A DNA stretch of 64,000 nucleotides, from NCBI RefSeq assembly GCF_029581275.1, contig NZ_CP120742.1, positions 1,958,501-2,022,500 of the forward strand, written 5' to 3'. A program made the position numbers and the translations under genes. The DNA is from Micromonospora sp. WMMD1155 (GTDB lineage: Bacteria; Actinomycetota; Actinomycetes; Mycobacteriales; Micromonosporaceae). Shown one piece after another: positions 1-64,000 of this stretch. How positions within the stretch are numbered: position 1 is the stretch's first letter; each line of letters begins with the position of its first letter. The notes beneath the pieces are model-generated. The model was not told the origin of the DNA, made no database searches, and saw only the letters and a list, made by a program, of their open reading frames with translations.

Positions 1-77
1 TCGCGGAAGCGGGCCGAGGCGTCGGCGGCGTTGCCGAGCGGGGCACCGAGCAGGACCAGGCGCCCAGCTTCGGACAT
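1..77 (-). CDS. rsmI: 16S rRNA (cytidine-2'-O)-methyltransferase RsmI, N-terminal fragment
   Basis: Only the first 25 codons lie in the window; the gene runs off the left edge. The ATG at 77 begins MSEAGRLVLLGAPLGNAADA, matching the start of RsmI (L-x-L-x-x-x-P-[IL]-G-N), the SAM-dependent enzyme that 2'-O-methylates C1402 of 16S rRNA with RsmH. It is divergent from pmt, as Rv1003 is from Rv1002c in M. tuberculosis, and this synteny supports the call. A purine-rich GAAGGAG lies upstream of the ATG. The methyltransferase core is outside the window, so the assignment rests on the N-terminus and the neighbour. Confidence 0.85.
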   Translation of the reverse strand, partial: MSEAGRLVLLGAPLGNAADASARFR

Positions 78-158
78 TTCACCCACGGATTCGTCTCCTT
101 CATCGACAGCGAATACCGGTATCAGGGACGACGGGCGCCACCGGACACGTTGGCAGCC

Positions 159-164
159 TACGAT
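159..164 (+). promoter_or_regulatory. -10 box of pmt (leaderless type)
   Basis: TACGAT fits the actinobacterial TANNNT -10 consensus and ends 6 nt before the GTG at 171, so transcription would begin at or next to the start codon. No good -35 or Shine-Dalgarno sequence is visible. Confidence 0.5.
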
Positions 165-170
165 CGCCGG

Positions 171-1886
171 GTGACGAGTGCGTCGACAGCGCAGAGCCCG
201 AGCGCCGAGCCGGCCAAGATGGTCGAGGTGACCGGCGATCCCAGCCCCAGCCAGGAGCCGACGGCACCGGGTGCCGACGGCGGCGGCGTGTCCGCCGTGG
301 TCCGGCGGAGGTTCGCCACCGTCGACACCAAACTGGACCGGTTCTCCTGGCTGGCCACGGCGGTGGTGGTGGCCATCGCGGCGATCCTGCGCTTCGTCGG
401 GCTGTCCAGCCCGAAGGGCAAGATCTTCGACGAGACGTACTACGCCAAGGACGCCTACGGGTTGATCAGCCGGGCCGTCGAGTGGAACTACAAGGACAAC
501 GTCCCGTCGTACGTGGTGCACCCGCCGCTGGGCAAGTGGTTGATCGGCCTCGGCGAGTGGGCCTTCGGCTACCAGGACGCCGAGTCGAAGGTCTCCGTCC
601 CGGGCCACCTGATCACCACCGCGCCGGAGTTCGGCTGGCGGTTCTCGGCGGCCGTGATCGGCACCCTGTCGGTGCTGCTGCTGGTGCGCATCGGTCGGCG
701 GATGTTCCACTCGACGGTGCTCGGCTGTGCGGCGGGCCTGCTGCTCGCCCTGGACGGCTTCCATATGGTGCTGTCCCGCGCGGCGCTGCTCGACATCTTC
801 CTGCTCTTCTTCGTGCTGGCGGCGTTCGGGGCGCTGGTGCTCGACCGGGACGCGCGCCGTCGCCGCTGGGCGCGGGCCCTTGACGACGGGCTCGACCCGA
901 GCCGGCCGGGCCGGGCCGGCCGACCGCCGACCGGTTGGCGCACCTGGCCGTGGTGGCGACTGGCCGCCGGGGTGCTGCTCGGCTGCGCCTGCGCGGTGAA
1001 GTGGAGCGCTCTGTACTTCGTCCCGGCCTTCGCGCTGCTGGTGCTCCTCTGGGAGGTCGGCGTCCGCCGTTCGGCGGGGGTCCGCCGGCCCTGGCGGGAC
1101 ACCGTGCTCGACGAGCTGCCCTGGGTGGTGCTCGCCGGTGTGCTCATGGTCGGCGCCTACCTGGCCACCTGGACGGGCTGGCTGGTCACCGACGACGGCT
1201 ACTACCGGCTGGCGTCGTCGACGCAGTACGCGACCGACAAGTTGAGCGACCGCCCGGTGATCGGCCCGCTGATCAACCTCTACGAGTACCACCGCGCGGC
1301 GTACGGGTTCCACGCCCAACTCGACGACGCGCACAAGTACCAGTCCTGGCCGTGGCAGTGGCTGCTGCTCGGTCGCCCGGTGGCGTTCCACTACGCCAGT
1401 GACGGCGCGTGCGGCGCGCCGACCTGTGCCTCTGAGATCCTGCTGCTCGGCACCCCGCTGCTCTGGTGGTCGTTCCTGCCCGCCCTGGTGGCGCTGGCCT
1501 GGCTCGGCCTGGCCCGTCGGGACTGGCGGGCCGGGGCGATCCTGCTGACCGTGGCGGCCGGGCTGCTGCCGTGGTTCTGGCTCGCCCTCGACGGCCGGAC
1601 GATGTTCTCCTTCTACGCCGCCCCGGCGGTGCCGTTCCTCGTGCTGGCCGTGGTGTACGTGTTGGGCGCGCTGATCGCTCCCGCCGGGGGTGACGTGGGT
1701 GAGGTGGCGCCTTTGGTGCCCGGCGACCCGAGTTACGAACGTCGACTGGTGGGCAGCATCGCCGCCGGGGCGTACGTGTTGCTGGTGGGGCTCTGCTTCG
1801 CGTACTTCTATCCGATCTTCGTCGGCAAGGTGATCCCGTACTCGGACTGGCTGTCCCGGATGTGGCTCGACGGTCGGTGGATATAA
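171..1886 (+). CDS. pmt: Dolichyl-phosphate-mannose--protein mannosyltransferase (Pmt)
   Basis: Polytopic GT39-family membrane enzyme of about 571 residues. It transfers mannose from polyprenyl-phosphate-mannose to Ser/Thr of exported proteins at the outer face of the membrane. After a Pro/Ala-rich cytoplasmic N-terminus, the first membrane span is followed by FDETYYAKDAYG, the family's conserved acidic loop (catalytic D-E pair), then PPLGKWLIGLGE. About ten further hydrophobic segments follow, and the C-terminus has the W-L-x-R-M-W-L-D-G-R-W family ending. I chose GTG 171 rather than the in-frame TTG at 150 because a -10 box sits 6 nt before it. Divergent from rsmI, as in mycobacteria. Confidence 0.93.
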   Translation: MTSASTAQSPSAEPAKMVEVTGDPSPSQEPTAPGADGGGVSAVVRRRFATVDTKLDRFSWLATAVVVAIAAILRFVGLSSPKGKIFDETYYAKDAYGLISRAVEWNYKDNVPSYVVHPPLGKWLIGLGEWAFGYQDAESKVSVPGHLITTAPEFGWRFSAAVIGTLSVLLLVRIGRRMFHSTVLGCAAGLLLALDGFHMVLSRAALLDIFLLFFVLAAFGALVLDRDARRRRWARALDDGLDPSRPGRAGRPPTGWRTWPWWRLAAGVLLGCACAVKWSALYFVPAFALLVLLWEVGVRRSAGVRRPWRDTVLDELPWVVLAGVLMVGAYLATWTGWLVTDDGYYRLASSTQYATDKLSDRPVIGPLINLYEYHRAAYGFHAQLDDAHKYQSWPWQWLLLGRPVAFHYASDGACGAPTCASEILLLGTPLLWWSFLPALVALAWLGLARRDWRAGAILLTVAAGLLPWFWLALDGRTMFSFYAAPAVPFLVLAVVYVLGALIAPAGGDVGEVAPLVPGDPSYERRLVGSIAAGAYVLLVGLCFAYFYPIFVGKVIPYSDWLSRMWLDGRWI

Positions 1887-1919
1887 GCACCGACAGGCGA
1901 CGCGCCGCACAGCGCGACG

Positions 1920-1957
1920 AATAAGGGCCCGCACGCTTCGGCGTGCGGGCCCTTATT
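1920..1957 (+). terminator. Terminator after pmt
   Basis: A perfect 17-bp stem (1920-1936 with 1941-1957) closed by a stable TTCG tetraloop starts about 34 nt after the pmt stop. The arm begins AATAAGGGCCC and ends GGGCCCTTATT, so it could work in both directions. Confidence 0.93.
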
Positions 1958-1967
1958 GAACAAAGAC

Positions 1968-2015
1968 GCGCGCCCCGATCGCCTGCCACGGGGGAAGCGG
2001 GCGATTGGGGCGCGC
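1968..2015. terminator. Second hairpin behind the pmt terminator
   Basis: GCGCGCCCCGATCGCC (1968-1983) pairs with 2000-2015 over 16 bp with one G-U pair and a 16-nt loop. It lies 10 bp after the first terminator and may back it up. From 2016 to the IS110 end near 2162 I see no gene. Confidence 0.6.
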
Positions 2016-2161
2016 ATGAAGAGCTTAACCACCGCGCACCACCGGCACAACGGGTCGACTTGGGTCAGATTTCCGACGGATGGCGGCCGGACCGACAACC
2101 GCCATTCTCCAGTTGACCGAGGGTGACCTGGCGTGGACCCAGAGCGCGGAGGCGCCCGGAT

Positions 2162-3323
2162 GCTCCTATAGAAGTCAAGGGGTGTTGAGGGCGGTGAAGT
2201 CGGCGAGGAGGGCGGTGTGGACCTCGCGGACGATGTAGCGCTTGAGGCAGCGCATGATCTCTTTTTTGTTGAGTCCTTGTTTGGTGCGTTTGTCGACGTA
2301 GGCGCGGGTGCGGGGGTCGTAGCGCATGCGGACCAGGGCGATGGTGTGCAGGGCTGAGTTGGCGGCTCTATCGCCGCCGCGGTTGAGGCGGTGCCGATCG
2401 GTGCGTCCGCTGCTGGCGGGGATGGGTGCGGCTCCGCAGAGGTGGGCCAGGGCGGCGTCGGAACGCAGCCGGTCGGGGTTGTCGCCGGCGGTGGTCAGGA
2501 GCTGTCCGGCGACGTCGGGGCCGACGCCATAGACGGCGCTCAGGTGTGGGGCGGTGCGGGCGACGACGGGTCGTAGCCGGCGATCGGCCTGGTTGATCTC
2601 GGTGGTCAGGGTCTGGATCCGGGTGGCGATCACGGCCAGGGCCGCCTTGGTGGCTTCCACAGGGTCGGTGAGCCGGGTCTCGTTGACGGGCAGTGCGGCG
2701 CATCGGTTGACGAGTGTCGTTGCCGGACCGTTGAGTTCTTGGCGCAGCGTGTCGGGCGCGGAGGCGATCAGCCCGTGCAGCTGGTTGAGGGCAGCGGTGC
2801 GGGCCTTGACCGCTCCGCGTCGGGCGACCCGCAGGGCGCGGATGGCTTCGACGGGGCCGGTGCGGGTCTTGGGTGTGCCGTTGGCCTGCCCGGACAGGGC
2901 CGCGCGGGCAGCGGCGAGCGCGTCCAAGGGGTCGGACTTACCTTTGGCGCGGCGGGCCCGCCGATCGGGGCGGTCGACCTCGACCAGGGCGATGCCACGA
3001 GCGGTGAGGAAGCGGGCAAGTCCGGCGCCGTAGGTGCCGGTGCCTTCCACGCCTACCTTCACCACCGCACCGAACCCCCGCAGCCAGGCCAGCAGGAGCT
3101 GGTAGCCGGCGGTGGTAGCCGGGAACTCCTGATCACCCAGAATCCGGCCGGCCTGATCAACCGCCGCCGCGTGATGAGTCTTGCCGTGGGTATCGACTCC
3201 GCCTGTGACCTGACGCTTCCTGGCTGCCATGCTGAAACCGTCGTCCCTCTCGCTTGCACCGAACAGGGTCGGCACGCACCGCCGGGACGGGCGGACAGGA
3301 CAGTGATGGGACCTCTTGCACAG
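2162..3323 (-). mobile_element. IS110-family insertion sequence, one copy
   Basis: The element carries one transposase. The 8-mer GCTCCTAT occurs at 2162-2169, six bases beyond the transposase stop, and again at 3324-3331, about 94 bp upstream of its ATG; this defines a unit of about 1.16 kb. IS110 elements lack long terminal inverted repeats, and none is seen. A related GCTCCTAC at 3447-3454 is an alternative outer end, giving about 1.29 kb and a longer non-coding left end. The insertion lies between the pmt terminators and the vWA gene and breaks no gene. The exact ends are inferred and need comparison with other copies or an empty site. Confidence 0.8.
2175..3230 (-). CDS. IS110-family DEDD transposase/recombinase
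   Basis: 351 residues from ATG 3230. The N-terminal RuvC-like DEDD domain shows GGVDTHG (D13), VEGTGTYG (E62) and KSDPLDALAAA (D100, D103). The C-terminal Transposase_20 domain carries PASSGRTDRHRLNRGGDRAAN near residues 271-290, containing the family's catalytic serine. Length and motif order look intact, so the enzyme may be active. An in-frame upstream start at 3275 exists, but its extra 15 residues do not resemble the family. IS110 recombinases are guided by an RNA made from the element's non-coding end (IS621 precedent); here that would be the DNA just upstream. Confidence 0.95.
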   Translation of the reverse strand: MAARKRQVTGGVDTHGKTHHAAAVDQAGRILGDQEFPATTAGYQLLLAWLRGFGAVVKVGVEGTGTYGAGLARFLTARGIALVEVDRPDRRARRAKGKSDPLDALAAARAALSGQANGTPKTRTGPVEAIRALRVARRGAVKARTAALNQLHGLIASAPDTLRQELNGPATTLVNRCAALPVNETRLTDPVEATKAALAVIATRIQTLTTEINQADRRLRPVVARTAPHLSAVYGVGPDVAGQLLTTAGDNPDRLRSDAALAHLCGAAPIPASSGRTDRHRLNRGGDRAANSALHTIALVRMRYDPRTRAYVDKRTKQGLNKKEIMRCLKRYIVREVHTALLADFTALNTP

Positions 3324-3454
3324 GCTCCTATCAGGTCACGAACGCCCCGCAGGTGAGTGCAGGAACGGGTCACCCGGACAGGCCGACGAATCCGCTAGAA
3401 GACGCCAACGTCAGTCAGAGGCTGAGTCAGACCAGCCGGGTGATCCGCTCCTAC
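3231..3454 (-). other. Non-coding left end of the IS110 element and flank; candidate bridge-RNA source
   Basis: No convincing protein is encoded between the transposase ATG (3230) and the promoter of the vWA gene (3583). IS110-group elements express a bridge RNA from this position. The part certainly inside the element is 3231-3323; it could extend to 3446 if the outer GCTCCTAC is the true end. I could not derive the two guide loops by eye. The remaining 3455-3582 holds nothing recognisable. Confidence 0.4.
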
Positions 3455-3582
3455 ATCCTCACTGTCAGGGGTTGTCGCCGATCCGGCCGGCGGTCGAGCG
3501 CGACGGCCTGGACGCGACCAGGCTGACGACCCATCGGATCTCGATCTTCGCCACCCGAACGATCATCCAAAGTGGATCTCAC

Positions 3583-3588
3583 TACACT
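3583..3588 (+). promoter_or_regulatory. -10 box of the vWA gene
   Basis: TACACT ends 7 nt before the GTG at 3596, the spacing expected for a leaderless transcript. It argues against the in-frame GTG at 3572, which lies upstream of the box. Confidence 0.5.
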
Positions 3589-3595
3589 GCGGGCC

Positions 3596-4879
3596 GTGAT
3601 CAACTTCAGACGATCGACGGCCGTCCTTCTCGGACTGCTGGCGACCACCGCGCTGGCCGGGCCCACCCCGGCGCGGGCCGACGAGGAGCCGGCACCCGAA
3701 CCACCCCGGGTCGAACTGGTACTCGACGTCAGTGGCTCGATGCGCGCCGCCGACATCGACGGGCGCAGCCGGATCTCGGTGGCCCAGCAGGCCTTCAACG
3801 AGGTGGTGGACGCGCTGCCGGAGGAGACCCAGCTCGGCATCCGGGTGCTCGGCGCGACCTACCGGGGCAAGGACAAGAAGGTCGGCTGCCAGGACACCCA
3901 GCAGATCGTGCCGGTCGGCCCGGTGGACCGGAGCGCGGCCAAGGCGGCGGTGGCGACGCTACGGCCGACCGGGTTCACACCCGTCGGCCTCGCACTGCGC
4001 TCCGCCGCACAGGACCTGGGCACCGGAGCCACCACCCGTCGGATCGTGCTGATCACCGACGGCGAGGACACCTGCGCTCCGCCCGACCCGTGCGAGGTGG
4101 CCCGCGAGTTGGCCGCCCAGGGCACCAGCCTGGTCGTCGACACCCTCGGCCTGGCCCCCGACGAGAAGGTCCGCCGGCAACTGCTCTGCATCGCCGGCGC
4201 GACCGGAGGCACCTACACCGCCGCGCAGAGCGCCGAGGAGCTGACCGGTCGGATCAAGCAGCTCGTCGAGCGGGCCGGTGACACGCACACCCGCGCCCCG
4301 ACCGTCGTCGGCGGCGCGACCGCCTGCGACTCGGCACCGCTGCTCGCCCCCGGTGTCTACGCCGACCGGGAGGCGTTCTCCGAGCACCGCTATTACCGGG
4401 TGCCGGTACGCCCCGGGCAGGAGCTGCGGGCCTCGGTGAGCATCGCGCTGGACCGACCCGTGAACCGGGACTACGGGGTGCTGCTGCGGGCCACCGCGGC
4501 GGACGGACGGGAACTGGTCCGGGGCGCGGACGCCGGCAGCGGACGCGCCGACGTGCTCTCCGCCGGGTTGCGCTGGTCGGCCACCGCCGACGACGAGGAC
4601 GCCACCGAGACCGCGGAGAGTTCCGCGCCGGTCGTCGAACCCACCACCGTCTGCCTGGTGGTGAGCAACTCGTTCGCCCCGCGCCCCGGCACCGCGGCCA
4701 CCCCCGGCATGCCGGTGGAGTTGACAGTCGACGTGGTCGCCGCCGCGCCCGCTCCGGACGGGCCGGACCTCGGCCGGGGTTGGGTGCTGCTCGCCCTGCT
4801 CACCGTCGCCGGGCTGATCACCGGCCTGCTCGCCGGACTGCTCACCCGTTGGTGGGTCGCCACCTGGAGGGAGAACTGA
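3596..4879 (+). CDS. Secreted membrane-anchored von Willebrand factor A domain protein
   Basis: About 427 residues. A signal peptide (RRSTAVLLGLLATTALAG, ending ARADEE) precedes a vWA domain starting near residue 38. LVLDVSGSM is the MIDAS metal-binding motif (D44, S46, S48), and LITDGEDTC supplies the later acidic loop. A second domain with paired Cys follows (residues 240-390). A C-terminal transmembrane helix (VLLALLTVAGLITGLLAGLL) ends in basic residues, so the vWA domain faces outside. It overlaps the next gene by one base (TGATG), implying co-translation. Role unknown; probably adhesion or assembly with its partner. Start chosen from the -10 box. Confidence 0.85.
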   Translation: MINFRRSTAVLLGLLATTALAGPTPARADEEPAPEPPRVELVLDVSGSMRAADIDGRSRISVAQQAFNEVVDALPEETQLGIRVLGATYRGKDKKVGCQDTQQIVPVGPVDRSAAKAAVATLRPTGFTPVGLALRSAAQDLGTGATTRRIVLITDGEDTCAPPDPCEVARELAAQGTSLVVDTLGLAPDEKVRRQLLCIAGATGGTYTAAQSAEELTGRIKQLVERAGDTHTRAPTVVGGATACDSAPLLAPGVYADREAFSEHRYYRVPVRPGQELRASVSIALDRPVNRDYGVLLRATAADGRELVRGADAGSGRADVLSAGLRWSATADDEDATETAESSAPVVEPTTVCLVVSNSFAPRPGTAATPGMPVELTVDVVAAAPAPDGPDLGRGWVLLALLTVAGLITGLLAGLLTRWWVATWREN

Positions 4880-5661
4880 TGCGCAGCGCACTGTTCCGGT
4901 CGCTGGCGGCGCTCTTCGCCGTCGGTGGGGCCGCCCTGCTCCCGGTCGCCGCCGTCGCCGCTCCGAGCCCCTCGCCGGGAGCCACGCCGGTGAACCGGGC
5001 CGGCACGTCGTTCCTCACCGCCACCCCGATCTCCGCCGGCCAACCGGTACGGGTGGACGCCTCGATCGGTGACCACCTCTACTGGGCGTTCTCGGCGAAG
5101 GCCGGTCAGGTGCACGAGATCACCGCGACCGTCACCTTCCCGAAGGGACGCAGCGGCGCCTCCACCTGGACGGTCGACGTCTTCGACGGGCTGCGCCGCC
5201 GCCAGGCGTGCACCGCCGGGGCGCAGACCCCGACGGTCGACGCGAAGGCGTCGAACGTGACGCTGGGCTGCACGTTGCGCGAGGTGCGGGCGTGGGCGGA
5301 GCCCTGGTCGGCCGACCCGCTGCCCGGCACGTACGTCATCCGGCTCTCCGTGATCGACCTGCCCGAGCCGGACCTGGGCGCACCTGTCGACGTGGACCTG
5401 CTGGTCGGCACGGTGGCCGACCGGGGCACGTCGGCCGACGACGGTGAGTTGGCCGCACCGCTGGTGCCGAACACCAAGGCGGGCACGGTGCTCAACGCCG
5501 TACCCGTGGCGGATCCGGAGGCCGACGACGACAGCGACCCGCTCACCGACTGGTTGCCGGACCTCGGGTCGCGCTGGGTCTGGACCGGCGTCGGCGGCGT
5601 GCTCGCCGCGGTGGCCGGCGTGGTCGGTTTCGCGATGACCAGGCGGCCCCGGCGTCGCTGA
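4879..5661 (+). CDS. Exported, C-terminally anchored protein paired with the vWA protein
   Basis: 260 residues: N-terminal signal peptide (SLAALFAVGGAALLPVAAVAA), an extracellular beta-rich region of about 190 residues (GDHLYWAFSAKAGQVHEITA, then WTVDVFDG) with two Cys that could form a disulfide, an acidic linker (ADDDSDPLTDW), one transmembrane helix (TGVGGVLAAVAGVVGFAM) and a basic tail RRPRRR. The ATG overlaps the stop of the vWA gene. Its layout mirrors that gene (signal, ectodomain, C-terminal anchor), so the two likely form one cell-surface complex. I do not recognise a named family. Confidence 0.8.
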   Translation: MRSALFRSLAALFAVGGAALLPVAAVAAPSPSPGATPVNRAGTSFLTATPISAGQPVRVDASIGDHLYWAFSAKAGQVHEITATVTFPKGRSGASTWTVDVFDGLRRRQACTAGAQTPTVDAKASNVTLGCTLREVRAWAEPWSADPLPGTYVIRLSVIDLPEPDLGAPVDVDLLVGTVADRGTSADDGELAAPLVPNTKAGTVLNAVPVADPEADDDSDPLTDWLPDLGSRWVWTGVGGVLAAVAGVVGFAMTRRPRRR

Positions 5662-5673
5662 AAGCAGCTCGGG

Positions 5674-5709
5674 CCGCTGGTGGCCCCGCCTCGGCGGGGC
5701 CACCAGCGG
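5674..5709. terminator. Bidirectional terminator
   Basis: A perfect 17-bp stem (5674-5690 with 5693-5709) sits exactly between two convergent genes, ending one base before the stop codon of the minus-strand gene, so it probably serves both. Confidence 0.88.
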
Positions 5710-5979
5710 TCAGGCGCGCCGGGAACCGCGTGGCAACCAGCCGATGAACCGGTCCTGGAGCGACATGACCGGGGCGGTCCGCAGGTCCTCCGTGGCGGCG
5801 GCGAGGCACGAGCCCAGGTAGACGCTGAGCATCGCCCGGTCTCCCCCGTACTCCGCCAGCAGGCGGCTGCGCTTCGTCGCGCAGGGCCACTCGTCACCGC
5901 AGGAGCCGCAGCTCCAGCAGGGGGTTTTCGGGGCGTGATCGTCCACCTGCACCCCCGGCCGTTCGGCACCATCGGTCAT
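5710..5979 (-). CDS. Conserved small cysteine-containing actinobacterial protein
   Basis: 89 residues from ATG 5979. The core CWSCGSCGDEWPCATKRSRL has four Cys in 13 residues, followed by LLAEYGGDRAMLSVYLGSCLAAA and a short basic tail. This small family is common in actinomycetes, where such proteins are sometimes labelled flavin-reductase-like on weak grounds. The Cys cluster could bind metal or act in redox, but nothing here proves it. It is divergent from the phosphopantetheinyl transferase gene, with about 200 bp between the starts that must hold both promoters. Confidence 0.75.
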   Translation of the reverse strand: MTDGAERPGVQVDDHAPKTPCWSCGSCGDEWPCATKRSRLLAEYGGDRAMLSVYLGSCLAAATEDLRTAPVMSLQDRFIGWLPRGSRRA

Positions 5980-6183
5980 CGCACGTCCTTCTTCCAGATG
6001 TCCACGGGACTGGGCGGCTGCCGTGCCCGGCCAGTTGTTGATGGTGGTCCCCCCGGAGCCATCAGAGAGGGCGCTACACGTCCCTCCGGTGTTACATCTT
6101 TGCGGTAGCTTCTCCGGTCATGGGAGTCGGAAAGTTGACGCTTGACCGCATGGTCCAGCACTACCGATCAGTAGGCCGACACC

Positions 6184-6840
6184 GTGCGTGACATTTTTCC
6201 CGCGACAGTCGCCGTGGCGGTCGCCGGATCGGACGACTGGCTCGGCGCGCTGCTCCCCGCCGAGCAGGCATGCCTCGGCGAACGGGCGGTGGAGACCCGT
6301 CGGCGGGACTTCGCCGCCGGCCGGTCATGCGCCCGCCGGGCCATGACCGATCTGGGCCTGCCGCCGACGGCCGTGCCGGCCGCCCCCGACCGCTCGCCCG
6401 TCTGGCCCGCCGGGGTGGTCGGCACCATCACCCACACCACCGGCTACTGCGCCGCCGCGGCGGCGCACACCACCGACGTCCGGTCCGTCGGCATGGACGC
6501 CGAGCAACACCACGAGATCAATCCGGGTGTACGCCGAATGGTGCTGCTGCCCGAGGAGGAAGCCCTCTGCGCGGGGCTGCCCGGCGACACCTCCTGGCCA
6601 GTCGTCGTGTTCAGCGCCAAGGAGACCGTCTACAAGGTCTGGTATCCGGTCGTCGGGACGTGGTTGGGCTTCTTCGACGCCCACCTCGACATCGACCCGG
6701 ACGCGGGCACCTTCACCGCCCGCATCGCACCGGCCCGCCTCGACGAGGCGTCGGTCGAGGATCCGCCGGCCACCGTCACCGGCCGGTTCGTCGTCGCCGA
6801 CGGGCTCGTTCGCACCGCCGCCGTCCTGCCGCGGCGCTGA
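6184..6840 (+). CDS. 4'-phosphopantetheinyl transferase, EntD/PcpS type
   Basis: 218 residues. It would activate carrier proteins of fatty acid, polyketide or nonribosomal peptide synthases by moving 4'-phosphopantetheine from CoA to a serine. Visible motifs are RRRDFAAGRSCARRAM (CoA-binding basic stretch), WPAGVVGTITHTTGYCAAA, the Mg-binding SVGMDAEQH (D105, E107) and VVFSAKETVYKVWYP (E147, K151), all at the expected spacing. Length and the stand-alone genomic position fit the EntD subgroup with broad substrate range. GTG 6184 is the only start that keeps the full N-terminus. Confidence 0.93.
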   Translation: MRDIFPATVAVAVAGSDDWLGALLPAEQACLGERAVETRRRDFAAGRSCARRAMTDLGLPPTAVPAAPDRSPVWPAGVVGTITHTTGYCAAAAAHTTDVRSVGMDAEQHHEINPGVRRMVLLPEEEALCAGLPGDTSWPVVVFSAKETVYKVWYPVVGTWLGFFDAHLDIDPDAGTFTARIAPARLDEASVEDPPATVTGRFVVADGLVRTAAVLPRR

Positions 6841-7013
6841 TCCGGCAGCGGCCACAGTGGCCGAAAACGATCGGCTGACGGCCGTCCAGGTTGTCCGGAG
6901 GAACGCGACACCGGCCGTGGGACGGGCTCCGGCGCGGCGATCGGGCAATTCGCCACGCACGGTAGCGTCGGCGGGTTCCCCGAACCACACGTACCGAGGC
7001 GTCAAGGAGTACG

Positions 7014-7859
7014 GTGACCCACCCCCAGCCCTCCGCCGGGCCGCAGGACCCCCAACAGCCGAACCAGGAGCCGCCGACGCAGCCGTCCCCGACGACACCG
7101 CCGCAGCCGGCCGGTGACCCGGCGGGTCCGCAGACACCGCCGCCCAGTCCGTGGTCGGCGGCGGGGAGCGCGTCGCAGCCGCCGTTCTCGGGTGCCGCGT
7201 ACCCGGTGGCGGGCGGGCCCGGCTATCCGCTCGCCGCACCCCCAACGGTGCCGGCGCAGGGGTCCAAGAAGACCGTCGTGGTCGTCGCGGTCACCGCCGC
7301 CGTACTCACCCTGCTCGTCTGCGCCGGCGGCATCGTGGCCGTCGTCATCGGCGCCAACCGGGTCGCGCCCAGGGTGACCGAGGCGGGCCCCACCCCCGGG
7401 GTGACCCGGCGCGCGATCCAGCCGCCCGCCGAGGCCCCCTCGTCTGCGCTGCCGAGCGGCGACACCCGCAACATGTCGCCCGGCGACACCCTCGTCGTCG
7501 ACGGCGACGAGGGCACCATCGAGATCACCGTGACGAGGTTCAGCACCGCCACCAAGCCCTGCACGGCCTACGGCCTCAAGCCCGACGAGGGGATGTACGT
7601 GATCGCCGACGTGACGCTCACCGTCACCAAGGGCACCGCCTCGGCGAATCCTCTCTTCTTCAACTGGGTCGCCGCCGACGGCAGCGAGGCCAACGCGATC
7701 GCCGGGGCCTTCTCCGGCTGCGGCAAGCCGATGCCGTCCGCCGAGGAGCTGCCCGCCGGCACCAGGCGCACCGGCAGCGTCGTGTTCGACGTACACGACA
7801 CCTCGGGAGTGCTGGAGTACCAGCCCATGTTCGAGACCGCGGGCTCCTGGAAGCCGTGA
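7014..7859 (+). CDS. Membrane-anchored DUF4352-type protein with proline-rich N-terminus
   Basis: 281 residues. The first 85 are a Pro/Gln/Thr-rich cytoplasmic tail, then KKT and a transmembrane helix (VVVVAVTAAVLTLLVCAGGIVAVVIGA), then an extracellular immunoglobulin-like DUF4352 domain (GTIEITVTRFSTATKPC, GMYVIADVTLTVTKGTA, GTRRTGSVVFDVHD) with two Cys. Such proteins are commonly surface-exposed and of unknown role in actinobacteria. AAGGAG at 7004-7009 is well placed for GTG 7014. Single-gene unit closed by the hairpin that follows. Confidence 0.82.
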   Translation: MTHPQPSAGPQDPQQPNQEPPTQPSPTTPPQPAGDPAGPQTPPPSPWSAAGSASQPPFSGAAYPVAGGPGYPLAAPPTVPAQGSKKTVVVVAVTAAVLTLLVCAGGIVAVVIGANRVAPRVTEAGPTPGVTRRAIQPPAEAPSSALPSGDTRNMSPGDTLVVDGDEGTIEITVTRFSTATKPCTAYGLKPDEGMYVIADVTLTVTKGTASANPLFFNWVAADGSEANAIAGAFSGCGKPMPSAEELPAGTRRTGSVVFDVHDTSGVLEYQPMFETAGSWKP

Positions 7860-7871
7860 TCCGCTGACGCG

Positions 7872-7905
7872 GCGTGGGGCCGACCCGGACGGGCCGGCCC
7901 CACGC
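7872..7905. terminator. Terminator between convergent genes
   Basis: A 15-bp stem (7872-7886 with 7891-7905) with one mismatch and a GGAC loop lies 12 nt after one stop codon and 19 nt from the facing gene's stop. Confidence 0.85.
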
Positions 7906-7924
7906 TGTTGCGAGACCCGGTGGG

Positions 7925-8947
7925 TCAGCAGCCCGTCCAGCGCACCGGAGTCACCCGGTCGGCGTGGACGTTGCGGAACCCGACGATGGTGCCGGTGTCG
8001 GAGATGGACCGGGCACCGACGCCCACCCCTTCGCCGCCGCCCGGGAGGACCCGGGAGGTGGCGCCCCGGCCAACGCGGTCACCGCCCACCACGACGCCCT
8101 TGACGTTGACGTCCGTCAGCGCCGGCATCTCCGGGTCGAGCTTCGTGTACGACCCGTTGCGGAGGTCCCACCGTACTTTGGTCGAGCTGGTGCCGCCCAG
8201 CCACACCGCCCCGATCGCCCAGCGGCCCGCCGCCGCGCTGGCCATGCTCCAATCGGCGCCCGGGGCCGTGAGCGCGTCGATCCGGCCGTTCGGCCGGCGG
8301 ACCCAACTGTTCCAGTCTCCGAAGGGTCCCGCGCTACCGACGATGGTTCCGTTGTCCGTGATCCCACTCGCCTGGGCATTGGCCGGGGCCTTCAGCACCT
8401 CGACAGTGCCCGGACGAGCGGCCGGCCAGCGCAGCGCGACGAACTCCCCGGGCACGATGTCCAAGCCGTAGCCGACGATGTCGCCCGCGTCGTTGATGGC
8501 GGTGACGTAGGTGCCGGTGGACGGCGGCACCGGCAACTGCTCGAGCTTGCCGTCGCGGTAGATCCACGGCTGCCCGCTGCCGGTTCCCAGCCCTGAACCG
8601 TTGCCGATCACGACGCCGTCGGCGTTGACGTCGACCGGCTCGGCCATCCCCGGCACCTCGACCTCGGTGACCTGCTGCCCGTCCCAGAACAGCAGCAGGT
8701 ACTGGTTGTCGGTCTCACCGACCCGCAGGGCCGTGCCGGCGACGTAACGACCCGTCGGGTCGATGACGTACGCGTCGGCCCGGTAGGTGTCGGCCGGGTA
8801 CGGCAGCGTGCTGATCGTGCAGGTACGCACTGCCACGCCGCCGGGCGCGGCGCTCGCCGTCGCGGAGACGGCGACGCCGAGAGAGGTGGCCAGCAGAGCG
8901 GTGGCGGCGGTGCCGGCGAGCATCCTGCGCCGAGTCCTTCGAATCAT
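7925..8947 (-). CDS. Secreted HAF-repeat (beta-propeller-like) protein
   Basis: About 340 residues from ATG 8947. Signal peptide with a basic n-region (MIRRTRRRM) and LAGTAATALLATSLGVAVSATASA, possibly Tat-targeted. At least five copies of the 'HAF' extracellular repeat follow, each with the form x-x-I-[NST]-D-x-G-x-I-V-G: VNADGVVIG, INDAGDIVG, ITDNGTIVG, VNVKGVVVG and ISDTGTIVG, spaced about 45-50 residues. Trp residues between repeats (RWPAARP, RWDLRNG, RWTGC) fit propeller blades. Function unknown; such proteins are exported and probably bind surface or extracellular ligands. Confidence 0.83.
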   Translation of the reverse strand: MIRRTRRRMLAGTAATALLATSLGVAVSATASAAPGGVAVRTCTISTLPYPADTYRADAYVIDPTGRYVAGTALRVGETDNQYLLLFWDGQQVTEVEVPGMAEPVDVNADGVVIGNGSGLGTGSGQPWIYRDGKLEQLPVPPSTGTYVTAINDAGDIVGYGLDIVPGEFVALRWPAARPGTVEVLKAPANAQASGITDNGTIVGSAGPFGDWNSWVRRPNGRIDALTAPGADWSMASAAAGRWAIGAVWLGGTSSTKVRWDLRNGSYTKLDPEMPALTDVNVKGVVVGGDRVGRGATSRVLPGGGEGVGVGARSISDTGTIVGFRNVHADRVTPVRWTGC

Positions 8948-9055
8948 CCTTACTCCCCGTGTCGGCCCGGGCGCTCCCGGGCGTCGGTCGATACGGGAAT
9001 CACCCGCGAGTGGACCTCGCGGTTGCGGCATGTCGGGGAAGGGACAGAAGCGGAG

Positions 9056-10141
9056 CTACCTCGCCCAGGTCTCGGCGGTGGTGGTGACCGCCTGGCCGGT
9101 GCGGACGGATTCCCCGATGGCCAGGCTGATCAGATGGTCCTGGCAGGCTTCGGCGAGCGGATACGGCGCGGGGCCCTCCTCCCTCGCCCATGCACCGGCG
9201 CGAACGACGATGTCGGCGACCGCGATGTCGTCGTCGGACATTCCACTGCCGACGAACGGGTTTCGGTAGACCACGTCGCCGTCGAAGCTGATGTGCTTCA
9301 GGTCGAGCCCTTCCAGGTTGAGGTCGAGACCGGTCTGACGTCGGACCAGCGACGACTCCACCGGTGTGGTCGGATCGAGCAGGCGGACGACCCGGTCGTC
9401 CACCAACTCGCCGAGCGACCCCCGCACCACCAGCCGCCGTCCCCGCAGCGGATTCCACCACTGGTTGTCGGTGAAGTCGTAGAGACCCATCCGCCCACCG
9501 AAATCGATCGTCGCCAGGGTGGTGGAAAGCTGCCGCGGGGTGTCGTCACCGCTCCAGCCGGACGGCGACAGGGGGTCGGCGAGCGGCGCGACGAAGGCGC
9601 GGGCGCTCACCTCGGCGGCGTCGAAACCGACACCGAGCAGACCACGGATCAGCGAGACCGCGTGGTAGAGGTGCGTCGAGGAGATCTGCACGGAGGTCGG
9701 TTCACCGAGCACCCCGGCACGGACCAGCGCCAGCCGGGCCGCATGCCCGGGCATCAGCAGGTACTGCTCGGCGACCTGCACCAGGTCACTGCCGCCGACG
9801 TCGGCCCAGAGCGCGCGCAGCCCGGTCAGGTCCGGCGCGGGCGGCGTCTCGGCGAGCACCGGTACGCGGGCCACGACCAACTCCCGGGTCACGTCCGGGG
9901 TCGCGGACCAGGGCACCGACACGATGACGAAGTCCGGCCGCTCGTGGGCGAGCAGTTCGGCAGTCGTGCGGAAGGTCGGTACGTCCCACGCGGCGGTGAC
10001 CGCGGCACCACGCGACTCGGTGCGCGTTACCACCCCGGTCACCCGCAGCCGCTCCGGCAGGAGCCGCGCCAGACGGAGGAAGAACTCACCCCGCCAGCCA
10101 CTGCCGACGATGCCGAACCGGGTCTGGGTGGCGGAATCCAT
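9056..10141 (-). CDS. Gfo/Idh/MocA-family oxidoreductase
   Basis: 361 residues from ATG 10141. An N-terminal Rossmann fold with FGIVGSGWRGEFFLRLARLLP (GxGxxG-type loop) and DFVIVSVPWSATPDV leads to AETPPAPDLTGLRAL, where families with lysine read E-K-P; here the lysine is replaced by Thr. The C-terminal alpha/beta domain includes EQYLLMPGHAARLALVRAGVLGEP. Substrate unknown; relatives reduce or oxidise sugars, inositols or related alcohols with NAD(P). The missing E-K-P lysine, often catalytic, means activity should not be assumed. It is divergent from the flavin-dependent oxidoreductase gene. Confidence 0.85.
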   Translation of the reverse strand: MDSATQTRFGIVGSGWRGEFFLRLARLLPERLRVTGVVTRTESRGAAVTAAWDVPTFRTTAELLAHERPDFVIVSVPWSATPDVTRELVVARVPVLAETPPAPDLTGLRALWADVGGSDLVQVAEQYLLMPGHAARLALVRAGVLGEPTSVQISSTHLYHAVSLIRGLLGVGFDAAEVSARAFVAPLADPLSPSGWSGDDTPRQLSTTLATIDFGGRMGLYDFTDNQWWNPLRGRRLVVRGSLGELVDDRVVRLLDPTTPVESSLVRRQTGLDLNLEGLDLKHISFDGDVVYRNPFVGSGMSDDDIAVADIVVRAGAWAREEGPAPYPLAEACQDHLISLAIGESVRTGQAVTTTAETWAR

Positions 10142-10401
10142 GTGTGCACTCCTCACGTCGAGATCCGGATGCTAGCCGCTCCGAGGGCTACGCCTCTCGC
10201 TACCGTGGTGGCCGGTTGCCCACCGGGGCGACTCTGCGCACGTTCTTCGGCTAGCACCAACCGTTCCCGACCGTCGCGCCGCTGCGGCTCGGCCTGATCC
10301 CGGTCACGACCGAGCGATCCGCCTGACCCTCCACCGGGTTCGGTGGCCGGCGGCGGCCGGGCCCGTTCCCAAGTTGATCCACACTGACTAGCCTCGATGC
10401 C

Positions 10402-11253
10402 GTGCAGATCGGCGTGAACGTACCGAACTTCGCCCCTGGCACGGATCCCGACGTGCTGCGACAGTGGGCCCAGACGGTCGAGGGTCTCGGCTTCGACCTG
10501 CTGATGGTCTCCGACCACATCGTGGTGACCCCGGACGTGGCCGAGCAGTATCCTGCGCCGTTCTACGAACCGTTCACCACGCTGTCCTGGCTGGCCGGGG
10601 TGACCCGACGGGTCCGGCTCGGCACCACAGTGCTCATCGTCCCCTACCGGCATCCGCTGCTCACCGCCCGGATGGCGGCCAACCTCAACCGTCTCAGCGG
10701 GGGTCGGCTCGTCCTCGGCGTCGGCGTCGGTTGGGCCCGGCAGGAGTTCGAGGCGCTCGGAGTCCCGTACCACCGGCGAGGCGCCCTCACCGACGAACAC
10801 CTACAAGCCATGCGCGACGCCTGGCGCGACAGCGACGACTACGACACCGAACCCATCCCCCTCTGGGTCGGCGGCAACAGCGACGCCGGCATTCGTCGAG
10901 CCGTACGACTCGGAGACGCCTGGCACCCACTGCGCCTCACGCCCACCCAACTCACCGACGCAGCCGGACGCCTCGACGCCGTCGCCGCCGACCTGGGCCT
11001 CCCCAGGCCCGCGTTGGTGCCGCGCATCGCCCTCCAGGAAACCCGCACGCCGGTCACCGACCCGGGCCGGCTCGCCGGTGTCGGCACCATCGAGCAGATC
11101 ACCGCCGACCTCGACCGGATCCGGCTGCTCGGCGCGGAGACGGTGGTGCTCGACCCGTTCAACGGAGACCTGACCGAGATCCGCCAGCCCGAACGCGCCT
11201 GGCGAACCCTCGCGGCCGTGGCCGCGTACGCCAAGAGCCAGGAGGACCGATGA
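10402..11253 (+). CDS. LLM-class (luciferase-like) flavin/F420-dependent oxidoreductase
   Basis: 283 residues. A TIM-barrel monooxygenase-type protein: MQIGVNVPNFAPGTDPDVL at the N-terminus, GFDLLMVSDHIVVTP (strand 2 and the conserved His), VRLGTTVLIVPYRHPLLTARMAANLNRLSGGRLVLGVGVGWARQEFEALGVP (the block that binds the F420 or FMN phosphate), and PLWVGGNSDAGIRRAVRLGDAW. In actinomycetes most members use F420. It overlaps the deaminase gene by 4 bp (ATGA), so both are made from one message and may act in one catabolic step. Confidence 0.9.
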   Translation: MQIGVNVPNFAPGTDPDVLRQWAQTVEGLGFDLLMVSDHIVVTPDVAEQYPAPFYEPFTTLSWLAGVTRRVRLGTTVLIVPYRHPLLTARMAANLNRLSGGRLVLGVGVGWARQEFEALGVPYHRRGALTDEHLQAMRDAWRDSDDYDTEPIPLWVGGNSDAGIRRAVRLGDAWHPLRLTPTQLTDAAGRLDAVAADLGLPRPALVPRIALQETRTPVTDPGRLAGVGTIEQITADLDRIRLLGAETVVLDPFNGDLTEIRQPERAWRTLAAVAAYAKSQEDR

Positions 11254-11675
11254 CGCCCGACGACGAACGACTTCTCCGCCGTGCCGTGCAGATCGCCGGC
11301 GAGGCCGGCGCATCCGGCGAACGGCCGTTCGGCTCGCTGCTCGCCGCCGCGGACGGAACCGTCCTGATCGAGGACCACAACACGGTGGTCTCCGACTCGG
11401 ACATCACCGCCCACCCGGAACTGAAGCTGGCCCGGTGGGCCGCCCGGGAACTCGCCCCGGACGTGGCCGCCGACACCACCATGTACACCAGTTGCCAGCC
11501 CTGCCCGATGTGCGCGACCGCCATCGACCGCTCCGGCCTCGGCCGGGTGGTCTACGCCCTGTCCTCGGAGCAGTTCGATGAGGTCAAGCCGGCCACCCCT
11601 GCCCTGCCCCCGGTGCGCTACGAGGGGCCGGCACTCTTCGACGAGGCCCGCCGCCCGATTGACGACCACTACTGA
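11250..11675 (+). CDS. Nucleoside/cytidine deaminase-like zinc hydrolase
   Basis: 141 residues from the ATG overlapping the upstream stop. The CDA fold shows GEAGASGERPFGSLLAAADG, the zinc-ligand stretch ITAHPELKLARWAARELA (His and Glu) and CQPCPMCATAI (two Cys). The usual His-Ala-Glu reads His-Pro-Glu here, seen in a subset of guanine-deaminase/TadA-like enzymes. It would deaminate a purine or pyrimidine base or a related amine; the substrate cannot be told from sequence. Translational coupling with the LLM oxidoreductase suggests a shared pathway, perhaps in heterocycle breakdown. Confidence 0.88.
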   Translation: MTPDDERLLRRAVQIAGEAGASGERPFGSLLAAADGTVLIEDHNTVVSDSDITAHPELKLARWAARELAPDVAADTTMYTSCQPCPMCATAIDRSGLGRVVYALSSEQFDEVKPATPALPPVRYEGPALFDEARRPIDDHY

Positions 11676-11813
11676 CCGATCGAGGCAGCAGGCTCCACTT
11701 TGTACGATCTGTCGCTCCGGTCAGTCGAACACGTCCCTGCCGTGCGGTAATTGACCGACAGCAATCACCGGGCACCTGCCCGGGGCTGTCTCGTCTCTCA
11801 GAGAGGAACGGGG

Positions 11814-12701
11814 ATGCAAGGATCCTTGCGTAAGGCTGCCCTCGCAGCCGCTTTGTCGATCGCCGGTGTGGCGGGTGGGTTGGCCCTGGCGGCACCCGCG
11901 CACGCGCAGGTCGTCGAATCCGGTTCGGTCTCCTTCAGTGGCGACCCCGGCGACTACATCACCGGCGGTGACTCCTACTCGTACTCCACCGACGGCGGCG
12001 ACCAACTCACGACGAACGGCTCGGTCGACAACAGCCGCGTGTCGGTCAGCATCAGCGGCTACAACGGCGACTGGTGGTCCGTGAACTTCGACGCGCCCGG
12101 CAGTGCGGCTCTGGCACCGGGCACGTACGAGAAAGCGACCCGCTACCCGTTCAACGGGGCCGGCCCCGGCCTCGACCTGTCCGGCAACGGGCGGGGCTGC
12201 AACGAGCTCACCGGCACCTTCACGGTCATCAACGCGGTGTTCGGCCCCAACGGCTACGTGCAGACCTTCGACGCCACCTTCGAGCAGCACTGCGAGGGCG
12301 GGACGCCGGCCGCCCGCGGCGAGGTGCACATCGCCAACCCGCCGCCGCCCGCGCAGCTGGAGCTCGAACTCGCCGTGGCGACCGACGGCATCGCCAACCG
12401 GGTGAACGGCAACGCGGTCCTGCACGGCACGGTGACCTGCAACGTGCCCGCCTCCGTGACGATGGACGGCACTGTCACCCAGGTCGTCAAGAAGGTGATC
12501 GTCCGCGGCAGCTTCTCCACCCACGTCACCTGCACCCCGGGCAGCCCGACCCCGTGGACGGCCGCCGCCGTCCCGGGCGGCACCACACCGTTCGCCAAGG
12601 GTCTGGCCGAGGCCGTCACCCAGGCCAACGGCTACGACACCGAGTACGACGAGTACGTCAGGGTGAGCGACACCACGACGGTGAAGCTCACCCGGTCCTG
12701 A
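11814..12701 (+). CDS. Secreted protein of unknown function
   Basis: 295 residues from ATG 11814, preceded by a clear GAGAGGAAC ribosome-binding site. Signal peptide LRKAALAAALSIAGVAGGLALAAPAHA with an AHA cleavage site. The mature part is Gly/Ser/Thr/Asp-rich and beta-like (SGSVSFSGDPGDYITGGDSYSY), with three or four Cys that may form disulfides (GRGCNELTGTF, FEQHCEGGTP, VTCNVPASV, THVTCTPGS), and no enzymatic motif I know. Probably an extracellular or wall-associated protein. A strong hairpin ends the single-gene unit. Confidence 0.8.
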   Translation: MQGSLRKAALAAALSIAGVAGGLALAAPAHAQVVESGSVSFSGDPGDYITGGDSYSYSTDGGDQLTTNGSVDNSRVSVSISGYNGDWWSVNFDAPGSAALAPGTYEKATRYPFNGAGPGLDLSGNGRGCNELTGTFTVINAVFGPNGYVQTFDATFEQHCEGGTPAARGEVHIANPPPPAQLELELAVATDGIANRVNGNAVLHGTVTCNVPASVTMDGTVTQVVKKVIVRGSFSTHVTCTPGSPTPWTAAAVPGGTTPFAKGLAEAVTQANGYDTEYDEYVRVSDTTTVKLTRS

Positions 12702-12710
12702 TCCGTCCAC

Positions 12711-12742
12711 GCCTGGCGGCCGGCACGGCCCGGCCGCCAGGC
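12711..12742 (+). terminator. Terminator
   Basis: A perfect 13-bp GC-rich stem (12711-12723 with 12730-12742), 6-nt loop, begins 10 nt after the stop codon of the secreted-protein gene. Confidence 0.85.
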
Positions 12743-12901
12743 GCCACGGTCACTCGACTGGGCCAGCCCTTCAGGTCGCCGCCCACGCCAGCTTCCTCGT
12801 AGGCCGAGACAGCAGTTGGCCCGGATGCCGTCGACCGACATCGACTCGATGATCAGCGCCGCGGGGGCACGAGTCGAAGAGATCCCCCGGGGATGGTCGG
12901 A

Positions 12902-12907
12902 TAACCT
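12902..12907 (+). promoter_or_regulatory. -10 box of the exported PGA-locus protein
   Basis: TAACCT ends 6 nt before GTG 12914, consistent with a leaderless transcript. The 150 bp before it contain no gene I can support. Confidence 0.5.
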
Positions 12908-12913
12908 GCACGG

Positions 12914-13837
12914 GTGCCTACACCGCTTCCGGCCGTGAGCCCGACTCGCCGGGGACTGTTGGCGGCGGCGACGCTGGTGATGCTCGGGTCGGGGGCGTGC
13001 GCCGAGGCCAAGCCGACGTCCGGAGGGCAGCGCGGGCCTGATCCGGAGCTTCTCATCGACGAGCTGACCGCAAGCCTCTCCCGGGACAACCCCTACCGCG
13101 ACCCCGACACGGCGGAGCGAGCGGCGGCCCGGCGGGCAGCGCGATCCCTGGTCACCGGTCCGAGTGACGGCGCCGATGTGGACCAGATCTTCGATGATCT
13201 CGGCTTTCGGGCGCACCGTGGTACGGACCCGGCCACCGGCCGCCCGTTCGACCTCTACCTCGCCACCGGGTCCGACGATCGTGCCTGGGGCGCCGTGCTG
13301 GTGGATCGGAGCGCGACCCCGGGTACGGTCATCGAGGTGCCGCACCCCGGCTTCGACATCAACACGGAGAAGCTGGGTTTGGCGGTGCACCGGAAGGTGC
13401 CGGCCAGCGTGCTGCTTGTCGCCGGGGCCCATCGGCAGGCCGCCGGCGGCGATGCGGACGTCGCCCACAACGATCGGTCGCTGTTCCACACCCTGGCTGC
13501 CGAGTTCGCCAGGAGCGGCCTCGATCAGATCCAGCTGCACGGCTTCGCCGACCGGAACCTGCCCTCGTCCGACGCGGTGGTGTCGACCGGTTCGGCTCCG
13601 GTGACTCCGGTGGCCCGCCGGATCGCGGACGGTCTCTCCGGGTCCGGCCTGAGCACCTGCCGGGCGTGGGCGGAGAAGTGCGGCCAGCTTGAGGGCAAGA
13701 CCAACGAGCAGGGCCGCGCCGCGGCAGCGCTAAAAGCCGTCTTCATCCACCTCGAGCTGAGCTGGTCGGTCCGGCGGGACGCCGAGGCCCGGAGCCGCGT
13801 CGCGACAGTGCTCGCGGAGCAGCTCACCGTGGCCTGA
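12914..13837 (+). CDS. Exported protein, possibly a poly-gamma-glutamate-hydrolase-like zinc enzyme
   Basis: 307 residues. The N-terminus has twin Arg (SPTRRGLLAAATLVMLGSGACAEA): a Tat-type signal, with either lipidation at the Cys or cleavage after ACA. The mature part has VPHPGFDINTEKLGLAVH, VAGAHRQAAG, DVAHNDRSLFH and IQLHGFADR. The order His..Asp/Glu..Thr, then later His-Gly, loosely recalls the PH-G-x-E-x-T and S-x-HG elements of the PF05908 gamma-PGA hydrolase fold. The gene faces the pgs-type genes 24 bp from the last one. Seen: export signal and conserved His/Asp pattern. Inferred: hydrolase activity on the polymer or peptidoglycan. The family match is weak. Confidence 0.7.
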   Translation: MPTPLPAVSPTRRGLLAAATLVMLGSGACAEAKPTSGGQRGPDPELLIDELTASLSRDNPYRDPDTAERAAARRAARSLVTGPSDGADVDQIFDDLGFRAHRGTDPATGRPFDLYLATGSDDRAWGAVLVDRSATPGTVIEVPHPGFDINTEKLGLAVHRKVPASVLLVAGAHRQAAGGDADVAHNDRSLFHTLAAEFARSGLDQIQLHGFADRNLPSSDAVVSTGSAPVTPVARRIADGLSGSGLSTCRAWAEKCGQLEGKTNEQGRAAAALKAVFIHLELSWSVRRDAEARSRVATVLAEQLTVA

Positions 13838-13861
13838 GCCGGTGCCGGATCGTTATCGAGG

Positions 13862-14908
13862 TCAGAGCCGGCGAGCCGTCCGCCAGCGCAGGGCCCAGTA
13901 GCCGGTGCCGTCCAGGATGGACTCACCACCCAGGTCACCCATGGTCGGGCCGTTGGCGGTGGTACGGCTGGAGATGAACCGGTGGTGTCCCCGGTCGTCC
14001 ACGCCGAGGTACATGCCGGAGTGCTCGATGTTCGCGCCCTGCACCGGCCCGGCGTTGAAGAACAGCAGGTCGCCGGGGAGCAGCCGATCCAGCTCCCGGG
14101 CCCGCTTGCCGGTGTTCGGCATCAGCAGAGCCCCTGGTCCCACCGAGGCCATCGCCGTCGCCCGGCGGGGCAGGCCGGGGCCGGCGTTGTTGGTGCCGAG
14201 CAGCGGATAGCCCATCCGGTAGCCGTAGACCATGCGCAAGAAGCCGGAGCAGTCCAGGCTGCGGATGTGCGACGGGGTCGGCTTCTCCTTCTTGTCGGGG
14301 AACTCCCACGACAACCCGAGATAGTCGTAGAAGTCGGAGTTCTCCGCGCGACCGTCCGGATCGATGTCCGAGAGTGGCCCGAAGGCGGCGTCGCCGGAGT
14401 ACTGCCGACCCTTCGCATCCTTCTTCGGCTGGGCGACGTAGGTGTACTCCCGGGCCACCGCCAGCACGTCCGGTGAGCGGTCCGTGCGAGCCTTGGCGAA
14501 CCAGTCGGTGAACCACTTGTCCTTCTCGGCGCCCGCCCGCCACTCCCGCGGGGCCAGTCGCACCCAGAAATCGGTGGGCACCTTGGCCTTGGTGAACCGT
14601 GGTTCGGCGAAGGTCCGCTTCGGGCCGCTGATGTGCACCGTACGGGCACCGTCGGTCATGATCGCAACGGTGTTTCCCTTGGCGTCGAGCATCTGCGTCC
14701 GGTCCGGCGCGGTCAGCCGACGGTAGCTGTAGCCGGACGAACTCGGCGCGGCGGCCTGGGCGGCCTGGGCACCGAGACTCAGCTCGATCGGGTCCGTCGC
14801 GGAGTGCCGGACGGCGACGTAGGTGAAGGTGCTGCCACCGGTCAGCAACGCGAAGGCGGCGACGGTCATCAGCAAGGCCCGGCCGCGGGAGTAAGTGCGG
14901 TAGTTCAT
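13862..14908 (-). CDS. Secreted NlpC/P60-type cysteine peptidase in the PGA locus
   Basis: 348 residues from ATG 14908, with AAAAGGGG just upstream. An N-terminal signal anchor (RALLMTVAAFALLTGGSTFTYVAV) is followed by about 180 residues of unassigned domain, then a C-terminal NlpC/P60-like domain: SLDCSGFLRMVYGYRMG (catalytic Cys), DRLLPGDLLFFN, and IEHSGMYLGVDDRGHHRFISSR (His). These enzymes cut gamma-D-glutamyl bonds. B. subtilis PgdS, next to pgsBCAE, is an NlpC/P60 gamma-PGA hydrolase, so the position 27 bp behind pgsC suggests trimming or release of the polymer. Peptidoglycan hydrolysis is the alternative. Confidence 0.85.
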   Translation of the reverse strand: MNYRTYSRGRALLMTVAAFALLTGGSTFTYVAVRHSATDPIELSLGAQAAQAAAPSSSGYSYRRLTAPDRTQMLDAKGNTVAIMTDGARTVHISGPKRTFAEPRFTKAKVPTDFWVRLAPREWRAGAEKDKWFTDWFAKARTDRSPDVLAVAREYTYVAQPKKDAKGRQYSGDAAFGPLSDIDPDGRAENSDFYDYLGLSWEFPDKKEKPTPSHIRSLDCSGFLRMVYGYRMGYPLLGTNNAGPGLPRRATAMASVGPGALLMPNTGKRARELDRLLPGDLLFFNAGPVQGANIEHSGMYLGVDDRGHHRFISSRTTANGPTMGDLGGESILDGTGYWALRWRTARRL

Positions 14909-14935
14909 GCCTGCCCCTTTTCGGTGATGACGGCC

Positions 14936-15421
14936 TCAGGTGACCGGCACGAAGCCGGCCACGACGCCGCTGAACGCCACGCCGTAGGTGATGACGGTGA
15001 CCATGACGGTGGCCAGCACCGTTGCCTTCGGCGGCTGCCGCACGAGCTGGTAGGCGATCAGGCCGGGTGCCACGAAGCCCAGGGTCTGATGCGCGAAGAG
15101 CAGCGGCAGGTCGCGTTGGACGATCACGAACAGCGTCATCTGGAGGAGGACGCTGAGCAGGACGATCGCGGCGAAGAGGCGCTTGCCGTAGAGAATCACG
15201 ATGCGCTGCATCACCTTGGTGAGGGCGTACGTGACGACCGTCATGACCACGATCACCGCGGCTTGCAGCGGGTCCTCGATCAGCGCGAGCGCGATCCAGC
15301 CCGGCGTGATCATCCCTCCGGGCGACAGGTTGGTGGTCAGATAGCAGAGCAGCGCGAAGACCAGGCCGATGCCGAGGCAGGCGGTGGCGAGCTGGGCGCT
15401 GAGTTCTCCTCCGAATGTCAC
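14936..15421 (-). CDS. pgsC: Poly-gamma-glutamate biosynthesis protein PgsC/CapC-like
   Basis: 161 residues from GTG 15421, which overlaps the pgsB stop by 4 bases (GTGA). Small, very hydrophobic, with about five membrane helices: LATACLGIGLVFALLCYLTT, ALIEDPLQAAVIVVMTVVTYAL and LFAAIVLLSVLLQMTLFVIV among them. NLSPGGMITPGWIAL matches the conserved PgsC N-terminal loop (x-GGx-x-PGY-x). PgsC partners PgsB in the membrane ligase complex that polymerises glutamate. Length and membrane pattern fit the family (about 150 residues). Translational coupling to pgsB supports a stoichiometric complex. Confidence 0.9.
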   Translation of the reverse strand: MTFGGELSAQLATACLGIGLVFALLCYLTTNLSPGGMITPGWIALALIEDPLQAAVIVVMTVVTYALTKVMQRIVILYGKRLFAAIVLLSVLLQMTLFVIVQRDLPLLFAHQTLGFVAPGLIAYQLVRQPPKATVLATVMVTVITYGVAFSGVVAGFVPVT

Positions 15422-16695
15422 CGGCGGGTCCTTCCCAGGAACACGGTCTCGCCGTCCACGTCGAAACTGCGCGCGGTCGGCGGACGAAGCATCGATTCGG
15501 CCTGGGCGTGGTCCTGCGGTTCCCAACTCGGTAGGGCGGCCAGCTCGTGCAGCAGCACCTCGCCCTGCCCGTGGATGTTCCCGACGGCGACGATGGACCC
15601 GTCCCCTGCGGTCGCCGCCATCACCTCGCTGACCAGCCGCTCCGGCGGGAGCTTGCCACCCAGGTCGACCACCCGGCTCTGTAGGTCGGCGGGCACGTTG
15701 ACCCGGGCGCTGCGGGTCATCTCACCGATCAGCACGATGTGCTGCGGCTGGACCCGGCCGGCGAGCGTACCCATTTGTCCGTTTCGCTCCATCCGGTCCG
15801 GCCGACAGTTGATCACCATGGTCAGCGGCTGGCTGATCAGCCGTTGCTTCTCAAGTTGTTCGATGTTCATGTACGTCGACTCCGGGTCGTTGGCGGCGAA
15901 GATGTTGGCGAACCGGACCCGCTTGCTGCCGTGGAGGACTCGGGCCACCGAGAGCACGCCGGGATCGGGCGGCGCCGACCACATGCCGTTGAGCGCGCTG
16001 CGCCGGTCGACGCCGAGCTGTTCGGCGACGGCGAGCGCGATGGCCACGTTCTCCTTGAAGGTGATCCAGCCGAAGCCCGCCATCTCCCGATCGGTCACCG
16101 ACTCCGGGTCGACCGCGATCAGCTGGCAGTTCCGCTTGGCGGCCTCCTGCTGGAGGATCTCCAGCCGGTCCTTCTCCGCGGTGATGCAGATGCCGCCCTC
16201 GGGCATCGACCGGCTCAGCGAACGAGCCACATCGTCGAGAGTCGGCCCCATCTCCGCGAGGTGGTCCTCGCGGACGTTGCAGAGCACCCCGATGGTGGAC
16301 CGGATCAGCTTGCTCTGGTTGATCTCCTGCAACGCGGGCATGACCGCCATGCACTCGATGACCAGCGCATCCGGATGGTAGACGGCGGCTCGGCGGACGA
16401 TGCCGATCTGTTCGACCACGTTGGCGATCCCGAACTTGCGGTGAACCGGCTCCTCGCTGGCGTCCGGGAAGATGAATCGCGCGGCGGTGCCGGTGGTCTT
16501 CGCCACCACGACCTTGCTGCCACCGCGCAGCGCACCCGCGCAGAGTCGCGTGATCGAACTCTTGCCACGGATCCCGTTGACCAGCACCCGGTGCGGGATG
16601 GTGTTGAGGTTGCGGTTGTGGTTCCGCTGCTCGATCACGCCGGCCACCAGCAGCGCGAGGCAACAGAGGCTGTAGACGGTGTAGAGGTAGAACAT
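15418..16695 (-). CDS. pgsB: Poly-gamma-glutamate synthase, PgsB/CapB amide ligase
   Basis: 425 residues from ATG 16695. An N-terminal membrane helix (YSLCCLALLVAGVIEQR) is followed by a Mur-ligase-like ATPase: VNGIRGKSSITRLCAGALR (P-loop near residues 39-50), KTTGTAARFI, CNVREDHLAEMG (conserved in CapB) and FANIFAANDPEST. The enzyme activates a gamma-carboxylate with ATP and joins glutamates at the inner membrane face. A GAAAGG ribosome-binding site overlaps the stop codon of the upstream sensor gene, 2 bp away, and the stop overlaps pgsC. Family length (about 390-430) and motifs are intact. Confidence 0.94.
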   Translation of the reverse strand: MFYLYTVYSLCCLALLVAGVIEQRNHNRNLNTIPHRVLVNGIRGKSSITRLCAGALRGGSKVVVAKTTGTAARFIFPDASEEPVHRKFGIANVVEQIGIVRRAAVYHPDALVIECMAVMPALQEINQSKLIRSTIGVLCNVREDHLAEMGPTLDDVARSLSRSMPEGGICITAEKDRLEILQQEAAKRNCQLIAVDPESVTDREMAGFGWITFKENVAIALAVAEQLGVDRRSALNGMWSAPPDPGVLSVARVLHGSKRVRFANIFAANDPESTYMNIEQLEKQRLISQPLTMVINCRPDRMERNGQMGTLAGRVQPQHIVLIGEMTRSARVNVPADLQSRVVDLGGKLPPERLVSEVMAATAGDGSIVAVGNIHGQGEVLLHELAALPSWEPQDHAQAESMLRPPTARSFDVDGETVFLGRTRR

Positions 16696-16697
16696 GC

Positions 16698-18902
16698 TCA
16701 GCCTTTCATCGCCCGGCTGCGTGTCCCGGCCGCGTGCCGGACGCGCGCAAGGACGGTGGTCCGATCGGTGCCCGCGCCGCGTAGCCGCAGCGCTCCACCG
16801 AACCGGGCGGACCCGGTGTGCCGGACCTGACGACAGATCTCCAGGCACATCGCGATCGCGCCGATGTCGTCGTGCCGCTGCGGCGGAACGGGCAGTTCCA
16901 CGGTTCCATCGCTCATCTGCTCGGCGAAGGAGCTCAACCTCCGCAACGGGCGGACGAAGATGTAGAGCTGCCACACGTGGGTAAGGAGGGCGATGCCCAC
17001 CACCGCACCCGCCACCAGCAGGGTCCAACGCCGCTCCACCATCGCCGGCAGGCGCAACCCGGCGACGTCCTGCTCCAGCACGACGGCCCACTCGAGGTGG
17101 GCGACCGTCTCCGGCGCGGTCAGACCGGAGGCGGCGACCAGCGCGGGGGCCCCGTCCTCGGTGGTCGACTGACCAACCGTGCTGCCCGGGAGTACTTCGA
17201 CGGCGATTTTCCGGGCCACCTCGCCCTGGAGCGGCTGGAACGCCCGGAAGCCCTCCGAGTCCAAGATCGTCCGCAGCTCGGCGTCGACGACCCGGACCCG
17301 GCCGTCGACCCGACGGACCAGCCCGAGAAGGCGGTCAGGGTCGAACTCACCGACCACCGCGTAGCCGTCAGCACGCTGGTTGAAGGCATACACCAGTGGC
17401 AGGCGGTCGGCCGTGTCGTCGAGGTGGATGCCGATCTCGCCGGGCAGTGGCGCGACAGCCCGCAGCGGATCCCGACCGGCGCCGGCCACCACCTTGCCGT
17501 CCCGGTCGACCAGGTACAACGCCCGGAGCCGCTGCTCGTCGGCGAGTTCCCGATCGAGCGTCCGATCCGCCTGCGCGAGGTCCTTGACGGGCACCCCCTG
17601 CGACACCCGCGAGACGGTGGCCAGGCCGTCGTCCAGCAGGCGCCCCAGAGCGTTGCTGGCCTCCTCGGCCCGGTTCTCCTCGTCCCGAACCAACTGCACC
17701 GGAATCGTCGGGTCGGAAGCCTGCAACGCGAGCGCCGCGGCCGCCGCCGGCCAGAGCATCGCGACCACCACGGCCGCGGTCAGGCCCTGCAGGACGGTCG
17801 GTCGCCACCGCCGGTCCGGTGGGTACTGGTCGCCGGAGGTCAGCGCCAACGCCCGCGCGATCCGGTGCGCCTCGCGAATGCGCATCGGCGCGCGGTGCCG
17901 CGTCATCGCGCCGCAGGCGTCGGCCTTGGCCTGGTCCAGCAGCGCCCGGACGGGCCGGACCAGGGACTTGCGCATGAGCAGGAAGCTGAGCAGGGTCACG
18001 ACCAGCAGACTGAGCCCGAGCACCACCCCCTTGGTGCCCGAGGTCCCCACGCTCAGATCCGAGGCGAGCAGGGAGACGACCACGAGGCCGGTCTCACCCA
18101 CCGGCGCGGACGACACCACCAGCCTGCGGTCCGCCCACTCCTTGACGATCACCTCACGGCTCTGCGGCGAGTCGGTGCCGGCCAAGCCGGCGAAGACCGT
18201 CGGCAGGTGTACGGCGTCGACCGCGTTGGCCCCCTGCATCAGGCTGCTCTTGCCGTCGGCGGTGATCATGTGAATGCCGTGCCCGGCGTCGGGGTTGAGC
18301 CGCAGGTTCCGCATGGTGACCGGATGGGTCGCGAGCAGCGCGCGGGTGTCGTCCAGCGGGACGGAGTAGACCAGCGCGGGGCCGTCCGCCGTGGTGACGG
18401 CGACCGTCTTGTCGCTCTGCAGCACCGGTGGCAACAGGTCGATCGGGAGCGCCGCGCCCTTGGCGGCAAGAGGTCGCCGGGAGGCGGTCTCCACGATCGC
18501 CGCCCCGGCGAAGCCGGCGCCCGGGTCGACCAACCGGGTGAGTAGGTCGGCGTCACTCGTGGTGCCGCGCTCCTGCACCGTCCGGTCCAGCTCGGTCGCC
18601 CGACCTCGGGCCTCGACCTGCATGCCCGACGCCAGCTTCGACACTACGTCACGCTGGGAATCGACGACAGCCGGGAGCACCCCGCGCTGGGCGCTGACGG
18701 CGAACCCGAGGATCGCCACGGCGACCACGAACATCGTGGTCCAGAGATAGACCAGTGAGGGCGCGCTGGTGCCGGCCGGGAAGGCCGCCGCCGGCAACTG
18801 CTGGTCCAGCGCCCGTCGCCGCCACGCCAGCAACTGTTCCTGCTCATTCGCGGACCCAGCTGCCGACTGCCATGGCGCGTACTGAGCCGACCTGCCTGAC
18901 AC
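16698..18902 (-). CDS. Double-sensor HAMP-type membrane protein embedded in the PGA locus
   Basis: 734 residues, four transmembrane helices (about 51-72, 292-311, 372-393, 625-650). Two extracytoplasmic sensor-like regions (73-290 and 394-624) each start with a helical stretch (DVVSKLASGMQVEARGRATEL; ENRAEEASNALGRLLDDGLA). The second contains LYLVDRDGKVVAGAG, typical of Cache/PAS-like folds. After TM4, VRPLRRLSSFAEQMSDGTVELP is a HAMP domain, but no kinase, GGDEF or phosphatase domain follows. A shorter HAMP-like stretch follows TM2 (LVRPVRALLDQ). It sits between pgsA and pgsB in one operon, so it may gate polymer synthesis; this is inference. I know of no standard pgs component like it. Confidence 0.8.
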   Translation of the reverse strand: MSGRSAQYAPWQSAAGSANEQEQLLAWRRRALDQQLPAAAFPAGTSAPSLVYLWTTMFVVAVAILGFAVSAQRGVLPAVVDSQRDVVSKLASGMQVEARGRATELDRTVQERGTTSDADLLTRLVDPGAGFAGAAIVETASRRPLAAKGAALPIDLLPPVLQSDKTVAVTTADGPALVYSVPLDDTRALLATHPVTMRNLRLNPDAGHGIHMITADGKSSLMQGANAVDAVHLPTVFAGLAGTDSPQSREVIVKEWADRRLVVSSAPVGETGLVVVSLLASDLSVGTSGTKGVVLGLSLLVVTLLSFLLMRKSLVRPVRALLDQAKADACGAMTRHRAPMRIREAHRIARALALTSGDQYPPDRRWRPTVLQGLTAAVVVAMLWPAAAAALALQASDPTIPVQLVRDEENRAEEASNALGRLLDDGLATVSRVSQGVPVKDLAQADRTLDRELADEQRLRALYLVDRDGKVVAGAGRDPLRAVAPLPGEIGIHLDDTADRLPLVYAFNQRADGYAVVGEFDPDRLLGLVRRVDGRVRVVDAELRTILDSEGFRAFQPLQGEVARKIAVEVLPGSTVGQSTTEDGAPALVAASGLTAPETVAHLEWAVVLEQDVAGLRLPAMVERRWTLLVAGAVVGIALLTHVWQLYIFVRPLRRLSSFAEQMSDGTVELPVPPQRHDDIGAIAMCLEICRQVRHTGSARFGGALRLRGAGTDRTTVLARVRHAAGTRSRAMKG

Positions 18903-19057
18903 CGAAACGACTACCTTCCCCCGTGGAGCTGCGCTCTGGACCGCGATCCATCCAGCTCGTCAGCCAGGCACAGCCGCCGGCCGTCGCGAATGCTAGCAAG
19001 GCGCCCAACCACGCGAGCTGGGCCGATGTGGATCGGCTCTCGGCCGAATCGTGGCCG

Positions 19058-20269
19058 CTATCTACGCGGCACCCCGCGCACCACCAGGCCCGCCGCGCCG
19101 GCTGCCCTGGTCAACAAGTTGCCCTCGATGCGCTCGACCGCGGCCTCGTAGATCCGGCGTCGCCCCGGGGACAGGGCGGGATCCGCCATCGCCCGCTCCA
19201 GATCGACCAGACGGATGTTCGGATTGAGATCCACGAAGGTGGGGATCGCCTCGATGGCCACCACCTTCCACCTTTTCGTCTTACCTACCGGACCGAACGT
19301 CACCCGGGTCATCGCACCGTCACGGTTGGCGTTGACCGGCTCGGCGTGCCGGGCGATCTGGTTGCCCATCCCGTAGACGATCCAGGTGTCGCCGATCCGC
19401 TCCACCGGCTGAACGACGTGCGCGTGGTGCCCGAAGACAACGTCCACGTCGTCGATCGCGGCGATCTGGCGGGCCCAGGTCTGCTGGTCGACGTCCGGCT
19501 CGTGCTCGTACTCGGTGCCCCAGTGCAGGCTGACCACCACGATCTCCGCGCCCGCCTTCCGCGCCGCCGCCGCGTCCCGCCGGATCGCCTTCACGTCGAT
19601 CAGGTTCGCCACCCAGTCCTTGCCGGGCGGCGGGCGCAGGCCGTTGAAGCTCTTGGTGAAGCTGAGGTGCCCGATCTTCACGCCCTTGGCCTGATAGATC
19701 TTGGCGATGCGGGATTCCCGCTCGGTCCGGTAGCTGCCGGTGTGCCCCAGCCCCGCCTTGTCCAGCGCATCGAGGGTCCGCTTGACACCGTCGTACCCCT
19801 GGTCGATGGTGTGGTTCGAGGCGGTGGAGCAACCGTCGTACCCGACGCTCTTGATGCCCTTGAGCACCTCCTGCGGCACGCTGAACTTCGGGAAGCCGAT
19901 GTACGGGCCACCCGGCGGTGCCAGCGCGGTCTCCAGGTGACACAGGGCCAGATCCGCGCTGGAGACGGTTTCCCGCACCGGTGCCAGCATCGGGCCGAAG
20001 TCGAGCTCGCCGCCACCGTCGCGCCGAGCCTGGTCCCACAGCTCGGGGTGCGGCAGGATGTCCCCCGCGCCGAGCACGGAGACCGTACGGCCGGCGACCT
20101 CCACCGAGGCGCCCACCGGACGGGGCGGGGCAGGTGGTCCGGCCGTTTCGGTCGACCAGGGCCCGAGGACGTAGATCGCACCGACACCGACCGCTAGCGC
20201 GATCACGCAACTGAGGGTCGCCCGTAGCGTGCCGGAGAGCCCGCCGCTCGTCTGAGAATTACTCGCCAC
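19058..20269 (-). CDS. pgsA: Poly-gamma-glutamate biosynthesis protein PgsA/CapA
   Basis: 403 residues from GTG 20269. An N-terminal anchor (LSCVIALAVGVGAIYVLG) is followed by the CapA metallophosphatase-like domain: VLGAGDILPHPELWDQAR, ADLALCHLETALAPPGGPY (x-N/H-L-E), STASNHTIDQGYDGVKRTLDAL (ASNH), VVSLHWGTEYEHEPDVDQQ (HWG) and VVFGHHAHVVQPVE (GHHxH). All blocks are present with expected spacing. PgsA is thought to support export or anchoring of the PGA chain outside the membrane. It is first in the minus-strand run, 155 bp ahead of the sensor gene, and is preceded by its own -10 box. Confidence 0.93.
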   Translation of the reverse strand: MASNSQTSGGLSGTLRATLSCVIALAVGVGAIYVLGPWSTETAGPPAPPRPVGASVEVAGRTVSVLGAGDILPHPELWDQARRDGGGELDFGPMLAPVRETVSSADLALCHLETALAPPGGPYIGFPKFSVPQEVLKGIKSVGYDGCSTASNHTIDQGYDGVKRTLDALDKAGLGHTGSYRTERESRIAKIYQAKGVKIGHLSFTKSFNGLRPPPGKDWVANLIDVKAIRRDAAAARKAGAEIVVVSLHWGTEYEHEPDVDQQTWARQIAAIDDVDVVFGHHAHVVQPVERIGDTWIVYGMGNQIARHAEPVNANRDGAMTRVTFGPVGKTKRWKVVAIEAIPTFVDLNPNIRLVDLERAMADPALSPGRRRIYEAAVERIEGNLLTRAAGAAGLVVRGVPRR

Positions 20270-20275
20270 CGCGAC

Positions 20276-20281
20276 AGGCTA
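20276..20281 (-). promoter_or_regulatory. -10 box of pgsA
   Basis: On the minus strand TAGCCT lies 6 nt before GTG 20269, so the PGA operon probably starts from a leaderless promoter here. The sensor gene 155 bp downstream could have a second promoter, but none is clear. Confidence 0.5.
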
Positions 20282-20350
20282 GTACGTGCCGGCGCGCCGT
20301 CCGGGGGTCAGCCCACCGGTCACCGTCGCTGCCGACCTCAAGACGGGCAA

Positions 20351-20376
20351 ACGATCGAGGGCAGGCCCTCGATCGT
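20351..20376 (-). terminator. Terminator of tRNA-Ala
   Basis: A perfect 11-bp stem (20351-20361 with 20366-20376) with a CAGG loop lies about 30 nt past the tRNA 3' end on the minus strand. It could also stop transcription arriving from the other side. Confidence 0.75.
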
Positions 20377-20406
20377 CCGAGAACCCGCCCTTTACCTGCT
20401 GTTTCT

Positions 20407-20483
20407 TGGTGGAGCTGAGGGGATTTGAACCCCTGACCCCCTCGATGCGAACGAGGTGCGCTACCAGTCTGCGCCACAGCCCC
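20407..20483 (-). tRNA. tRNA-Ala (anticodon CGC)
   Basis: A full cloverleaf on the minus strand: acceptor GGGGCTG/CAGCTCC, D-loop with CTGGTAGCGC, anticodon stem CCTCG/CGAGG around TTCGCAT (anticodon CGC, codon GCG), T-arm GGGGTTCAAATCCCC. The third acceptor pair is G3-U70, the main identity element for alanyl-tRNA synthetase, and the discriminator is A. The 3' CCA is encoded (20407-20409). Confidence 0.97.
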
Positions 20484-20602
20484 CCACCGGCGAACCGGCT
20501 TCGGTCCCACCCGGCTTACACCGGGCGGGCCGGCGCCAAGGCTAACAGGTCGCCCGCCCCCACCGCGAATCCGCCCCCGGTGCGGCGTCACGCCAGCCCA
20601 AA

Positions 20603-20676
20603 GATCGACTCCAGATCGCCGATACGGCGGCATCCCCGCACGCCGACACCGCCACATCGCCGATACGGAGTCGATC
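20603..20676. repeat. Intergenic palindromic element, copy A
   Basis: GATCGACTCC (20603-20612) and its exact inverse GGAGTCGATC (20667-20676) bound a 74-bp unit. Inside, ATCGCCGATACGG occurs twice as a direct repeat (20615-20627 and 20656-20668). It lies in the 276-bp gap between the tRNA and glpR genes, which otherwise holds no gene. The ends match two other elements in the window. Confidence 0.7.
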
Positions 20677-20759
20677 AACGCCGGCAAGCAACGCCTGCTG
20701 CAGCCCGACCGGCCGGAGCCCGGCCACGCCACCGGCCGGCGTGCCGCCTGGGGGCGGGG

Positions 20760-21536
20760 TCAGGCGCCTCGGCCGGCCTCGTAGGGGCGGCCGCGCAGCC
20801 CGCCCGAGCGCCGGTAGGAGACCGACCCGCCGTTGACCGCCGCCGGCAGGTCGCCCGGTCGGTCCAGGCCCATCGCGGCGCGGCGTACCCCTTCGCGTTG
20901 GGCGGCGAGGCGGCGCTGCGCCTCCCGGCGGGCCGCCGCCCGACGAGCCTGCTCCCGGCGTACCTCGGCCTGCCGGTCGGCGAGCCAGGCGGCTTCCCGG
21001 GCCCGGGCGCGGCGACGGCGACGGCCGGCCAGGGCCCGGCGGCGTAGGTGGACGACGTACAGGGCCAGGAGCAGGAAGGTCACCCCGAAGCTCACCCAGA
21101 AGCCCGGGCTGACGAACACCACGCCGATCAGCTCGACGACGTTGAGGAGCAGCAGGGCGGCGAGGACCCGACGCCGCCGGTACACGGCGGGGGTGTGCTG
21201 TCGTCGGGGCGGTGGGCGGCGGCGCGACCTCTTCGGTGCGGGTGGCACGGCGCGGAGCCGACCGGAGCGGCGGACGGCCGGCGGTGCGGAGACCGGCGGA
21301 GCAAGCGTTCCGGTAGTCGCATCCTCACTCAAGGTGACGATCAGTGAACGCGGTGGGTGGACGGGTCGCCGTCCGGGCACAGTGCGGCGCCGCCGGCGGC
21401 GCTGGAGCACCCGCGCCGTCGACTGCGCCCGCTCCGCCACCAACCGCTCGGTGGCGTCGTAACGGCGAACCAGCGCCGGGGCCAGGGCGAGCAGGCCGGC
21501 GGCGGCGAGGACGGCGAGGAGCACCGAGGTCGGCAC
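20760..21536 (-). CDS. glpR: GlpR/SepX-type membrane receptor of the divisome
   Basis: About 258 residues. The N-terminal helix VLLAVLAAAGLLALAPALVRR, then RYDATERLVAERAQSTARVLQRRRRRR; a central double hairpin (VLAALLLLNVVELIGVVFVSPGFWVSFGVTFLLLALYVV); and a long Arg/Ala-rich C-terminal coiled coil. Order galU-glp-rimJ-glpR equals Rv0993-Rv0996; the Rv0996 relative in Corynebacterium (GlpR) recruits the gephyrin-like Glp, and SepX is the Streptomyces counterpart. GTG 21536 was chosen over GTG 21554 because GGGAGGGG lies just upstream of it. The role is inferred from synteny and membrane layout. Confidence 0.82.
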   Translation of the reverse strand: MPTSVLLAVLAAAGLLALAPALVRRYDATERLVAERAQSTARVLQRRRRRRTVPGRRPVHPPRSLIVTLSEDATTGTLAPPVSAPPAVRRSGRLRAVPPAPKRSRRRPPPRRQHTPAVYRRRRVLAALLLLNVVELIGVVFVSPGFWVSFGVTFLLLALYVVHLRRRALAGRRRRRARAREAAWLADRQAEVRREQARRAAARREAQRRLAAQREGVRRAAMGLDRPGDLPAAVNGGSVSYRRSGGLRGRPYEAGRGA

Positions 21537-21778
21537 CCTCACCCCTCCCGTCACCGAATTCGAAGCAACCGCTCTCCGACCGCAGGATCTTCCATCGATC
21601 CCGCCTGGGTGCGTGGATCGTCCGGCCGGGGAGCGCTTGCCGCAGCTTGCAGTTACTTGAGGTTACGGCGCGTCGACCGGGTTGCCACCGCGCCGCGCCG
21701 ATCCCGTCCGTGGGACGCCTGGCCGAGGGTCGGAAATTCCGCCCCCGACCGCCCCGACCCGCAGATCGCGACGGCGCC

Positions 21779-22435
21779 CTAGCGCGCGTCGGCGCGTACC
21801 CGGTGCCAGCGGGCCAGAAGGCCACCCTCGGCGGCGATCTCCTCGCTCGTCATCGCGTACCCGATGTGATCCCGCCACGCGCCGTCGATGTGCATGTAGC
21901 GCACGTGGTACGACTCCTCGCGGAAGCCCAGTTTTTCGACCACCCGCCGGGACGGTCGGTTCTCCGGGCGGATGTTGACCTCCACCCGGTGCAACCCGCC
22001 TGGGCCGAACGCGTGGTCCACGGCGAGCGCGAGCGCCGTCGGGATCACCCCTCGTCCGGCGACCCGGGCGTCCACCCAGTAGCCGACGTAGCCGGAGCAG
22101 AGGGCTCGTCGCACGATGCTGCCGACGTTGAGATGACCGACCAGTCGATCCCGGTCGGCCTCGCGCAGACAGACAGCGAACGGCATGCCCTCACCCTCGC
22201 GGGCCGACCGCCGTTGGTCGCGGTGCACCCAGCGGAACGCGGCCGGTGAGTTCATGTCGTCCCAGGCGCCGGGCAGCGACGACTCCCAGGGCGCCAGCCA
22301 GGCCCGGTTGGCCCGCCGGATCTCCGACCACGCCGCGGCGTCGGTGCGCCGGTACGGCCGCAGGAACACCGGGCCGTCCGCCAACTCCACCGGCCAGCCG
22401 GGTGCCCGCGGAGGTCCGAAGAGACTCACCCGCAC
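21779..22435 (-). CDS. rimJ: GNAT acetyltransferase, RimJ/RimL type
   Basis: 218 residues from GTG 22435. GNAT motifs: VFLRPYRRTDAAAWSEIRRANRAWLAPWES (N-terminal RimJ block), LVGHLNVGSI, YVGYWVDARVAGRGVIPTALAL (acetyl-CoA binding) and VEVNIRPENRPSRRVVEKLGFREES. RimJ/RimL enzymes acetylate protein N-termini or small amines; the real substrate is unknown. It lies between glp and glpR, the Rv0995 position. The 240 bp between this stop and the glpR start hold no gene I can support. Confidence 0.9.
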   Translation of the reverse strand: MRVSLFGPPRAPGWPVELADGPVFLRPYRRTDAAAWSEIRRANRAWLAPWESSLPGAWDDMNSPAAFRWVHRDQRRSAREGEGMPFAVCLREADRDRLVGHLNVGSIVRRALCSGYVGYWVDARVAGRGVIPTALALAVDHAFGPGGLHRVEVNIRPENRPSRRVVEKLGFREESYHVRYMHIDGAWRDHIGYAMTSEEIAAEGGLLARWHRVRADAR

Positions 22436-22538
22436 AGTCTCCCGCGCGGGACCGTGTCGCGCGCAAGTGGACCGACCGCCCCGATCCGGTGACGGCGCGC
22501 CTCCCGAGTGGAGCGCCTGCGGCTCGGCCGGGAGACCG

Positions 22539-23852
22539 TCACCGGCGACGGTCCAGCAACAGGACGTCCACGGTGGATCCGGCGGCGGCGGTGGTCACCC
22601 GCTCGCCGAGGACCAGCAGCCCGTTCGCCTCGGCCAGCCCGGAGAGGGTGAACGGCCCACCGCGCAGCGGTTGGACCGTGTATCCGCCGCCCCGACGCTC
22701 GGCGACGTGCGCCGGCCGGAACTCCCGCAGCCCCACCGGTGACGACACGGTCTCCAGTAGGTGCGCCCGCACGCTGGGTCGGAACACCGGCTCCGCGCCG
22801 GCGAGCAGTTGGATGGCCGGGCGAGCCAACACCTCGAAACCGATCAGCGCGGCGCCGGGGTCGCCGGGCAGGCACACCACCGGCACCTCCTCGGCGCCCA
22901 CCGTGCCGAACCCGAGCGCGGTCCCGGGATAGAGCGCGACGTCGGTGAACGTGACCGGCCCGGCCCGGCCGCCCTCGCGGCGGGACAGGATCCGACGCAC
23001 CATGTCACCGGGGCCGGTGCCGGTGCCTCCGGTGGTGATGATCAGGTCGGCGCGCAGGGTCTGGTCCTCCAGCAGCCCGCGCAGCCCCTCCGGGTCGTCG
23101 TCGCAGATCCCCACCCGGTACGCCAGGGCGCCCACCTCCGCCGCCGCGGCGGTCAACGCGTGCGAGTTCGCGTCGACGACCTGGCCGGGCTGGCTGCCCC
23201 GGCCCACGTCGACGAGTTCGTCACCGGTGGCCACGATGACCACCCGGGGGCTGGGCCGGACCACCACGTGCCCGATACCGGTGGCGGCGAAGACCGCGAC
23301 CAGCGCCGGGGAGACGTACGTGCCGGCGCGGGCGAGCAGCGTGCCGGCGGGCAGTTCCTCACCGGCGCGGCGTACCCCGTACCCCCGTTTGGGGGTGCGG
23401 AAGATCTCCACCGCGGCCATGCCCTGGTCGGTCCACTCCACCGGTACCACCACGTCGGCGGCGACCGGCAGCGGCGCCCCGGCGGCCACCGAGAAGCACG
23501 AACCGGGGGTCAGCCGGACCGGCCGCCAGCTCGCGGCCCCCAGATCACCCACCACGTTGAGCCGGATGGTCCGCCCACCGGGCGTGCCGGAGGGGGCCGG
23601 GACGTAGCTCGGGCCCCGGCCACCTCCGGAGATGTCCTCCCAGCGGGCGGCGTAGCCGTCCACGGCCGCCTGGTCGAAGGCCGGGAAGGCGTGCGGCGCG
23701 ACGACGTCCTCGGCGAGGACGTTGCCGTGCGCCTGGGTGAGGTCGAGGTCGAGTGGCGGCAGCGCTCGTAACCTGCGCAGCACGCTGCCCAGGTAGTCGG
23801 CGAGCGGCGTCAACTCGTTCGCGGCCGCCTCGGCGTCGGCCGTCGCGGTCAT
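22539..23852 (-). CDS. glp: Gephyrin-like molybdotransferase Glp (MoeA paralogue)
   Basis: 437 residues with the complete MoeA/gephyrin architecture: the N-terminal domains contain AEDVVAPHAFPAFDQAAVDGYAA, and a MogA-like domain contains VVIVATGDELVDVGRG and LIITTGGTGTGPGDMV. The next block reads VVCLPGDPGAALIGFEVLARP where catalytic MoeA has PGNPVS. The altered loops and the glpR neighbour point to the Glp branch, which in Corynebacterium binds FtsZ and GlpR, rather than a dedicated cofactor enzyme; residual molybdate insertion cannot be excluded. It overlaps galU by 4 bp (ATGA). Confidence 0.87.
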   Translation of the reverse strand: MTATADAEAAANELTPLADYLGSVLRRLRALPPLDLDLTQAHGNVLAEDVVAPHAFPAFDQAAVDGYAARWEDISGGGRGPSYVPAPSGTPGGRTIRLNVVGDLGAASWRPVRLTPGSCFSVAAGAPLPVAADVVVPVEWTDQGMAAVEIFRTPKRGYGVRRAGEELPAGTLLARAGTYVSPALVAVFAATGIGHVVVRPSPRVVIVATGDELVDVGRGSQPGQVVDANSHALTAAAAEVGALAYRVGICDDDPEGLRGLLEDQTLRADLIITTGGTGTGPGDMVRRILSRREGGRAGPVTFTDVALYPGTALGFGTVGAEEVPVVCLPGDPGAALIGFEVLARPAIQLLAGAEPVFRPSVRAHLLETVSSPVGLREFRPAHVAERRGGGYTVQPLRGGPFTLSGLAEANGLLVLGERVTTAAAGSTVDVLLLDRRR

Positions 23853-24811
23853 GTACCAGATCCGCCTGCCGCGTCGGCCTTGACGAACTCGGCCAGCCAG
23901 GATCGGAACTCGCCGCCCAGGTCGTCGCGGTCGGCGGCGATCTGCACCACCGTCTGGAGGTAGCCCAGCGGCATGCCGGTGTCGTAGCGGGTGCCCCGGT
24001 AGACGATCGCGTGCACCGGGGTGCCCTCGGTACGCAGCAACTCCATCGCGTCGGTCAACTGGATCTCGCCCCCGCTGCCCGGCTTGGTCCGCCGGATCGC
24101 GTCGAAGATCTTGCCGGGCAGCACGTAGCGGCCGAGCACCGCGAGGTTGCTCGGCGCGTCCTCCGGCTGGGGCTTCTCCACCATCCCCGTCACCTTGACG
24201 ACCTCGCCGATGTCGGTCAGCTCGGCCTCGGCGGGTTCGACCGAGGCGATGCCGTACCGCTTGGTGTCGGCCGGGTCGACCTCGAAGAAGGCGAGCACCA
24301 CACCACCGGTGCGGGCCTGCAACTCCAGCATCGCCGGAAGCAGCGGCTCCGACGGCTTGACGAACTCGTCGCCCAGCAGCACCGCGAAGGGTTGGTCGCC
24401 GACGTGCGACTCGGCATACCCGACGGCGTGGCCGAGCCCGAGCTGCTCGGGCTGCCGCACCGTGTAGATCTCGGCCAACTCGCTGGGCCGACGCACGGCG
24501 GCCAGCCGCTCGGCGTCGCCCTTCTCCTCCAGCCTGGTCTCCAGGTCGGGGCGACGGTCGAAGTGGTCCACCATCGACGTCTTACCCCGACCGGTGATCA
24601 GCAACACGTCACCGATGCCGGCCTGGGTGGCCTCCTCGACGATGTACTGCAGAACCGGCCGATCCACGACCGGCAGCAGCTCCTTGGGCACCGCCTTGGT
24701 GGCCGGCAGGAACCGGGTGGCCAGTCCGGCGGCCGGGATGACGGCCTTGACCGCCAGGGGACGGCCGGTTGCGGCGGCCGTCGATGAGGGGTTCGCTGAG
24801 TGCTCCGACAT
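23849..24811 (-). CDS. galU: UTP--glucose-1-phosphate uridylyltransferase
   Basis: 320 residues. Makes UDP-glucose from UTP and glucose-1-phosphate for wall polymers and trehalose. Motifs: VIPAAGLATRFLPATKAVPKELLPVVDRP (nucleotide loop and K-P-E-L-L), PEQLGLGHAVGYAE, FAVLLGDEFVKP (metal Asp), GMVEKPQPEDAPSNLAVLGRYVL, GSGGEIQLTDAM and RYDTGMPLGYLQT. Length and motifs fit GalU. The stop overlaps the glp start, and the gene is divergent from 5-FCL across the GGDEF gene. Confidence 0.96.
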   Translation of the reverse strand: MSEHSANPSSTAAATGRPLAVKAVIPAAGLATRFLPATKAVPKELLPVVDRPVLQYIVEEATQAGIGDVLLITGRGKTSMVDHFDRRPDLETRLEEKGDAERLAAVRRPSELAEIYTVRQPEQLGLGHAVGYAESHVGDQPFAVLLGDEFVKPSEPLLPAMLELQARTGGVVLAFFEVDPADTKRYGIASVEPAEAELTDIGEVVKVTGMVEKPQPEDAPSNLAVLGRYVLPGKIFDAIRRTKPGSGGEIQLTDAMELLRTEGTPVHAIVYRGTRYDTGMPLGYLQTVVQIAADRDDLGGEFRSWLAEFVKADAAGGSGT

Positions 24812-24817
24812 GCCGCG

Positions 24818-24823
24818 AGACTA
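24818..24823 (-). promoter_or_regulatory. -10 box of galU
   Basis: TAGTCT on the minus strand lies 6 nt before the galU ATG, leaderless spacing. It overlaps the last codon and stop codon of the upstream GGDEF gene, so galU can be transcribed on its own. Confidence 0.45.
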
Positions 24824-27256
24824 TCGGCCACGGCTCTGCCGCGGCGGGTGTGGCCCAGAAGACGCGCCGCCGCCCGACCCCGGTCGCGCGGCGTCGGGGC
24901 CGGCCCCCGCGCTGTCCGGTGGGTCGCCGGCCGCGTCCGGCCGGGCGTGCGTCGGGCCGGTCGGCGACGATTCGGGTACGCCCGCCGCCGACTCCGACCG
25001 GGCGGGCCCGCCCGGCTCCCGGTCGACCTGCACGTGTCGGCCGGCGCGCGGCAGCACGTCGGAGGGGCTCACCGCGCCCGCGAGCACCGGCAACTCCCGG
25101 GTGGTCACGTCCGGGCGCGCCTCGGCGACCCGGTACGTGTCCCGGCCGGCCGCCTTGGCGGCGTAGAGCGCGTCGTCGGCGGCCTCCAGCACCTCCCGCC
25201 CGGTGCTGCCGTTGTCCGGGTAGACGGCGATGCCCACCGACACGGTCACCAGGACCGGCCCGGCGTCCGCCTCGACGGCGATCGGGGTCTCGCGCACCAC
25301 CGCGCCGAGTCGCTCGGCCACGATCGCCGCGCCCCGCGCGTCGGTCTCCGGCAGCAGCAGCACGAACTCCTCACCGCCCTGCCGGAAGGCCAGGTCGACC
25401 TCGCGGATCTCGCCGCGTACCCGCCTGGCGAACTCGGCCAGCACGGTGTCCCCGGCCGCGTGCCCGTACGTGTCGTTGACGTCCTTGAAGCGGTCGAGGT
25501 CGAGCGCGAGGATGCTCAGCATCCGCCCGAACCGGCTGGCCCGTTCCACCTCCCGCCGGATCGACTCGCGCAGGTAGCGGTAGTTCCACAACCCGGTGAG
25601 CGGGTCGGTGAGCGAGAGCCGCTGCGCCTCCTCGTGCACCCGGACGTTGTCCACCGCCACCGCCGCGTGACCGGCGAAGGTGCGCAGGGTGACGAGGTCG
25701 TCGTCGTCGAACTCGTCGGCGCCCAACCGGTCGTAGAGGGCCAGCACCCCGAGTGCCGCCGCCGCGCCGGCCTCGTCGGTCGGCGACGCGGACGCGGAGG
25801 GGGTCGCCGCGCCGCCGGTCGGGGCGGCGAACGGGACTGCGACGTAGGTGCGACAGCGCGGCTCACCCGACGGGGCGTCGGCCGCCTCCATCCTCCCCCG
25901 CTGCGGTTCGCCGGTGGCGGCGACGGCACCGACCACGCCGACGCCCACCGGCACCCGGAGCGTCGACGGCCCGTCCGGGTCGTCCTCCGGCCACCGCCCG
26001 TCCAGCCCTTCTGTGCACTGCGCGACGAGCACGCCGCCCGCCTCCACCAGCAGCACCGCACCGGCGCGCGCCCCGGTGGCTCCGATGGCGCTGTGCAGGA
26101 TCACCCGCAGGATGCGTTGCAGGTCGTGCGTACTGGCCAGGGTGTCGCCGAGGACACCGAGGTGCCCGCGGAGCTGGTCCCGGTTGCTTGTCAACGCCGC
26201 GACGTAGGAGCCGGTCTCCCTCGTCATCCGATTGAAGGCGGCGGCCAGCCGGCCCAGCTCGTCGCGGCTGCGGACCGGCACCCGGGCGGTGAGGTCGCCG
26301 TGGGCGACCCGGTCCACCGCACCGGCCAGCTCCACGAGCGGCCGGGTGGTGACCCGGGCCAACCGCCAGGCGCTCAGCACGGCGAGGAGCCCGGCCAGGA
26401 CGACGACACCCACCAGCGTGGCGTGCAGCCCGGGTGGCCGTTCGCTGGGCACGGAGAGCACCAGGGGCAGCGGCTGCGAGTCGGACGGCCCGATCCTCCG
26501 CACGTACCGGCCCTCGCTGGTCTCGGTGACCCGCTCGCCGTCGACGGCGCTGGCGGCGGCCAGCACCGCGTCGCGTACCTCGCGGGACTCGGTCGTGTGG
26601 GTGACCCGCGCGGCGCTGGCACCGCTGTCGAGCAGGGTGACCGCCACCCCGGTCACCGCCGCCAGCCGGGCCACGAAGGCCGGGTCGACCAGTTGTGCGG
26701 CGGTCACGGTGCCCAGCAGGGTTCCGGAACGGTCGCGGAGGTCGACCTGCGCGGCGAGCGCCCGGACCGGGCCGGCCGAGCCGTTGGCCGGACCGTCGGT
26801 CTCGCCGCCCGCCGGGCCGTCGGTCTCGCCGCCCGCCGGGCCGTCGGTCTCGCCGCCCGCCGGGCCGTTGGTCTCGCCGCCCGCCGGGCCGTCGGTCTCG
26901 CGACCTGTCGGGCCGGAGCAGTCGCGCCAGGGGGCCGCCGGAGCGCCGGGCGAGACGTAGCTGACCGTGCCGCTCACGTCGGTGATCAACACCGCGGCGG
27001 CCAGGCCACGGCCGACCAGTTGGGCGGCGGCGACGGCCGGGTCGGCGGTGAGGGCCACCGCGTCGGCGGTGGCCCTCAGCTGCTGGCAGAGCGCGTCGAC
27101 CGAGGTCCGCACGGCGGACGCCGCCACCGCCAGTCGCTCGGTGGAGCGGCTGCGGTCCACGGCCGCGACGGTGGCGGCGACGAAGAGCGCGCCGAGCAGG
27201 ACCGGCCCGAGCACCACCACGAGGAAGGCTGCCGTCAACCGCCCGCGTAGCGTCAC
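24821..27256 (-). CDS. Membrane-bound HAMP-GAF-GGDEF diguanylate cyclase
   Basis: 811 residues: TM1 (8-32), extracytoplasmic sensor (33-278) with a GGETDGPA tandem insert near 118-158, TM2 (280-300), HAMP (300-355), GAF (about 380-540) and GGDEF (about 550-710). The active site reads GGEEF (627-631), and an RxxD product-inhibition site (REVD, 618-621) stands five residues before it, so c-di-GMP synthesis with feedback control is expected. The last 100 residues are disordered, Pro/Gly/Ser-rich. In actinomycetes c-di-GMP controls development through BldD. It is adjacent to galU, but whether they share transcription is unclear. Confidence 0.9.
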   Translation of the reverse strand: MTLRGRLTAAFLVVVLGPVLLGALFVAATVAAVDRSRSTERLAVAASAVRTSVDALCQQLRATADAVALTADPAVAAAQLVGRGLAAAVLITDVSGTVSYVSPGAPAAPWRDCSGPTGRETDGPAGGETNGPAGGETDGPAGGETDGPAGGETDGPANGSAGPVRALAAQVDLRDRSGTLLGTVTAAQLVDPAFVARLAAVTGVAVTLLDSGASAARVTHTTESREVRDAVLAAASAVDGERVTETSEGRYVRRIGPSDSQPLPLVLSVPSERPPGLHATLVGVVVLAGLLAVLSAWRLARVTTRPLVELAGAVDRVAHGDLTARVPVRSRDELGRLAAAFNRMTRETGSYVAALTSNRDQLRGHLGVLGDTLASTHDLQRILRVILHSAIGATGARAGAVLLVEAGGVLVAQCTEGLDGRWPEDDPDGPSTLRVPVGVGVVGAVAATGEPQRGRMEAADAPSGEPRCRTYVAVPFAAPTGGAATPSASASPTDEAGAAAALGVLALYDRLGADEFDDDDLVTLRTFAGHAAVAVDNVRVHEEAQRLSLTDPLTGLWNYRYLRESIRREVERASRFGRMLSILALDLDRFKDVNDTYGHAAGDTVLAEFARRVRGEIREVDLAFRQGGEEFVLLLPETDARGAAIVAERLGAVVRETPIAVEADAGPVLVTVSVGIAVYPDNGSTGREVLEAADDALYAAKAAGRDTYRVAEARPDVTTRELPVLAGAVSPSDVLPRAGRHVQVDREPGGPARSESAAGVPESSPTGPTHARPDAAGDPPDSAGAGPDAARPGSGGGASSGPHPPRQSRGR
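26793..26912. repeat. 24-bp tandem repeat inside the GGDEF gene
   Basis: Five consecutive 24-bp units (26793, 26817, 26841, 26865, 26889). Units 1-3 are identical, unit 4 has one substitution (Asp to Asn in the protein) and unit 5 is diverged. The unit is a multiple of three, so copy changes keep the frame; the protein repeat is eight residues, GGETDGPA. Confidence 0.95.
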
Positions 27257-27341
27257 TCGGTCCCCCCGGAAGTTCCGCCTCCGTTGCTTGCGATGCTGAC
27301 ACAGAGCAACCGTGGGAGAGGCGTTGCGTCAGGAGTGTTGC

Positions 27342-28019
27342 GTGCCGGAATTTTCTGATGAAGCGGAAGTGACGCGTGCCGCGAAGCGGGACGCACGCGT
27401 GGAACTGCTCGCCCGCCGCCGGTCGCTGCCCGGTCCCATCCGGGCCGCCGCCGCCGGGCGCGTGCAGGCTGAGCTGGTCGGGTTGGTACGCAGACTGCGC
27501 CCCCGCCGGATGACGGCGTACGTGCCGATCGGCTCCGAACCGGGCGGCGCCGACCTACCGGAGGCACTGCGGGCGGCGCTGTCGGCCGACGCCGAGTTGC
27601 TGCTGCCGGTGCTCCTCGCCGACCTGGATCTGGACTGGGCGGCGTACACCGGGCCGGCGGACGTGGTCGCCGCCGGTCGGGGCATCCGCGAACCCACCGG
27701 CGTCCGCCTCGGGGTGGACGCCGTGGCGGACGCGGAACTGGTGGTCGTACCGGCCCTCGCGGTGGACCGCCACGGTCGGCGGCTCGGGCGGGGCGGCGGC
27801 TCCTACGACCGGGCCCTCGCCCGGGTGCCGGAGGCGACGCTGACAGTGGTGCCCCTGCACGACGGCGAGCTGGTCGACGCGCTTCCGGCGGAGCCGCACG
27901 ACCGGCTGGTCCGCGCGGTCGTCACCCCCGCCGACGGGGTGCGTACGCTTGACGGCGGCCCGGGTGCGGCGCATGGTGTCGCGCCCCACACGTCCGCTGG
28001 ACGAACCCGGGGCGAATGA
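27342..28019 (+). CDS. 5-formyltetrahydrofolate cyclo-ligase
   Basis: 225 residues from GTG 27342, with AGGAG six bases upstream. Converts 5-formyl-THF to 5,10-methenyl-THF with ATP. Motifs: RRSLPGPIRAAAAGRVQAEL, TAYVPIGSEPGGADLPEAL, AAGRGIREPTG, VVVPALAVDRHGRRLGRGGGSYDRAL (family signature) and VVPLHDGELVDALPAEPHD. An upstream in-frame start at 27312 exists but lacks a good ribosome-binding site. It is Rv0992c-like, between galU and the FmdB-like gene as in mycobacteria. Confidence 0.93.
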   Translation: MPEFSDEAEVTRAAKRDARVELLARRRSLPGPIRAAAAGRVQAELVGLVRRLRPRRMTAYVPIGSEPGGADLPEALRAALSADAELLLPVLLADLDLDWAAYTGPADVVAAGRGIREPTGVRLGVDAVADAELVVVPALAVDRHGRRLGRGGGSYDRALARVPEATLTVVPLHDGELVDALPAEPHDRLVRAVVTPADGVRTLDGGPGAAHGVAPHTSAGRTRGE

Positions 28020-28026
28020 CGCACCA

Positions 28027-28053
28027 TTGGCACTCGAATACGTCGAGTGCCAA
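28027..28053 (+). promoter_or_regulatory. CIRCE operator (HrcA site)
   Basis: TTGGCACTC, a 9-nt spacer and GAGTGCCAA form a perfect inverted repeat matching the CIRCE consensus (TTAGCACTC-N9-GAGTGCTAA) except for one symmetrical position. It starts 7 bp after the 5-FCL stop and 55 bp before the FmdB-like start, so HrcA should repress that gene until heat stress. Confidence 0.92.
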
Positions 28054-28081
28054 CTGGCCGAGCCCAGATCCGGAGGAGAAC

Positions 28082-28471
28082 GTGCCCACGTACCAGTACG
28101 CCTGCACCACGTGCGGTCACCAGCTCGAGGCGGTGCAGTCCTTCTCTGACGAGCCGCTGACCGAGTGCCCGGCGTGTCAGGGGCGGCTGCGCAAGGTCTT
28201 CAACTCGGTCGGAATCGTCTTCAAGGGCTCGGGCTTCTACCGCACCGACTCGCGGGCCTCCGGCTCCGAGACGACGGCCGGCGGCACGGCCGCCAAGCCG
28301 GCGAAGTCCGACTCGTCGTCCGCCGATAAGTCCGGGTCGTCCTCGTCCGGGTCGTCCTCGTCGTCCGGTTCCTCGTCGGGGTCGTCCTCGTCCGCCGGGT
28401 CCTCCTCGGGTGGGTCGTCGTCGGGCGGGTCCAGCGGCGGCAAGGCCCCGGCGGCCAGCTCCGCATCCTGA
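28082..28471 (+). CDS. FmdB-family zinc-ribbon protein, Ruc (Rv0991c)-like chaperone
   Basis: 129 residues from GTG 28082 with GGAGGAG just before it. N-terminal zinc ribbon MPTYQYACTTCGHQLEAVQSF and TECPACQGRLRKVFNSVGIVFKGSGFY (two CxxC pairs), then a low-complexity Ser/Gly-rich tail of about 70 residues. Position and layout match Rv0991c, described in M. tuberculosis as Ruc, a redox-regulated chaperone in which the Cys pairs release zinc on oxidation and the disordered tail assists folding with DnaK. The CIRCE element upstream agrees with a heat-shock chaperone role. Confidence 0.9.
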   Translation: MPTYQYACTTCGHQLEAVQSFSDEPLTECPACQGRLRKVFNSVGIVFKGSGFYRTDSRASGSETTAGGTAAKPAKSDSSSADKSGSSSSGSSSSSGSSSGSSSSAGSSSGGSSSGGSSGGKAPAASSAS

Positions 28472-28500
28472 CCTCCAGCGGCCCCCTTCGTCCTTCAGCT

Positions 28501-28578
28501 TGATCCACTCGGGTTCACGGAAGACGGCCCGTCCCGGTCACCCTGACCGCCCGGTCTCCGTGAACCCCGAGTCGATCA
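28501..28578. repeat. Intergenic palindromic element, copy B
   Basis: TGATCCACTCGGGTTCACGG (28501-28520) is inversely repeated by the arm ending GAGTCGATCA at 28578, with one substitution and one extra C; 78 bp in all. It lies 30 bp after the FmdB-like stop and may act as its terminator. The rest of the gap to 28741 shows nothing else. Confidence 0.75.
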
Positions 28579-28740
28579 TGGCTGCGCCTTAGCAGGTCCA
28601 ACCCACTGCCGGGCGTTGTCCACAGGCCGGCCGGTTATCCACAGGTCCCGGCCGACGGTCGGCGAATCACGCCTGGAACGGCCTAACCTGCCGCCGAGGG
28701 TGTCACGGCGACACCCTCCGGACGGGAGGCGGCAGCGGCG

Positions 28741-29412
28741 ATGAGTGATCCAGACTCCGCGCGGGCGCTGCGTCCCCTGCGCCGGTTCACCATTCCCGGC
28801 GGGCACGCCCTGCTCCGGGCCGTCCTGGTCACCGCGCTGCTCGGCCTGGCCGCCGCCGTCCTGCACACCCCGCCCGGTTGCCCGCCGAGCGCCGCGTCCT
28901 CCCCCGCCTCGGCAGGGGCCGACGGCACCAACGGTCCGGTCGACGGAGGCGGCTCACCCAGCCCCGACGACTCACCCAGCCCCGACGACGCTCGTTCGAC
29001 CGAAGCCAACGAGAGCGGGTCGAGCAAGCCTGACGAGAGCGCGACCGACGGAGGTGGCAACGGCGGGCCGCCGACCGGCCCGGCCGGTGAGGACCGCACC
29101 GCTACCGGCGACGGGCCGGTCAGACCGCTGCCGCTGCCCACCGGCGCGGTCGGGGTGCCGATCCGGCTGGCCGAGCCGGCCGCGCTCGCGGTGGCCCGCC
29201 CCGGCACCCGGGTCGATCTGCTGGCCGCGACACCCGACCGGGCGGGCGCCGACGTCGCGCTGCTCGCGCCCGCGGCTCTGGTGCTGGACGTCCTGGGCGC
29301 CGACGCGACCGACGGGTCCACAGCGCTCTACCTGGCCCTTCGCCCCGACCAGGCACAACGCGCCGTCGGGCTCCCCGAGGGCACCCGGTTCGCCGTCGTC
29401 GTGCGCGGTTGA
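28741..29412 (+). CDS. Membrane-anchored SAF/CpaB-like protein
   Basis: 223 residues: cytoplasmic start with FTIPGGHALLRAVLVTALLGLAAAVL as the membrane helix, a linker of about 90 disordered residues with a SPSPDD repeat, and a C-terminal domain (VGVPIRLAEPAALAVARPGTRVDLLAA, LYLALRPDQAQRAVGLPEGTRFAVVVRG). This resembles the beta-clip end of CpaB/RcpC pilus-assembly proteins, including the 'PG-x-R-V-D-L' element. No tad or pilus genes lie nearby, so a pilus role is not supported by context. The ATG has GGAGG 11 nt upstream. Confidence 0.75.
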   Translation: MSDPDSARALRPLRRFTIPGGHALLRAVLVTALLGLAAAVLHTPPGCPPSAASSPASAGADGTNGPVDGGGSPSPDDSPSPDDARSTEANESGSSKPDESATDGGGNGGPPTGPAGEDRTATGDGPVRPLPLPTGAVGVPIRLAEPAALAVARPGTRVDLLAATPDRAGADVALLAPAALVLDVLGADATDGSTALYLALRPDQAQRAVGLPEGTRFAVVVRG

Positions 29413-29466
29413 GCGCCCGCCGCGCCACCGGACGCCGGGCTGAGCAGTCCGCGCACCACCGTCGGG

Positions 29467-29649
29467 TCAGTCCCAGTGTGGGGGGCGTTCGGCGAGCAGC
29501 CAGTCGTCGTTGCCGCCCGACCGTTCACCCCAGCCACGGTCCGTGTCGTCGGACGTCTGCTCGGGCAGCACCACGAAGTCTTCGCTCAGGTCGACGGTCC
29601 GGTCGTCGTCGCCGCGTACGCCCTGCCGGCCGGGGTCCTCGGTGCTCAC
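29467..29649 (-). CDS. Small conserved acidic actinobacterial protein
   Basis: 60 residues from GTG 29649. Acidic, with DRTVDLSEDFVVLPEQTSDD and a terminal DDWLLAERPPHWD. The WLL-x-x-RPPHW ending is typical of a small family in Micromonospora and Streptomyces. Longer upstream starts give an Arg-rich non-native sequence, so the short form is preferred. Function unknown; no domain recognised. Convergent with the SAF-like gene and 150 bp from the divergent small membrane protein. Confidence 0.72.
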   Translation of the reverse strand: MSTEDPGRQGVRGDDDRTVDLSEDFVVLPEQTSDDTDRGWGERSGGNDDWLLAERPPHWD

Positions 29650-29785
29650 GAGCGGCAAGACTAGCGCAATCGGCCACCTCCACCGTGCCGACGCGTGTCG
29701 GTTCCACTGCCACCCCGGCGGCGGCGGAACGGCCCGCCGACTGTGGCACGCCGGCAAGAGGCGACCGGGCCGCTGCTCGCGTTGG

Positions 29786-29791
29786 TAGCGT
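29786..29791 (+). promoter_or_regulatory. -10 box of the small membrane protein gene
   Basis: TAGCGT ends 8 nt before GTG 29800, leaderless-type spacing, favouring this start over in-frame codons further upstream. Confidence 0.4.
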
Positions 29792-29799
29792 CGGACGGC

Positions 29800-30114
29800 G
29801 TGACGACCCCCAGCGGCGGCAGCGCCCCGGACGACTACTGGCGACGGCCCGGCACCGACGCGGCGGCGGACCAACCTCCCACCGCCCCCGTGAGCGGATA
29901 CACCGGTCCGCCGCCGAGCGTGCCGCCGCCGACGGGTTGGCGTCCACCCGTACACCTTCAGCCGGCACCACCTCGGCAGCTGCCGCCGCAGGACATGGCC
30001 TACCTGGATGCGGCCGAGCAGCGCTCGCAGCGGGTCACCTACGGCTTCGGCGCGGCGGCCGGCGTGGTGCTGGTGTTCCTGGTCTGCCTGCTCTGCTCGC
30101 GGATCATCTTCTGA
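29800..30114 (+). CDS. Small proline-rich single-pass membrane protein
   Basis: 104 residues from GTG 29800. A Pro/Gly-rich cytoplasmic part (SGYTGPPPSVPPPTGWRPP, PPRQLPPQDMAYLDAAEQRSQRVTYG) and a C-terminal membrane helix (FGAAAGVVLVFLVCLLCSRIIF). Tail-anchored topology; no enzymatic motif. Proteins like this are common in actinomycetes and have no known role. It ends 16 bp from the convergent DUF2231-type gene. Confidence 0.75.
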   Translation: MTTPSGGSAPDDYWRRPGTDAAADQPPTAPVSGYTGPPPSVPPPTGWRPPVHLQPAPPRQLPPQDMAYLDAAEQRSQRVTYGFGAAAGVVLVFLVCLLCSRIIF

Positions 30115-30130
30115 GGTGCGAGCGGGCGGG

Positions 30131-30613
30131 TCAGAGGGTGGTGCCCCAGACCGCCTCGGCCCCGGAGTGGCCGGTGAGGTAGACGTAGACCAGTGCGGCG
30201 ATGGACAGCCCCACTGTCGCCACCCCCAGAACCGGGATCACCAACCCCGGCAACCGCGGCACCCGGGGGTGCCCACTGGTCGCCACGAGCAGCAGGATCG
30301 CCACGATCCCGAGCGGCACCACGATGCGGAACAGGATGTCGCCGTAGCGGGAGTGCTCGAAGATCTGATCGAGGATCTGTCCCTGGAAGCCCCAGGCGAC
30401 CAGGGCGTCGGTGAACACCTCACCCGACTTGACGGCCACGAACGCGGTCACCGGCGCGGCCACGGCGAGGAGACCCACAGCCCAGTCCAGCCGGTGCCGC
30501 CACCGGGGCAGACCCACGTACGCGATGGCCAGCGCCGCCAGCAGCGGTACGAACACGACGACCGCGTGGACCACCAGGACGTGTGCCGGTAGACCCAGGA
30601 TCTCCTCGAACAT
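30131..30613 (-). CDS. DUF2231-type four-helix membrane protein
   Basis: 160 residues from ATG 30613, preceded by GGAGGGTT. FEEILGLPAHVLVVHAVVVFVPLLAALA contains the DUF2231 signature (PAHxLxVHxxxVxxPL); three more helices follow (LDWAVGLLAVAAPVTAFVAV; ILFRIVVPLGIVAILLLVA; VIPVLGVATVGLSIAALVYVYL), with the second conserved His in HSGAEAVWG at the end. The paired His may bind haem, as suggested for the family, but this is unproven. An in-frame GTG at 30634 lies upstream of the ribosome-binding site and is rejected as the start. Confidence 0.85.
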   Translation of the reverse strand: MFEEILGLPAHVLVVHAVVVFVPLLAALAIAYVGLPRWRHRLDWAVGLLAVAAPVTAFVAVKSGEVFTDALVAWGFQGQILDQIFEHSRYGDILFRIVVPLGIVAILLLVATSGHPRVPRLPGLVIPVLGVATVGLSIAALVYVYLTGHSGAEAVWGTTL

Positions 30614-30817
30614 CCAACCCTCCAGGTGGATCACGGTCAGGGGGTGGTCGGCGTACGGTCCGCCGAATCGTCCCCAGGCTTTCGACCGGACACACGCGTA
30701 ACCCGACGATCGGGTTCACCGTCTCGGGACGCGCTCCCGATCTTCGGAGGCTGTGTCGGTGGCCACCCGGGGCGGGCGACGGTTGTCGATGCCGATCGGG
30801 CGTGCTGTCATTGGCCG

Positions 30818-31246
30818 ATGTCCGGTGCCGAGGAGCTGCTGCGATCGAAGGGCCTGCGTGTCACGCGGCCCCGCCTCGCGGTGCTCGACGTGCTGAGTGC
30901 CGGCGGGCACCTGGAGGTCGACGAGATCGCCCGGCGGGTCCGTGAACGCCTCGACTCGGTTTCCACGCAGGCGGTCTACGACGTGCTGGGCGCGCTGTCG
31001 CGCGCCGGGTTGTCCCGCCGGATCGAGCCGGCCGGTGGTCCCGCCCGCTACGAGGCACGGGTCGGCGACAACCACCACCACGTGGTCTGCCGGGGCTGCG
31101 GCGAGATCGCCGACATCGACTGCGCGGTGGGCAGTGCTCCGTGCCTGGACCCGAACGTGACGCACGGCTTCGAGGTGGACGAGGCGGAGGTGACCTTCTG
31201 GGGTCTCTGCCCGGGCTGCCGGGCGCGCCGCTCCGCCGACGTCTGA
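30818..31246 (+). CDS. Fur-family metalloregulator (FurA/PerR-like)
   Basis: 142 residues from ATG 30818. N-terminal winged helix: LRSKGLRVTRPRLAVLDVLSAGGHLEVDEIARRVRERLDSVSTQAVYDVLGALSRAGL. C-terminal metal-sensing domain: NHHHVVCRGCGEIADIDC, NVTHGFEVDEAEVTFWGLCPGCRA, with CxxC...CxxC structural-zinc ligands and His/Asp/Glu for the regulatory metal. FurA/CatR proteins usually sit next to katG and repress it; here the next gene is an MpaB-like protein 57 bp away, so the target differs or is elsewhere. A short inverted repeat AACCCG/CGGGTT at 30700-30716 lies upstream and could be part of autoregulation. Confidence 0.93.
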   Translation: MSGAEELLRSKGLRVTRPRLAVLDVLSAGGHLEVDEIARRVRERLDSVSTQAVYDVLGALSRAGLSRRIEPAGGPARYEARVGDNHHHVVCRGCGEIADIDCAVGSAPCLDPNVTHGFEVDEAEVTFWGLCPGCRARRSADV

Positions 31247-31302
31247 CCGGCGCAGACGAGACGTGCCCGACGAGGCCGGGCGGCCCGTGGCACTCTTGGA
31301 CC

Positions 31303-32166
31303 GTGGACTCCGATGACCTCGGCCTCTTCGGTCCGGGTTCGGTCACGTGGAAGGTGCACGAGGAGCCGATCCTGATCGTCGCCGGCCTGCGTTCGCTCTA
31401 CCTCCAGGCGTTGCACCCCCGGGCGATGGCCGGGGTCGCGCAGAACAGCAACTACCGCACCGACGCCTGGGGCCGACTGGTCCGCACCGCCACCTACGTC
31501 GCGACCACTGTCTACGGGACCACCGCCGAGGCGGAGGCGGCCGGCGCCCGGCTGCGACGGCTGCACGACCGGCTGCGAGCCACCGACCCGCTGACCGGGG
31601 AGTCGTTCCGGATCGACGAGCCGGACCTGCTGCGCTGGGTGCACGTCACCGAGGTCGAGTCGTTCCTCAGCACGGCCCGCCGCGCCGGTCTGCCGCTCAC
31701 CGACGACGAGGTGCACGGCTACTACACGGAACAGCGCCGGTCCGCCGCGCTGGTCGGCCTGGACCCGGCGACCGTTCCGGGCACCGCGAGCGAGGTGGCG
31801 GAGTATTACCGGGCCGTACGGCCGGAGCTGCGGATGACCCGGGAGGCAGCCGAGACGGCGATCTTCCTGACCGCACCGCCACTGCCGTGGAAGCTCAGCC
31901 TGCCGGCCCGGTTGGGGCTCACCCTCGGCCCGCCGCGCTGGGCGTACCTGGGGATCGCCGGCACCGCGTTCGGCCTGCTGCCGGCGTGGGCGCGCCGAAT
32001 GTACGGCGGACTCGGCCTGCCCACCACCGCGCTGTCGGCGGATCTGACGGTGCGTGCCCTGCGACTCGCGCTCGCCGCCGTGCCCCGCCGGTATCTGGAG
32101 GGGCCGTTGTTGCAGGCCGCCAAGGAGCGGGCCGCGCGCCACGCCGCCACCGCGATGGCCGGCTGA
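31303..32166 (+). CDS. MpaB/DUF2236-family oxygenase-like protein
   Basis: 287 residues from GTG 31303. LFGPGSVTWKVHEEPILIVAGLRSLYLQALHPRAMAGVAQNSNYRTDAWGRLVRTATYVATTVYG is the DUF2236 core, with its conserved His in LHPRAMAG, then RWVHVTEVESFL and EVHGYYTEQRR. Relatives include rubber oxygenase Lcp and the MpaB proteins, which bind haem b via a His. Substrate unknown. It is in the same direction as fur and close behind, so it may be under Fur control. Confidence 0.87.
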   Translation: MDSDDLGLFGPGSVTWKVHEEPILIVAGLRSLYLQALHPRAMAGVAQNSNYRTDAWGRLVRTATYVATTVYGTTAEAEAAGARLRRLHDRLRATDPLTGESFRIDEPDLLRWVHVTEVESFLSTARRAGLPLTDDEVHGYYTEQRRSAALVGLDPATVPGTASEVAEYYRAVRPELRMTREAAETAIFLTAPPLPWKLSLPARLGLTLGPPRWAYLGIAGTAFGLLPAWARRMYGGLGLPTTALSADLTVRALRLALAAVPRRYLEGPLLQAAKERAARHAATAMAG

Positions 32167-32187
32167 CCGGCCGGTCCTTGGCGGGCG

Positions 32188-33108
32188 TCAGCCGTCGGCG
32201 TGCCGGTCCACGGCCGCCCACGGCTCCTTGCCCGGCACCTGCGCCCCGGTCGGGCAGTGTCGGCGGAAGTCACACCAGCCGCAGCGTGGGCTGGGGGCCG
32301 TCGGAAACGCCTCGTCGGCGTCGGCACCGTCCGCGACCGCCCGTTCGGCGGCCATGATGTCGCGGGCCGTCTCCTCCGCACGGGTCAACTGCCGGGCCAG
32401 CGACTCGACCGTGTGGTCGTGGCCGGCGACCGTGCCGGTGGGCAGGTGGTGCAGCTCCACCCGACGGCACGGTCGGCGGAACACCCGCTCGGCCGCGTAC
32501 GCGTAGAGCGCCAACGCCTGCGAACCCCGCGCGTCGTCGGTGTCCAACCCGCTGCGACCGGTCTTGTAGTCGACGATGACCAGCTCCGGCCCCTCCGGCC
32601 CGGGTCGCGAGTCGATCCGGTCGGCTCGGCCGTTGAACGCCAGCACGGCGGTCTTGACCGCCACCACCCGCTCCACGCCGAGCGGGTCGGAGTCGGCTTC
32701 CAGCGTCTCGACGTACGCCTCCAGCCAGCTCAACGCCCGCCGGTAGGCGGCCCGCTCCTGCTCGTCGTCGCGGTAACCCTCGCGGACCCAGGTGCCCTTG
32801 AGGAGGGTCGCCAGCACCTCGGGGCGACGCCGGTCGGCGGGCAGCGCATACCAGTTCTTCAGGGCGGTGTGCACACTGGCGCCGAGCGAGTTGTGCGCCC
32901 ACGGCGGACCCTTGGGCGGTGTCGGCCGGTCGACGTACGAGTAGCGGTAGCGACGCGGGCAGTCCACGAACGCGCCGAGTTTGCTCGGTGTGCAGACGAA
33001 CAGGCGCTCCGGCATGCCTTCGAAGCCGAGTTGCTCGGCACCGCCGTCGCGTGGTCGGGGAGCGCGGCCACCGGCCGCCGGTCGGCCCGCTGAGGAGGAT
33101 CGTCGCAC
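32188..33108 (-). CDS. RecB-family PD-(D/E)XK exonuclease with Fe-S cluster motif
   Basis: 306 residues. VCTPSKLGAFVDCPRRYRYSYVD (first cluster Cys), LGASVHTALKNWYAL, FNGRADRID and VIVDYKTGRSGLDTDDARGSQALALYAYA (catalytic D..D-x-K and Q motifs), then CGWCDFRRHC (three cluster Cys). The C-x(n)-C-x2-C-x5-C layout matches the [4Fe-4S] nucleases AddB/Cas4/RecB-like. It probably acts as a single-strand exonuclease in repair. No Cas genes are nearby, so this is the housekeeping actinobacterial type. The start could also be the M-P-E-R-L codon further in; GTG 33108 gives a disordered 30-residue lead. Confidence 0.9.
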   Translation of the reverse strand: MRRSSSAGRPAAGGRAPRPRDGGAEQLGFEGMPERLFVCTPSKLGAFVDCPRRYRYSYVDRPTPPKGPPWAHNSLGASVHTALKNWYALPADRRRPEVLATLLKGTWVREGYRDDEQERAAYRRALSWLEAYVETLEADSDPLGVERVVAVKTAVLAFNGRADRIDSRPGPEGPELVIVDYKTGRSGLDTDDARGSQALALYAYAAERVFRRPCRRVELHHLPTGTVAGHDHTVESLARQLTRAEETARDIMAAERAVADGADADEAFPTAPSPRCGWCDFRRHCPTGAQVPGKEPWAAVDRHADG

Positions 33109-33151
33109 CCTGCGATCCTGCCATCCACCTCCGACAGGGTGGGTGCGCCGG

Positions 33152-33766
33152 TCAGGTCATGTTCACGTAGTGCGTGACGAAGGCGAACACGGCGTCGGCG
33201 ATGAGCTGGACGGCGATCGCGGCCAGCAGCAGACCGGCGATCCTGGTCAGCACCTCGATGCCGCCCGGACGCAGGATCTTCACGATGCCGCCGGAGAAGC
33301 GCAGGACGATCCAGACGGCGACCATCACGGCGAGGATCGCCACGGCGATGGCGGTGTAGTCGCCCAGGCCGTCGGCCTGCTGGACGAAGAGCATCGTGGC
33401 GACGATGGCGCCCGGGCCGGCCAGCAGCGGGGTGCCCAGCGGCACCAGGGCGATGTTCGAGGTGGCGTCCGCGCTGGGACCGTCGGTCTTGCCGGTGAGC
33501 AACTCCAGTGCGACGAGTACGAGCAGCAGCCCACCGGCCGCCTGCAACGCCGGCAGGTCCACGTGCAGGTAGTCCAGCAGGGTCTGTCCCGCCACCGCGA
33601 AGATCACGATCACGCCCAGCGCCAACGCGACGGCCTGCCAGGCCGCCCGGTTCCGGTCGCGGGCGGGCAGCGGACCGGTCAACGCCAGGAAGATCGGCAT
33701 CATGCCCGGGGGGTCAGTGATCACCAGCAGGGTCACGAAAACCTCGCCGAACAACTTCAGATCCAC
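33152..33766 (-). CDS. MarC-family integral membrane protein
   Basis: 204 residues, six predicted helices. FGEVFVTLLVITDPPGMMPIFLALTGPLP is the MarC signature (x-DPxGxxPxF), repeated in the second half as IALVPLGTPLLAGPGAIVATMLF. The family is widespread; its transport function is not established and the former link to multiple antibiotic resistance was withdrawn. It is followed 40 bp downstream of the PHP gene in the same direction. Confidence 0.92.
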   Translation of the reverse strand: MDLKLFGEVFVTLLVITDPPGMMPIFLALTGPLPARDRNRAAWQAVALALGVIVIFAVAGQTLLDYLHVDLPALQAAGGLLLVLVALELLTGKTDGPSADATSNIALVPLGTPLLAGPGAIVATMLFVQQADGLGDYTAIAVAILAVMVAVWIVLRFSGGIVKILRPGGIEVLTRIAGLLLAAIAVQLIADAVFAFVTHYVNMT

Positions 33767-33806
33767 GTGATCAACCTAGCCGCGCCGTGATCCGCCGAAA
33801 CGCGGA

Positions 33807-34679
33807 TCAGCCGGAAGCGACCTCGGTCACCCCTTCGGCGACGATCCGCTCGTACGCCTCGACGCCGGTGGTGAACGCACCGAGTTGGACGGTCTTGTGC
33901 GTGCCGTGGAAATCGGAGGAGCCGGTGACGAGCAGGCCCAGGTCGGCGGCGAGCGCCCGGACGTGCGCCCGCTCGGCGGGGCTGTGGTCTTCGTGGTCGG
34001 CCTCGAGGCCGGCCAGTCCGGCGGCCGCCAACTCGCCGATCAGCTCGTCGGGCACCACCCGGCCACGGCGGGTGGCCCGGGGGTGGGCGAAGACCGGCAC
34101 GCCACCGGCCGATCGCACCAGCCGGACCGCCTGGAACACGTCGATGTCGTCCTTGGGCAGCCGGTACCGTTCGCCCAGCCAGTCCGAGCCGAACGCCTCC
34201 GAGGTGCTGCGGACCAGGCCGGCCCGGATCAGCGCCTGCGCGAGGTGCGGCCGGCCCACGGTCCCTCCGTCGGCACCGGCCAGGATCTCCGGCCAGCTCA
34301 CGTCGATGCCGTCGGCACGCAACAACGCGACGATCCGTTCGCCACGATCCTCCCGGGCGGCCCGCACCCGGGCGAGTTCCGCCACCAGTTCCTGGTGATC
34401 CGGGTCGAACAGGTACGCCAGCAGGTGCAGCGGCACCGCCGGTCGGGTGCCGGACCAGCGACAGGACAGCTCGGCGCCCCGGATCAGGCGCAGCCCGGGC
34501 GGCAGCGCGGCGACGGCCGGCGCCCAACCGGCGGTGGTGTCGTGGTCGGTGATCGCCAACACGTCCAGCCCGGCCGTGGCGGCGGCCCGGACCAGCTCGG
34601 TCGGGGTCAACGTGCCGTCGCTGGCCGTCGAGTGGGTGTGCAGGTCGATCCGCGGGGCGGCGCCGGTACGCGAGGTCAC
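33807..34679 (-). CDS. PHP-domain metal-dependent phosphoesterase
   Basis: 290 residues. RIDLHTHSTASDGTLTPTELV (HxH metal ligands), LDVLAITDHDTTAGW (DHD), GAELSCRW (Glu), FAHPRATRRG (His) and ITGSSDFHGTHKT-like VTGSSDFHGTHK (D-x-H) give the complete PHP metal set. Similar proteins include the 3',5'-nucleoside bisphosphate phosphatase family (RnaseAM/YciV). It would release phosphate from nucleotides or short oligonucleotides. Likely in one transcript with marC. Confidence 0.9.
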   Translation of the reverse strand: MTSRTGAAPRIDLHTHSTASDGTLTPTELVRAAATAGLDVLAITDHDTTAGWAPAVAALPPGLRLIRGAELSCRWSGTRPAVPLHLLAYLFDPDHQELVAELARVRAAREDRGERIVALLRADGIDVSWPEILAGADGGTVGRPHLAQALIRAGLVRSTSEAFGSDWLGERYRLPKDDIDVFQAVRLVRSAGGVPVFAHPRATRRGRVVPDELIGELAAAGLAGLEADHEDHSPAERAHVRALAADLGLLVTGSSDFHGTHKTVQLGAFTTGVEAYERIVAEGVTEVASG

Positions 34680-34716
34680 CTCATGACGTTACCGAGGCTC
34701 ACCTCGACCGGGTGGG

Positions 34717-35979
34717 TCAGAAGCCGCTCACCAGGACGGGCCGGTCCCCGGCCGGCAGGTCGGGCACCGGCGCGGGAGCCGCCGGCTTCCCGGCCCGTAC
34801 CCGGCCGACGTCGACCCGGACCAGGTCACCGCCACCGTCGAGGTACGCGGCCTGGGTGTCGTTGCTCCAGACGATCGCGCCGGCCATCGGTGGCCCGGCC
34901 GGCACGGCGGTCGGCGCCGGCCCGAGTCGCCGCAGGTCGACCAGGAGCGCGTGGCCGGCCTTGCCCACCCGTCCGTTCACCAGCAGCCACCGCCCGTCGG
35001 CGGAGACCCCGCCCACGCCGTCCCGGCTCAGGTCCGCGCCGCAGCTGGACTCCACCGGCGCCAGGTGCCGGGTCGGGTCGAGAACGGCCAGGCAGGTCCC
35101 GCCGGGGTCGGTCCCGACGGTCTGCCCGACCAGTCGCCCGTCGGGCAGCGATCCGTAGACGTTGAGGGTCTGCCGGTCGACGGTTGTCGGCATCTGCCCG
35201 GCGCTCGGCCGCCAGAGGGTGTGACCGGTACTCCCGGGGTCGAGCCGGACCAGCACGCTGTCACCGACGAACCGGACGGGTTCCGCGGCCTCGGGCACCG
35301 GGGTGCGTGCCGCGCCGATGAGCTGGGTGCCGACCACCCCCGCCACGAGCAGGTCGTCACCGTCGCGCCAGGCGACCTGTCGGCTGTCCGGTGCCAGGGC
35401 GATCGGGCCCGCACCGGCGAGCAGCACCTGCACCAGGCCGTCGTCCTGCACCACCCAGAGGGTCCGACCGGCGGCGGTCGGTCTACTGACCACCAACCAG
35501 CCGCCCCCGCCGGGCAGCAGCTGCGCCCGTTCGGCCGCCCCGATGTCGCGCAACACCAGCCGCTTCCCGTCGGGGTCGACCAGCGTCTCGGTGACGACCA
35601 GGGAGGCGGACGTCCCGGACGAGGATTCGGCACCTGGCACGCTCGCCGTCGGGACGGGCCGGTTGGCACCGTCCGGATCACCGATCACCACGATGGGAGT
35701 GCCGTCCCGCCCGGTTCCCGCGCCGAGTTGGACCATGCCCGCGCCGAGCAGCACGGTGACGGCCGTCGCGAGCGCGAGCCCGGCCCCGGTTCGCCGACGC
35801 CGGATCCGGTTCGCCCGTCGAATCGCCTGGCCGGCGGGGTCGGCGCTCAGCGGACGGGAAAGGGCCACCTGGCGCGAGAGGCTCTCCCGCACCGCACCTT
35901 CCAGATCGTCAGGCCGCACCTGGGATGAACGCTTCGGCCCGGCCGTCAGGTTGTCGCGGCGGCCTGGCAATCCGCTCAC
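34717..35979 (-). CDS. Membrane-anchored beta-propeller partner of SigE-type sigma factor (pair 1)
   Basis: 420 residues. A cytoplasmic N-terminus of 65 residues (DDLEGAVRESLSRQVALSRPLSADPAGQAIRRANRIRRRR), one membrane helix (TGAGLALATAVTVLLGAGMVQLGAG) and an extracytoplasmic region with propeller-like repeats (LAPDSRQVAWRDGDDLLVAG; VSADGRWLLVNGRVG). It overlaps the sigma gene by 4 bp (ATGA). By position it should act as the anti-sigma partner, but no zinc-binding HXXXCXXC domain is present. A paralogous pair occurs 17 kb away. Confidence 0.75.
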   Translation of the reverse strand: MSGLPGRRDNLTAGPKRSSQVRPDDLEGAVRESLSRQVALSRPLSADPAGQAIRRANRIRRRRTGAGLALATAVTVLLGAGMVQLGAGTGRDGTPIVVIGDPDGANRPVPTASVPGAESSSGTSASLVVTETLVDPDGKRLVLRDIGAAERAQLLPGGGGWLVVSRPTAAGRTLWVVQDDGLVQVLLAGAGPIALAPDSRQVAWRDGDDLLVAGVVGTQLIGAARTPVPEAAEPVRFVGDSVLVRLDPGSTGHTLWRPSAGQMPTTVDRQTLNVYGSLPDGRLVGQTVGTDPGGTCLAVLDPTRHLAPVESSCGADLSRDGVGGVSADGRWLLVNGRVGKAGHALLVDLRRLGPAPTAVPAGPPMAGAIVWSNDTQAAYLDGGGDLVRVDVGRVRAGKPAAPAPVPDLPAGDRPVLVSGF

Positions 35980-36734
35980 TGCTGCTCCCCGGAGCCCGTG
36001 CCGACGGGCACGGCCGCCGGGGCGGTGGGCGACACGACCTGCGGGCTGACCGGCACGGCGGGCAGCACGACCTGCGGGACGGCCGGGCGGGGTGGGGCCT
36101 GTCCGGCTGCCGGCCGCGGTCGGGGCGTCGCGGTGGCGCCGGCCACCGAGGGCTGCCCGCCGGGGACACCCCGGCCGACCGGTCGGGCGGCACCGGCTGC
36201 TGGTCGACCGGCGGCACCGGCTGCGGCGGGAAGGTCCGCCGCGTCGGCTCCCATCCGGCGACGCAGCGTGGCCAGGGCTCGGGACGTCTGGCTCTTCACC
36301 GTTCCCGGTGAGATGTCCAGCATCGCGGCGGTCTGCGCCTCCGACATGTCCTCGTAGTAGCGCAGCACCAACACCGCCCGCTGCCGGTTGGGCAGCTGCT
36401 TCAGATGCCGCCAGAGCAGGTCACGGTCGAGCTGCTGCTCGATCTCGTCGACTCCGGCGCGTTCCGGCAGCACCTCGGTCGGGCGTTCACCGTGCCAACG
36501 CCGCCGCCACCAACTCGTCGACGTGTTGACCATCACACGCCGCGCGTACGGCTCGACGGCTTCGATCCCGCCGAGCCGTTTCCACGCGAGGTACGTCTTG
36601 GTGAGCGCCGTCTGGAGCAGATCCTCGGCCGTGGCCCAGTCGCCGGAAAGCAGATAGGCGGTGCGTAGGAGCGCGGCGGAGCGCGCCGCGACGAACTCGC
36701 GGAACTGCTCCTCCAACGAGTCCCTGCTCGTCAC
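35976..36734 (-). CDS. SigE-family ECF RNA polymerase sigma factor (pair 1)
   Basis: 252 residues from GTG 36734, with GTGGAGG just upstream. Region 2: EEQFREFVAARSAALLRTAYLLSGDWATAEDLLQTALTKTYLAWKRL; region 4: LKQLPNRQRAVLVLRYYEDMSEAQTAAMLDISPGTVKSQTSRALATLRRRM. The ECF 'SASP-type' SigE family of actinobacteria is typically about 170 residues. Here a Pro/Ala/Val-rich tail of about 85 residues is added, an unusual extension. Translationally coupled to the beta-propeller membrane protein. Confidence 0.93.
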   Translation of the reverse strand: MTSRDSLEEQFREFVAARSAALLRTAYLLSGDWATAEDLLQTALTKTYLAWKRLGGIEAVEPYARRVMVNTSTSWWRRRWHGERPTEVLPERAGVDEIEQQLDRDLLWRHLKQLPNRQRAVLVLRYYEDMSEAQTAAMLDISPGTVKSQTSRALATLRRRMGADAADLPAAAGAAGRPAAGAARPVGRGVPGGQPSVAGATATPRPRPAAGQAPPRPAVPQVVLPAVPVSPQVVSPTAPAAVPVGTGSGEQQ

Positions 36735-36837
36735 CGCACACCTCCACACCCCAGTTGCCCTGGCAGAGTGCCACGTCAGGGGCGTTCCAGTCCATGACGA
36801 AAGGTGCGCACTTACTCCGATGTTCGGTCGAAAACCT

Positions 36838-37713
36838 TCACGCCCCGTCGTCGGCCTTGGCTTCGTCGGCCTCCTTGCCGAGCCGCGCCTCGACCGCCTG
36901 CGGCTCGTACATCTCCTCGACGACGCGCAGGTAGAGCTCGTTCGGGTTGGGTAGGTTCTTGATCTCGCGGAGGGCCTGCTCCTGGCCGGCGGACTCCAGC
37001 ACGAAGGTGCCGTAGTTGAGCGCTCGCCCGGTCGGGGTTTGTTCGTACTTCATGTCGGTGACCCGGACCAGCGGCATCATCGCGACCCGACGGGTGATGA
37101 TGCCGTTGACCACCATGACCCGCTTGTTGGTCAGGATGAACCGGTCATACCACCAGTCGGCGACCTTCCACGCCACCCAGCCCATCACGGCGAACCAGAG
37201 GAGCACGGCGATGGTGGTCAGCGCGCCCACGTTCTGCCCGGCGAGAAAGCCGGAGAGGTAGCCGAGCACGAAGGTCGCCGCGATGCCGACCAGCAGCGGG
37301 GTGGTGAGGTGGATCCAGTGCCGCTTCCACTCACCCCGGTAGCGCTCGGTGGGGAAGAGGTAGCGGGCGACCAGCGAACTGGGCTCGTCCTCCAGTGGCA
37401 GCACCCGCCGGGGAGTCGCTCCGGTCGCGTCGGCGCGCAACCCGGCCAACTCGTCCTCGGAGATCTGCGGCGGCTGGTAACCGGCCTCCGGATCACGGAT
37501 CCAGGCCCGACCGGATCGACCCTGACCCGCGTAGCCGGGCCCGTCGCCGTAGCCGACGTCGTCCGATAGGGACGGACCGTCGGACAGGCCGGCTCCGGCC
37601 CCGTAGCCCGGGCCGTCATCGGGCCCGACCCGCGGGATCGGCTCGGTGTCGCGCTCGCGGCGCTCCCGGTCGGGGTCGTCCGGGTCGAAGGGTGGACCGG
37701 AGGGGCTGCCCAT
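36838..37713 (-). CDS. Membrane protein with bacterial PH-like domain (bPH2/DUF304)
   Basis: 291 residues. Gly/Asp/Tyr-rich disordered N-terminus (to about 110), two membrane helices (HLTTPLLVGIAATFVLGYLSGFLAG; LTTIAVLLWFAVMGWVAWKVADWWY), then the PH-like domain: DRFILTNKRVMVVNGIITRRVAMMPLVRVTDMKYEQTPTGRALNYGTFVLESAGQEQALREIKNLPNP. Role unknown; membrane-surface binding is likely. It sits 6 bp after the tiny membrane protein gene and probably shares its message. Confidence 0.9.
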   Translation of the reverse strand: MGSPSGPPFDPDDPDRERRERDTEPIPRVGPDDGPGYGAGAGLSDGPSLSDDVGYGDGPGYAGQGRSGRAWIRDPEAGYQPPQISEDELAGLRADATGATPRRVLPLEDEPSSLVARYLFPTERYRGEWKRHWIHLTTPLLVGIAATFVLGYLSGFLAGQNVGALTTIAVLLWFAVMGWVAWKVADWWYDRFILTNKRVMVVNGIITRRVAMMPLVRVTDMKYEQTPTGRALNYGTFVLESAGQEQALREIKNLPNPNELYLRVVEEMYEPQAVEARLGKEADEAKADDGA

Positions 37714-37719
37714 CGGCGG

Positions 37720-37878
37720 CTAGGCGACGAGGCTGGTGAAGAAGTCGCCGAACCCCTGCGCAATATCCATGATCCCGCCGCCGAGCGACTTGAACACGTC
37801 AGCCGCGGAGTTTGGCCGGTAGGCGACGAAGAAGATCAAGAATGCGATTCCGGCCCAGGTGAGGACCTTCTTGACCAT
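37720..37878 (-). CDS. Tiny single-pass membrane protein (52 residues)
   Basis: ATG 37878 to TAG 37720 gives MVKKVLTWAGIAFLIFFVAY, then a short polar stretch (RPNSAADVFKSLGGGIMDIA) and QGFGDFFTSLVA. GAGAGGA about 10 nt before the ATG supports translation. The basic start, one hydrophobic helix and an amphipathic C-terminal helix are typical of small actinobacterial membrane proteins. It lies 6 bp upstream of the PH-domain gene on the same strand and may be its partner. Function unknown. Confidence 0.78.
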   Translation of the reverse strand: MVKKVLTWAGIAFLIFFVAYRPNSAADVFKSLGGGIMDIAQGFGDFFTSLVA

Positions 37879-37994
37879 GGCGGGCCATCCTCTCGCGCGG
37901 CGCCGGGTCCCATTACCGCAGCGGCACCCAGAGTATCAGTGTGGTGTCGTACAGTGAATATCTGCGTCCGTTCTCCGTCAAACCGGGAGACTTG

Positions 37995-38684
37995 TCAAGG
38001 TCTCCCCGGTAAGTACGGGGATGGTGCGCCGTACACGAGCTCGGGTGGAGTCCACTCGGTCAGGTCGTGTAGCACGACGTCTTCCGCGAGCAGGTGACCC
38101 GCACTCGCCGGCCAGGCTATCGCATGGAGCCACATTCCCCGAGCTTCGCCGGCGTACGCGCTTCGATCTGTTGGAGAATTCACCAACCACAGTGGAGTCG
38201 GGTGCCCGGCGACCCTGATCCTGGCCTGCCCGACATGGTCGGGGTGACCCGGCCCGGGTTCGGTCAACGCGTCGGCCAACTCCGGCCCGGGGTCCGGCCC
38301 GGCCAGCCCGGCGAGTCGGGTGCCCAGGCCGACGCCGGGCTCCTCGGCCACGAAGACCAGATCGGCCGGACCACCGCCGAGCGGCGCCGGGCCCGCGCAG
38401 GCCACCGCCGTCGCCCGCACGCCCGTCCGGTCGTCCCCCGCGTACGCCACGCCGGTGAGCGTCCAGCCGGGCGGCAGCGGCCACGGACACCACAGCGGCG
38501 TCACCGGCGGATCGGCGGTCGCGGTGATCCGCTCCACCACGCTCGCCACGATGTCCGCTCCGATGTGCTCGGGCACGTGCAGCGGCGGCACCGGGCCGCA
38601 GCGCAGGCATCTCGAGTCGGTGTGCATCAGATCCGGCGCCCGTACCGGGCCCCCGCATCTCGGACAACTCACCGCGACACTCAC
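37995..38684 (-). CDS. DUF6758-type zinc-ribbon-like protein
   Basis: 229 residues from GTG 38684 (GGTGGGG upstream). N-terminal ribbon SCPRCGGPVRAPDLMHTDSRCLRCG (CxxC...CxxC), then WCPWPLPPGWTLTGVAYAGDDRTGVRATAVACAGPAPLGGGPADLVFVAEEPGVGLGTRLAG in which each segment matches the actinobacterial DUF6758 family, ending LTEWTPPELVYGAPSPYL. The function of this family is unknown. Longer starts on this strand give Arg-rich sequence overlapping the rRNA-methyltransferase-like gene and are rejected. Confidence 0.83.
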   Translation of the reverse strand: MSVAVSCPRCGGPVRAPDLMHTDSRCLRCGPVPPLHVPEHIGADIVASVVERITATADPPVTPLWCPWPLPPGWTLTGVAYAGDDRTGVRATAVACAGPAPLGGGPADLVFVAEEPGVGLGTRLAGLAGPDPGPELADALTEPGPGHPDHVGQARIRVAGHPTPLWLVNSPTDRSAYAGEARGMWLHAIAWPASAGHLLAEDVVLHDLTEWTPPELVYGAPSPYLPGRP

Positions 38685-38752
38685 ATCCCCACCGTCACCC
38701 CGTACCGTCGGCACGTCAAGCGGGAACGTCCAATTCGGCGTCCGGGCGCGGC

Positions 38753-39382
38753 TCAGTCCGGCGGCGGGCCGGCGTGGGCACGAATCCAGGCGTGCATCGC
38801 GATACCGCTGGCCACACCCGCGTTGATCGACCTCGTCGAGCCGTACTGGGCGATGGAGTAGAGCTGGTCGCACGCCGCACGGGCCGGCGCGGAGAGCCCG
38901 GGCCCCTCCTGACCGAAGAGCAGTACGCAGTCCCGGGGAAGGGTCCCGGTCTCCAGCGGACGCGACCCGGGCAGGTTGTCGATGCCGACCACCGGCAGTC
39001 GGCGCTCGGCCGCCCAGGCCACGAACTCCTCGATCGTCTCGTGGTGTCGCACATGCTGGTAGCGATCGGTCACCATCGCGCCGCGCCGGTTCCACCGACG
39101 CCGCCCGACGATGTGCACCTCGGCGGCGTTGAACGCGTTGGCGTTGCGGACCACGGTGCCGATGTTGAAGTCGTGCTGCCAGTTCTCGATCGCGACGTGA
39201 AAACCGTGCCGGTGCTGGTCCAGGTCCGCGACGATCGCCTCGTGCCGCCAATAGCGGTAGCGGTCGACGACGTTGCGCCGGTCCCCCTCGGCCAGCAACT
39301 GCCTGTCGTAACGCGGGTCCTCGGGCGGGTCCCCCGGCCAGGGGCCCACACCCACCTCAAGCTGGTCTTCGGTCACGGTCAT
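38753..39382 (-). CDS. SpoU/TrmH-family RNA 2'-O-methyltransferase
   Basis: 209 residues. SPOUT fold with all three motifs: IENWQHDFNIGTVVRNANAF (motif 1), VLLFGQEGPGLS (motif 2) and IAQYGSTRSINAGVASGIAMHAW (motif 3, knot). SAM-dependent 2'-O-methylation of tRNA or rRNA ribose; the target is not clear because the extra substrate-binding domain is short. It is convergent in the same minus-strand run as the DUF6758 gene. Confidence 0.92.
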   Translation of the reverse strand: MTVTEDQLEVGVGPWPGDPPEDPRYDRQLLAEGDRRNVVDRYRYWRHEAIVADLDQHRHGFHVAIENWQHDFNIGTVVRNANAFNAAEVHIVGRRRWNRRGAMVTDRYQHVRHHETIEEFVAWAAERRLPVVGIDNLPGSRPLETGTLPRDCVLLFGQEGPGLSAPARAACDQLYSIAQYGSTRSINAGVASGIAMHAWIRAHAGPPPD

Positions 39383-39428
39383 CAGAGGGTACGGACCACG
39401 CCGGCACCCGGTGCGACGACCTGCCGGG

Positions 39429-39944
39429 TCACCGCAGCCCGAGTGCGGCGCCGAGCCGGTCGAGGAAACGACGGTCGGCGGGGGTCGCGAGGTGGTCGGC
39501 CCGGCGTTCGCCGGGGCTGGGCACCGCGCGGCACACCCGGGCCGCGACCGACTGCACCCACTGGCGGTACGCGGCCGAGTCGGCGGGGTCGGCGTGCCGA
39601 CGCAGAACCCGGTGTGCCGCCCGGCAGGCGGCCAACACGTCCACCAGATCGGTGAGCTGCTCGGTGGCCTGCGGGGTGCCGTCGTGCCGGGCGTAGATCG
39701 CGGCGACCACCGCGCGGACGAGATCGCTGTCGAAGGCTCGGCCCGCGGCCACGGCGTCCAGGCCGGCGAGACCGGCCATGACCCCCCGTTCGACGCGGCC
39801 GGGCCCGGAGGCGGCAGCCGCCACGAGAACCCGGCCGGGCAGGCTGGTGAGCAGGTCCCATTCGGCGGCGGAATAGGCAGCCGTGGTCGACGGTGCGGCT
39901 CGACGGCCGGCAGAGGGCGGCTCTCCGGCGACGGAGTGGCTCAT
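39429..39944 (-). CDS. Conserved hypothetical alpha-helical protein
   Basis: 171 residues from ATG 39944, with CCGGAGG upstream. All-helical: YSAAEWDLLTSLPGRVLVAAAASG, VERGVMAGLAGLDAVAAGRAFDSDLVRAVVAAIYA, QLTDLVDVLAACRAAHRVLRRHADPADSAAYRQWVQSVAARVCRA. No signal peptide or membrane helix and no catalytic motif I recognise. Similar short proteins in actinomycetes are annotated as hypothetical. An upstream in-frame start at 40058 would cross the neighbouring terminator and is rejected. Confidence 0.75.
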   Translation of the reverse strand: MSHSVAGEPPSAGRRAAPSTTAAYSAAEWDLLTSLPGRVLVAAAASGPGRVERGVMAGLAGLDAVAAGRAFDSDLVRAVVAAIYARHDGTPQATEQLTDLVDVLAACRAAHRVLRRHADPADSAAYRQWVQSVAARVCRAVPSPGERRADHLATPADRRFLDRLGAALGLR

Positions 39945-39985
39945 CGGAACCTCCGGCGTCAGCATATGCGCCGTGCACGGGAGCA

Positions 39986-40023
39986 GGGCTCCTTCCGCCG
40001 CAAACGCGCTGCGGAAGGGGCCC
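39986..40023 (-). terminator. Terminator after the MaoC-like gene
   Basis: A 13-bp stem (39986-39998 with 40011-40023, one G-U) with a 12-nt loop lies about 60 nt past the MaoC stop on the minus strand. Confidence 0.7.
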
Positions 40024-40085
40024 GGAGTCCGTCGGCGCTCAGCCCGGCTCACGAGCATGCCGCCCCGCGGGCTGCGGCGCGTCGC

Positions 40086-40601
40086 TCAGCGCGGCTCGGG
40101 GAAGCTGGGCCGTTCGGGGTCCACCCCGTCGGGGACGGCGCTCGCCGCGTACTCCCGCTTGGGCACCATGACCCTGCGCCGGAAGACGCAGACCATGGTG
40201 CCGTCCTGGTTGTAGCCGCGGGTCTCCACCGACACCACGCCGCGGTCGGGCTTGGACCCGGACTCACGCTTGTCCAGCACGGTGGTCTCGCCGTAGATGG
40301 TGTCCCCGTGGAACGTGGGCGCGACGTGCCGCAGCGACTCGACCTCCAGGTTGGCGATGGCCTTCCCGCTCACGTCGGGCACCGACATGCCGAGCAGCAG
40401 GGAGTAGATGTAGTTGCCGACCACCACGTTGCGCTTGAACTGGCTGGCCGTCTCGGCGTAGTGCGCGTCCATGTGCAGCGGGTGGTGGTTCATGGTGAGC
40501 AGGCAGAAGAGGTGGTCGTCGTACTCGGTGACGGTCTTGCCCGGCCAGTGCCGGTACACCGCGCCGACCTCGAACTCCTCGTAGTAGCGGCCGAACTGCA
40601 T
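40086..40601 (-). CDS. MaoC-family (hot-dog) dehydratase, mesaconyl-CoA hydratase-like
   Basis: 171 residues. MQFGRYYEEFEVGAVYRHWPGKTVTEYDDHLFCLLTMNHHPLHMDAHYAE holds the MaoC hydratase signature (catalytic D and H in N-x-x-P-x-H-x-D), followed by VVGNYIYSLLLGMSVPDVSGKAIANLEVESLRHVAPTFHGDTIYGETTVLDKR. Very close relatives in Streptomyces sit beside a CoA-ester lyase and an acyl-CoA dehydrogenase in ethylmalonyl-CoA pathway clusters. Here those two enzymes are 6 and 9 kb away. Expected reaction: reversible hydration of mesaconyl-CoA or a similar enoyl-CoA; inferred from context. Confidence 0.88.
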   Translation of the reverse strand: MQFGRYYEEFEVGAVYRHWPGKTVTEYDDHLFCLLTMNHHPLHMDAHYAETASQFKRNVVVGNYIYSLLLGMSVPDVSGKAIANLEVESLRHVAPTFHGDTIYGETTVLDKRESGSKPDRGVVSVETRGYNQDGTMVCVFRRRVMVPKREYAASAVPDGVDPERPSFPEPR

Positions 40602-41084
40602 CCTGGTCCCCTTCGACGGGCGGCGATGGAGTTCGGCACAGCATGCCTTACCGAAGGTTAAGGCGACCGGTGGGGCGCGTCGGCGGCGGAAAAGTCACAC
40701 CTGTCGCTGGCACCCGAGGGGAGACGCAATGAGCGGCGGGGCCCTCCCCGGCACCCGCCGCCCACGCTCTGATGCCGAGAAGTCTGCCCTACGGCGGCGT
40801 AGGTTCAACAGAGATCGGCGTCACATTTATCTTTTTGTTACACTACTCTCGGTGACGATTCGGAGGTTGATAAGCGATCTCCGCAGGCCAGATACCTCCT
40901 CGTCACAGGCCAAGTTACCGATTCGTACAGCTCAATCGGGTGGATCTCCTTGGAAACGCTCCCATTACCGCAGGTCACGCAAGTGCGTCATGCATTTGCG
41001 TTCCGCAGGCCACCGGCAAACAGACGTGGGTCGATGACCTCCGACCCCCTGGCTGGACCGGGCACGTTTCGTACCCCACCCCCC
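40602..41084. other. Long intergenic region upstream of the trxA promoter
   Basis: About 480 bp without a supportable gene and less GC-rich than its surroundings. It contains TTTATCTTTTTGTTACAC (40829-40846), short direct repeats of CCGCAGGCCA (near 40882 and 41003) and the palindrome listed separately. The reading frames across it lack codon bias and recognisable protein features. It could hold regulatory sites or a small RNA. Confidence 0.5.
40977..41001. promoter_or_regulatory. 25-bp imperfect palindrome
   Basis: ACGCAAGTGCGT and ATGCATTTGCGT form near-inverted half-sites around a central C, ends ACGCAA/TTGCGT perfect. It stands 84 bp before the SigR promoter. Operator-like; no known regulator consensus recognised. 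Confidence 0.4.
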
Positions 41085-41111
41085 GGGAATTCGATACGGT
41101 CAGCCCTGGTT
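41085..41111 (+). promoter_or_regulatory. SigR-type promoter of trxA
   Basis: GGGAAT (41085-41090), an exact 18-nt spacer and GTT (41109-41111) match the Streptomyces SigR / mycobacterial SigH consensus GGGAAT-N18-GTT. The start would be near 41118, leaving a short leader with a GGAGAG ribosome-binding site before ATG 41151. Confidence 0.85.
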
Positions 41112-41150
41112 CTACGGGTCGTAGACAAACCGCGGTGATCGGAGAGTGCA

Positions 41151-41513
41151 ATGGCAACCGTTGAGCTGACCTCGGCGAACTTCGACGAGGTGACCGGCAA
41201 CGACGGCATCGTCCTGGTCGACTTCTGGGCCGACTGGTGTGGTCCGTGCAAGCGGTTCGCCCCGGTCTACGAGCGCTCCTCGGAGAAGCACCAGAACATC
41301 GTGTTCGGCAAGGTCGACACCGAGGCGCAGCAGGAGCTGGGCGCCAAGTTCGACATCCGGTCGATCCCCACGATCATGGCGATCCGCGACGGCGTCATCG
41401 TCTTCGCCCAGCCGGGCGCGCTTCCCGAGTCCGCGCTGGAGAACCTGATCGAGCAGGTCGAGGCGCTGGACATGGACGACGTCCGTAAGCAGCTGGCCGA
41501 GCACAACCACTGA
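41151..41513 (+). CDS. trxA: Thioredoxin
   Basis: 120 residues. Standard fold with VLVDFWADWCGPCKRFAPVY (active-site C30, C33) and IRSIPTIMAIRDG (cis-Pro). The C-terminus is slightly longer than E. coli TrxA (MDDVRKQLAEHNH). Reduces protein disulfides in the cytoplasm with thioredoxin reductase. The SigR-type promoter predicts induction by disulfide stress, as for Streptomyces trx genes. Single-gene unit with a strong terminator. Confidence 0.97.
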   Translation: MATVELTSANFDEVTGNDGIVLVDFWADWCGPCKRFAPVYERSSEKHQNIVFGKVDTEAQQELGAKFDIRSIPTIMAIRDGVIVFAQPGALPESALENLIEQVEALDMDDVRKQLAEHNH

Positions 41514-41520
41514 GTGGTTC

Positions 41521-41568
41521 GTACGACACGGAAGGCCGGGCCCGATGCGGGCCCGGCCTTCGTCGTAC
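41521..41568 (+). terminator. Terminator of trxA
   Basis: A perfect 14-bp inner stem (41531-41544 with 41548-41561, loop ATG), extended by GTACGAC/GTCGTAC (41521-41527 with 41562-41568). It begins 8 nt after the stop. Confidence 0.93.
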
Positions 41569-41664
41569 TCCCGGAAGCGTTTGCATGATCACCTGCCCGG
41601 GCAGGCCGAACTGACCGTCGGTGGGACCCGGCGCGGCCGGAACATCCCGTATCGTCACGACCCG

Positions 41665-42105
41665 ATGGAGACCCTGACCACCCGCGGGCGCGTGACCCGG
41701 CTCGGCGCGACCGCACTCGGCCTCGCCCTGCTACTGGTCGGCACCTTCTGGGGCAGCGACGACGACTTCCCGTTCGGCCCGTTCCGGATGTACTCCACCT
41801 CCAACCCGCCGAACGCGCCCGCCCCCGACACCCGCGTCGAGGGAGTGAACAGCGCCGGCACGGTGATTGACCTCGACCAGGACGCGACCGGCATCCGCCG
41901 CGCCGAGATCGAGGGTCAGCAGGCCCGGTACGCCGCCGACCCGACGCTGCTCACCGAGGTCGCCGACGCGTACGCCGAACGCCACCCGGACGCCCCCGCG
42001 CTGGTCGAGGTCCGCATCGTCATCCGCTGGCACGGCATCCGCGCCGGTCGCCCGACCGGGCAGCACACCGACCAGACCGTCGTCAGTTGGCGGGCGACCC
42101 GATGA
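41665..42105 (+). CDS. Exported protein preceding the HTTM gene
   Basis: 146 residues from ATG 41665. One N-terminal helix (RVTRLGATALGLALLLVGTFWG), then an extracytoplasmic region beginning DDDFPFGPFRMYSTSNPPNAP and ending VEVRIVIRWHGIRAGRP. The FPFGPFRMY stretch is found in short proteins that accompany HTTM-family membrane proteins. The stop overlaps the next start by 4 bp (ATGA), so the two are likely one functional unit. TATCGT 9 nt before the ATG may be the -10 box. Function unknown. Confidence 0.75.
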   Translation: METLTTRGRVTRLGATALGLALLLVGTFWGSDDDFPFGPFRMYSTSNPPNAPAPDTRVEGVNSAGTVIDLDQDATGIRRAEIEGQQARYAADPTLLTEVADAYAERHPDAPALVEVRIVIRWHGIRAGRPTGQHTDQTVVSWRATR

Positions 42106-43031
42106 CCGACTGGCTGACCGAGGCCGTCCCCCGGGGCCGGGTGGCCGCGTTCCGGACCCTGATCTACCTCTTCGTCGCCGCCGACCTGGTGATCTTCACT
42201 CCCTGGGTGCGCACCCGGGTCGGCGTGCCCGGCGACCTCTACCAGCCACTGCTGGTCGGTCGCCTGCTTCCCCTGCCGACGCCGACCGAGACGCTGGTGA
42301 CGGTGATCTTCTGGGCGTTGCTGGCGCTGGCACTCCTCGCCGCGACCGGACGAGCCCCCCGACTGCTCGGCTGGGCGGTCTGCGCGCTGTACCTGGAGTG
42401 GATGATCATCGCGATGAGCTACGGAAAGGTCGACCACGACCGGTTCGGGCTGCTCGTCGCGCTGGCCGTGCTGCCCACCGTCGGCCGGGCCCGGCACGGC
42501 GACAGCACCCGCACCGAGGCCGGCGGGTGGGCGCTCCGCGTCACCCAGATCGCGGTGATCTGCACGTACTTCCTCGCCGCCTTCGCCAAGCTGCGCTTCG
42601 GCGGCCTCGACTGGCTGACCGGCTCGGTCCTGGCCCGCGCGATCATCCGGCGCGGCACCGACCTGGCCGACCTCATCGCCCAGGTGCCGTACCTGCTGAT
42701 CGTCGCCCAGTTCGGCATCGTGGCGTTCGAACTGCTCAGCCCGGCGGTCTTCTTCCTGCCGCCCCGCTGGCGACACGCCATGGTCGGCTTCTTCTACTCG
42801 TTCCACGTGGTCACCATCGCGACCATCACGATCTCGTTCGCGCCGCACCTGGCCGCGATGACCAGCTTCCTGCCGCTGGAACGGGTCCGCCCGCTGGTCT
42901 GGGCCCGCCGGCTCGTGGGCCGCGGCCCCGCCGCGCCCACGCCGCCGGATCAGACCCGGGCGGGCACAGGTACGGAGTCGCCGCCGCTCGCTGATCAGGC
43001 CCCGGTGGTCGGGCGCCCAGCCGGGCCGTAG
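42102..43031 (+). CDS. HTTM-type polytopic membrane protein
   Basis: 309 residues from ATG 42102. Seven or eight helices: RTLIYLFVAADLVIFTPW, VTVIFWALLALALLAATG, WAVCALYLEWMIIAMSYGKVDHDRFGLLVALAVLP, VICTYFLAAFAKLRFGGLDWLTG, YLLIVAQFGIVAFELLSPAVFFL, HAMVGFFYSFHVVTIATITISF. The Y-G-K-x-D-H, A-K-L-x-x-G-x-x-W and F-H motifs fit the HTTM family, related in its membrane part to vitamin-K gamma-carboxylase. The last 37 bp overlap, tail to tail, the DCC gene on the other strand; DCC and HTTM proteins are often neighbours. Confidence 0.85.
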   Translation: MTDWLTEAVPRGRVAAFRTLIYLFVAADLVIFTPWVRTRVGVPGDLYQPLLVGRLLPLPTPTETLVTVIFWALLALALLAATGRAPRLLGWAVCALYLEWMIIAMSYGKVDHDRFGLLVALAVLPTVGRARHGDSTRTEAGGWALRVTQIAVICTYFLAAFAKLRFGGLDWLTGSVLARAIIRRGTDLADLIAQVPYLLIVAQFGIVAFELLSPAVFFLPPRWRHAMVGFFYSFHVVTIATITISFAPHLAAMTSFLPLERVRPLVWARRLVGRGPAAPTPPDQTRAGTGTESPPLADQAPVVGRPAGP

Positions 43032-43414
43032 AGCCGTTCGCGAGCCTCCTGCGGCAGCGAGCAGGCCGCCGTGCCGCCGGGCAGGCGGTGCCGGTTGCGC
43101 GCCACCCAGCGGTACACCGGCCACGCCACCACCCGCACCGGCGGGAACCGCAGGCCGGCACCGGCCATCCGCCAGACCGGGCCACTGCCGGCGAGGAGCC
43201 GCGCGATGGCATCCGGGCCGGCAGCGCGTACGCCGTCCGCGCCGACCCACTGCACGGCCTCCTCGCACTCGGCCACGGTGAGGCCGAGCGCGTCCAGGTC
43301 GGCGAACTGCCAGGGCACCACGCGCGCCGTGGTGGAGATCCGGCGTTCGATGAACTCGGCACAGGTCGTGCAGAACGCGCAGTCACCGTCGTAGACGAAG
43401 GTCGACGTCTCCAT
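42995..43414 (-). CDS. DCC-family thiol-disulfide oxidoreductase-like protein (DUF393)
   Basis: 139 residues from ATG 43414 (GGGAGGAT upstream). FVYDGDCAFCTTCAEFIERR carries the D-x-x-C-x-x-C motif that names the family; ADLDALGLTVAECEEAVQWVGADGVRAAGPDAIARLL and VVAWPVYRWVARNRHRLPGG complete it. Here the motif reads C-x-x-C-x-x-C with TTC. Role probably in thiol redox coupled to the convergent HTTM protein. The 3' end overlaps that gene by 37 bp. An upstream in-frame start at 43489 would run over the LexA-like box and is rejected. Confidence 0.9.
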   Translation of the reverse strand: METSTFVYDGDCAFCTTCAEFIERRISTTARVVPWQFADLDALGLTVAECEEAVQWVGADGVRAAGPDAIARLLAGSGPVWRMAGAGLRFPPVRVVAWPVYRWVARNRHRLPGGTAACSLPQEARERLYGPAGRPTTGA

Positions 43415-43481
43415 GGCTCCATCCTCCCCTCTACGAACACCCGAACACCCACCGGTGTACGGCGGGTCACTTGCGCCGTGC

Positions 43482-43497
43482 TCGTACACGTGTTCGA
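43482..43497 (+). promoter_or_regulatory. LexA (SOS) box-like site
   Basis: TCGTACACGTGTTCGA matches the actinobacterial LexA box TCGAAC-N4-GTTCGA at all but one fixed position. It lies 10 bp before the ATG of the radical SAM gene and 68 bp before the divergent DCC gene. The intergenic region upstream of the mycobacterial homologue Rv2578c is also reported to carry an SOS box. Confidence 0.7.
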
Positions 43498-43506
43498 ATA
43501 GTGCCC

Positions 43507-45573
43507 ATGCGCTGGGACAACCTCACCGCTCCCCCGGTCGAGGGAGACCCCGAGCGGGCAGCGCCAGCGACGCCACCCCTGCCGCTGGCGCTGCCCGGTG
43601 CCGTCGTCCGCACCTTCGACACCCCCGACTTCGCCGGGATGACCTTCTACGAGGTGCAGGCCAAGTCCATCCTCAACCGGGTGCCCGGGCAGTCCCGCGT
43701 GCCGTTCGAGTGGACCATCAATCCGTACCGTGGATGCAGTCATGCGTGTGTGTACTGCGTCTCGGGCGACACCCCCATTCTGATGGCGGACGGTCGCACG
43801 AAGCCGATCAGCGAGTTGGAGCCCGGCGACCGCATCTACGGGACCGAGCGGCAAGGTGCCTATCGTCGATACGTCGTCACCACTGTCCTCGACAAGTGGT
43901 CCACCGTGAAACCGGCTTACCGCGTCACCCTGGAGGACGGCACCACACTCGTCGCGAGCGGGGACCACCGCTTCCTGACGGAGCGAGGCTGGAAACACAT
44001 CACTGGCGGCACGTTCGGCGCCGATCAACGGCCCTACCTCACCACCAACAATCGCCTGATCGGCACCGGGGCGTTCGAGACAACTCCGAAGGCTTCACAC
44101 GACTACCGTCGCGGCTATCTCTGCGGCATGGTGCGCGGCGACGGAACCATAGGCACCTACGCCACAGGCAGGAGCTGGAGTCACCAGTTCCGCTTGGCAC
44201 TCGCGGACAGCGAGGCCCTCGATCGTACCGAGCAGTATCTGAAGGAAGAGGGCATCGAGACAAGCCGCACCTCGTTTGGAAAGACCAGGCCCGACCGGCG
44301 GCCGATGGAGGCGATCCGCGCCTCGACAAAGCAGCAGGTCGATGCAATCAGGGAGGTCGTCCAATGGCCGCACCATTCGACTCCTGACTGGCAACGAGGG
44401 TTCCTTGCTGGAATCTTCGATGCCGAGGGCAGTTGCAGCCAGGGCATCCTGAGAATTGCCAACTGCGACGATGAGGTCATCAGCCACACGACGGAAGCAC
44501 TGCACGCCTTTGGGTTCGCCACCGTCCTCGAGGACCGTAGGCGGACGAACCGCCTGCGCTATGTACGGCTGACCGGAGGCCTCGCCGCCCGACTCCGCTT
44601 CTTTCACCTGACCGACCCGGCGATCACCCGCAAACGGTCGATCGCGGGTGCCGCGGTGAAGTGCAAGGCCGACCTCAGGGTTGTCAACATTCAGGCGCTC
44701 GGGCTGGAGTTACCGCTCTGGGACATCACGACCGGCACCGGCGACTTCATCGCCAACGGTGTGGTCAGCCACAACTGTTTCGCGAGAAATACGCACACCT
44801 ACCTCGACCTCGACGCCGGTGCGGACTTCGACCGGAAGGTGATCGTCAAGGTCAACGCCGGTGAGCTGGTACGGCGGGAGCTGGCCGCGCCGAAGTGGCG
44901 GGGCGCGCACGTGGCGATGGGCACCAACGTCGACTGCTACCAGCGGGCCGAGGGCCGCTACCGGTTGATGCCGCAGATCATCGCGGCTCTACGGGACTTC
45001 GCGAACCCGTTCTCGATCCTGACCAAGGGCACGCTGATCCTGCGCGATCTGCCCCTGCTGCGCCAGGCCGCCGAGGTCACCAGCGTGGGCATCTCGTTCT
45101 CGGTGGGCTTCGTCGACGAGCAGCTCTGGCGGTCGGTCGAGCCGGGCACACCGCACCCGCGCCGCCGGCTGGACGCGGTTCGGGCACTCACCGACGCCGG
45201 TTTCTCCGTCGGAGTGTTGATGGCCCCGATCCTGCCCGGCCTCAGCGACGACGACGCGTCGATCGACGCCACCGTGTCGGCGATCGCGGCGGCCGGGGCG
45301 ACCAGCGTGACCGCACTGCCTCTGCACCTGCGCCCCGGCGCACGGGAGTGGTACGCGCCCTGGCTCGCCCGTGAGCACCCACACCTGGTGCCCCGCTACC
45401 GCGAGCTGTACCGGGCCGGTGCGTACGCGCCGCAGGCGTACCAGCGGGAGGTGACCGCGCGGGTGCGGATCGCCGCCCGCCGACACGGGATGCACCGCGG
45501 CGAGCGCGGCGACAACCGCAAGCTGCCCGAACCACCACCACCCTCGACGGCCGAGCAACTGACCCTGCTCTAG
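43507..45573 (+). CDS. Rv2578c-family radical SAM protein, interrupted by an intein
   Basis: 688 residues as translated, about 348 after splicing. The first part, MRWDNLTAPPVEG..., leads to FYEVQAKSILNRVP and FEWTINPYRGCSHACVY; a 340-residue intein follows; the second part resumes with CFARNTHTYLDLDAGADFDRKVIVK, so spliced protein reads C-S-H-A-C-V-Y-C, the CxxxCxxC [4Fe-4S]/SAM motif. Further radical SAM blocks are VAMGTNVDCYQRAEGRYRLMPQIIAAL, FSILTKGTLILRDLPLL and SVGFVDEQLWRSVEPGTPHPRRRLDAVRAL. Related to spore photoproduct lyase-like repair proteins; substrate unknown. GTG 43501 is an alternative start. LexA-like box upstream. Confidence 0.92.
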   Translation: MRWDNLTAPPVEGDPERAAPATPPLPLALPGAVVRTFDTPDFAGMTFYEVQAKSILNRVPGQSRVPFEWTINPYRGCSHACVYCVSGDTPILMADGRTKPISELEPGDRIYGTERQGAYRRYVVTTVLDKWSTVKPAYRVTLEDGTTLVASGDHRFLTERGWKHITGGTFGADQRPYLTTNNRLIGTGAFETTPKASHDYRRGYLCGMVRGDGTIGTYATGRSWSHQFRLALADSEALDRTEQYLKEEGIETSRTSFGKTRPDRRPMEAIRASTKQQVDAIREVVQWPHHSTPDWQRGFLAGIFDAEGSCSQGILRIANCDDEVISHTTEALHAFGFATVLEDRRRTNRLRYVRLTGGLAARLRFFHLTDPAITRKRSIAGAAVKCKADLRVVNIQALGLELPLWDITTGTGDFIANGVVSHNCFARNTHTYLDLDAGADFDRKVIVKVNAGELVRRELAAPKWRGAHVAMGTNVDCYQRAEGRYRLMPQIIAALRDFANPFSILTKGTLILRDLPLLRQAAEVTSVGISFSVGFVDEQLWRSVEPGTPHPRRRLDAVRALTDAGFSVGVLMAPILPGLSDDDASIDATVSAIAAAGATSVTALPLHLRPGAREWYAPWLAREHPHLVPRYRELYRAGAYAPQAYQREVTARVRIAARRHGMHRGERGDNRKLPEPPPPSTAEQLTLL
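43756..44775 (+). mobile_element. LAGLIDADG-type intein
   Basis: 340 residues. Block A is CVSGDTPILMADGRTKPISE (catalytic Cys1), block B GDHRFLTERGW, and the C-terminal splice site VVSHN, with +1 residue Cys of CFARN. The central homing endonuclease has two LAGLIDADG motifs, YLCGMVRGDG and FLAGIFDAEG, separated by about 100 residues. Splicing residues appear intact (Cys1, His-Asn, Cys+1). The first codons of the intein are Cys/Val/Ser/Gly, and its DNA is less GC-rich than the flanks, consistent with horizontal arrival. Confidence 0.93.
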
Positions 45574-45581
45574 GGCGGAGC

Positions 45582-45587
45582 TACAGT
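45582..45587 (+). promoter_or_regulatory. -10 box of the CoA-binding protein gene
   Basis: TACAGT ends 6 nt before GTG 45594, giving the gene a leaderless internal promoter 9 bp past the radical SAM stop. Confidence 0.4.
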
Positions 45588-45593
45588 CGGCGG

Positions 45594-46001
45594 GTGCGTA
45601 CCGCTCAGCAGATCCTCGCCGACTCCGCCGTGATCGCCGTCGTGGGTGCGTCCCGCGACCCGTTGAAGGCCGCGCACTCCGTGCCGTTGCAGATGCAGCG
45701 GTACGGCTGGCGCATCATCCCGGTCAACCCCACTGTCGACGAGCTGTTCGGGGAGCGGGCGTACCCGACGCTCGCCGACATCCCGCACCCGGTCGACCTG
45801 GTGGACGTGTTCCGGCCGGCGGCCGACGCCGTGCAGGTGGTCCGCGACGCGGCGGCGATCGGCGCCCCGGCGGTGTGGCTGCAGTTGGGCATCGTCTCGG
45901 CCGAGGCGCGGCGGATCGCCGAGGAGGCGGGCATGGAGTACGTCGAGGACCGGTGCCTCATCGTCGAACGCGCCGCCGGCGACCTCACCCGCTTCGCCTG
46001 A
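45594..46001 (+). CDS. CoA-binding domain protein (YccU/DUF succinyl-CoA-ligase-like)
   Basis: 135 residues. A Rossmann-like CoA-binding domain: VIAVVGASRDPLKAAHSVPLQMQRYGWRIIPVNPTVDELFGERAYPTLADIPHPVDLVDVFRPAADAVQVVRDAAAIGAPAVWLQLGIVS, ending ACMEYVEDRCLIVER-like GMEYVEDRCLIVER. YccU-type proteins of this size are widespread; the role is not known. Starts 20 bp after the radical SAM gene, same strand. Confidence 0.9.
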   Translation: MRTAQQILADSAVIAVVGASRDPLKAAHSVPLQMQRYGWRIIPVNPTVDELFGERAYPTLADIPHPVDLVDVFRPAADAVQVVRDAAAIGAPAVWLQLGIVSAEARRIAEEAGMEYVEDRCLIVERAAGDLTRFA

Positions 46002-46086
46002 ACCCGACGCCCCCACCCCACCCCGCCCAGCCCGGCCCAGCCCGACCCCGCCCGACAACTCCATGATCGGCGGGGGCGGGGGCGGG

Positions 46087-47283
46087 TTAGAGCTTGTATT
46101 CCTTCAGGAGGCCGCGGGAGATGATGGTCTTCTGGATCTCCGACGTGCCCTCGCCGATGAGCAGGAACGGCGCCTCCCGCATCAGCCGCTCGATTTCGTA
46201 CTCCTTGGAGTAGCCGTAGCCGCCGTGGATGCGGAACGCCTCCTGGGCGACCTCGACGCAGTACTCCGAGGCGAGCAGCTTGGCCATCCCGGCCTCGACG
46301 TCGTTGCGCTGGCCGGCGTCCTTGAGACGGGCGGCGTTGACCATGAGGGCGTGCGCTGCCTCGATCTTCGTGCCCATCTCGGCGAGCTTGAAGGCGATGG
46401 CCTGGTGCTTGGCGAGAGGCTGACCGAACGTCTTGCGTTGCTGGGCGTAGCCGACCGCCAACTCGAAGGCGCGGATGGAGATACCGCAGGCGCGGGCGGC
46501 CACGTTGACCCGGCCCACCTCGATGCCGTCCATCATCTGGTAGAAGCCCCGGCCCACCTGGTCGGCGCCGCCGAGGATCGCGGAGTCGGGCACGGTCACC
46601 CCGTCGAGGACCATTTCGGTGGTCTCGACGCCCTTGTAACCCATCTTTTCGATCTTGCCGGGGATGGTGAGGCCGGGGGCGGTCTCGCCGAAGCCCGGCT
46701 CCTTCTCCAGCAGGAAGGTGCTCATGTTGCCGTACACCGAGTCGGCGCCGGTGTCGGTCTTGACCAGGGTGGCCACCACCGAGGAGTACGCCCCGTTGGT
46801 CAGCCACATCTTCTGTCCGTTGAGCACGTAGTGCTCACCGTCGCGAACGGCCCGGGACTTGATGGCGGAGACGTCGGAGCCGGTCTCCGGCTCGGACATG
46901 GAGAACGCGCCGCGGACCTCGCCGGTGGCCATCTTCGGCAGCAGGCGGGCCTTCTGTTCGGCGGAGCCGTGCTGGGAGATCAGGTACGCCACGATGAAGT
47001 GGGTGTTGACGATGCCGGAGATCGACATCCAGCCCCGGGACAACTGCTCCACCACCAGCGCGTAGGTGAGCAGTGACTCGCCCAGGCCGCCGTACTCCTC
47101 GTCGATGGTGAGGCCGAACAGACCCATCTCGCGCATGCCGTCGAGGATGTCGGTGGGGTACTCGTCGGCGTGTTCCAGCCGCTGCGCGTGCGGGATGATC
47201 TCCTTGTCGGCGAAGTCCCGAACGGTCTCCAGGATCGACTGTTGCACATCGGTCAGGCCGGGCGTCTGGGCGAGTCGGGCCAT
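46087..47283 (-). CDS. Acyl-CoA dehydrogenase (methylsuccinyl-CoA-type candidate)
   Basis: 398 residues from ATG 47283. FAD acyl-CoA dehydrogenase with FSMSEPETGSDVSAIKSRAV and MWLTNGAYSSVVATLVKTD (FAD/substrate blocks), GRGFYQMMDGIEVGRVNVAARACGIS, GQPLAKHQAIAFKLAEMGTKIEAA and YSKEYEIERLMREAPFLLIGEGTSEIQKTII (catalytic Glu in Y-x-x-E-x-x-x-R-x-x-R and the C-terminal R-G-T-S-E-I-x-K). Its closest Streptomyces relatives lie next to MaoC and CoA-ester lyase genes of the ethylmalonyl-CoA pathway. No neighbour here sets the substrate. Confidence 0.88.
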   Translation of the reverse strand: MARLAQTPGLTDVQQSILETVRDFADKEIIPHAQRLEHADEYPTDILDGMREMGLFGLTIDEEYGGLGESLLTYALVVEQLSRGWMSISGIVNTHFIVAYLISQHGSAEQKARLLPKMATGEVRGAFSMSEPETGSDVSAIKSRAVRDGEHYVLNGQKMWLTNGAYSSVVATLVKTDTGADSVYGNMSTFLLEKEPGFGETAPGLTIPGKIEKMGYKGVETTEMVLDGVTVPDSAILGGADQVGRGFYQMMDGIEVGRVNVAARACGISIRAFELAVGYAQQRKTFGQPLAKHQAIAFKLAEMGTKIEAAHALMVNAARLKDAGQRNDVEAGMAKLLASEYCVEVAQEAFRIHGGYGYSKEYEIERLMREAPFLLIGEGTSEIQKTIISRGLLKEYKL

Positions 47284-47460
47284 CTCAGCCTCCGGGGCTC
47301 CGCGCACTACTCATGGGTAACTGAACGCTGGGTAAGTATCGACCTCGGGGACCGACGAGGCCAAGGTGACCAGTCCACACAACCGCTGTGAAAAGGTTCA
47401 CCGCTGCGGGTAGCGTCCGGCAAGAAGGACTTTTCCGGCATCGGCAGGAGGAGTGCAGCC

Positions 47461-48000
47461 GTGAGCCACCCGCCGCCGTCGGGACCACCAGGGGACGAGC
47501 CGCCACCGTCGCCCTACGAGCCACCACCGGACCAGTCGCCGTACGCGCCGCCGCCACCCGGCCAGCCGCCGTACGCGCCGCCGCCGGACCAGCCGGCGTT
47601 CGAGCTACCGGCGGAACGCTCACCGTACGGGCCACCGGCGGACGACCCGTCGCCGTACGCGCAGCAGGGCCCGCAGCAGTCGGCGCACTGGAGCCAGCAG
47701 CCGCCGTACCCCCCACAGGGCCCCTACGGTCAGTACGGCCCACCGCCCGGCGGCCCGGGTCGGGGCACCAACGTGCTCGCGATCCTGTCGCTGGTGTTCG
47801 CGTTCGTGTTCCCGCCCGCCGGCGCCGTCCTCGGCCACGTGGCCAAACGGCAGATCCGCACCAGTGGCGAGGAGGGCGACCAGCTCGCCACCTGGGGGTT
47901 GATCCTCGGCTACGTCTTCACCGGGCTCACCGTGCTGGCCTGCTGCGGCTGGCTGGCGCTCGTCGCACTGGGCAACACCGGCGACGGCAGGGGCTACTGA
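47461..48000 (+). CDS. DUF4190 proline-rich membrane protein (copy 1)
   Basis: 179 residues from GTG 47461 (GGAGGAG upstream). The first 100 residues are PPY/PPP-rich (DQSPYAPPPPGQPPYAPPP), then RGTNVLAILSLVFAFVFPPAGAVLGHVAKRQIRTSGEEGDQLATWGLILGYVFTGLTVLACCGWLALVAL, the DUF4190 domain with two helices. A second copy of this architecture is at 49039. Function of the domain is not established; the Pro-rich part is typical of actinobacterial membrane scaffolds. Confidence 0.88.
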   Translation: MSHPPPSGPPGDEPPPSPYEPPPDQSPYAPPPPGQPPYAPPPDQPAFELPAERSPYGPPADDPSPYAQQGPQQSAHWSQQPPYPPQGPYGQYGPPPGGPGRGTNVLAILSLVFAFVFPPAGAVLGHVAKRQIRTSGEEGDQLATWGLILGYVFTGLTVLACCGWLALVALGNTGDGRGY

Positions 48001-48016
48001 CAGTGGGCCACCGAGG

Positions 48017-48922
48017 TCAGCGGAACCGGGCCTCGCGGACGCTGTTGCCGCCGTCCACCACCAGCATCTGACCGGTGATGTACGAAGCAGCCGGCGAGCA
48101 GAGGAAGCTGATCGCCGCGGCGACCTCGTCCGGCGTGCCCGGTCGACCGACCGGAGTGCCCAGCCCCTGCTTGACCTCGGCCATCGTGGACGCGGCGGTG
48201 TAGATCGTGCCCGGCGCCACCGCGTTCACCGTCACCCCGTCGGCGATCATCTCCATGGCCAGGGCGCGGGTCAGCCCGACGACCCCGGCCTTCGCCGCGG
48301 CGTACGCGGCCTCGGTGGGCAGGGCGTTGACCGGGCCGGCCGTGGCCGCGAGGTTGACGATCCGACCCCAGCCCCGCTCGGCCATCCCCCCGATGAACGC
48401 GCGGCTGCACAGGAACGCGGTGGACAGGTTGCGGTCGATCTCACCGCGCCACTCGTCGTAGGTCAGCTGGGCGACCGGCCGTAGCACCCCCTGGCTGGCC
48501 CGGCTGGCCAGACCGGCGTTGTTGACCAGCACCTCGACGTCGCCCAACTGCTCGGCGACCGCGTCGGCGAGCGCACCGACCTCGGACTCGTCGGTCAGGT
48601 CCGCGACGAAGCCGGTCACCCCCAGCTCACCGGCGCGCTCGTGGATGCGCCGGGTGGTCGAGACGATGGCCACCCGAGCGCCCAGGTCGGCGAGACGCCG
48701 GGCGGTGGCGTACCCGATGCCGTCCGGGCTGCCCGCCCCGGTCACCAGGGCGACCCGCCCGTCCAGCCGCATGGTCACCGGGTCGGTGAGCGCGACCGGC
48801 TCGTCGGGGCCGGGACTCCCCGTCGGCGTGGCCACCCGGGCACGTCGGGCGACGCCGGGGCGGCTGACGTCCCGTCTGGGTCGGCTGCCGGAACGGTCCG
48901 CGGCGCGCGCGTCGAATGCCAT
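48017..48922 (-). CDS. SDR-family oxidoreductase
   Basis: 301 residues from ATG 48922 (AGGA about 8 nt upstream); ATG 48772 ([12 protein letters not shown]) is an alternative shorter start. [23 protein letters not shown] (TGxxxGxG), [10 protein letters not shown] (NNAG), and [30 protein letters not shown] (active-site S/A..YxxxK, with the Ser replaced by Ala in NLAATAG) are visible, then [14 protein letters not shown](P)-dependent; substrate unknown. It lies between the two DUF4190 genes. The missing catalytic Ser, if alignment holds, makes activity less certain. Confidence 0.88.
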
Positions 48923-49038
48923 GCCAGGATCCTGCCCGCTACGACCGGCCCGAGCAACGCGGCACCCGGTGGCGGGGGCGTCGGGTTTGGGCAGTGCTGG
49001 CTACCCTGATGCCGCACCCGACCTGACGGAGAGTTCGT

Positions 49039-49545
49039 ATGACCAACCCCCCGCCGCCCGGCGGTTGGAGCGACCCCACGTGGTCGGCTCAGCCCTCGAG
49101 CCCCGCACCGGACCCGACAGTGGTGGCCGGTCAGCCGGTACCCACCCAGCCCGGCCCCATCGACCCGTACGCGCCCACCGACCCGTACGCGGGTGCGAAG
49201 GTGCAGCCGGTGGGGGCGTACGGTCCGCCCGGCTATCCGCCACCGCACCCCGGTTACGGCTACCCGCCTCCGCAGAAGACCAACGGTCTGGCCATCGCGT
49301 CGCTGGTGCTGGCCCTGGTCGGCCTCACCTCCTGCGGCATCACCGCGCCGATCGGGGCGATCCTCGGCCACGTGGCGCAGAAGCAGATCCGGCTCAGCGG
49401 CGAGGGCGGTGAGGGCATGGCGAAGGCCGGCATCATCGTCGGCTGGATCATCACGGCGCTGATGGTGCTGGGCATCGCCTTCTACGTCGTCGCGATCATC
49501 TTCGCGGTCACGACGGGCAGCAGCGGCGGCAGCAGCAGCTACTGA
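49039..49545 (+). CDS. DUF4190 proline-rich membrane protein (copy 2)
   Basis: 168 residues from ATG 49039 (GGAGAG upstream). N-terminal Pro/Gly/Tyr repeats (DPYAPTDPYAGAK; YPPPHPGYGYPPP) and the DUF4190 domain KTNGLAIASLVLALVGLTSCGITAPIGAILGHVAQKQIRLSGEGGEGMAKAGIIVGWIITALMVLGIAFYVV. It shares ILGHVAxxQIRxSGExG with the copy 1.0 kb upstream, so the pair arose by duplication. Ends in Gly/Ser. Confidence 0.9.
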   Translation: MTNPPPPGGWSDPTWSAQPSSPAPDPTVVAGQPVPTQPGPIDPYAPTDPYAGAKVQPVGAYGPPGYPPPHPGYGYPPPQKTNGLAIASLVLALVGLTSCGITAPIGAILGHVAQKQIRLSGEGGEGMAKAGIIVGWIITALMVLGIAFYVVAIIFAVTTGSSGGSSSY

Positions 49546-49618
49546 GGGCGGCGGCCGGGTCGACGTACCACCCGGGCCGGATCGACGGCCGGTGGCTGTC
49601 GGTCCGGCCCGGCGTGCG

Positions 49619-50575
49619 TCACTCCGCCGGTGGGGTGAACGAGGAGGTGCGGCTCATCCCGGCGGCCCGGCCCTTCGCGGAGATGACGAGGGCCATCTTG
49701 CGGGACGCCTCATCGATCATCTCGTCGCCGAGCATCACCGCGCCCAGCCGGCCACCAACCTCCGAGGTGTAGTGCTCGTAGGCGTCGAGGATCAGCTCGG
49801 CGTGGTCGTAGTCGGCCTGCGCCGGCTGGTACACCTCGTTGGCAGCGTCGATCTGCCCCGGATGCAGCACCCACTTGCCGTCGAAACCCAACGCCGCGGA
49901 ACGCTTGGCGACCTCGCGGAACGCGTCGACGTCCCGGATCTGCAGGAAGGGGCCGTCGATGGCCTGCTTGTCGTGCATCCGGGCGGCCATCAGGATCCGC
50001 ATCAGGATGTAGTGGTACGGGTCGCCCGGGTAGTCCGGGATCAGCGCGCCGACCACCAGCGACTTCATGTTGATCGACGCCATGAAGTCGGCCGGACCGA
50101 AGATGATGGTCTCCACGCGCGGCGAGGCGGCGGCGATGACGTCCACGTTGACCAGTCCGGCGGCGTTCTCGATCTGCGCCTCGATGCCGATCCGGCCGAC
50201 CTCCAGGCCGAGCGTCTTCTCGATCTGGGTGAGCGTCAGGTCCAGCCACTGCACCTGGGCGGCGGTCTGCACCTTCGGCAGCATGACGCAGTCCAGGTTC
50301 GGCCCGGCGCCCTCGACGACCTCGATGACGTCCCGGTAGGTCCACGGGGTGGTCAGGTCGTTGACCCGGACCACCCGGGTCTTGCCCGCCCAGTCACCCT
50401 CGTTGAGCGCGGCCACGATGTTCTTGCGCGCGTCCGGCTTGGCCAGTGGGGCGACGGCGTCCTCCAGGTCGAGGAAGACCTGGTCGGCCGGGAGACCCTG
50501 GGCCTTGCCCAGCATCTTGACGCTGGAACCCGGCACGGCGAGGCAGGACCTGCGGGGGCGACCGACTGCGGCCAT
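49619..50575 (-). CDS. CoA-ester lyase (HpcH/HpaI aldolase, CitE/Mcl-like)
   Basis: 318 residues from ATG 50575 (GGAAGGAG upstream). PRRSCLAVPGSSVKMLGKAQGLPADQVFLDLEDAVAPLAKPDARKNIVAAL holds the nucleotide/metal E-D-A-V block, then VVRVNDLTTPWTYRDVIEVVEG, LDCVMLPKVQ, IGIEAQIENAAGLVNVDVIAAASPRVETIIFGPADFMAS and GFDGKWVLHPGQIDAANEVY. Expected reaction: reversible cleavage of malyl- or beta-methylmalyl-CoA. With the MaoC and acyl-CoA dehydrogenase genes it forms a possible lower ethylmalonyl-CoA pathway set, though they are not adjacent. Confidence 0.92.
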   Translation of the reverse strand: MAAVGRPRRSCLAVPGSSVKMLGKAQGLPADQVFLDLEDAVAPLAKPDARKNIVAALNEGDWAGKTRVVRVNDLTTPWTYRDVIEVVEGAGPNLDCVMLPKVQTAAQVQWLDLTLTQIEKTLGLEVGRIGIEAQIENAAGLVNVDVIAAASPRVETIIFGPADFMASINMKSLVVGALIPDYPGDPYHYILMRILMAARMHDKQAIDGPFLQIRDVDAFREVAKRSAALGFDGKWVLHPGQIDAANEVYQPAQADYDHAELILDAYEHYTSEVGGRLGAVMLGDEMIDEASRKMALVISAKGRAAGMSRTSSFTPPAE

Positions 50576-50670
50576 GGATGCGCTCCTTCCAGCGTCCGGC
50601 GGGCAGGCCGACGCCACCTGACGACGGATCCGAGAACTTAACGATCCCAAAGGGCGTTGTGACGCCACGG

Positions 50671-50676
50671 TAACCT
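50671..50676 (+). promoter_or_regulatory. -10 box of the second SDR gene
   Basis: TAACCT ends 6 nt before ATG 50683, leaderless spacing. Confidence 0.5.
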
Positions 50677-50682
50677 CGCGCC

Positions 50683-51528
50683 ATGACCGGGGTGAATGGA
50701 CCTGTGGAAGATCTCACTGGGCGTCGGCTGGTGGTGGTGACCGGGGCCAGCTCCGGCATCGGGTTGGCCGCCGCCGTGCAGCTGGCCTGCCGCGGTGACC
50801 AGGTGGCGTTGGTCGGGCGGGACCCGGCGCGCCTCCAGGCCGCAGCGGAACGGGTACGCGAGACCTCGGGCGAGCGTCCCGAGTTGTTCCGGGCCGACTT
50901 CGCGGTCCTCGACGACGTGCGCCGGCTCGCCGAGCAGTTGCGGGCGACGTACCACCGGATCGACGTGCTCGCCAACAACGCCGGGGCGATCGCGTTGCAG
51001 CCGCTCACCACCGTCGACGGCTTCGAGATGTCCATCCAGGCCAACCACCTGGCCCCGTTCCTGCTGACCAATCTGCTCGCCGACCGGGTGGACCGGGTCG
51101 TGGTGACCGCCTCCGGCGCACACCGCTTCGGCGCGGTGGACCCGGACGACCTGAACGCGCCACTGCGCGGCTATCGATCGACGGGCGCGTACGGCACCAG
51201 CAAACAGGCGAACATCCTGTTCACCGTCGAGGCGGCCCGGCGCTGGCCGGGGATGTCCGTGTACAGCTTCCACCCCGGGGTGGTGCGTACCCGCTTCGGC
51301 AACGACAGCAGGCTGGTGGCGATCGGTATGCGGTTCATGCCGTTCCGCAGCCCGGAGAAGGGCGCCGAGACCCTGGTGTGGTTGGCCAACCAGGACCGTT
51401 CCCGGCTGGTCGACGGGGGCTACTACGTCGACCGTCGGCTGCGTCGGCCGTACCGCAAGGCCACGAACCCACACCTCGCGGCCCGGCTCTGGGAGGCCAG
51501 CGCCAAGGCGGTCGGCATCGACGGCTAG
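50683..51528 (+). CDS. SDR oxidoreductase, retinol-dehydrogenase-like
   Basis: 281 residues. VVVTGASSGIGLAAAVQLACRGDQVALVGRD (TGxxxGIG), NNAGAIALQP, VVVTASGAHRFG (Ser) and YGTSKQANILFTVEAARRWP (YxxxK) form an intact catalytic set; FHPGVVRTRFG follows. Probably NADP-dependent and active on a ketone or alcohol; no substrate is suggested by neighbours. Convergent with the second beta-propeller gene; the 77 bp between show no clear terminator. Confidence 0.92.
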   Translation: MTGVNGPVEDLTGRRLVVVTGASSGIGLAAAVQLACRGDQVALVGRDPARLQAAAERVRETSGERPELFRADFAVLDDVRRLAEQLRATYHRIDVLANNAGAIALQPLTTVDGFEMSIQANHLAPFLLTNLLADRVDRVVVTASGAHRFGAVDPDDLNAPLRGYRSTGAYGTSKQANILFTVEAARRWPGMSVYSFHPGVVRTRFGNDSRLVAIGMRFMPFRSPEKGAETLVWLANQDRSRLVDGGYYVDRRLRRPYRKATNPHLAARLWEASAKAVGIDG

Positions 51529-51605
51529 CGTGGCCGCCATGCTGACACTCGTCGCGATCGTCGAGTTCGCCGCCGCTGCCGAGTCAGCCGCCCCGACCAC
51601 CCGGG

Positions 51606-52988
51606 TCATCGAGGTGCACGAGCCCGTCGCCGGTCGCGACGGCGTCGCAGTCCCGACAGCAGGGGCACAGCGACCAGGACCGCCAGGACGAACCCCACCG
51701 CGAGCGCCCAGAACGGCGGCGGCCCGTAGTGGGGGCGGCCGGACTCGCGTACCGCTCCGCTGATCGCGAGGTCGGCGGCGACCGACAGGTCGGTGATGCC
51801 CTCCGGGGTCCGGAAGAGCACGTCCGGCGCTGTCGCGCCACGACGGAGCACCACGAGCTCAACGGCCTCCGTGCCGACCTCGTGATACGGCCCCCACGCG
51901 ATGTCGTGCTCCTCCGGGAGGTCCTCCGCCTCCGGCCCCGGCACGCCGACCAACGCGACCGCCTCGTCCGCCGAGCGCCAGCCGAGCACCTGCACGAACG
52001 AACGGGAACGCAGCGGCGGGAACGCCGCACCGACCGACGGGGTGCCGTCGGCACTGGACCGCACTGCCAGTGTCCAGGTGCGCCGGTAGGACGGCACTGG
52101 GCAGTCGGTGCAGGTGGACCGGCCCAGGATCGCCACCGACCGCCCGTCCGGCAGCCAGGAGCCGGCACCGGCGAGCCGCCCGCCGGCCAACGGCAGCTTC
52201 CGGTACGGCTCGGCGACCCGATCCGCACCCGCGTCGTCCACCCGGGTCAGCCAGACCTCATCGCGAACCTGGAGGGCGAGTTCGCCGCCGTCCGGCGACA
52301 GCGCGGCCGTGCGCCCCGGCGGGATCCAGGCGCTGTCGACAGGCACCCGCAGCACGTCCTCCGCCCGATCCCGGTCGTAGACCCCGACGAGCGGGGTGGA
52401 ATAGGTGTTCGGGGACGTGAACGTGGTGTCGGGGTCGGCGTAGACCAGGCGTTTCCCGTTCGGCGCGAAGGCGAGCGGGTATCCGTCCGGGCGTTCCGGG
52501 CTGGTCTTCCCGGTTTTCAAATCGATGAGGGAGTCACCCACCCAGGCGTACCGACCGTCCGGGGAGAGCACTGCCTCGAAACCCGCCACGGCCGGATCGC
52601 CGTCCAGCACGCGGTAGCGGTCGTCGTCCGCGGCCACCACACCCATCCGCGTCTCGAACCAGTTGGTGCGCACGGCGGGACCACCGAAGAGCATCGCCGC
52701 CACGCCAGGTGCCGAGTAGCCCACGGAGGCGGTCCGCAGCGGTGGATCGACGAGCCTGGTCGGCAGGCCGGGGTTGTCGTGACGCGGGCCGGCGGGCAGC
52801 GGCAGGGCCACCGGGTGCAGCGCGTACCCGGTGCCGAGGAGCAGGACCAGGACGGCGAGCGCACCGGCGACGACGGCCCGGCGACGACGGTGCCGGGTCC
52901 GCGCCGTGTCGAAGAGCCCGTCCGGTACGCGTGCCGGTGGCACGTCGGCGGCGAGGCGGCGCAGCGTCTCGGAGAGTCGGGCGGTCAT
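51606..52988 (-). CDS. Membrane-anchored beta-propeller partner of SigE-type sigma factor (pair 2)
   Basis: 460 residues. Cytoplasmic N-terminus (MTARLSETLRRLAADVPPARVPDGLFDTARTRHRRRRA), membrane helix VVAGALAVLVLLLGTGYAL, propeller-like ectodomain (LSPDGRYAWVGDSLIDL; FAPNGKRLVYADPDTTF; LSPDGGELALQV; LPDGRSVAILGRSTC), a second C-terminal helix (FWALAVGFVLAVLVAVPLL) and a basic tail. It overlaps the sigma gene by 4 bp. Same architecture as the gene at 34717 plus an extra C-terminal anchor; lacks a zinc anti-sigma domain. Confidence 0.78.
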   Translation of the reverse strand: MTARLSETLRRLAADVPPARVPDGLFDTARTRHRRRRAVVAGALAVLVLLLGTGYALHPVALPLPAGPRHDNPGLPTRLVDPPLRTASVGYSAPGVAAMLFGGPAVRTNWFETRMGVVAADDDRYRVLDGDPAVAGFEAVLSPDGRYAWVGDSLIDLKTGKTSPERPDGYPLAFAPNGKRLVYADPDTTFTSPNTYSTPLVGVYDRDRAEDVLRVPVDSAWIPPGRTAALSPDGGELALQVRDEVWLTRVDDAGADRVAEPYRKLPLAGGRLAGAGSWLPDGRSVAILGRSTCTDCPVPSYRRTWTLAVRSSADGTPSVGAAFPPLRSRSFVQVLGWRSADEAVALVGVPGPEAEDLPEEHDIAWGPYHEVGTEAVELVVLRRGATAPDVLFRTPEGITDLSVAADLAISGAVRESGRPHYGPPPFWALAVGFVLAVLVAVPLLSGLRRRRDRRRARAPR

Positions 52989-53512
52989 CGGGAGGTCACC
53001 TCCTGCGCGCTCCGGCCGACGAGTTCGGCCAACTCGGGGGCGAGTGTCCGCAGCCGGCCCAGGGCGTGCCGGGTCTGACTCTTCACGGTGCCCACCCGGC
53101 AGCCGAGCAGTGCGGCCGTCTCGGTCTCGGTGCGGTCCTCGTAGTAGCGCAACACGAGAACCGCACGCTGCCGCGCGGTCAGCCGGGCCAGTGCCGTCCA
53201 GAGCACCAGGCGCACGTCGGTGTCGTCACCCGGGTCGGGTCGTTCCGGCACCACCCCGTCCAGGCGCTCGGGTGGGCGGGCCCGCCTCCGGCGCCACCAA
53301 CTGGCCGCCTGGGTGCAGAGCACCCGACGCAGGTAGGCGTGCGGGTCCACGACCCGCTCCCACCGCACCGCGACCCGAGCCAGCGCCACCTGCACCAGGT
53401 CCTCGGCGTGGTGCCGGTCACCGGTCAACAGGTACGCGAGCCGGGTCAGCCCGGCGGTCTCGGCCCGGACGAAGTCGGCGAAGCCGTCCCGGGTGCGGTC
53501 CTCAGTCGTCAA
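52985..53512 (-). CDS. SigE-family ECF sigma factor (pair 2)
   Basis: 175 residues from TTG 53512; GAGGAGG stands 8 nt before this codon, and upstream ATG/GTG starts would add about 50 Arg/Pro-rich residues. Region 2: DGFADFVRAETAGLTRLAYLLTGDRHHAEDLVQVALARVAVRWERV; region 4: LTARQRAVLVLRYYEDRTETETAALLGCRVGTVKSQTRHALGRLR. About the usual length for the SigE family, unlike the 252-residue version at 35976. Confidence 0.92.
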   Translation of the reverse strand: MTTEDRTRDGFADFVRAETAGLTRLAYLLTGDRHHAEDLVQVALARVAVRWERVVDPHAYLRRVLCTQAASWWRRRRARPPERLDGVVPERPDPGDDTDVRLVLWTALARLTARQRAVLVLRYYEDRTETETAALLGCRVGTVKSQTRHALGRLRTLAPELAELVGRSAQEVTSR

Positions 53513-53576
53513 CGGATCGCCCTCCTCACCGGGATAGACGCGCGGCGGGTCCGTCACGGAGGGAACCAACGGGCGA

Positions 53577-54521
53577 TCAGTCGTGCAGCGGGGTCGGGTC
53601 GGTCGGCAGCGCGGTGGGGGCGGTCCGCCGGCCACCGAGCACCACCACCGCCACACCGGCCAGCAGCAACGCCATCCCCAGCAGCGCGTACGGGCGGGGG
53701 ACCTGCCCCAACCAGGCCCACCCGAGCACTGCCGCGCCGGGTGCCTCCAGCAGGATCAGCACGCTCACCGTGGTCGCCGAGATCTTCTGCAGGGCGTAGT
53801 TGAACATCGAGTGCCCGAGCAGTTGGGCGCCGACCACCAGAGCGAGGATGGCCAGCCAGGTGCGCCCGTCGAACCCGGTCAGGCGTACGCCGCCGACCAG
53901 GCACATGGCCAGCAGGATCAGCGCGCAGATCCCGTAGCAGATGGTGGTGTAGGTGGTGGTGCTGATGCTGGTCCGGGCCCGTTCGCCGAAGGCGGTGTAG
54001 ACGGCGGCGAACATGGCGCCGGTCAGCGCCAGCACGTCGCCGAGGACGGCCCGGCCGGAGACGCCCACGTCCACACCGGTGGCGATCGCCGCGCCGCCGA
54101 CCGCCACCGCGATGCCGATCCACACCACCCGGGGCAGCGGTCGCCCCTGGGCGCGGGCGATCAGCCCCTGCCAGACCGGCTGGGTGGCCACCAGCGCGGT
54201 GGAGGTGGCGACCGTGGTGAGCTGGGCGCTCGGCACCCAGGTCGCGAAGTGCCCGGCCAGCGCGACCCCGGACAGGACGCAGAACAGGCCCTCCCGACGG
54301 CCCGCGCCGACGGTCAGCCGACGGAACTCGGCGCGACGCCGGGCCAGCGAGAACGGGCCCAGCACGGCGACCGCGAGCAGGTTGCGCCAGAACGCGATGG
54401 CCAGCGCGGGCGCGGCGGCGTACGCGATCAGCGGCGCGGACGACGACACCGCGACCACGGCCAGGCCGACGGCGCCGGTGGTCAGCGGGTCCAGGGAGGG
54501 CCGGTGCGAAGGTGGGGGCAC
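53577..54521 (-). CDS. EamA/DMT-superfamily transporter
   Basis: 314 residues from GTG 54521, ten membrane helices in two EamA repeats of five: LDPLTTGAVGLAVVAVSSSAPLIAYAAAPALAIAFWRNLLAVAVLGPFSL and LTGAMFAAVYTAFGERARTSISTTTYTTICYGICALILLAMCLVGG, with LLEAPGAAVLGWAWLGQVPRPYALLGMALLLAGVAVVVLGGRR at the end. Such transporters export or import amino acids, nucleotide sugars or metabolites; no neighbour sets the substrate. Confidence 0.9.
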   Translation of the reverse strand: MPPPSHRPSLDPLTTGAVGLAVVAVSSSAPLIAYAAAPALAIAFWRNLLAVAVLGPFSLARRRAEFRRLTVGAGRREGLFCVLSGVALAGHFATWVPSAQLTTVATSTALVATQPVWQGLIARAQGRPLPRVVWIGIAVAVGGAAIATGVDVGVSGRAVLGDVLALTGAMFAAVYTAFGERARTSISTTTYTTICYGICALILLAMCLVGGVRLTGFDGRTWLAILALVVGAQLLGHSMFNYALQKISATTVSVLILLEAPGAAVLGWAWLGQVPRPYALLGMALLLAGVAVVVLGGRRTAPTALPTDPTPLHD

Positions 54522-54627
54522 GGGACGTAATCCTCACACGTATGACGGACAGCACGGAGGGTCATCACTCCGTTACGATCACGCGCGTCCGCGCCGGCGA
54601 CCCTCGACCGCCCGGAGGCGCTCCCCC

Positions 54628-55347
54628 ATGCCCACCTACCAGGCGGTGCTGTTCGACTTCTTCGGCACCCTGACCCGCTCGGTGCAGCGCGGAGTCGCGC
54701 ACGCCGGCACCGCCGAGCTGCTCGGCTGTCACACCGACACGTTGACCGAGGTGTTGGACCGCACGTACTACGAACGGGCCACCGGCCTGCTCGGCAACGC
54801 GGAGGCGACCCTTCGCTGGGTGTGCGCCCAGGCCGGTGTACACCCCAGTGACCATGCGGTGCGGGCGGCCGTGGCGTCCCGACACCGGGCGGTCCGCGCG
54901 GACACCTGGTTACGGGCCGACGCCGTGCCGGTGCTCGCGGCCCTCCGTGGGCGCGGCCTGCGCACCGGCGTGATCAGCGACTGTACGCACGAACTTCCGG
55001 CCTTCCTGCCCCAGCTCGCCATCGCCCCCCTGCTCGACGTGCGGGTCTTCTCGGTGCAGGTCGGACGGTGCAAACCGGATCCGGCGCTCTACCTGACCGC
55101 CTGCCGGCGACTCGGGCTGACGCCCGGCGACTGCCTGTACGTCGGCGACGGCGGCAGCCAGGAGTTGACCGGCGCCGAACGGGCCGGGATGACCGCCGTT
55201 CGGCTCGCCGCGCCGGATCTGGCCACGCACATGGTGTTCAACGCCGACCTGGATTGGCAGGGGCCCACGCTCGGCACCCTGGGCGAGGTGCTCGACCTCG
55301 TCGACAGCGACGCCGAGGTGATGGGGGTCGGCGGCCGGGCGGGGTGA
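54628..55347 (+). CDS. HAD-superfamily hydrolase
   Basis: 239 residues from ATG 54628 (GGAGGCG upstream). VLFDFFGTLTRSVQRG (nucleophile D in DxxGTLT; the second Asp is replaced by Phe, D-F-F-G-T), RTGVISDCTHELPAFL (motif II Ser), GRCKPDPALYLTACRRLGLTPGDCLYVGDGGSQELTGAERAGM (motif III Lys and GDG/motif IV). The general acid position after the nucleophile Asp is Phe, which is common in some HAD groups that act as dehalogenases. Substrate unknown. Confidence 0.88.
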   Translation: MPTYQAVLFDFFGTLTRSVQRGVAHAGTAELLGCHTDTLTEVLDRTYYERATGLLGNAEATLRWVCAQAGVHPSDHAVRAAVASRHRAVRADTWLRADAVPVLAALRGRGLRTGVISDCTHELPAFLPQLAIAPLLDVRVFSVQVGRCKPDPALYLTACRRLGLTPGDCLYVGDGGSQELTGAERAGMTAVRLAAPDLATHMVFNADLDWQGPTLGTLGEVLDLVDSDAEVMGVGGRAG

Positions 55348-55354
55348 CGACCGA

Positions 55355-55882
55355 TCAGCGACGACGGACCCGGTGCAGGCGGAACGGCTTGCGGGTGGCC
55401 CGGACCGCCGGCGTGGCCCGGGGTGGCTCGGTCTGCGGGTCGGCCGGCAGGTCCGCGCCGGCCAGCGGCGTTCCCGCCGGGACGAGCCGGTTCACCGCGC
55501 ACCCGTCGGCGGCCCAGCGGGCCACCAGGTCGGCCGTCGGGCCGGGAGCGTTGAGGCGCTTCGCCGCGACCAGCGGCGCGACGGTGTCCCACGCCTCGGT
55601 GCCCGGCTGCACCCGGCTCACCGTCGCCGGCCAGGTGACGATCCGACCGCCGTGGTCGCCACGCAGCGACACCTGTGCCTCGGTCGCGTCGGCCAGACCC
55701 GGCGCCGCCTGCTCACCCGGCCCGCTGACCACCAGGAGCGCGCCTTCGAGTGGCGCGCACCAGAGCGCGAGCGCCGGCCCACCCGAGACGCTCACCCAGG
55801 CCACCGCGGCCTTCTTCATCGCCTCGTCGACAAGCGGCGTCGACCCGTGCCCGTCGTCAGTCACAGTGACATCCTCCCGCAT
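55355..55882 (-). CDS. Conserved hypothetical protein
   Basis: 175 residues from ATG 55882. VDEAMKKAAVAWVSVSGGPALALWCAPLEGALLVVSGPGEQAAPGLADATEAQVSLRGDHGGRIVTWPATVSRVQPGTEAWDTVAPLVAAKRLNAPG recalls the split-barrel shape of small flavin-reductase/pyridoxamine-oxidase-like domains, but I cannot assign a family with confidence. The C-terminal part is basic (RKPFRLHRVRRR). It ends 8 bp from the convergent HAD gene and starts 12 bp after the PhzF gene in the same direction, so the two are likely co-transcribed. Confidence 0.75.
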   Translation of the reverse strand: MREDVTVTDDGHGSTPLVDEAMKKAAVAWVSVSGGPALALWCAPLEGALLVVSGPGEQAAPGLADATEAQVSLRGDHGGRIVTWPATVSRVQPGTEAWDTVAPLVAAKRLNAPGPTADLVARWAADGCAVNRLVPAGTPLAGADLPADPQTEPPRATPAVRATRKPFRLHRVRRR

Positions 55883-55894
55883 CGGCGTCCGGGC

Positions 55895-56764
55895 TCAGCC
55901 CACGAACGGCGGGACGGCGATCTCACCCCGGGCCACCGGCATCACCTGCCCGGCGACCGTCGCGCCGACCGCCACGCCGTTCGCCGCGGTGACCGTGCAG
56001 GCCAGCGCCGACGGACGGTTCATCTCCACACCCTGACGGACCGCGAAGCGGGACAGCCCCTCGCCCGGCAGCAGGCCGGTCGCCACCAGCCAGACGCCCA
56101 GGCCGAGCGCCGCCGAGCCGGTCGCCGGGTCCTCCGGAATGCCGATCCCCGGCACGAAGACCCGGGCGTGTGCGGTTTGGGCGGCCGCGTCCCAGGAGAA
56201 GACGCTGACGTGCGAAACCCCGTACCGCTGCGCCGCGGCCGCGTTCACCTGGGCGCGGGCCAGCGACTCCGGACGCACCGGCAGGTACGGAAACTCCAAC
56301 CCGCAACCGGCGACGCGTGGTGCCGGGCCGACGTGGTCGTCCGCGACCAGCCCGGCGATCTCCAGCAGGGGCTCCGGATCCAACTCCGGCCCGAGGGTGG
56401 GTGTGCCACCGGTCAACGTCGCACCAAAGGAGGTCACCTCGATCGGCAGCACCCCGGCGTGGCACTCCTGGGTGACCGGCCCCACACCGAACATCCCCCG
56501 CCGGCTCGCGGTGACCGCCGCGCCGACGCTCGGATGCCCGGCGAACGGCAACTCCTCCACCGGCGTGAAGATCCGGGCCCGGTAGGTGACGCCGACCTGG
56601 GTGGGTGGCAGCACGAACACCGTCTCGGAGAGGTTGAACTCCAGCGCGAGTGCCTGCATCTGCTCCGTGGCCAGCCCTTCCGCGCCGAACACCACGGCCA
56701 GCGGGTTACCGGCGAAGGGGCGGTCGGTGAAGACGTCCACGATCTCGTAGGCCAAGGTCGACAT
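55895..56764 (-). CDS. PhzF-family isomerase/epimerase-like protein
   Basis: 289 residues from ATG 56764. YEIVDVFTDRPFAGNPLAVV (PhzF N-terminal signature), MQALALEFNLSETVFVLPP with the conserved Glu, RIFTPVEELPFAGHPSVGAAVTA and VFVPGIGIPEDPATGSAALGLG. The family includes isomerases of unknown physiological substrate besides the phenazine enzyme. No phenazine genes are nearby, so a general metabolic role is more likely. Confidence 0.93.
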   Translation of the reverse strand: MSTLAYEIVDVFTDRPFAGNPLAVVFGAEGLATEQMQALALEFNLSETVFVLPPTQVGVTYRARIFTPVEELPFAGHPSVGAAVTASRRGMFGVGPVTQECHAGVLPIEVTSFGATLTGGTPTLGPELDPEPLLEIAGLVADDHVGPAPRVAGCGLEFPYLPVRPESLARAQVNAAAAQRYGVSHVSVFSWDAAAQTAHARVFVPGIGIPEDPATGSAALGLGVWLVATGLLPGEGLSRFAVRQGVEMNRPSALACTVTAANGVAVGATVAGQVMPVARGEIAVPPFVG

Positions 56765-56784
56765 GTTGATAAACACTAGGCGCT

Positions 56785-56790
56785 TAGGCT
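56785..56790 (+). promoter_or_regulatory. -10 box of the MgtE-N/CBS gene
   Basis: TAGGCT ends 7 nt before GTG 56798 and only one base before the in-frame GTG 56792, which favours 56798 as the start. Confidence 0.45.
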
Positions 56791-56797
56791 GGTGCCC

Positions 56798-58084
56798 GTG
56801 AGCACGCCGACCCGGGTCTACATCGCCCGTCTCGCCGGAGTCGCCGTCTTCGACCCGAACGGTGACCAGGTGGGGCGGGTTCGTGACGCCGTGGCACGGC
56901 TGCGGGCGACCACACGCCCGCCGGAGGTGGTCGGCCTCGTCGCCGAGATGCCGATGCGTCGCCGAATCTTCCTGTCCATCAATCGGATCACCTCCATCGA
57001 CGCGGACGCCGTCGTGCTCGGCTCCGGCACCCTCAACCTGCGCCGGTTCGAGAAGCGCCCGAACGAGCTGCTGGTGCTGCAGGAACTGCTCGACCGGCGG
57101 GTGCAACTCGACCCGGGCGGCCAGCCCGGCGCGGTCGTGGACGTCGCGATGGAGTGCTCCCGGGGCGGCGAGTGGTCACTGACCCGGGTCGCCGTACGGG
57201 AGCAGACCGGTCGACTCACCCGTCGTGGCCACCTGCACCAGGTCGAGTGGGACCGGGTGCGCGGGCTCAGCGGCATCGCCGACAACCGGGGTACGGCGAA
57301 CCTGCTCGCCGTACTGGAGGACATGCGTCCCGCCGACCTCGCCAACGCGTTGCAGGACCTGCCCGACCTGCGACGCAACGAGGTCGCCGCCGCACTGGAC
57401 GACGAGCGGTTGGCCGACGTGCTCAGCGAGCTGCCGGAGCACGACCAGGTGGAGATCCTCGCCGCCCTCGACCGGGAACGGGCCGCCGACGTCCTGGAGG
57501 AGATGGACCCCGACGACGCCGCGGACCTCCTCAACGAACTACCCCCGCCGGAGCAGGACGTCCTGCTGGACCTGATGGAGCCGGACGAGGCCGACCCGGT
57601 ACGTCAGCTGCTGAAGTACACCCCCGGCACCGCGGGCAGCGTGATGACCTCGGAGCCGGTCATCCTGCCGCCGGACGCCACGGTCGCCGAGGCACTGGCC
57701 CGGATCCGGGAACCGCAACTCTCCCCCGCCGTCGCCGCCCAGGTCTTCGTGACCCGAGCGCCGCAGAACACGCCGACCGGGCGCTACCTGGGCATGGTGC
57801 ACTTCCAGGCGCTGCTGCGCGAACCACCCGCCGACCTGCTCGGCAAGGTCGTGGTCAACGACATCGACCCGCTGCGCCCCACCACGCCGCTGCCGGAGAT
57901 CACCCGCCGGATGGCCACCTACGACCTGGTCGCCATGCCGGTCATCGACCGGAACAACCGGCTCGTCGGCGCCGTGACGGTGGACGACGTGCTGGACCAC
58001 TCGCTGCCCCGCGACTGGCGCGACCGCGACGCCCTGCCCGCCCCGGGCGCCACCGACGTCGTGCTGGACGGCGCGGATGGCTGA
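56798..58084 (+). CDS. PRC-barrel, MgtE-N and CBS domain protein (Rv1232c-like)
   Basis: 428 residues from GTG 56798. PRC-barrel-like N-terminus (VFDPNGDQVGRVRDAVARLR), MgtE intracellular N domain (LEDMRPADLANALQDLPDLRRNEVAAALDDERLADVLSELPEHDQVEILAALDRERAADVLEEMDPDDAADLLNELPPPEQDVLLDLM) and two CBS modules (MTSEPVILPPDATVAEALARI; VVNDIDPLRPTTPLPEITRRMATYDLVAMPVIDRNNRLVGAVTVDDVLDH). The membrane channel of true MgtE is absent, so this is a soluble Mg/ATP sensor. The 3' end overlaps the DUF1003 gene by 8 bp. Confidence 0.92.
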   Translation: MSTPTRVYIARLAGVAVFDPNGDQVGRVRDAVARLRATTRPPEVVGLVAEMPMRRRIFLSINRITSIDADAVVLGSGTLNLRRFEKRPNELLVLQELLDRRVQLDPGGQPGAVVDVAMECSRGGEWSLTRVAVREQTGRLTRRGHLHQVEWDRVRGLSGIADNRGTANLLAVLEDMRPADLANALQDLPDLRRNEVAAALDDERLADVLSELPEHDQVEILAALDRERAADVLEEMDPDDAADLLNELPPPEQDVLLDLMEPDEADPVRQLLKYTPGTAGSVMTSEPVILPPDATVAEALARIREPQLSPAVAAQVFVTRAPQNTPTGRYLGMVHFQALLREPPADLLGKVVVNDIDPLRPTTPLPEITRRMATYDLVAMPVIDRNNRLVGAVTVDDVLDHSLPRDWRDRDALPAPGATDVVLDGADG

Positions 58085-58727
58085 GCAGCGGCGGGCCGAA
58101 CGGCTGGACCAGCCCCGCGAGCCCCGGGGCATCAAGCTGCCCCGCTTCGACGCGGAGGCGTTCGGCAGGTGGTCGGAGGGCATCGCGCGGGGCATGGGGA
58201 CCGCGAACTTCATCGTCGTCATGACGGTGGTGATCACCATCTGGTTCGTCTGGAACACGTTGGCCCCGGCGGACCTGCGCTTCGACCCGTACACCTTCAC
58301 GTTCCTGACCCTGGTGCTGTCGTTGCAGGCCAGCTACGCCGCGCCGCTGATCCTGCTGGCCCAGAACCGGCAGGCCGACCGGGACCGGTTGGCGTTGGAG
58401 GAGGACCGGCGGCGGGCCACCGCGCAGAAGGCGGACACCGAGTACCTGGCCCGGGAGATCGCCGCGCTACGGATCGCGCTGGGTGAGGTGGCGACCCGCG
58501 ACTTCCTCCGTTCCGAGCTGACCCGGCTGGCCGAGGAGCTGGACGAGGCGGGGCAGCGCCGGCAACGGCTGGAACGCCGGCAGCAGGAGAAGGAGAGCCG
58601 GCAGGAGCGGCGTGGGCAGCGGTCGACCGACGGTGTCGGCCTGGACGAACCCCGCGACGACCTGGACGGCGACGTCACCCGCGAGGCCCGACCGGACGGC
58701 ACCGGGCCGCGCCGGTCCGACGGCTGA
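58077..58727 (+). CDS. DUF1003 membrane protein
   Basis: 216 residues. Two helices: FIVVMTVVITIWFVWNTLA and FTFLTLVLSLQASYAAPLILLAQNRQADRDR, with PADLRFDPYTFTFLTLVLSLQASY being the DUF1003 signature; then a long charged coiled coil (RATAQKADTEYLAREIAALRIAL ... RQQEKESRQERRGQR). Coupled to the CBS gene by an 8-bp overlap (as Rv1231c-like/Rv1232c), so the two likely act together, possibly in magnesium or stress sensing. Confidence 0.93.
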   Translation: MAEQRRAERLDQPREPRGIKLPRFDAEAFGRWSEGIARGMGTANFIVVMTVVITIWFVWNTLAPADLRFDPYTFTFLTLVLSLQASYAAPLILLAQNRQADRDRLALEEDRRRATAQKADTEYLAREIAALRIALGEVATRDFLRSELTRLAEELDEAGQRRQRLERRQQEKESRQERRGQRSTDGVGLDEPRDDLDGDVTREARPDGTGPRRSDG

Positions 58728-58790
58728 CCGGCGGGCCATCGATTGGCTCACACCGCCCCGGGCAGCGGCGGCAGGGGATGCCCCGCGACG

Positions 58791-58796
58791 TAGCAT
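58791..58796 (+). promoter_or_regulatory. -10 box of mrp
   Basis: TAGCAT ends 7 nt before ATG 58804; leaderless spacing. Confidence 0.5.
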
Positions 58797-58803
58797 TGCG
58801 GGC

Positions 58804-59952
58804 ATGTCAGCACCCGTGAGCACCGTCGAGGACGCGATCCAGGCCGCCCTGGCCACCGTCAACGACCCGGAGATCCGCCGGCCGATCACCGAGCTGGGCA
58901 TGGTCCGCTCCGCCACGATCGCTGCCAGCGGCGTCGTACGCGTCGAGCTGCTGCTCACCGTCGCCGGATGCCCGCTCAAGGACAAGCTGCGGGGCGACAT
59001 CACCGCCGCCGTCGCCGCGGTGCCCGGCGTCACCGGCGTGGAGATCGACTTCGGGGTGATGACGCCCGAGCAGCGGCAGTCGTTGCAGTCGCAGCTACGC
59101 GGCGGCGGCGCCACCGAGGAGCCGGTCATCCCGTTCGCCCAGCCCGGCTCACGTACCCGGGTCTACGCGGTGGCCAGCGGCAAGGGTGGCGTCGGCAAGT
59201 CCAGCGTGACCGTCAACCTGGCGGCGGCCCTCGCCGCCCGCGGGCTCTCCGTCGGCGTGGTCGACGCCGACATCTACGGCCACTCGGTGCCCCGGATGCT
59301 CGGCGCGGACGGCCGACCCACCCGAGTCGAAGACATGATCATGCCGCCGCAGTCGCACGGCGTGAAGGTCATCTCGATCGGCATGTTCACCGCCGGCAAC
59401 GCCGCGGTGGTGTGGCGCGGCCCGATGCTGCACCGGGCGTTGCAGCAGTTCCTGGCCGACGTCTACTGGGGTGACCTGGACGTGCTCCTGCTGGACCTCC
59501 CCCCGGGCACCGGTGACGTGGCCATCTCGCTGGCCCAGTTGCTGCCCAACTCGGAGATCCTGGTGGTCACCACCCCGCAGGCCGCCGCCGCCGAGGTGGC
59601 GGAACGGGCCGGTGCGATCGCCCTGCAGACCCACCAGCGTGTGGTCGGCGTCATCGAGAACATGTCCTGGCTGGAGCTGCCGGACGGCTCCCGGATGGAG
59701 ATTTTCGGGGCGGGCGGTGGCACGGCCGTCGCCGAGTCGCTGAGCCGGACCATCGGCGCCCAGGTGCCGCTGCTCGGGCAGATCCCGCTGGACACCCGGG
59801 TCCGTGAGGCCGGCGACGCGGGCAACCCGATCGTGCTGGCCGAGCCGGAGTCCCCGGCCGCGACGGCGCTCGGCACGATCGCCGACCGGCTCGCGGTACG
59901 CCGTGAGTCGCTGCTCGGCAAGCCGCTCGGCCTCAAGCCCGCCGGCCGCTGA
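58804..59952 (+). CDS. mrp: Mrp/NBP35 (ApbC) Fe-S carrier ATPase
   Basis: 382 residues from ATG 58804. A MIP18/PaaD-like N-terminal domain (VEDAIQAALATVNDPEIRRPITELGMVR, VAGCPLKDKL) precedes the deviant Walker A ATPase: ASGKGGVGKSSVTVNLAAALA, DADIYGHSVPRMLG, LLLDLPPGTGDVAISLAQLLP and VVGVIENMSWLEL. The C-terminal Cys pair present in many Mrp proteins is absent after ENMSW, as in other actinobacterial versions. Moves [4Fe-4S] clusters to apoproteins. Rv1229c synteny. Confidence 0.94.
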   Translation: MSAPVSTVEDAIQAALATVNDPEIRRPITELGMVRSATIAASGVVRVELLLTVAGCPLKDKLRGDITAAVAAVPGVTGVEIDFGVMTPEQRQSLQSQLRGGGATEEPVIPFAQPGSRTRVYAVASGKGGVGKSSVTVNLAAALAARGLSVGVVDADIYGHSVPRMLGADGRPTRVEDMIMPPQSHGVKVISIGMFTAGNAAVVWRGPMLHRALQQFLADVYWGDLDVLLLDLPPGTGDVAISLAQLLPNSEILVVTTPQAAAAEVAERAGAIALQTHQRVVGVIENMSWLELPDGSRMEIFGAGGGTAVAESLSRTIGAQVPLLGQIPLDTRVREAGDAGNPIVLAEPESPAATALGTIADRLAVRRESLLGKPLGLKPAGR

Positions 59953-59969
59953 CCGGCGCGAACATCGTC

Positions 59970-60000
59970 AGCCCGTCGGCCGCCCACCGGTCGGCGGGCT
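59970..60000. terminator. Terminator after mrp
   Basis: AGCCCGTCGGCC-type arm (from 59970) pairs with 59989-60000 over about 11-12 bp including two G-U pairs, 17 nt after the mrp stop. The 60001-60181 interval contains element C and nothing else. Confidence 0.65.
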
Positions 60001-60043
60001 GAGCCGTCTCGTGACCGACTCGACCCGGCCCGTGATCGGCTCT

Positions 60044-60120
60044 TGATCGACTCGGTTTTCAAGATGTCGCGGTATCCCGCGCCGGTTGATGGGCCGACTT
60101 CCTGAAACCCGAGTCGATCA
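60044..60120. repeat. Intergenic palindromic element, copy C
   Basis: TGATCGACTCGGTTTTCAAG (60044-60063) and the inverse arm CTGAAACCCGAGTCGATCA (60102-60120) bound a 77-bp unit between the convergent mrp and tatB genes. Ends match copies A and B. Confidence 0.75.
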
Positions 60121-60181
60121 CCCCCGGCAGAGGACGCGGAGGGGCGGGCAGAGGGCGCGACGGACGGCGCCGCCGGGTCGG

Positions 60182-60604
60182 TCAGGTGGCGTCGTCGTAG
60201 CTGACGCGGGGGGCCGGCGCCGAGGGGGTGCTGGTGGCCGTGCTGGGCCGGGCCCCGCCCGAGCGCACGTCGGCGGCGTTGGCCACGTCCTTCAGGTCGT
60301 CGTGCACGCTGCTGACGTCCGCGCGGAGGTTGTCGTAGACACCCTGCAACGGCTTGCGGATCGCCGCCTCGTCCTCCTCGCTGAGGAGGTGCTTACGGAT
60401 GAACGCCTTCGGGTGCAGATCCTCGAGCTGGATGTCGGTGCCCAGCTCGCGACTCAGGTCGCCGGTGGCGTTGCGGGCCATGTTGCGCAGGTTGCGCACC
60501 AACCGCAGGCCGTCGGTGATGACCGCGGGCAACCGGTCCCCGAAGATCAGTAGCGCCAGAAGCAGCAGCGCTCCGATCTCCCACCAGTTCAGGTTGTCGA
60601 GCAT
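60182..60604 (-). CDS. tatB: Sec-independent protein translocase TatB
   Basis: 140 residues. MLDNLNWWEIGALLLLALLIFGDRLPAVITDGLRLVRNLRNMARNATGDLSRELGTD: one N-terminal helix with the Glu/Gly hinge (W-E-I; FGDRLP), then the amphipathic helix and a Pro/Ser/Thr tail. TatB binds twin-arginine substrates with TatC. The gene is 76 bp behind htrA as Rv1224 follows Rv1223. Confidence 0.93.
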   Translation of the reverse strand: MLDNLNWWEIGALLLLALLIFGDRLPAVITDGLRLVRNLRNMARNATGDLSRELGTDIQLEDLHPKAFIRKHLLSEEDEAAIRKPLQGVYDNLRADVSSVHDDLKDVANAADVRSGGARPSTATSTPSAPAPRVSYDDAT

Positions 60605-60680
60605 CCCGTTGGCCTCCTCTCGGCGTCAGCAGCAAGACTACGCACGCCGGGCGGCGTTCGGGCAAGGGGTGAGCCGCTGT

Positions 60681-62144
60681 TCACTTCGCGTCCGCGGCAA
60701 GTCTCACCGAGGTGTTCTGCCGGGCGGAGCCTCGCCGAAACTCGACCGTCACCACCGAGCCCGGCGCGTACTTGCGGACCAGCGCGGTCAGGTCCGTCGG
60801 CTCGGTCATCGGCCGCCCATTGATCTTGAGAATCACGTCGCCGACCTTCAAGCCGGCGCTGTCCGCCGGGCCGGACGGCTCCACCGCCGCCAACCGGAGG
60901 CCACCCCCGACGACTCCGGTCGGGCCCTCCACCCGGGCGCCGATTACCGTACGCCGGGCCTTGCCGGTGCCGATGATGTCCTGGGTCACCCGCTTGGCCT
61001 GGTTGATCGGGATCGCGAAGGCGAGGCCGATGTTGCCCGCCTCCTGCCCCTCGGCGACCAGGGACTTGATCGTGGAGTTCACGCCGACCACCCGCCCGGC
61101 GCCGTCGACCAACGGGCCACCCGAGTTGCCGTGGTTGACCGCGGCGTCGGTCTGGATGGCCGCGTAGTAGCGCACCGGCCCGCCCGGCTCGCCTGCCTGC
61201 ATCGTCCGGTCCAGCGCACTGACGATGCCGGCGGTCACCGTGTTGGCGAGCGACAGCGGCGAACCCATGGCGAGCACCGGGTCGCCGACGGCGAGGGCGT
61301 CCGAGTCGCCGAACTCCACCGCCTGCAACCCGGGACGACTCACCTTGATCACGGCGATGTCCGATTCCGGGTCCTGACCGACGATGGTCGCCGGCGCGCT
61401 GCTGCCGTCGTTGAAGACCACCGAGGCCTTGCCGGTGCCGCCGGCCACCACATGGTCGTTGGTGATCACGTGGCCGTCGGCGGTGGCGATGAAGCCGGAG
61501 CCTTCGCTGGTCCCGCCGAGGCTGCTCACCCGGACGGTGACGACGCTGGGCAGGACCCGTTCGGCGACACCGGCCAGTGACTCGGGTTTGCGCTGGGCCA
61601 GCGCCGGTGCCTCTGCCGGCGCCCCGCCGAGCACCGTCCCACCCGCGTTACCGCGAACCGCGAACGCGTAGCCCAGCGCGCCGCCGAGGGTGCCGGCCAG
61701 CAGCGCGGTGATCACGGGGATGAGCAGCAGGTGACGCAGTGTCGGTCGGCCCGGCGCGTCCGGGTCGGTGACCGCTTCCGGCTCGATGCCGGCCACCGCC
61801 ACCCCCGGAACCACCACCGCGGTCGGGGCCGCCGGGTCCCGCCAGGGATCGGCGAGCGCGTCCGACCACCAGGGCGACGCCCCGGACGCGGACGCGGCCG
61901 GCCAGCTCGACGCCGGCCCGGCGTTCGGCCCACCCGCCGCCGGAGGGTGCCCGGGTGCCGGCCGACTCGGCGACGGCGCACCGGCCACCGGAGGATGCCC
62001 GGGTGTCGGCCCCGGCCCGCCTGACGGCACGCTTGACGCGTAGCCGGCCTCCGGCGTGGTCGGCGACCCGGCCGGAGGATTCCCCGCCCCGGGCGGTCGC
62101 GCCGGAGTCTCACCGCCCCGGCGCCAGTCCCAGCCGTCGGTCAC
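60681..62144 (-). CDS. htrA: HtrA/DegP-type S1C serine protease with PDZ domain
   Basis: 487 residues from GTG 62144 (GGGAGG 8 nt upstream; the longer 62195 start is weaker). A disordered Pro/Gly-rich cytoplasmic region (to about 130) precedes one membrane helix (about 138-163: HLLLIPVITALLAGTLGGALGYAFAV), then the trypsin-like domain with TNDHVVAGG (H231), DPESDIAVIKV (D262) and NHGNSGGPLVDG (S341), and a PDZ domain (GLKVGDVILKINGRPMTEPTDLTALV). Degrades or refolds damaged exported proteins. Rv1223-like; the sigE/rseA genes that normally adjoin it are absent. Confidence 0.95.
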   Translation of the reverse strand: MTDGWDWRRGGETPARPPGAGNPPAGSPTTPEAGYASSVPSGGPGPTPGHPPVAGAPSPSRPAPGHPPAAGGPNAGPASSWPAASASGASPWWSDALADPWRDPAAPTAVVVPGVAVAGIEPEAVTDPDAPGRPTLRHLLLIPVITALLAGTLGGALGYAFAVRGNAGGTVLGGAPAEAPALAQRKPESLAGVAERVLPSVVTVRVSSLGGTSEGSGFIATADGHVITNDHVVAGGTGKASVVFNDGSSAPATIVGQDPESDIAVIKVSRPGLQAVEFGDSDALAVGDPVLAMGSPLSLANTVTAGIVSALDRTMQAGEPGGPVRYYAAIQTDAAVNHGNSGGPLVDGAGRVVGVNSTIKSLVAEGQEAGNIGLAFAIPINQAKRVTQDIIGTGKARRTVIGARVEGPTGVVGGGLRLAAVEPSGPADSAGLKVGDVILKINGRPMTEPTDLTALVRKYAPGSVVTVEFRRGSARQNTSVRLAADAK

Positions 62145-62376
62145 GTCGGTGCCTCCCAGTCCGTCCCGGATCCCGCGCCCGCGTCGCCCGGCCACGGGCC
62201 GGTTCGGTCGCGCCTGACGGGATACCGCCTCCAGGATTGCACGGATGTACGCGGTGGAGTCACCGGTTGCCCCGCCGATCGCGACAGTCGGAGGCGCGGC
62301 TGCGCCCCACGGCGGTCGCCTCTACGCTCACAGTGCCAACCCGCCCCCGCACCACGCACCGCCCCGGAGGTGCCCC

Positions 62377-63027
62377 ATCGCCACGGTCGCCGGTTCCGGC
62401 AGTTCGACGGCCCAGGCTCAGCAGTTCGCCGAGTCGTACGTCACCGAGGATCTCGTCCTGCGTACCGCCCGTAGCCTGGCCCGGGAGGTGGGCCTCGACG
62501 CGGTCACCCCCGGCGCGGGGGCCGCGCTGCGGCTGCTGGCCGCCGCCGGCAACGCGCGCGCCGTGGTGGAGATCGGCACCGGCACCGGGGTGAGCGGGGT
62601 CTGGTTGCTGCGTGGCATGCGCGCGGACGGGGTGCTCACCACGATCGACGTGGAGGTGGAGCACCAACGGATCGCCCGACGCATCTTCAGCGAGGCGGGC
62701 TTCCCCGCCGGCCGTACGCGGATCATCACCGGTCGTGCGCTGGACGTGCTACCCCGGCTCGCCGACGGCGCGTACGACCTGGTGTTCGTGGACGCGGAGG
62801 CGACCGGCTTCCACGCCTGCGTGGAGGCGGCGCTGCGGCTGTTGCGCCCGGGGGGAGTGCTCGCGCTCAACGGCGTGCTGGCCGGCGGCCGGATCGGCGA
62901 CCCGGCGGCTCGGGACGCCGAGACGGTGACCGTCCGCGAAACGATCAAGGCGGTCCGGGAGTCGGAGCACTGGATTCCGGCGCTGCTTCCGGTCGGGCAC
63001 GGGCTGCTCGCCGCGGTGAAGTGCTGA
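62377..63027 (+). CDS. SAM-dependent O-methyltransferase (Rv1220c-like)
   Basis: About 217 residues. Core: FAESYVTEDLVLRTARSLAREVGLDAVTPGAGAALRLLAAAGNARAVVEIGTGTGVSGVWLLRGMRADGVLTTIDVEVEH (SAM-binding VEIGTGTG and acidic Asp), YDLVFVDAEATGF, and LLRPGGVLALNGVLAGGRIGDPAARDAE. No ATG/GTG/TTG lies near the conserved N-terminus. GGAGG at 62366-62370 sits 6 nt before ATC 62377, so a rare AUC start is likely; the nearest in-frame ATG, 62245, would add 44 residues without family similarity. Confidence 0.85.
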   Translation: MATVAGSGSSTAQAQQFAESYVTEDLVLRTARSLAREVGLDAVTPGAGAALRLLAAAGNARAVVEIGTGTGVSGVWLLRGMRADGVLTTIDVEVEHQRIARRIFSEAGFPAGRTRIITGRALDVLPRLADGAYDLVFVDAEATGFHACVEAALRLLRPGGVLALNGVLAGGRIGDPAARDAETVTVRETIKAVRESEHWIPALLPVGHGLLAAVKC

Positions 63028-63059
63028 CCCTGGTCAGGTGAGGTGCTGACCAGGGTCAG
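63024..63059. terminator. Bidirectional terminator overlapping two stop codons
   Basis: A perfect 14-bp stem (63024-63037 with 63046-63059), 8-nt loop. It contains the TGA of the methyltransferase gene (63025-63027) and that of pepA (63056-63058), so each gene's last bases form half of the shared hairpin. Confidence 0.9.
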
Positions 63060-64000
63060 TCGATGCCGGCCAACCAGCGGAGCAACGACCTGACGCCCCA
63101 GCCGGTCGCGCCTCGGCTGACCTCGGCGTGGTCACCGTCGGCCCAGGACGGGGCCGACATGTCCAGGTGCAGCCAACGGTCCCGTAGGTCGCCGGTGAAC
63201 TCGCGAAGGTACAGGGCGGCCAGCACCGAACCGGCACCCTGCGTGGGGGCGCTGTAGAGGTCGGCGATCTCGCTACCCAGGTATTCCACGTAGTCGGTGT
63301 GCAGGGGCATCCGCCACGCCGACTCGCCGGCCGCCTCGGCTGCGGCCAGCACGTCCGCGGCCAGTTGGTCGTTCTCGCTGTACAGCGCGGCGGTGCGCTT
63401 GCCCAGGGCCACGGCGTTGGCGCCGGTGAGGGTGGCGAGGTCGACCAGCAGGTCCGGCTTGAGCTGCCGCACCGCGTACGCCAGCGCGTCGGCGAGGACC
63501 AGGCGGCCCTCCGCATCGGAGTTGGTCGTCTCGCTCGTCGTGCCGCCGTAGTGCGTGATGACGTCGCCGGGCCGGAACGCCGCGCCGCTGACCATGTTCT
63601 CGGCGAGCGGAGCCAACGTGGTGACCCGGACCGGCAGCCGCAGCTCGGCGGCTCCGAGGGTGGCGGCGACGACCGCCGCCGCGCCGGCCATGTCCTTGCG
63701 CATCAGCTTCATCGCCGGCACCGGCTTGATCGAGATGCCGCCGGTGTCGAAGGTGATGCCCTTGCCGACCAGCACCACGTGGGTGCGTGCGTCGGCCGGG
63801 TGCCAGTCCAGTTCGAGGAGCCGTGGGGTGCTGGCCGACCCGCCCCCCACGGCGAGGATTCCGCCGAAGCCCTCGGCGGCGAGTTCCGCCGGCCCACGGA
63901 CCCGCAGTCGCAGGTCAGGAAGGTCGGCGGCGGCGGAGGTCACCTGGTCGGCGAACCACTGCGGGGTCTTCACCGAGGAGGGGGTGTTGGTCAGGTCCCG
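63056..64000 (-). CDS. pepA: Leucyl aminopeptidase PepA (M17), C-terminal part
   Basis: Open at the right edge; at least 314 residues are visible, starting with RDLTNTPSS, the conserved linker before the catalytic domain. Zinc ligands and active site: VVLVGKGITFDTGGISIKP (Lys, Asp), MRKDMAGAAAVV (Asp), and NSDAEGRLVLADAL (Asp, Glu, Arg). LTGANAVALGKRTAALYS and YSAPTQGAGSVLAALYLREF follow; the C-terminus GWGVRSLLRWLAGID is normal. Removes N-terminal Leu and other residues in peptide turnover. The N-terminal domain is outside the window. Confidence 0.95.
   Translation of the reverse strand, partial: RDLTNTPSSVKTPQWFADQVTSAAADLPDLRLRVRGPAELAAEGFGGILAVGGGSASTPRLLELDWHPADARTHVVLVGKGITFDTGGISIKPVPAMKLMRKDMAGAAAVVAATLGAAELRLPVRVTTLAPLAENMVSGAAFRPGDVITHYGGTTSETTNSDAEGRLVLADALAYAVRQLKPDLLVDLATLTGANAVALGKRTAALYSENDQLAADVLAAAEAAGESAWRMPLHTDYVEYLGSEIADLYSAPTQGAGSVLAALYLREFTGDLRDRWLHLDMSAPSWADGDHAEVSRGATGWGVRSLLRWLAGID

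Follow-up and report, generated by a model that had tools for sequence, protein, structure and literature searches.

In a stretch of 64,000 nucleotides of Micromonospora sp. WMMD1155 (the window), the poly-gamma-glutamate-type ligase gene pgsB is preceded by the gene of a membrane receptor built from two tandem double-Cache/HAMP units, and this receptor, whole or in part, was found directly upstream of pgsB on the same strand at 97/97 loci with the same type of PgsB (type 1). The best reading, to which we give a probability of about 0.5, is that this built-in-dimer receptor acts directly on the PgsB-PgsC synthase and gates polymer synthesis. A receptor that adjoins the synthase and comes without the usual output part suggests a polymer factory whose own sensor switches or builds it. 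No paper describing the receptor or such an actinobacterial pgsB locus was found in the open-licence PMC literature.

Synthase genes and receptor of the Micromonospora locus

The minus strand of the window encodes, in order, a CapA/PgsA homologue, a 734-residue membrane protein (the receptor), PgsB, PgsC, and an NlpC/P60 hydrolase (Table 1). The first-pass annotation had named CapA/PgsA, CapB/PgsB, and CapC/PgsC homologues together with the hydrolase, and every one of these parts was found; re-reading of the sequence likewise gave the 4 bp overlap of pgsB and pgsC and the 2 bp between the receptor stop and the pgsB start that it had claimed. Since capA is 155 bp away from the receptor gene, the tight unit is receptor-pgsB-pgsC, and nlpC follows 27 bp beyond pgsC. 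The order of this unit is not due to chance, because it was seen again at all 97 type-1 loci.

Table 1. Features of the locus, with window coordinates for genes and residue ranges for receptor segments
Feature	Length	Position	Strand	Evidence or remark
CapA/PgsA homologue	403 aa	19058..20269	-	Pfam PF09587 PGA_cap, 220.7 bits (cut-off 27)
Tandem double-Cache/HAMP receptor	734 aa	16698..18902	-	Pfam HAMP, dCache fold matches
Receptor, first copy		TM1 ~51-76, dCache 1 ~77-285, TM2 ~290-310, HAMP1 ~311-355		
Receptor, second copy		TM3 ~370-392, dCache 2 ~402-611, TM4 ~620-646, HAMP2 ~649-696, short tail		
PgsB/CapB homologue, Mur-ligase-like	425 aa	15418..16695	-	TIGR04012, 384.2 bits (cut-off 222.7)
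PgsC/CapC homologue, multi-TM	161 aa	14936..15421	-	Pfam PF14102 CapC, 124.2 bits (cut-off 27)
NlpC/P60 hydrolase	348 aa	13862..14908	-	Pfam PF00877, 33.1 bits
Predicted PghP-like gamma-glutamyl hydrolase	307 aa	12914..13837	+	Convergent with the operon

The PgsB match to the TIGR04012 equivalog spans residues 9-383, and the P-loop GIRGKSS is invariant between the window protein and five relatives; ATP-dependent glutamate ligation is predicted. By hydropathy, PgsB and the CapA/PgsA homologue each have a single N-terminal TM helix. PgsC scores 81.4 bits against TIGR04011, which is below the cut-off of 96.45. Like the Bacillus pgsBCAE and capBCADE operons, the locus combines a PgsB ligase, a PgsC membrane partner, and a CapA/PgsA homologue, and, as with pgdS of B. 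subtilis, an NlpC/P60 hydrolase lies beside the operon. Unlike the Bacillus operons, the loci described here have a duplicated dCache-HAMP receptor as the constant neighbor of pgsB, and capA, which in Bacillus directly follows pgsC, lies upstream or was not found. The window thus departs from the classical pgsBCA order (capA directly 3' of pgsC on the same strand), as its capA is upstream of the receptor.

The receptor is an internal tandem duplication of the form 2 x (TM, double-Cache, TM, HAMP). Its two halves are homologous (hhalign Prob 99.6, E 1.1e-24, 317 columns), with control probabilities of 0.7 for a reversed and 0.2 for a shuffled sequence, and its predicted fold matches the double-Cache fold. 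It had been described as having two sensor regions, a C-terminal HAMP domain, and no output domain; indeed no output domain was detected, but the HAMP domains are two, with PDB HAMP matches at profile positions 290-360 and 650-695, each after a TM helix. Pfam HAMP was matched in 41/41 aligned receptor homologues (the one in the window included) and, at E up to 0.01, dCache_1 in 11 of the 41; the Pfam matches of these homologues at the same limit include no output domain. The single-chain AF2 model has a pLDDT of 90.3 and a pTM of 0.82. The chain ends ~38 residues past HAMP2 in a tail (residues 706-734, pLDDT <50) that is kept in Micromonosporaceae and many Pseudonocardiaceae, and not in Streptomyces. 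Some VIA rows, which cover residues 73-622 and so mix both halves, were not used. Membership in the SiaA phosphatase family was rejected (25.8 bits over residues 598-695 vs. a cut-off of 700), and a GTA_holin_3TM match (18.0 bits, below the cut-off of 24.8) was taken as chance. Compared with dCache-HAMP chemoreceptors and histidine kinases such as PctA/PctC, McpX, Tlp3, KinD, and DctB, the unit is here duplicated in one chain, and no kinase, cyclase, phosphatase, or methyl-accepting output domain was detected. For dCache_1AA amino-acid sensors, an excerpted source describes a ligand motif that comprises R126 and Y121 of PctA, among other residues (PMC10104139).

Linkage of receptor, pgsB, and capA across genomes

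Type 1 was defined as a PgsB scoring >480 bits against that of the window (lowest member, 497), and the 97 loci carry 97 different pgsB sequences, with eight loci that duplicate others and one locus without pgsB (L207) left out of the counts. The receptor at some of the 97 is split, single-copy, or cut by a contig end. At 96 loci, 0-33 bases separate the receptor's last sense codon from the point where the PgsB match begins. Nine loci under the threshold (95-438 bits) were counted separately, and all are without receptor. At one of them (L073, G250) there is a PgsB fragment, and at another (L072, G414) pgsB is divided over two ORFs; the fragment, from the order set, is 81 residues long with 67% identity.

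When the best 2-4 candidates per genome were scored, the 20 of 397 order-set genomes with a receptor were the same 20 that have a type-1 PgsB, and in the class set the receptor was present in 13/14 PgsB genomes, the exception (G495) having a distant PgsB; one other search scored the best up to 9. In an out-of-class sample, 10/11 PgsB loci are without receptor and eight have the classical pgsB-pgsC-capA order. On the PgsB tree, one change suffices for the receptor label, with modest bootstrap (61; 62% of bootstrap trees). The PgsB lineage with the receptor was found mostly in the window's class of actinobacteria. The first-pass annotation would have been contradicted by sensor homologues lying mostly away from pgs genes; they instead lie directly upstream of pgsB with few exceptions, namely a second receptor pair in G243 (at L207) without a recognizable pgsB, in L097 an additional receptor-like ORF that lies upstream of pgsB at ~3 kb, and, in genomes that have no type-1 PgsB, three weak C-terminal matches.

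A CapA homologue was found at 42/97 type-1 loci, its best match being upstream each time, and was not found within the flanks (~8 kb) at the other 55; a second profile made from the divergent CapA of G161, G335, and G362 left both totals unchanged. Eleven of the 55 have <7 kb on one side, and the absence is therefore weaker there. The earlier interpretation is supported where it tied an output-less sensor to PgsB-PgsC, and the suggestion that this sensor always sits between pgsA and pgsB has to be abandoned as a general rule. At receptor-less out-of-class loci, capA lies directly after pgsC in 8/10 cases. PF09587 proteins were present in 23/24 genomes tested, and PgsA function may therefore be supplied in trans.

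Neighboring hydrolase genes

At 94/97 type-1 loci, the NlpC/P60 gene lies 3' of pgsC and shares its strand. Its product, whose N-terminus is signal-like by eye only and lies under the hydropathy threshold for a TM helix, is PgdS-like in position and domain only, and a gamma-DL-glutamyl specificity is putative. A further gene of the locus, on the plus strand, had been absent from earlier discussion. The protein that it encodes has a twin-arginine-like signal by eye and no Pfam match, and the top Foldseek match of its predicted fold is the phage poly-gamma-glutamate hydrolase PghP; such hydrolases are also among its tied top VIA matches. In 61 genomes, this PghP-like gene was found at pgs loci only, and it is nearby at 68/97 type-1 loci, which is a further difference from the Bacillus operons. 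Its product shares with PghP and YndL the predicted fold and conserved His/Asp/Glu clusters, which could bind metal. In contrast to these enzymes, it is chromosomal, encoded next to pgs genes, and signal-like at its N-terminus, and 0/54 members match PF05908, which we take to be the PghP/YndL family, at E up to 10 (a search in which HMMER filters drop most weak matches). The PghP-like proteins, which are likely polyglutamate hydrolases, would form a sequence family that is new. Their fold and their confinement to pgs loci support the identity of the polymer, which is probably gamma-linked glutamate. No published account of such a polymer from these strains was found.

Models of receptor action

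In the proposed mechanism, the receptor would be a fused dimer of dCache-HAMP units, a single chain that carries two double-Cache domains outside the cytoplasm and two HAMP domains inside it, and its last HAMP helix would stop where an output domain normally starts. Judging from the pTM and the duplication, the two HAMP halves of a chain may come together in a single four-helix bundle. A presumed extracellular ligand would alter this bundle, the free end of the receptor would contact PgsC and the membrane-anchored ligase PgsB and act on both directly, and polymer synthesis would be gated post-translationally, with the PghP-like and NlpC/P60 hydrolases trimming or releasing the polymer. LapD signals inside-out and has GGDEF/EAL domains. 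LapD-type proteins are described as transmembrane HAMP receptors that signal by protein contact (PMC3032553); the present receptor is likewise a transmembrane HAMP protein for which contact signaling is proposed, but no GGDEF/EAL domain was found, and the presumed partner is the synthase. If the proposal is true, extracellular control of polymer synthesis would be direct, without kinase, second messenger, or transcription, which would add a receptor-based, post-translational layer to the control of known poly-gamma-glutamate synthases, give a role to HAMP proteins without output domains, and indicate that Streptomyces, Amycolatopsis, Micromonospora, and relatives carry a gamma-glutamyl polymer on their surface. 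Tentatively, and with some doubt, it may be added that in this actinobacterial lineage a single-chain pseudo-dimeric chemoreceptor has taken the place of a PgsA-like partner and works as an allosteric subunit, with the synthase as its output domain.

The tight receptor-pgsB synteny is consistent with direct action on the PgsB-PgsC complex, and it would also agree with a subunit that serves assembly or export alone. The duplicated protein could be a structural or export subunit in the place of PgsA/CapA that binds nascent polymer and does not signal, which would agree with the presence of CapA at fewer than half of the receptor loci, with the capA position at out-of-class loci, and with excerpted accounts in which PgsA enhances PgsBC ATPase activity and mediates transport (PMC5751247) and CapA/CapE are accessory and regulatory (PMC5542703). 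We nevertheless consider this unlikely, as the same 42 loci have both CapA and the receptor, the PF09587 proteins may provide PgsA function in trans, and a passive subunit would hardly be expected to keep a HAMP domain in every aligned homologue.

Less probable still is a role in transcriptional control, in which the receptor would pass its signal to a histidine kinase or another partner encoded at a different place, and its link to pgsB would be regulatory at the genetic level only. Kinases or cyclases are the normal signaling targets of dCache-HAMP proteins. At two loci of G243, the receptor genes adjoin a gene pair for a kinase and a LuxR-type response regulator (assigned by Pfam at L207 and by eye at L064), and Bacillus pgs is reported to be controlled by DegS-DegU and ComP-ComA (PMC5751247, excerpt). 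Against this, the receptor is coupled to the synthase gene, no kinase domain was matched in 10 ORFs examined around the window locus, and a kinase gene is also near the receptor-less pgs locus L067, so that a nearby kinase does not set receptor loci apart. That the product is another gamma-glutamyl conjugate (e.g., a wall-linked peptide polymer) instead of free or capsular poly-gamma-glutamate, the receptor monitoring the wall, seems improbable indeed, given a PgsB well over its equivalog cut-off and the structural matches of the PghP-like protein to poly-gamma-glutamate hydrolases.

Several receptor variants bear on the preferred reading of a receptor-gated synthase. One locus (G641) has a single-copy receptor, and in L065 (G265) the halves are separate ORFs; pgsB is retained at both, and a complete fused receptor may therefore not be strictly required. 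The split in L065 was rejected as an ancestral state, because an integrase gene lies between the halves and points to a broken gene. Fusions of receptor and PgsB were absent among 58 and 59 matches (lengths 374-796), of which those with an organism name are all Micromonosporaceae. In G243, the receptor at L064 has a two-gene form with overlapping genes, which speaks for the preferred reading. At L207 of the same genome, tblastn gave no significant remains of a decayed pgsB; the ORF next to this second receptor pair starts like PgsB.

Adjacency of the receptor gene and pgsB

In the window, the tandem dCache-HAMP receptor is encoded among genes for homologues of poly-gamma-glutamate synthase parts. 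The first-pass annotation had given 2 bp between the stop of the receptor gene and the start of pgsB, and 4 bp shared by pgsB and pgsC; both spacings are correct. The capA-receptor distance is 155 bp, nlpC starts 27 bp past pgsC, and the stops of the NlpC/P60 and P0007 genes are 24 bp apart. The closest named relatives of this PgsB are from Micromonospora inaquosa and M. chokoriensis.

Features of the pgs locus in the window
Feature	Position	Strand	Remark
tRNA-Ala (CGC) gene	20407-20483	minus	just upstream of capA, same strand
capA	20269-19058	minus	above Pfam cut-off
receptor gene (734-residue membrane protein)	18902-16698	minus	
pgsB	16695-15418	minus	above equivalog cut-off
pgsC	15421-14936	minus	over Pfam cut-off, under NCBIfam cut-off
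NlpC/P60 gene	14908-13862	minus	over Pfam cut-off
P0007 gene	12914-13837	plus	convergent with NlpC/P60 gene

Seven of 61 relatives carry a full-length receptor, and the same seven have strong PgsB matches from adjoining genes; three further genomes match the receptor weakly, in its C-terminal part (27-28% identity), and one has a weak match to PgsB (E 8.5e-4). The order set of 397 genomes has PgsB at E 1e-20 or better in 27, of which 20 have a type-1 PgsB (>480 bits against that of the window); the receptor (E 1e-10 or better) is found in exactly these 20. In the remaining seven, PgsB is distant or of a second type, encoded by a split gene (G414), or present as a fragment (G250). In 394 genomes of the class, PgsB occurs in 14 and the receptor in 13; the PgsB genome without a receptor, G495, has a distant PgsB and two PgsC-like stretches inside one ORF.

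Gene order was counted at 97 type-1 loci, the majority retrieved via PgsB, after removal of 8 duplicates. At all 97, a receptor, whole or in part, lies directly upstream of PgsB on the same strand, which speaks against a sensor located mostly away from pgs genes; the distance to the PgsB match is 0-33 bases at 96 loci and 409 at one. None of nine lower-scoring PgsB loci has a receptor directly upstream. The genera include Streptomyces, Kitasatospora, Amycolatopsis, Lentzea, Kutzneria, Kibdelosporangium, Actinokineospora, Dactylosporangium, and Phytohabitans. Given this constancy across many genera, the receptor-pgsB order is a core feature and not an embedded oddity of a single strain. The locus is not described among the open-licence PMC papers listed for PgsB with HAMP or for actinobacterial pgsB or polyglutamate, nor among those listed for output-less Cache-HAMP or tandem/fused HAMP receptors. 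One paper reports PGA capsule systems in most phyla (PMC5542703), so some actinobacterial loci may already be counted there.

Receptor forms and putative action

HAMP domains transmit motion from membrane helices to a downstream effector. Since no downstream effector was found for the receptor HAMP and its constant follower is the synthase, the most likely mechanism is that the fused receptor gates PgsB-PgsC directly; we infer that the receptor would contact the synthase and, upon binding a ligand, alter synthesis. Bacillus PgsA is reported to raise PgsBC ATPase activity and mediate transport (PMC5751247), and modelling work on capsules classes CapA and CapE as accessory (PMC5542703); in the boldest reading, the receptor may assume the accessory role ascribed to PgsA/CapA.

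In G243, the receptor consists of two overlapping genes followed by pgsB, each encoding, by profile matches, a single unit resembling TM-dCache-TM-HAMP. The existence of a two-gene version supports the view of the fused receptor as a built-in dimer. The same genome has a second two-gene pair (L207:8534-11133), behind which no recognisable pgsB lies; the next ORF starts PgsB-like and then diverges. Next to this second pair lie genes for a kinase and a LuxR-type response regulator. G641 (estimated completeness 81%) shows just one C-type unit ahead of pgsB. At a Lentzea locus, an extra receptor-like ORF of 499 aa (L097:3504-5000) lies upstream of the regular receptor gene.

P0007 and the identity of the polymer

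P0007 has no Pfam match, and only scattered chance-level matches were found among its family of 54. Its motifs H-P-x2-D, A-G-x-H-R, D-x-A-H, Q-x-H-G, and H-x-E are strongly conserved. The best Foldseek match of its predicted model (pLDDT 91.2, pTM 0.85) is phage PghP (3a9l, E 1.8e-6, TM-score 0.40/0.57), described in PMC4497714 as a zinc enzyme cleaving gamma-PGA. Tied at the top in VIA-align are Atu2144 (2odf, 14.8), the PM1 enzyme (14.5), PghP (14.4), an N-formylglutamate amidohydrolase (2q7s, 14.4), and polyglutamate-bound YndL (13.8); muramoyl amidases rank below (12.4 and lower). In the 61-genome set, homologues occur at the pgs locus in 6 of 7 pgs genomes and in 0 of 54 non-pgs genomes, and a P0007-type gene is present at 68 of 97 type-1 loci. 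P0007 is predicted to have a poly-gamma-glutamate hydrolase (PghP) fold, in a family met at actinobacterial pgs loci. This predicted fold, itself no proof of substrate, together with confinement to pgs loci lends independent support to a gamma-glutamyl polymer.

Accessory genes and distribution

A position of the sensor between pgsA and pgsB is not general: of the 97 type-1 loci, 42 yielded a CapA homologue and 55 did not, 11 of the latter having short flanks. PF09587 (PGA_cap) proteins turned up in 23 of the 24 genomes checked, among them all 5 without a PgsB match, so CapA could act in trans. No PF09587 protein was found in G265, where an integrase (IS-type) gene (L065:6611-7573) interrupts the receptor between its halves.

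Of 11 loci with PgsB examined beyond the class, in the phylum set, 10 lack a receptor match; capA stands straight after pgsC at 8 of the 10, an order shared with Bacillus. At the eleventh (G930, on a contig of 3.2 kb), receptor pieces lie in front of pgsB. In a midpoint-rooted PgsB tree of 47 representatives (33 with the receptor, 14 without), one change explains the receptor label (support 61/99; 62% of bootstrap trees concur), which is compatible with, but does not strongly prove, a single gain. Another Micromonospora locus type (L066, L067, L068) has a PgsB about 57% identical, no receptor, and capA downstream; G379 has both types. Two PgsC-like stretches per ORF at distant actinobacterial PgsB loci (L205:7580-8740, L225:548-3127, L226:5884-7644) suggest that PgsC is duplicated there. 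The NlpC/P60 gene noted after pgsC by the first-pass annotation recurs in the same orientation at 94 of 97 type-1 loci, and L131:5829-8304 contains a tandem pair of NlpC/P60-type ORFs downstream of pgsC.
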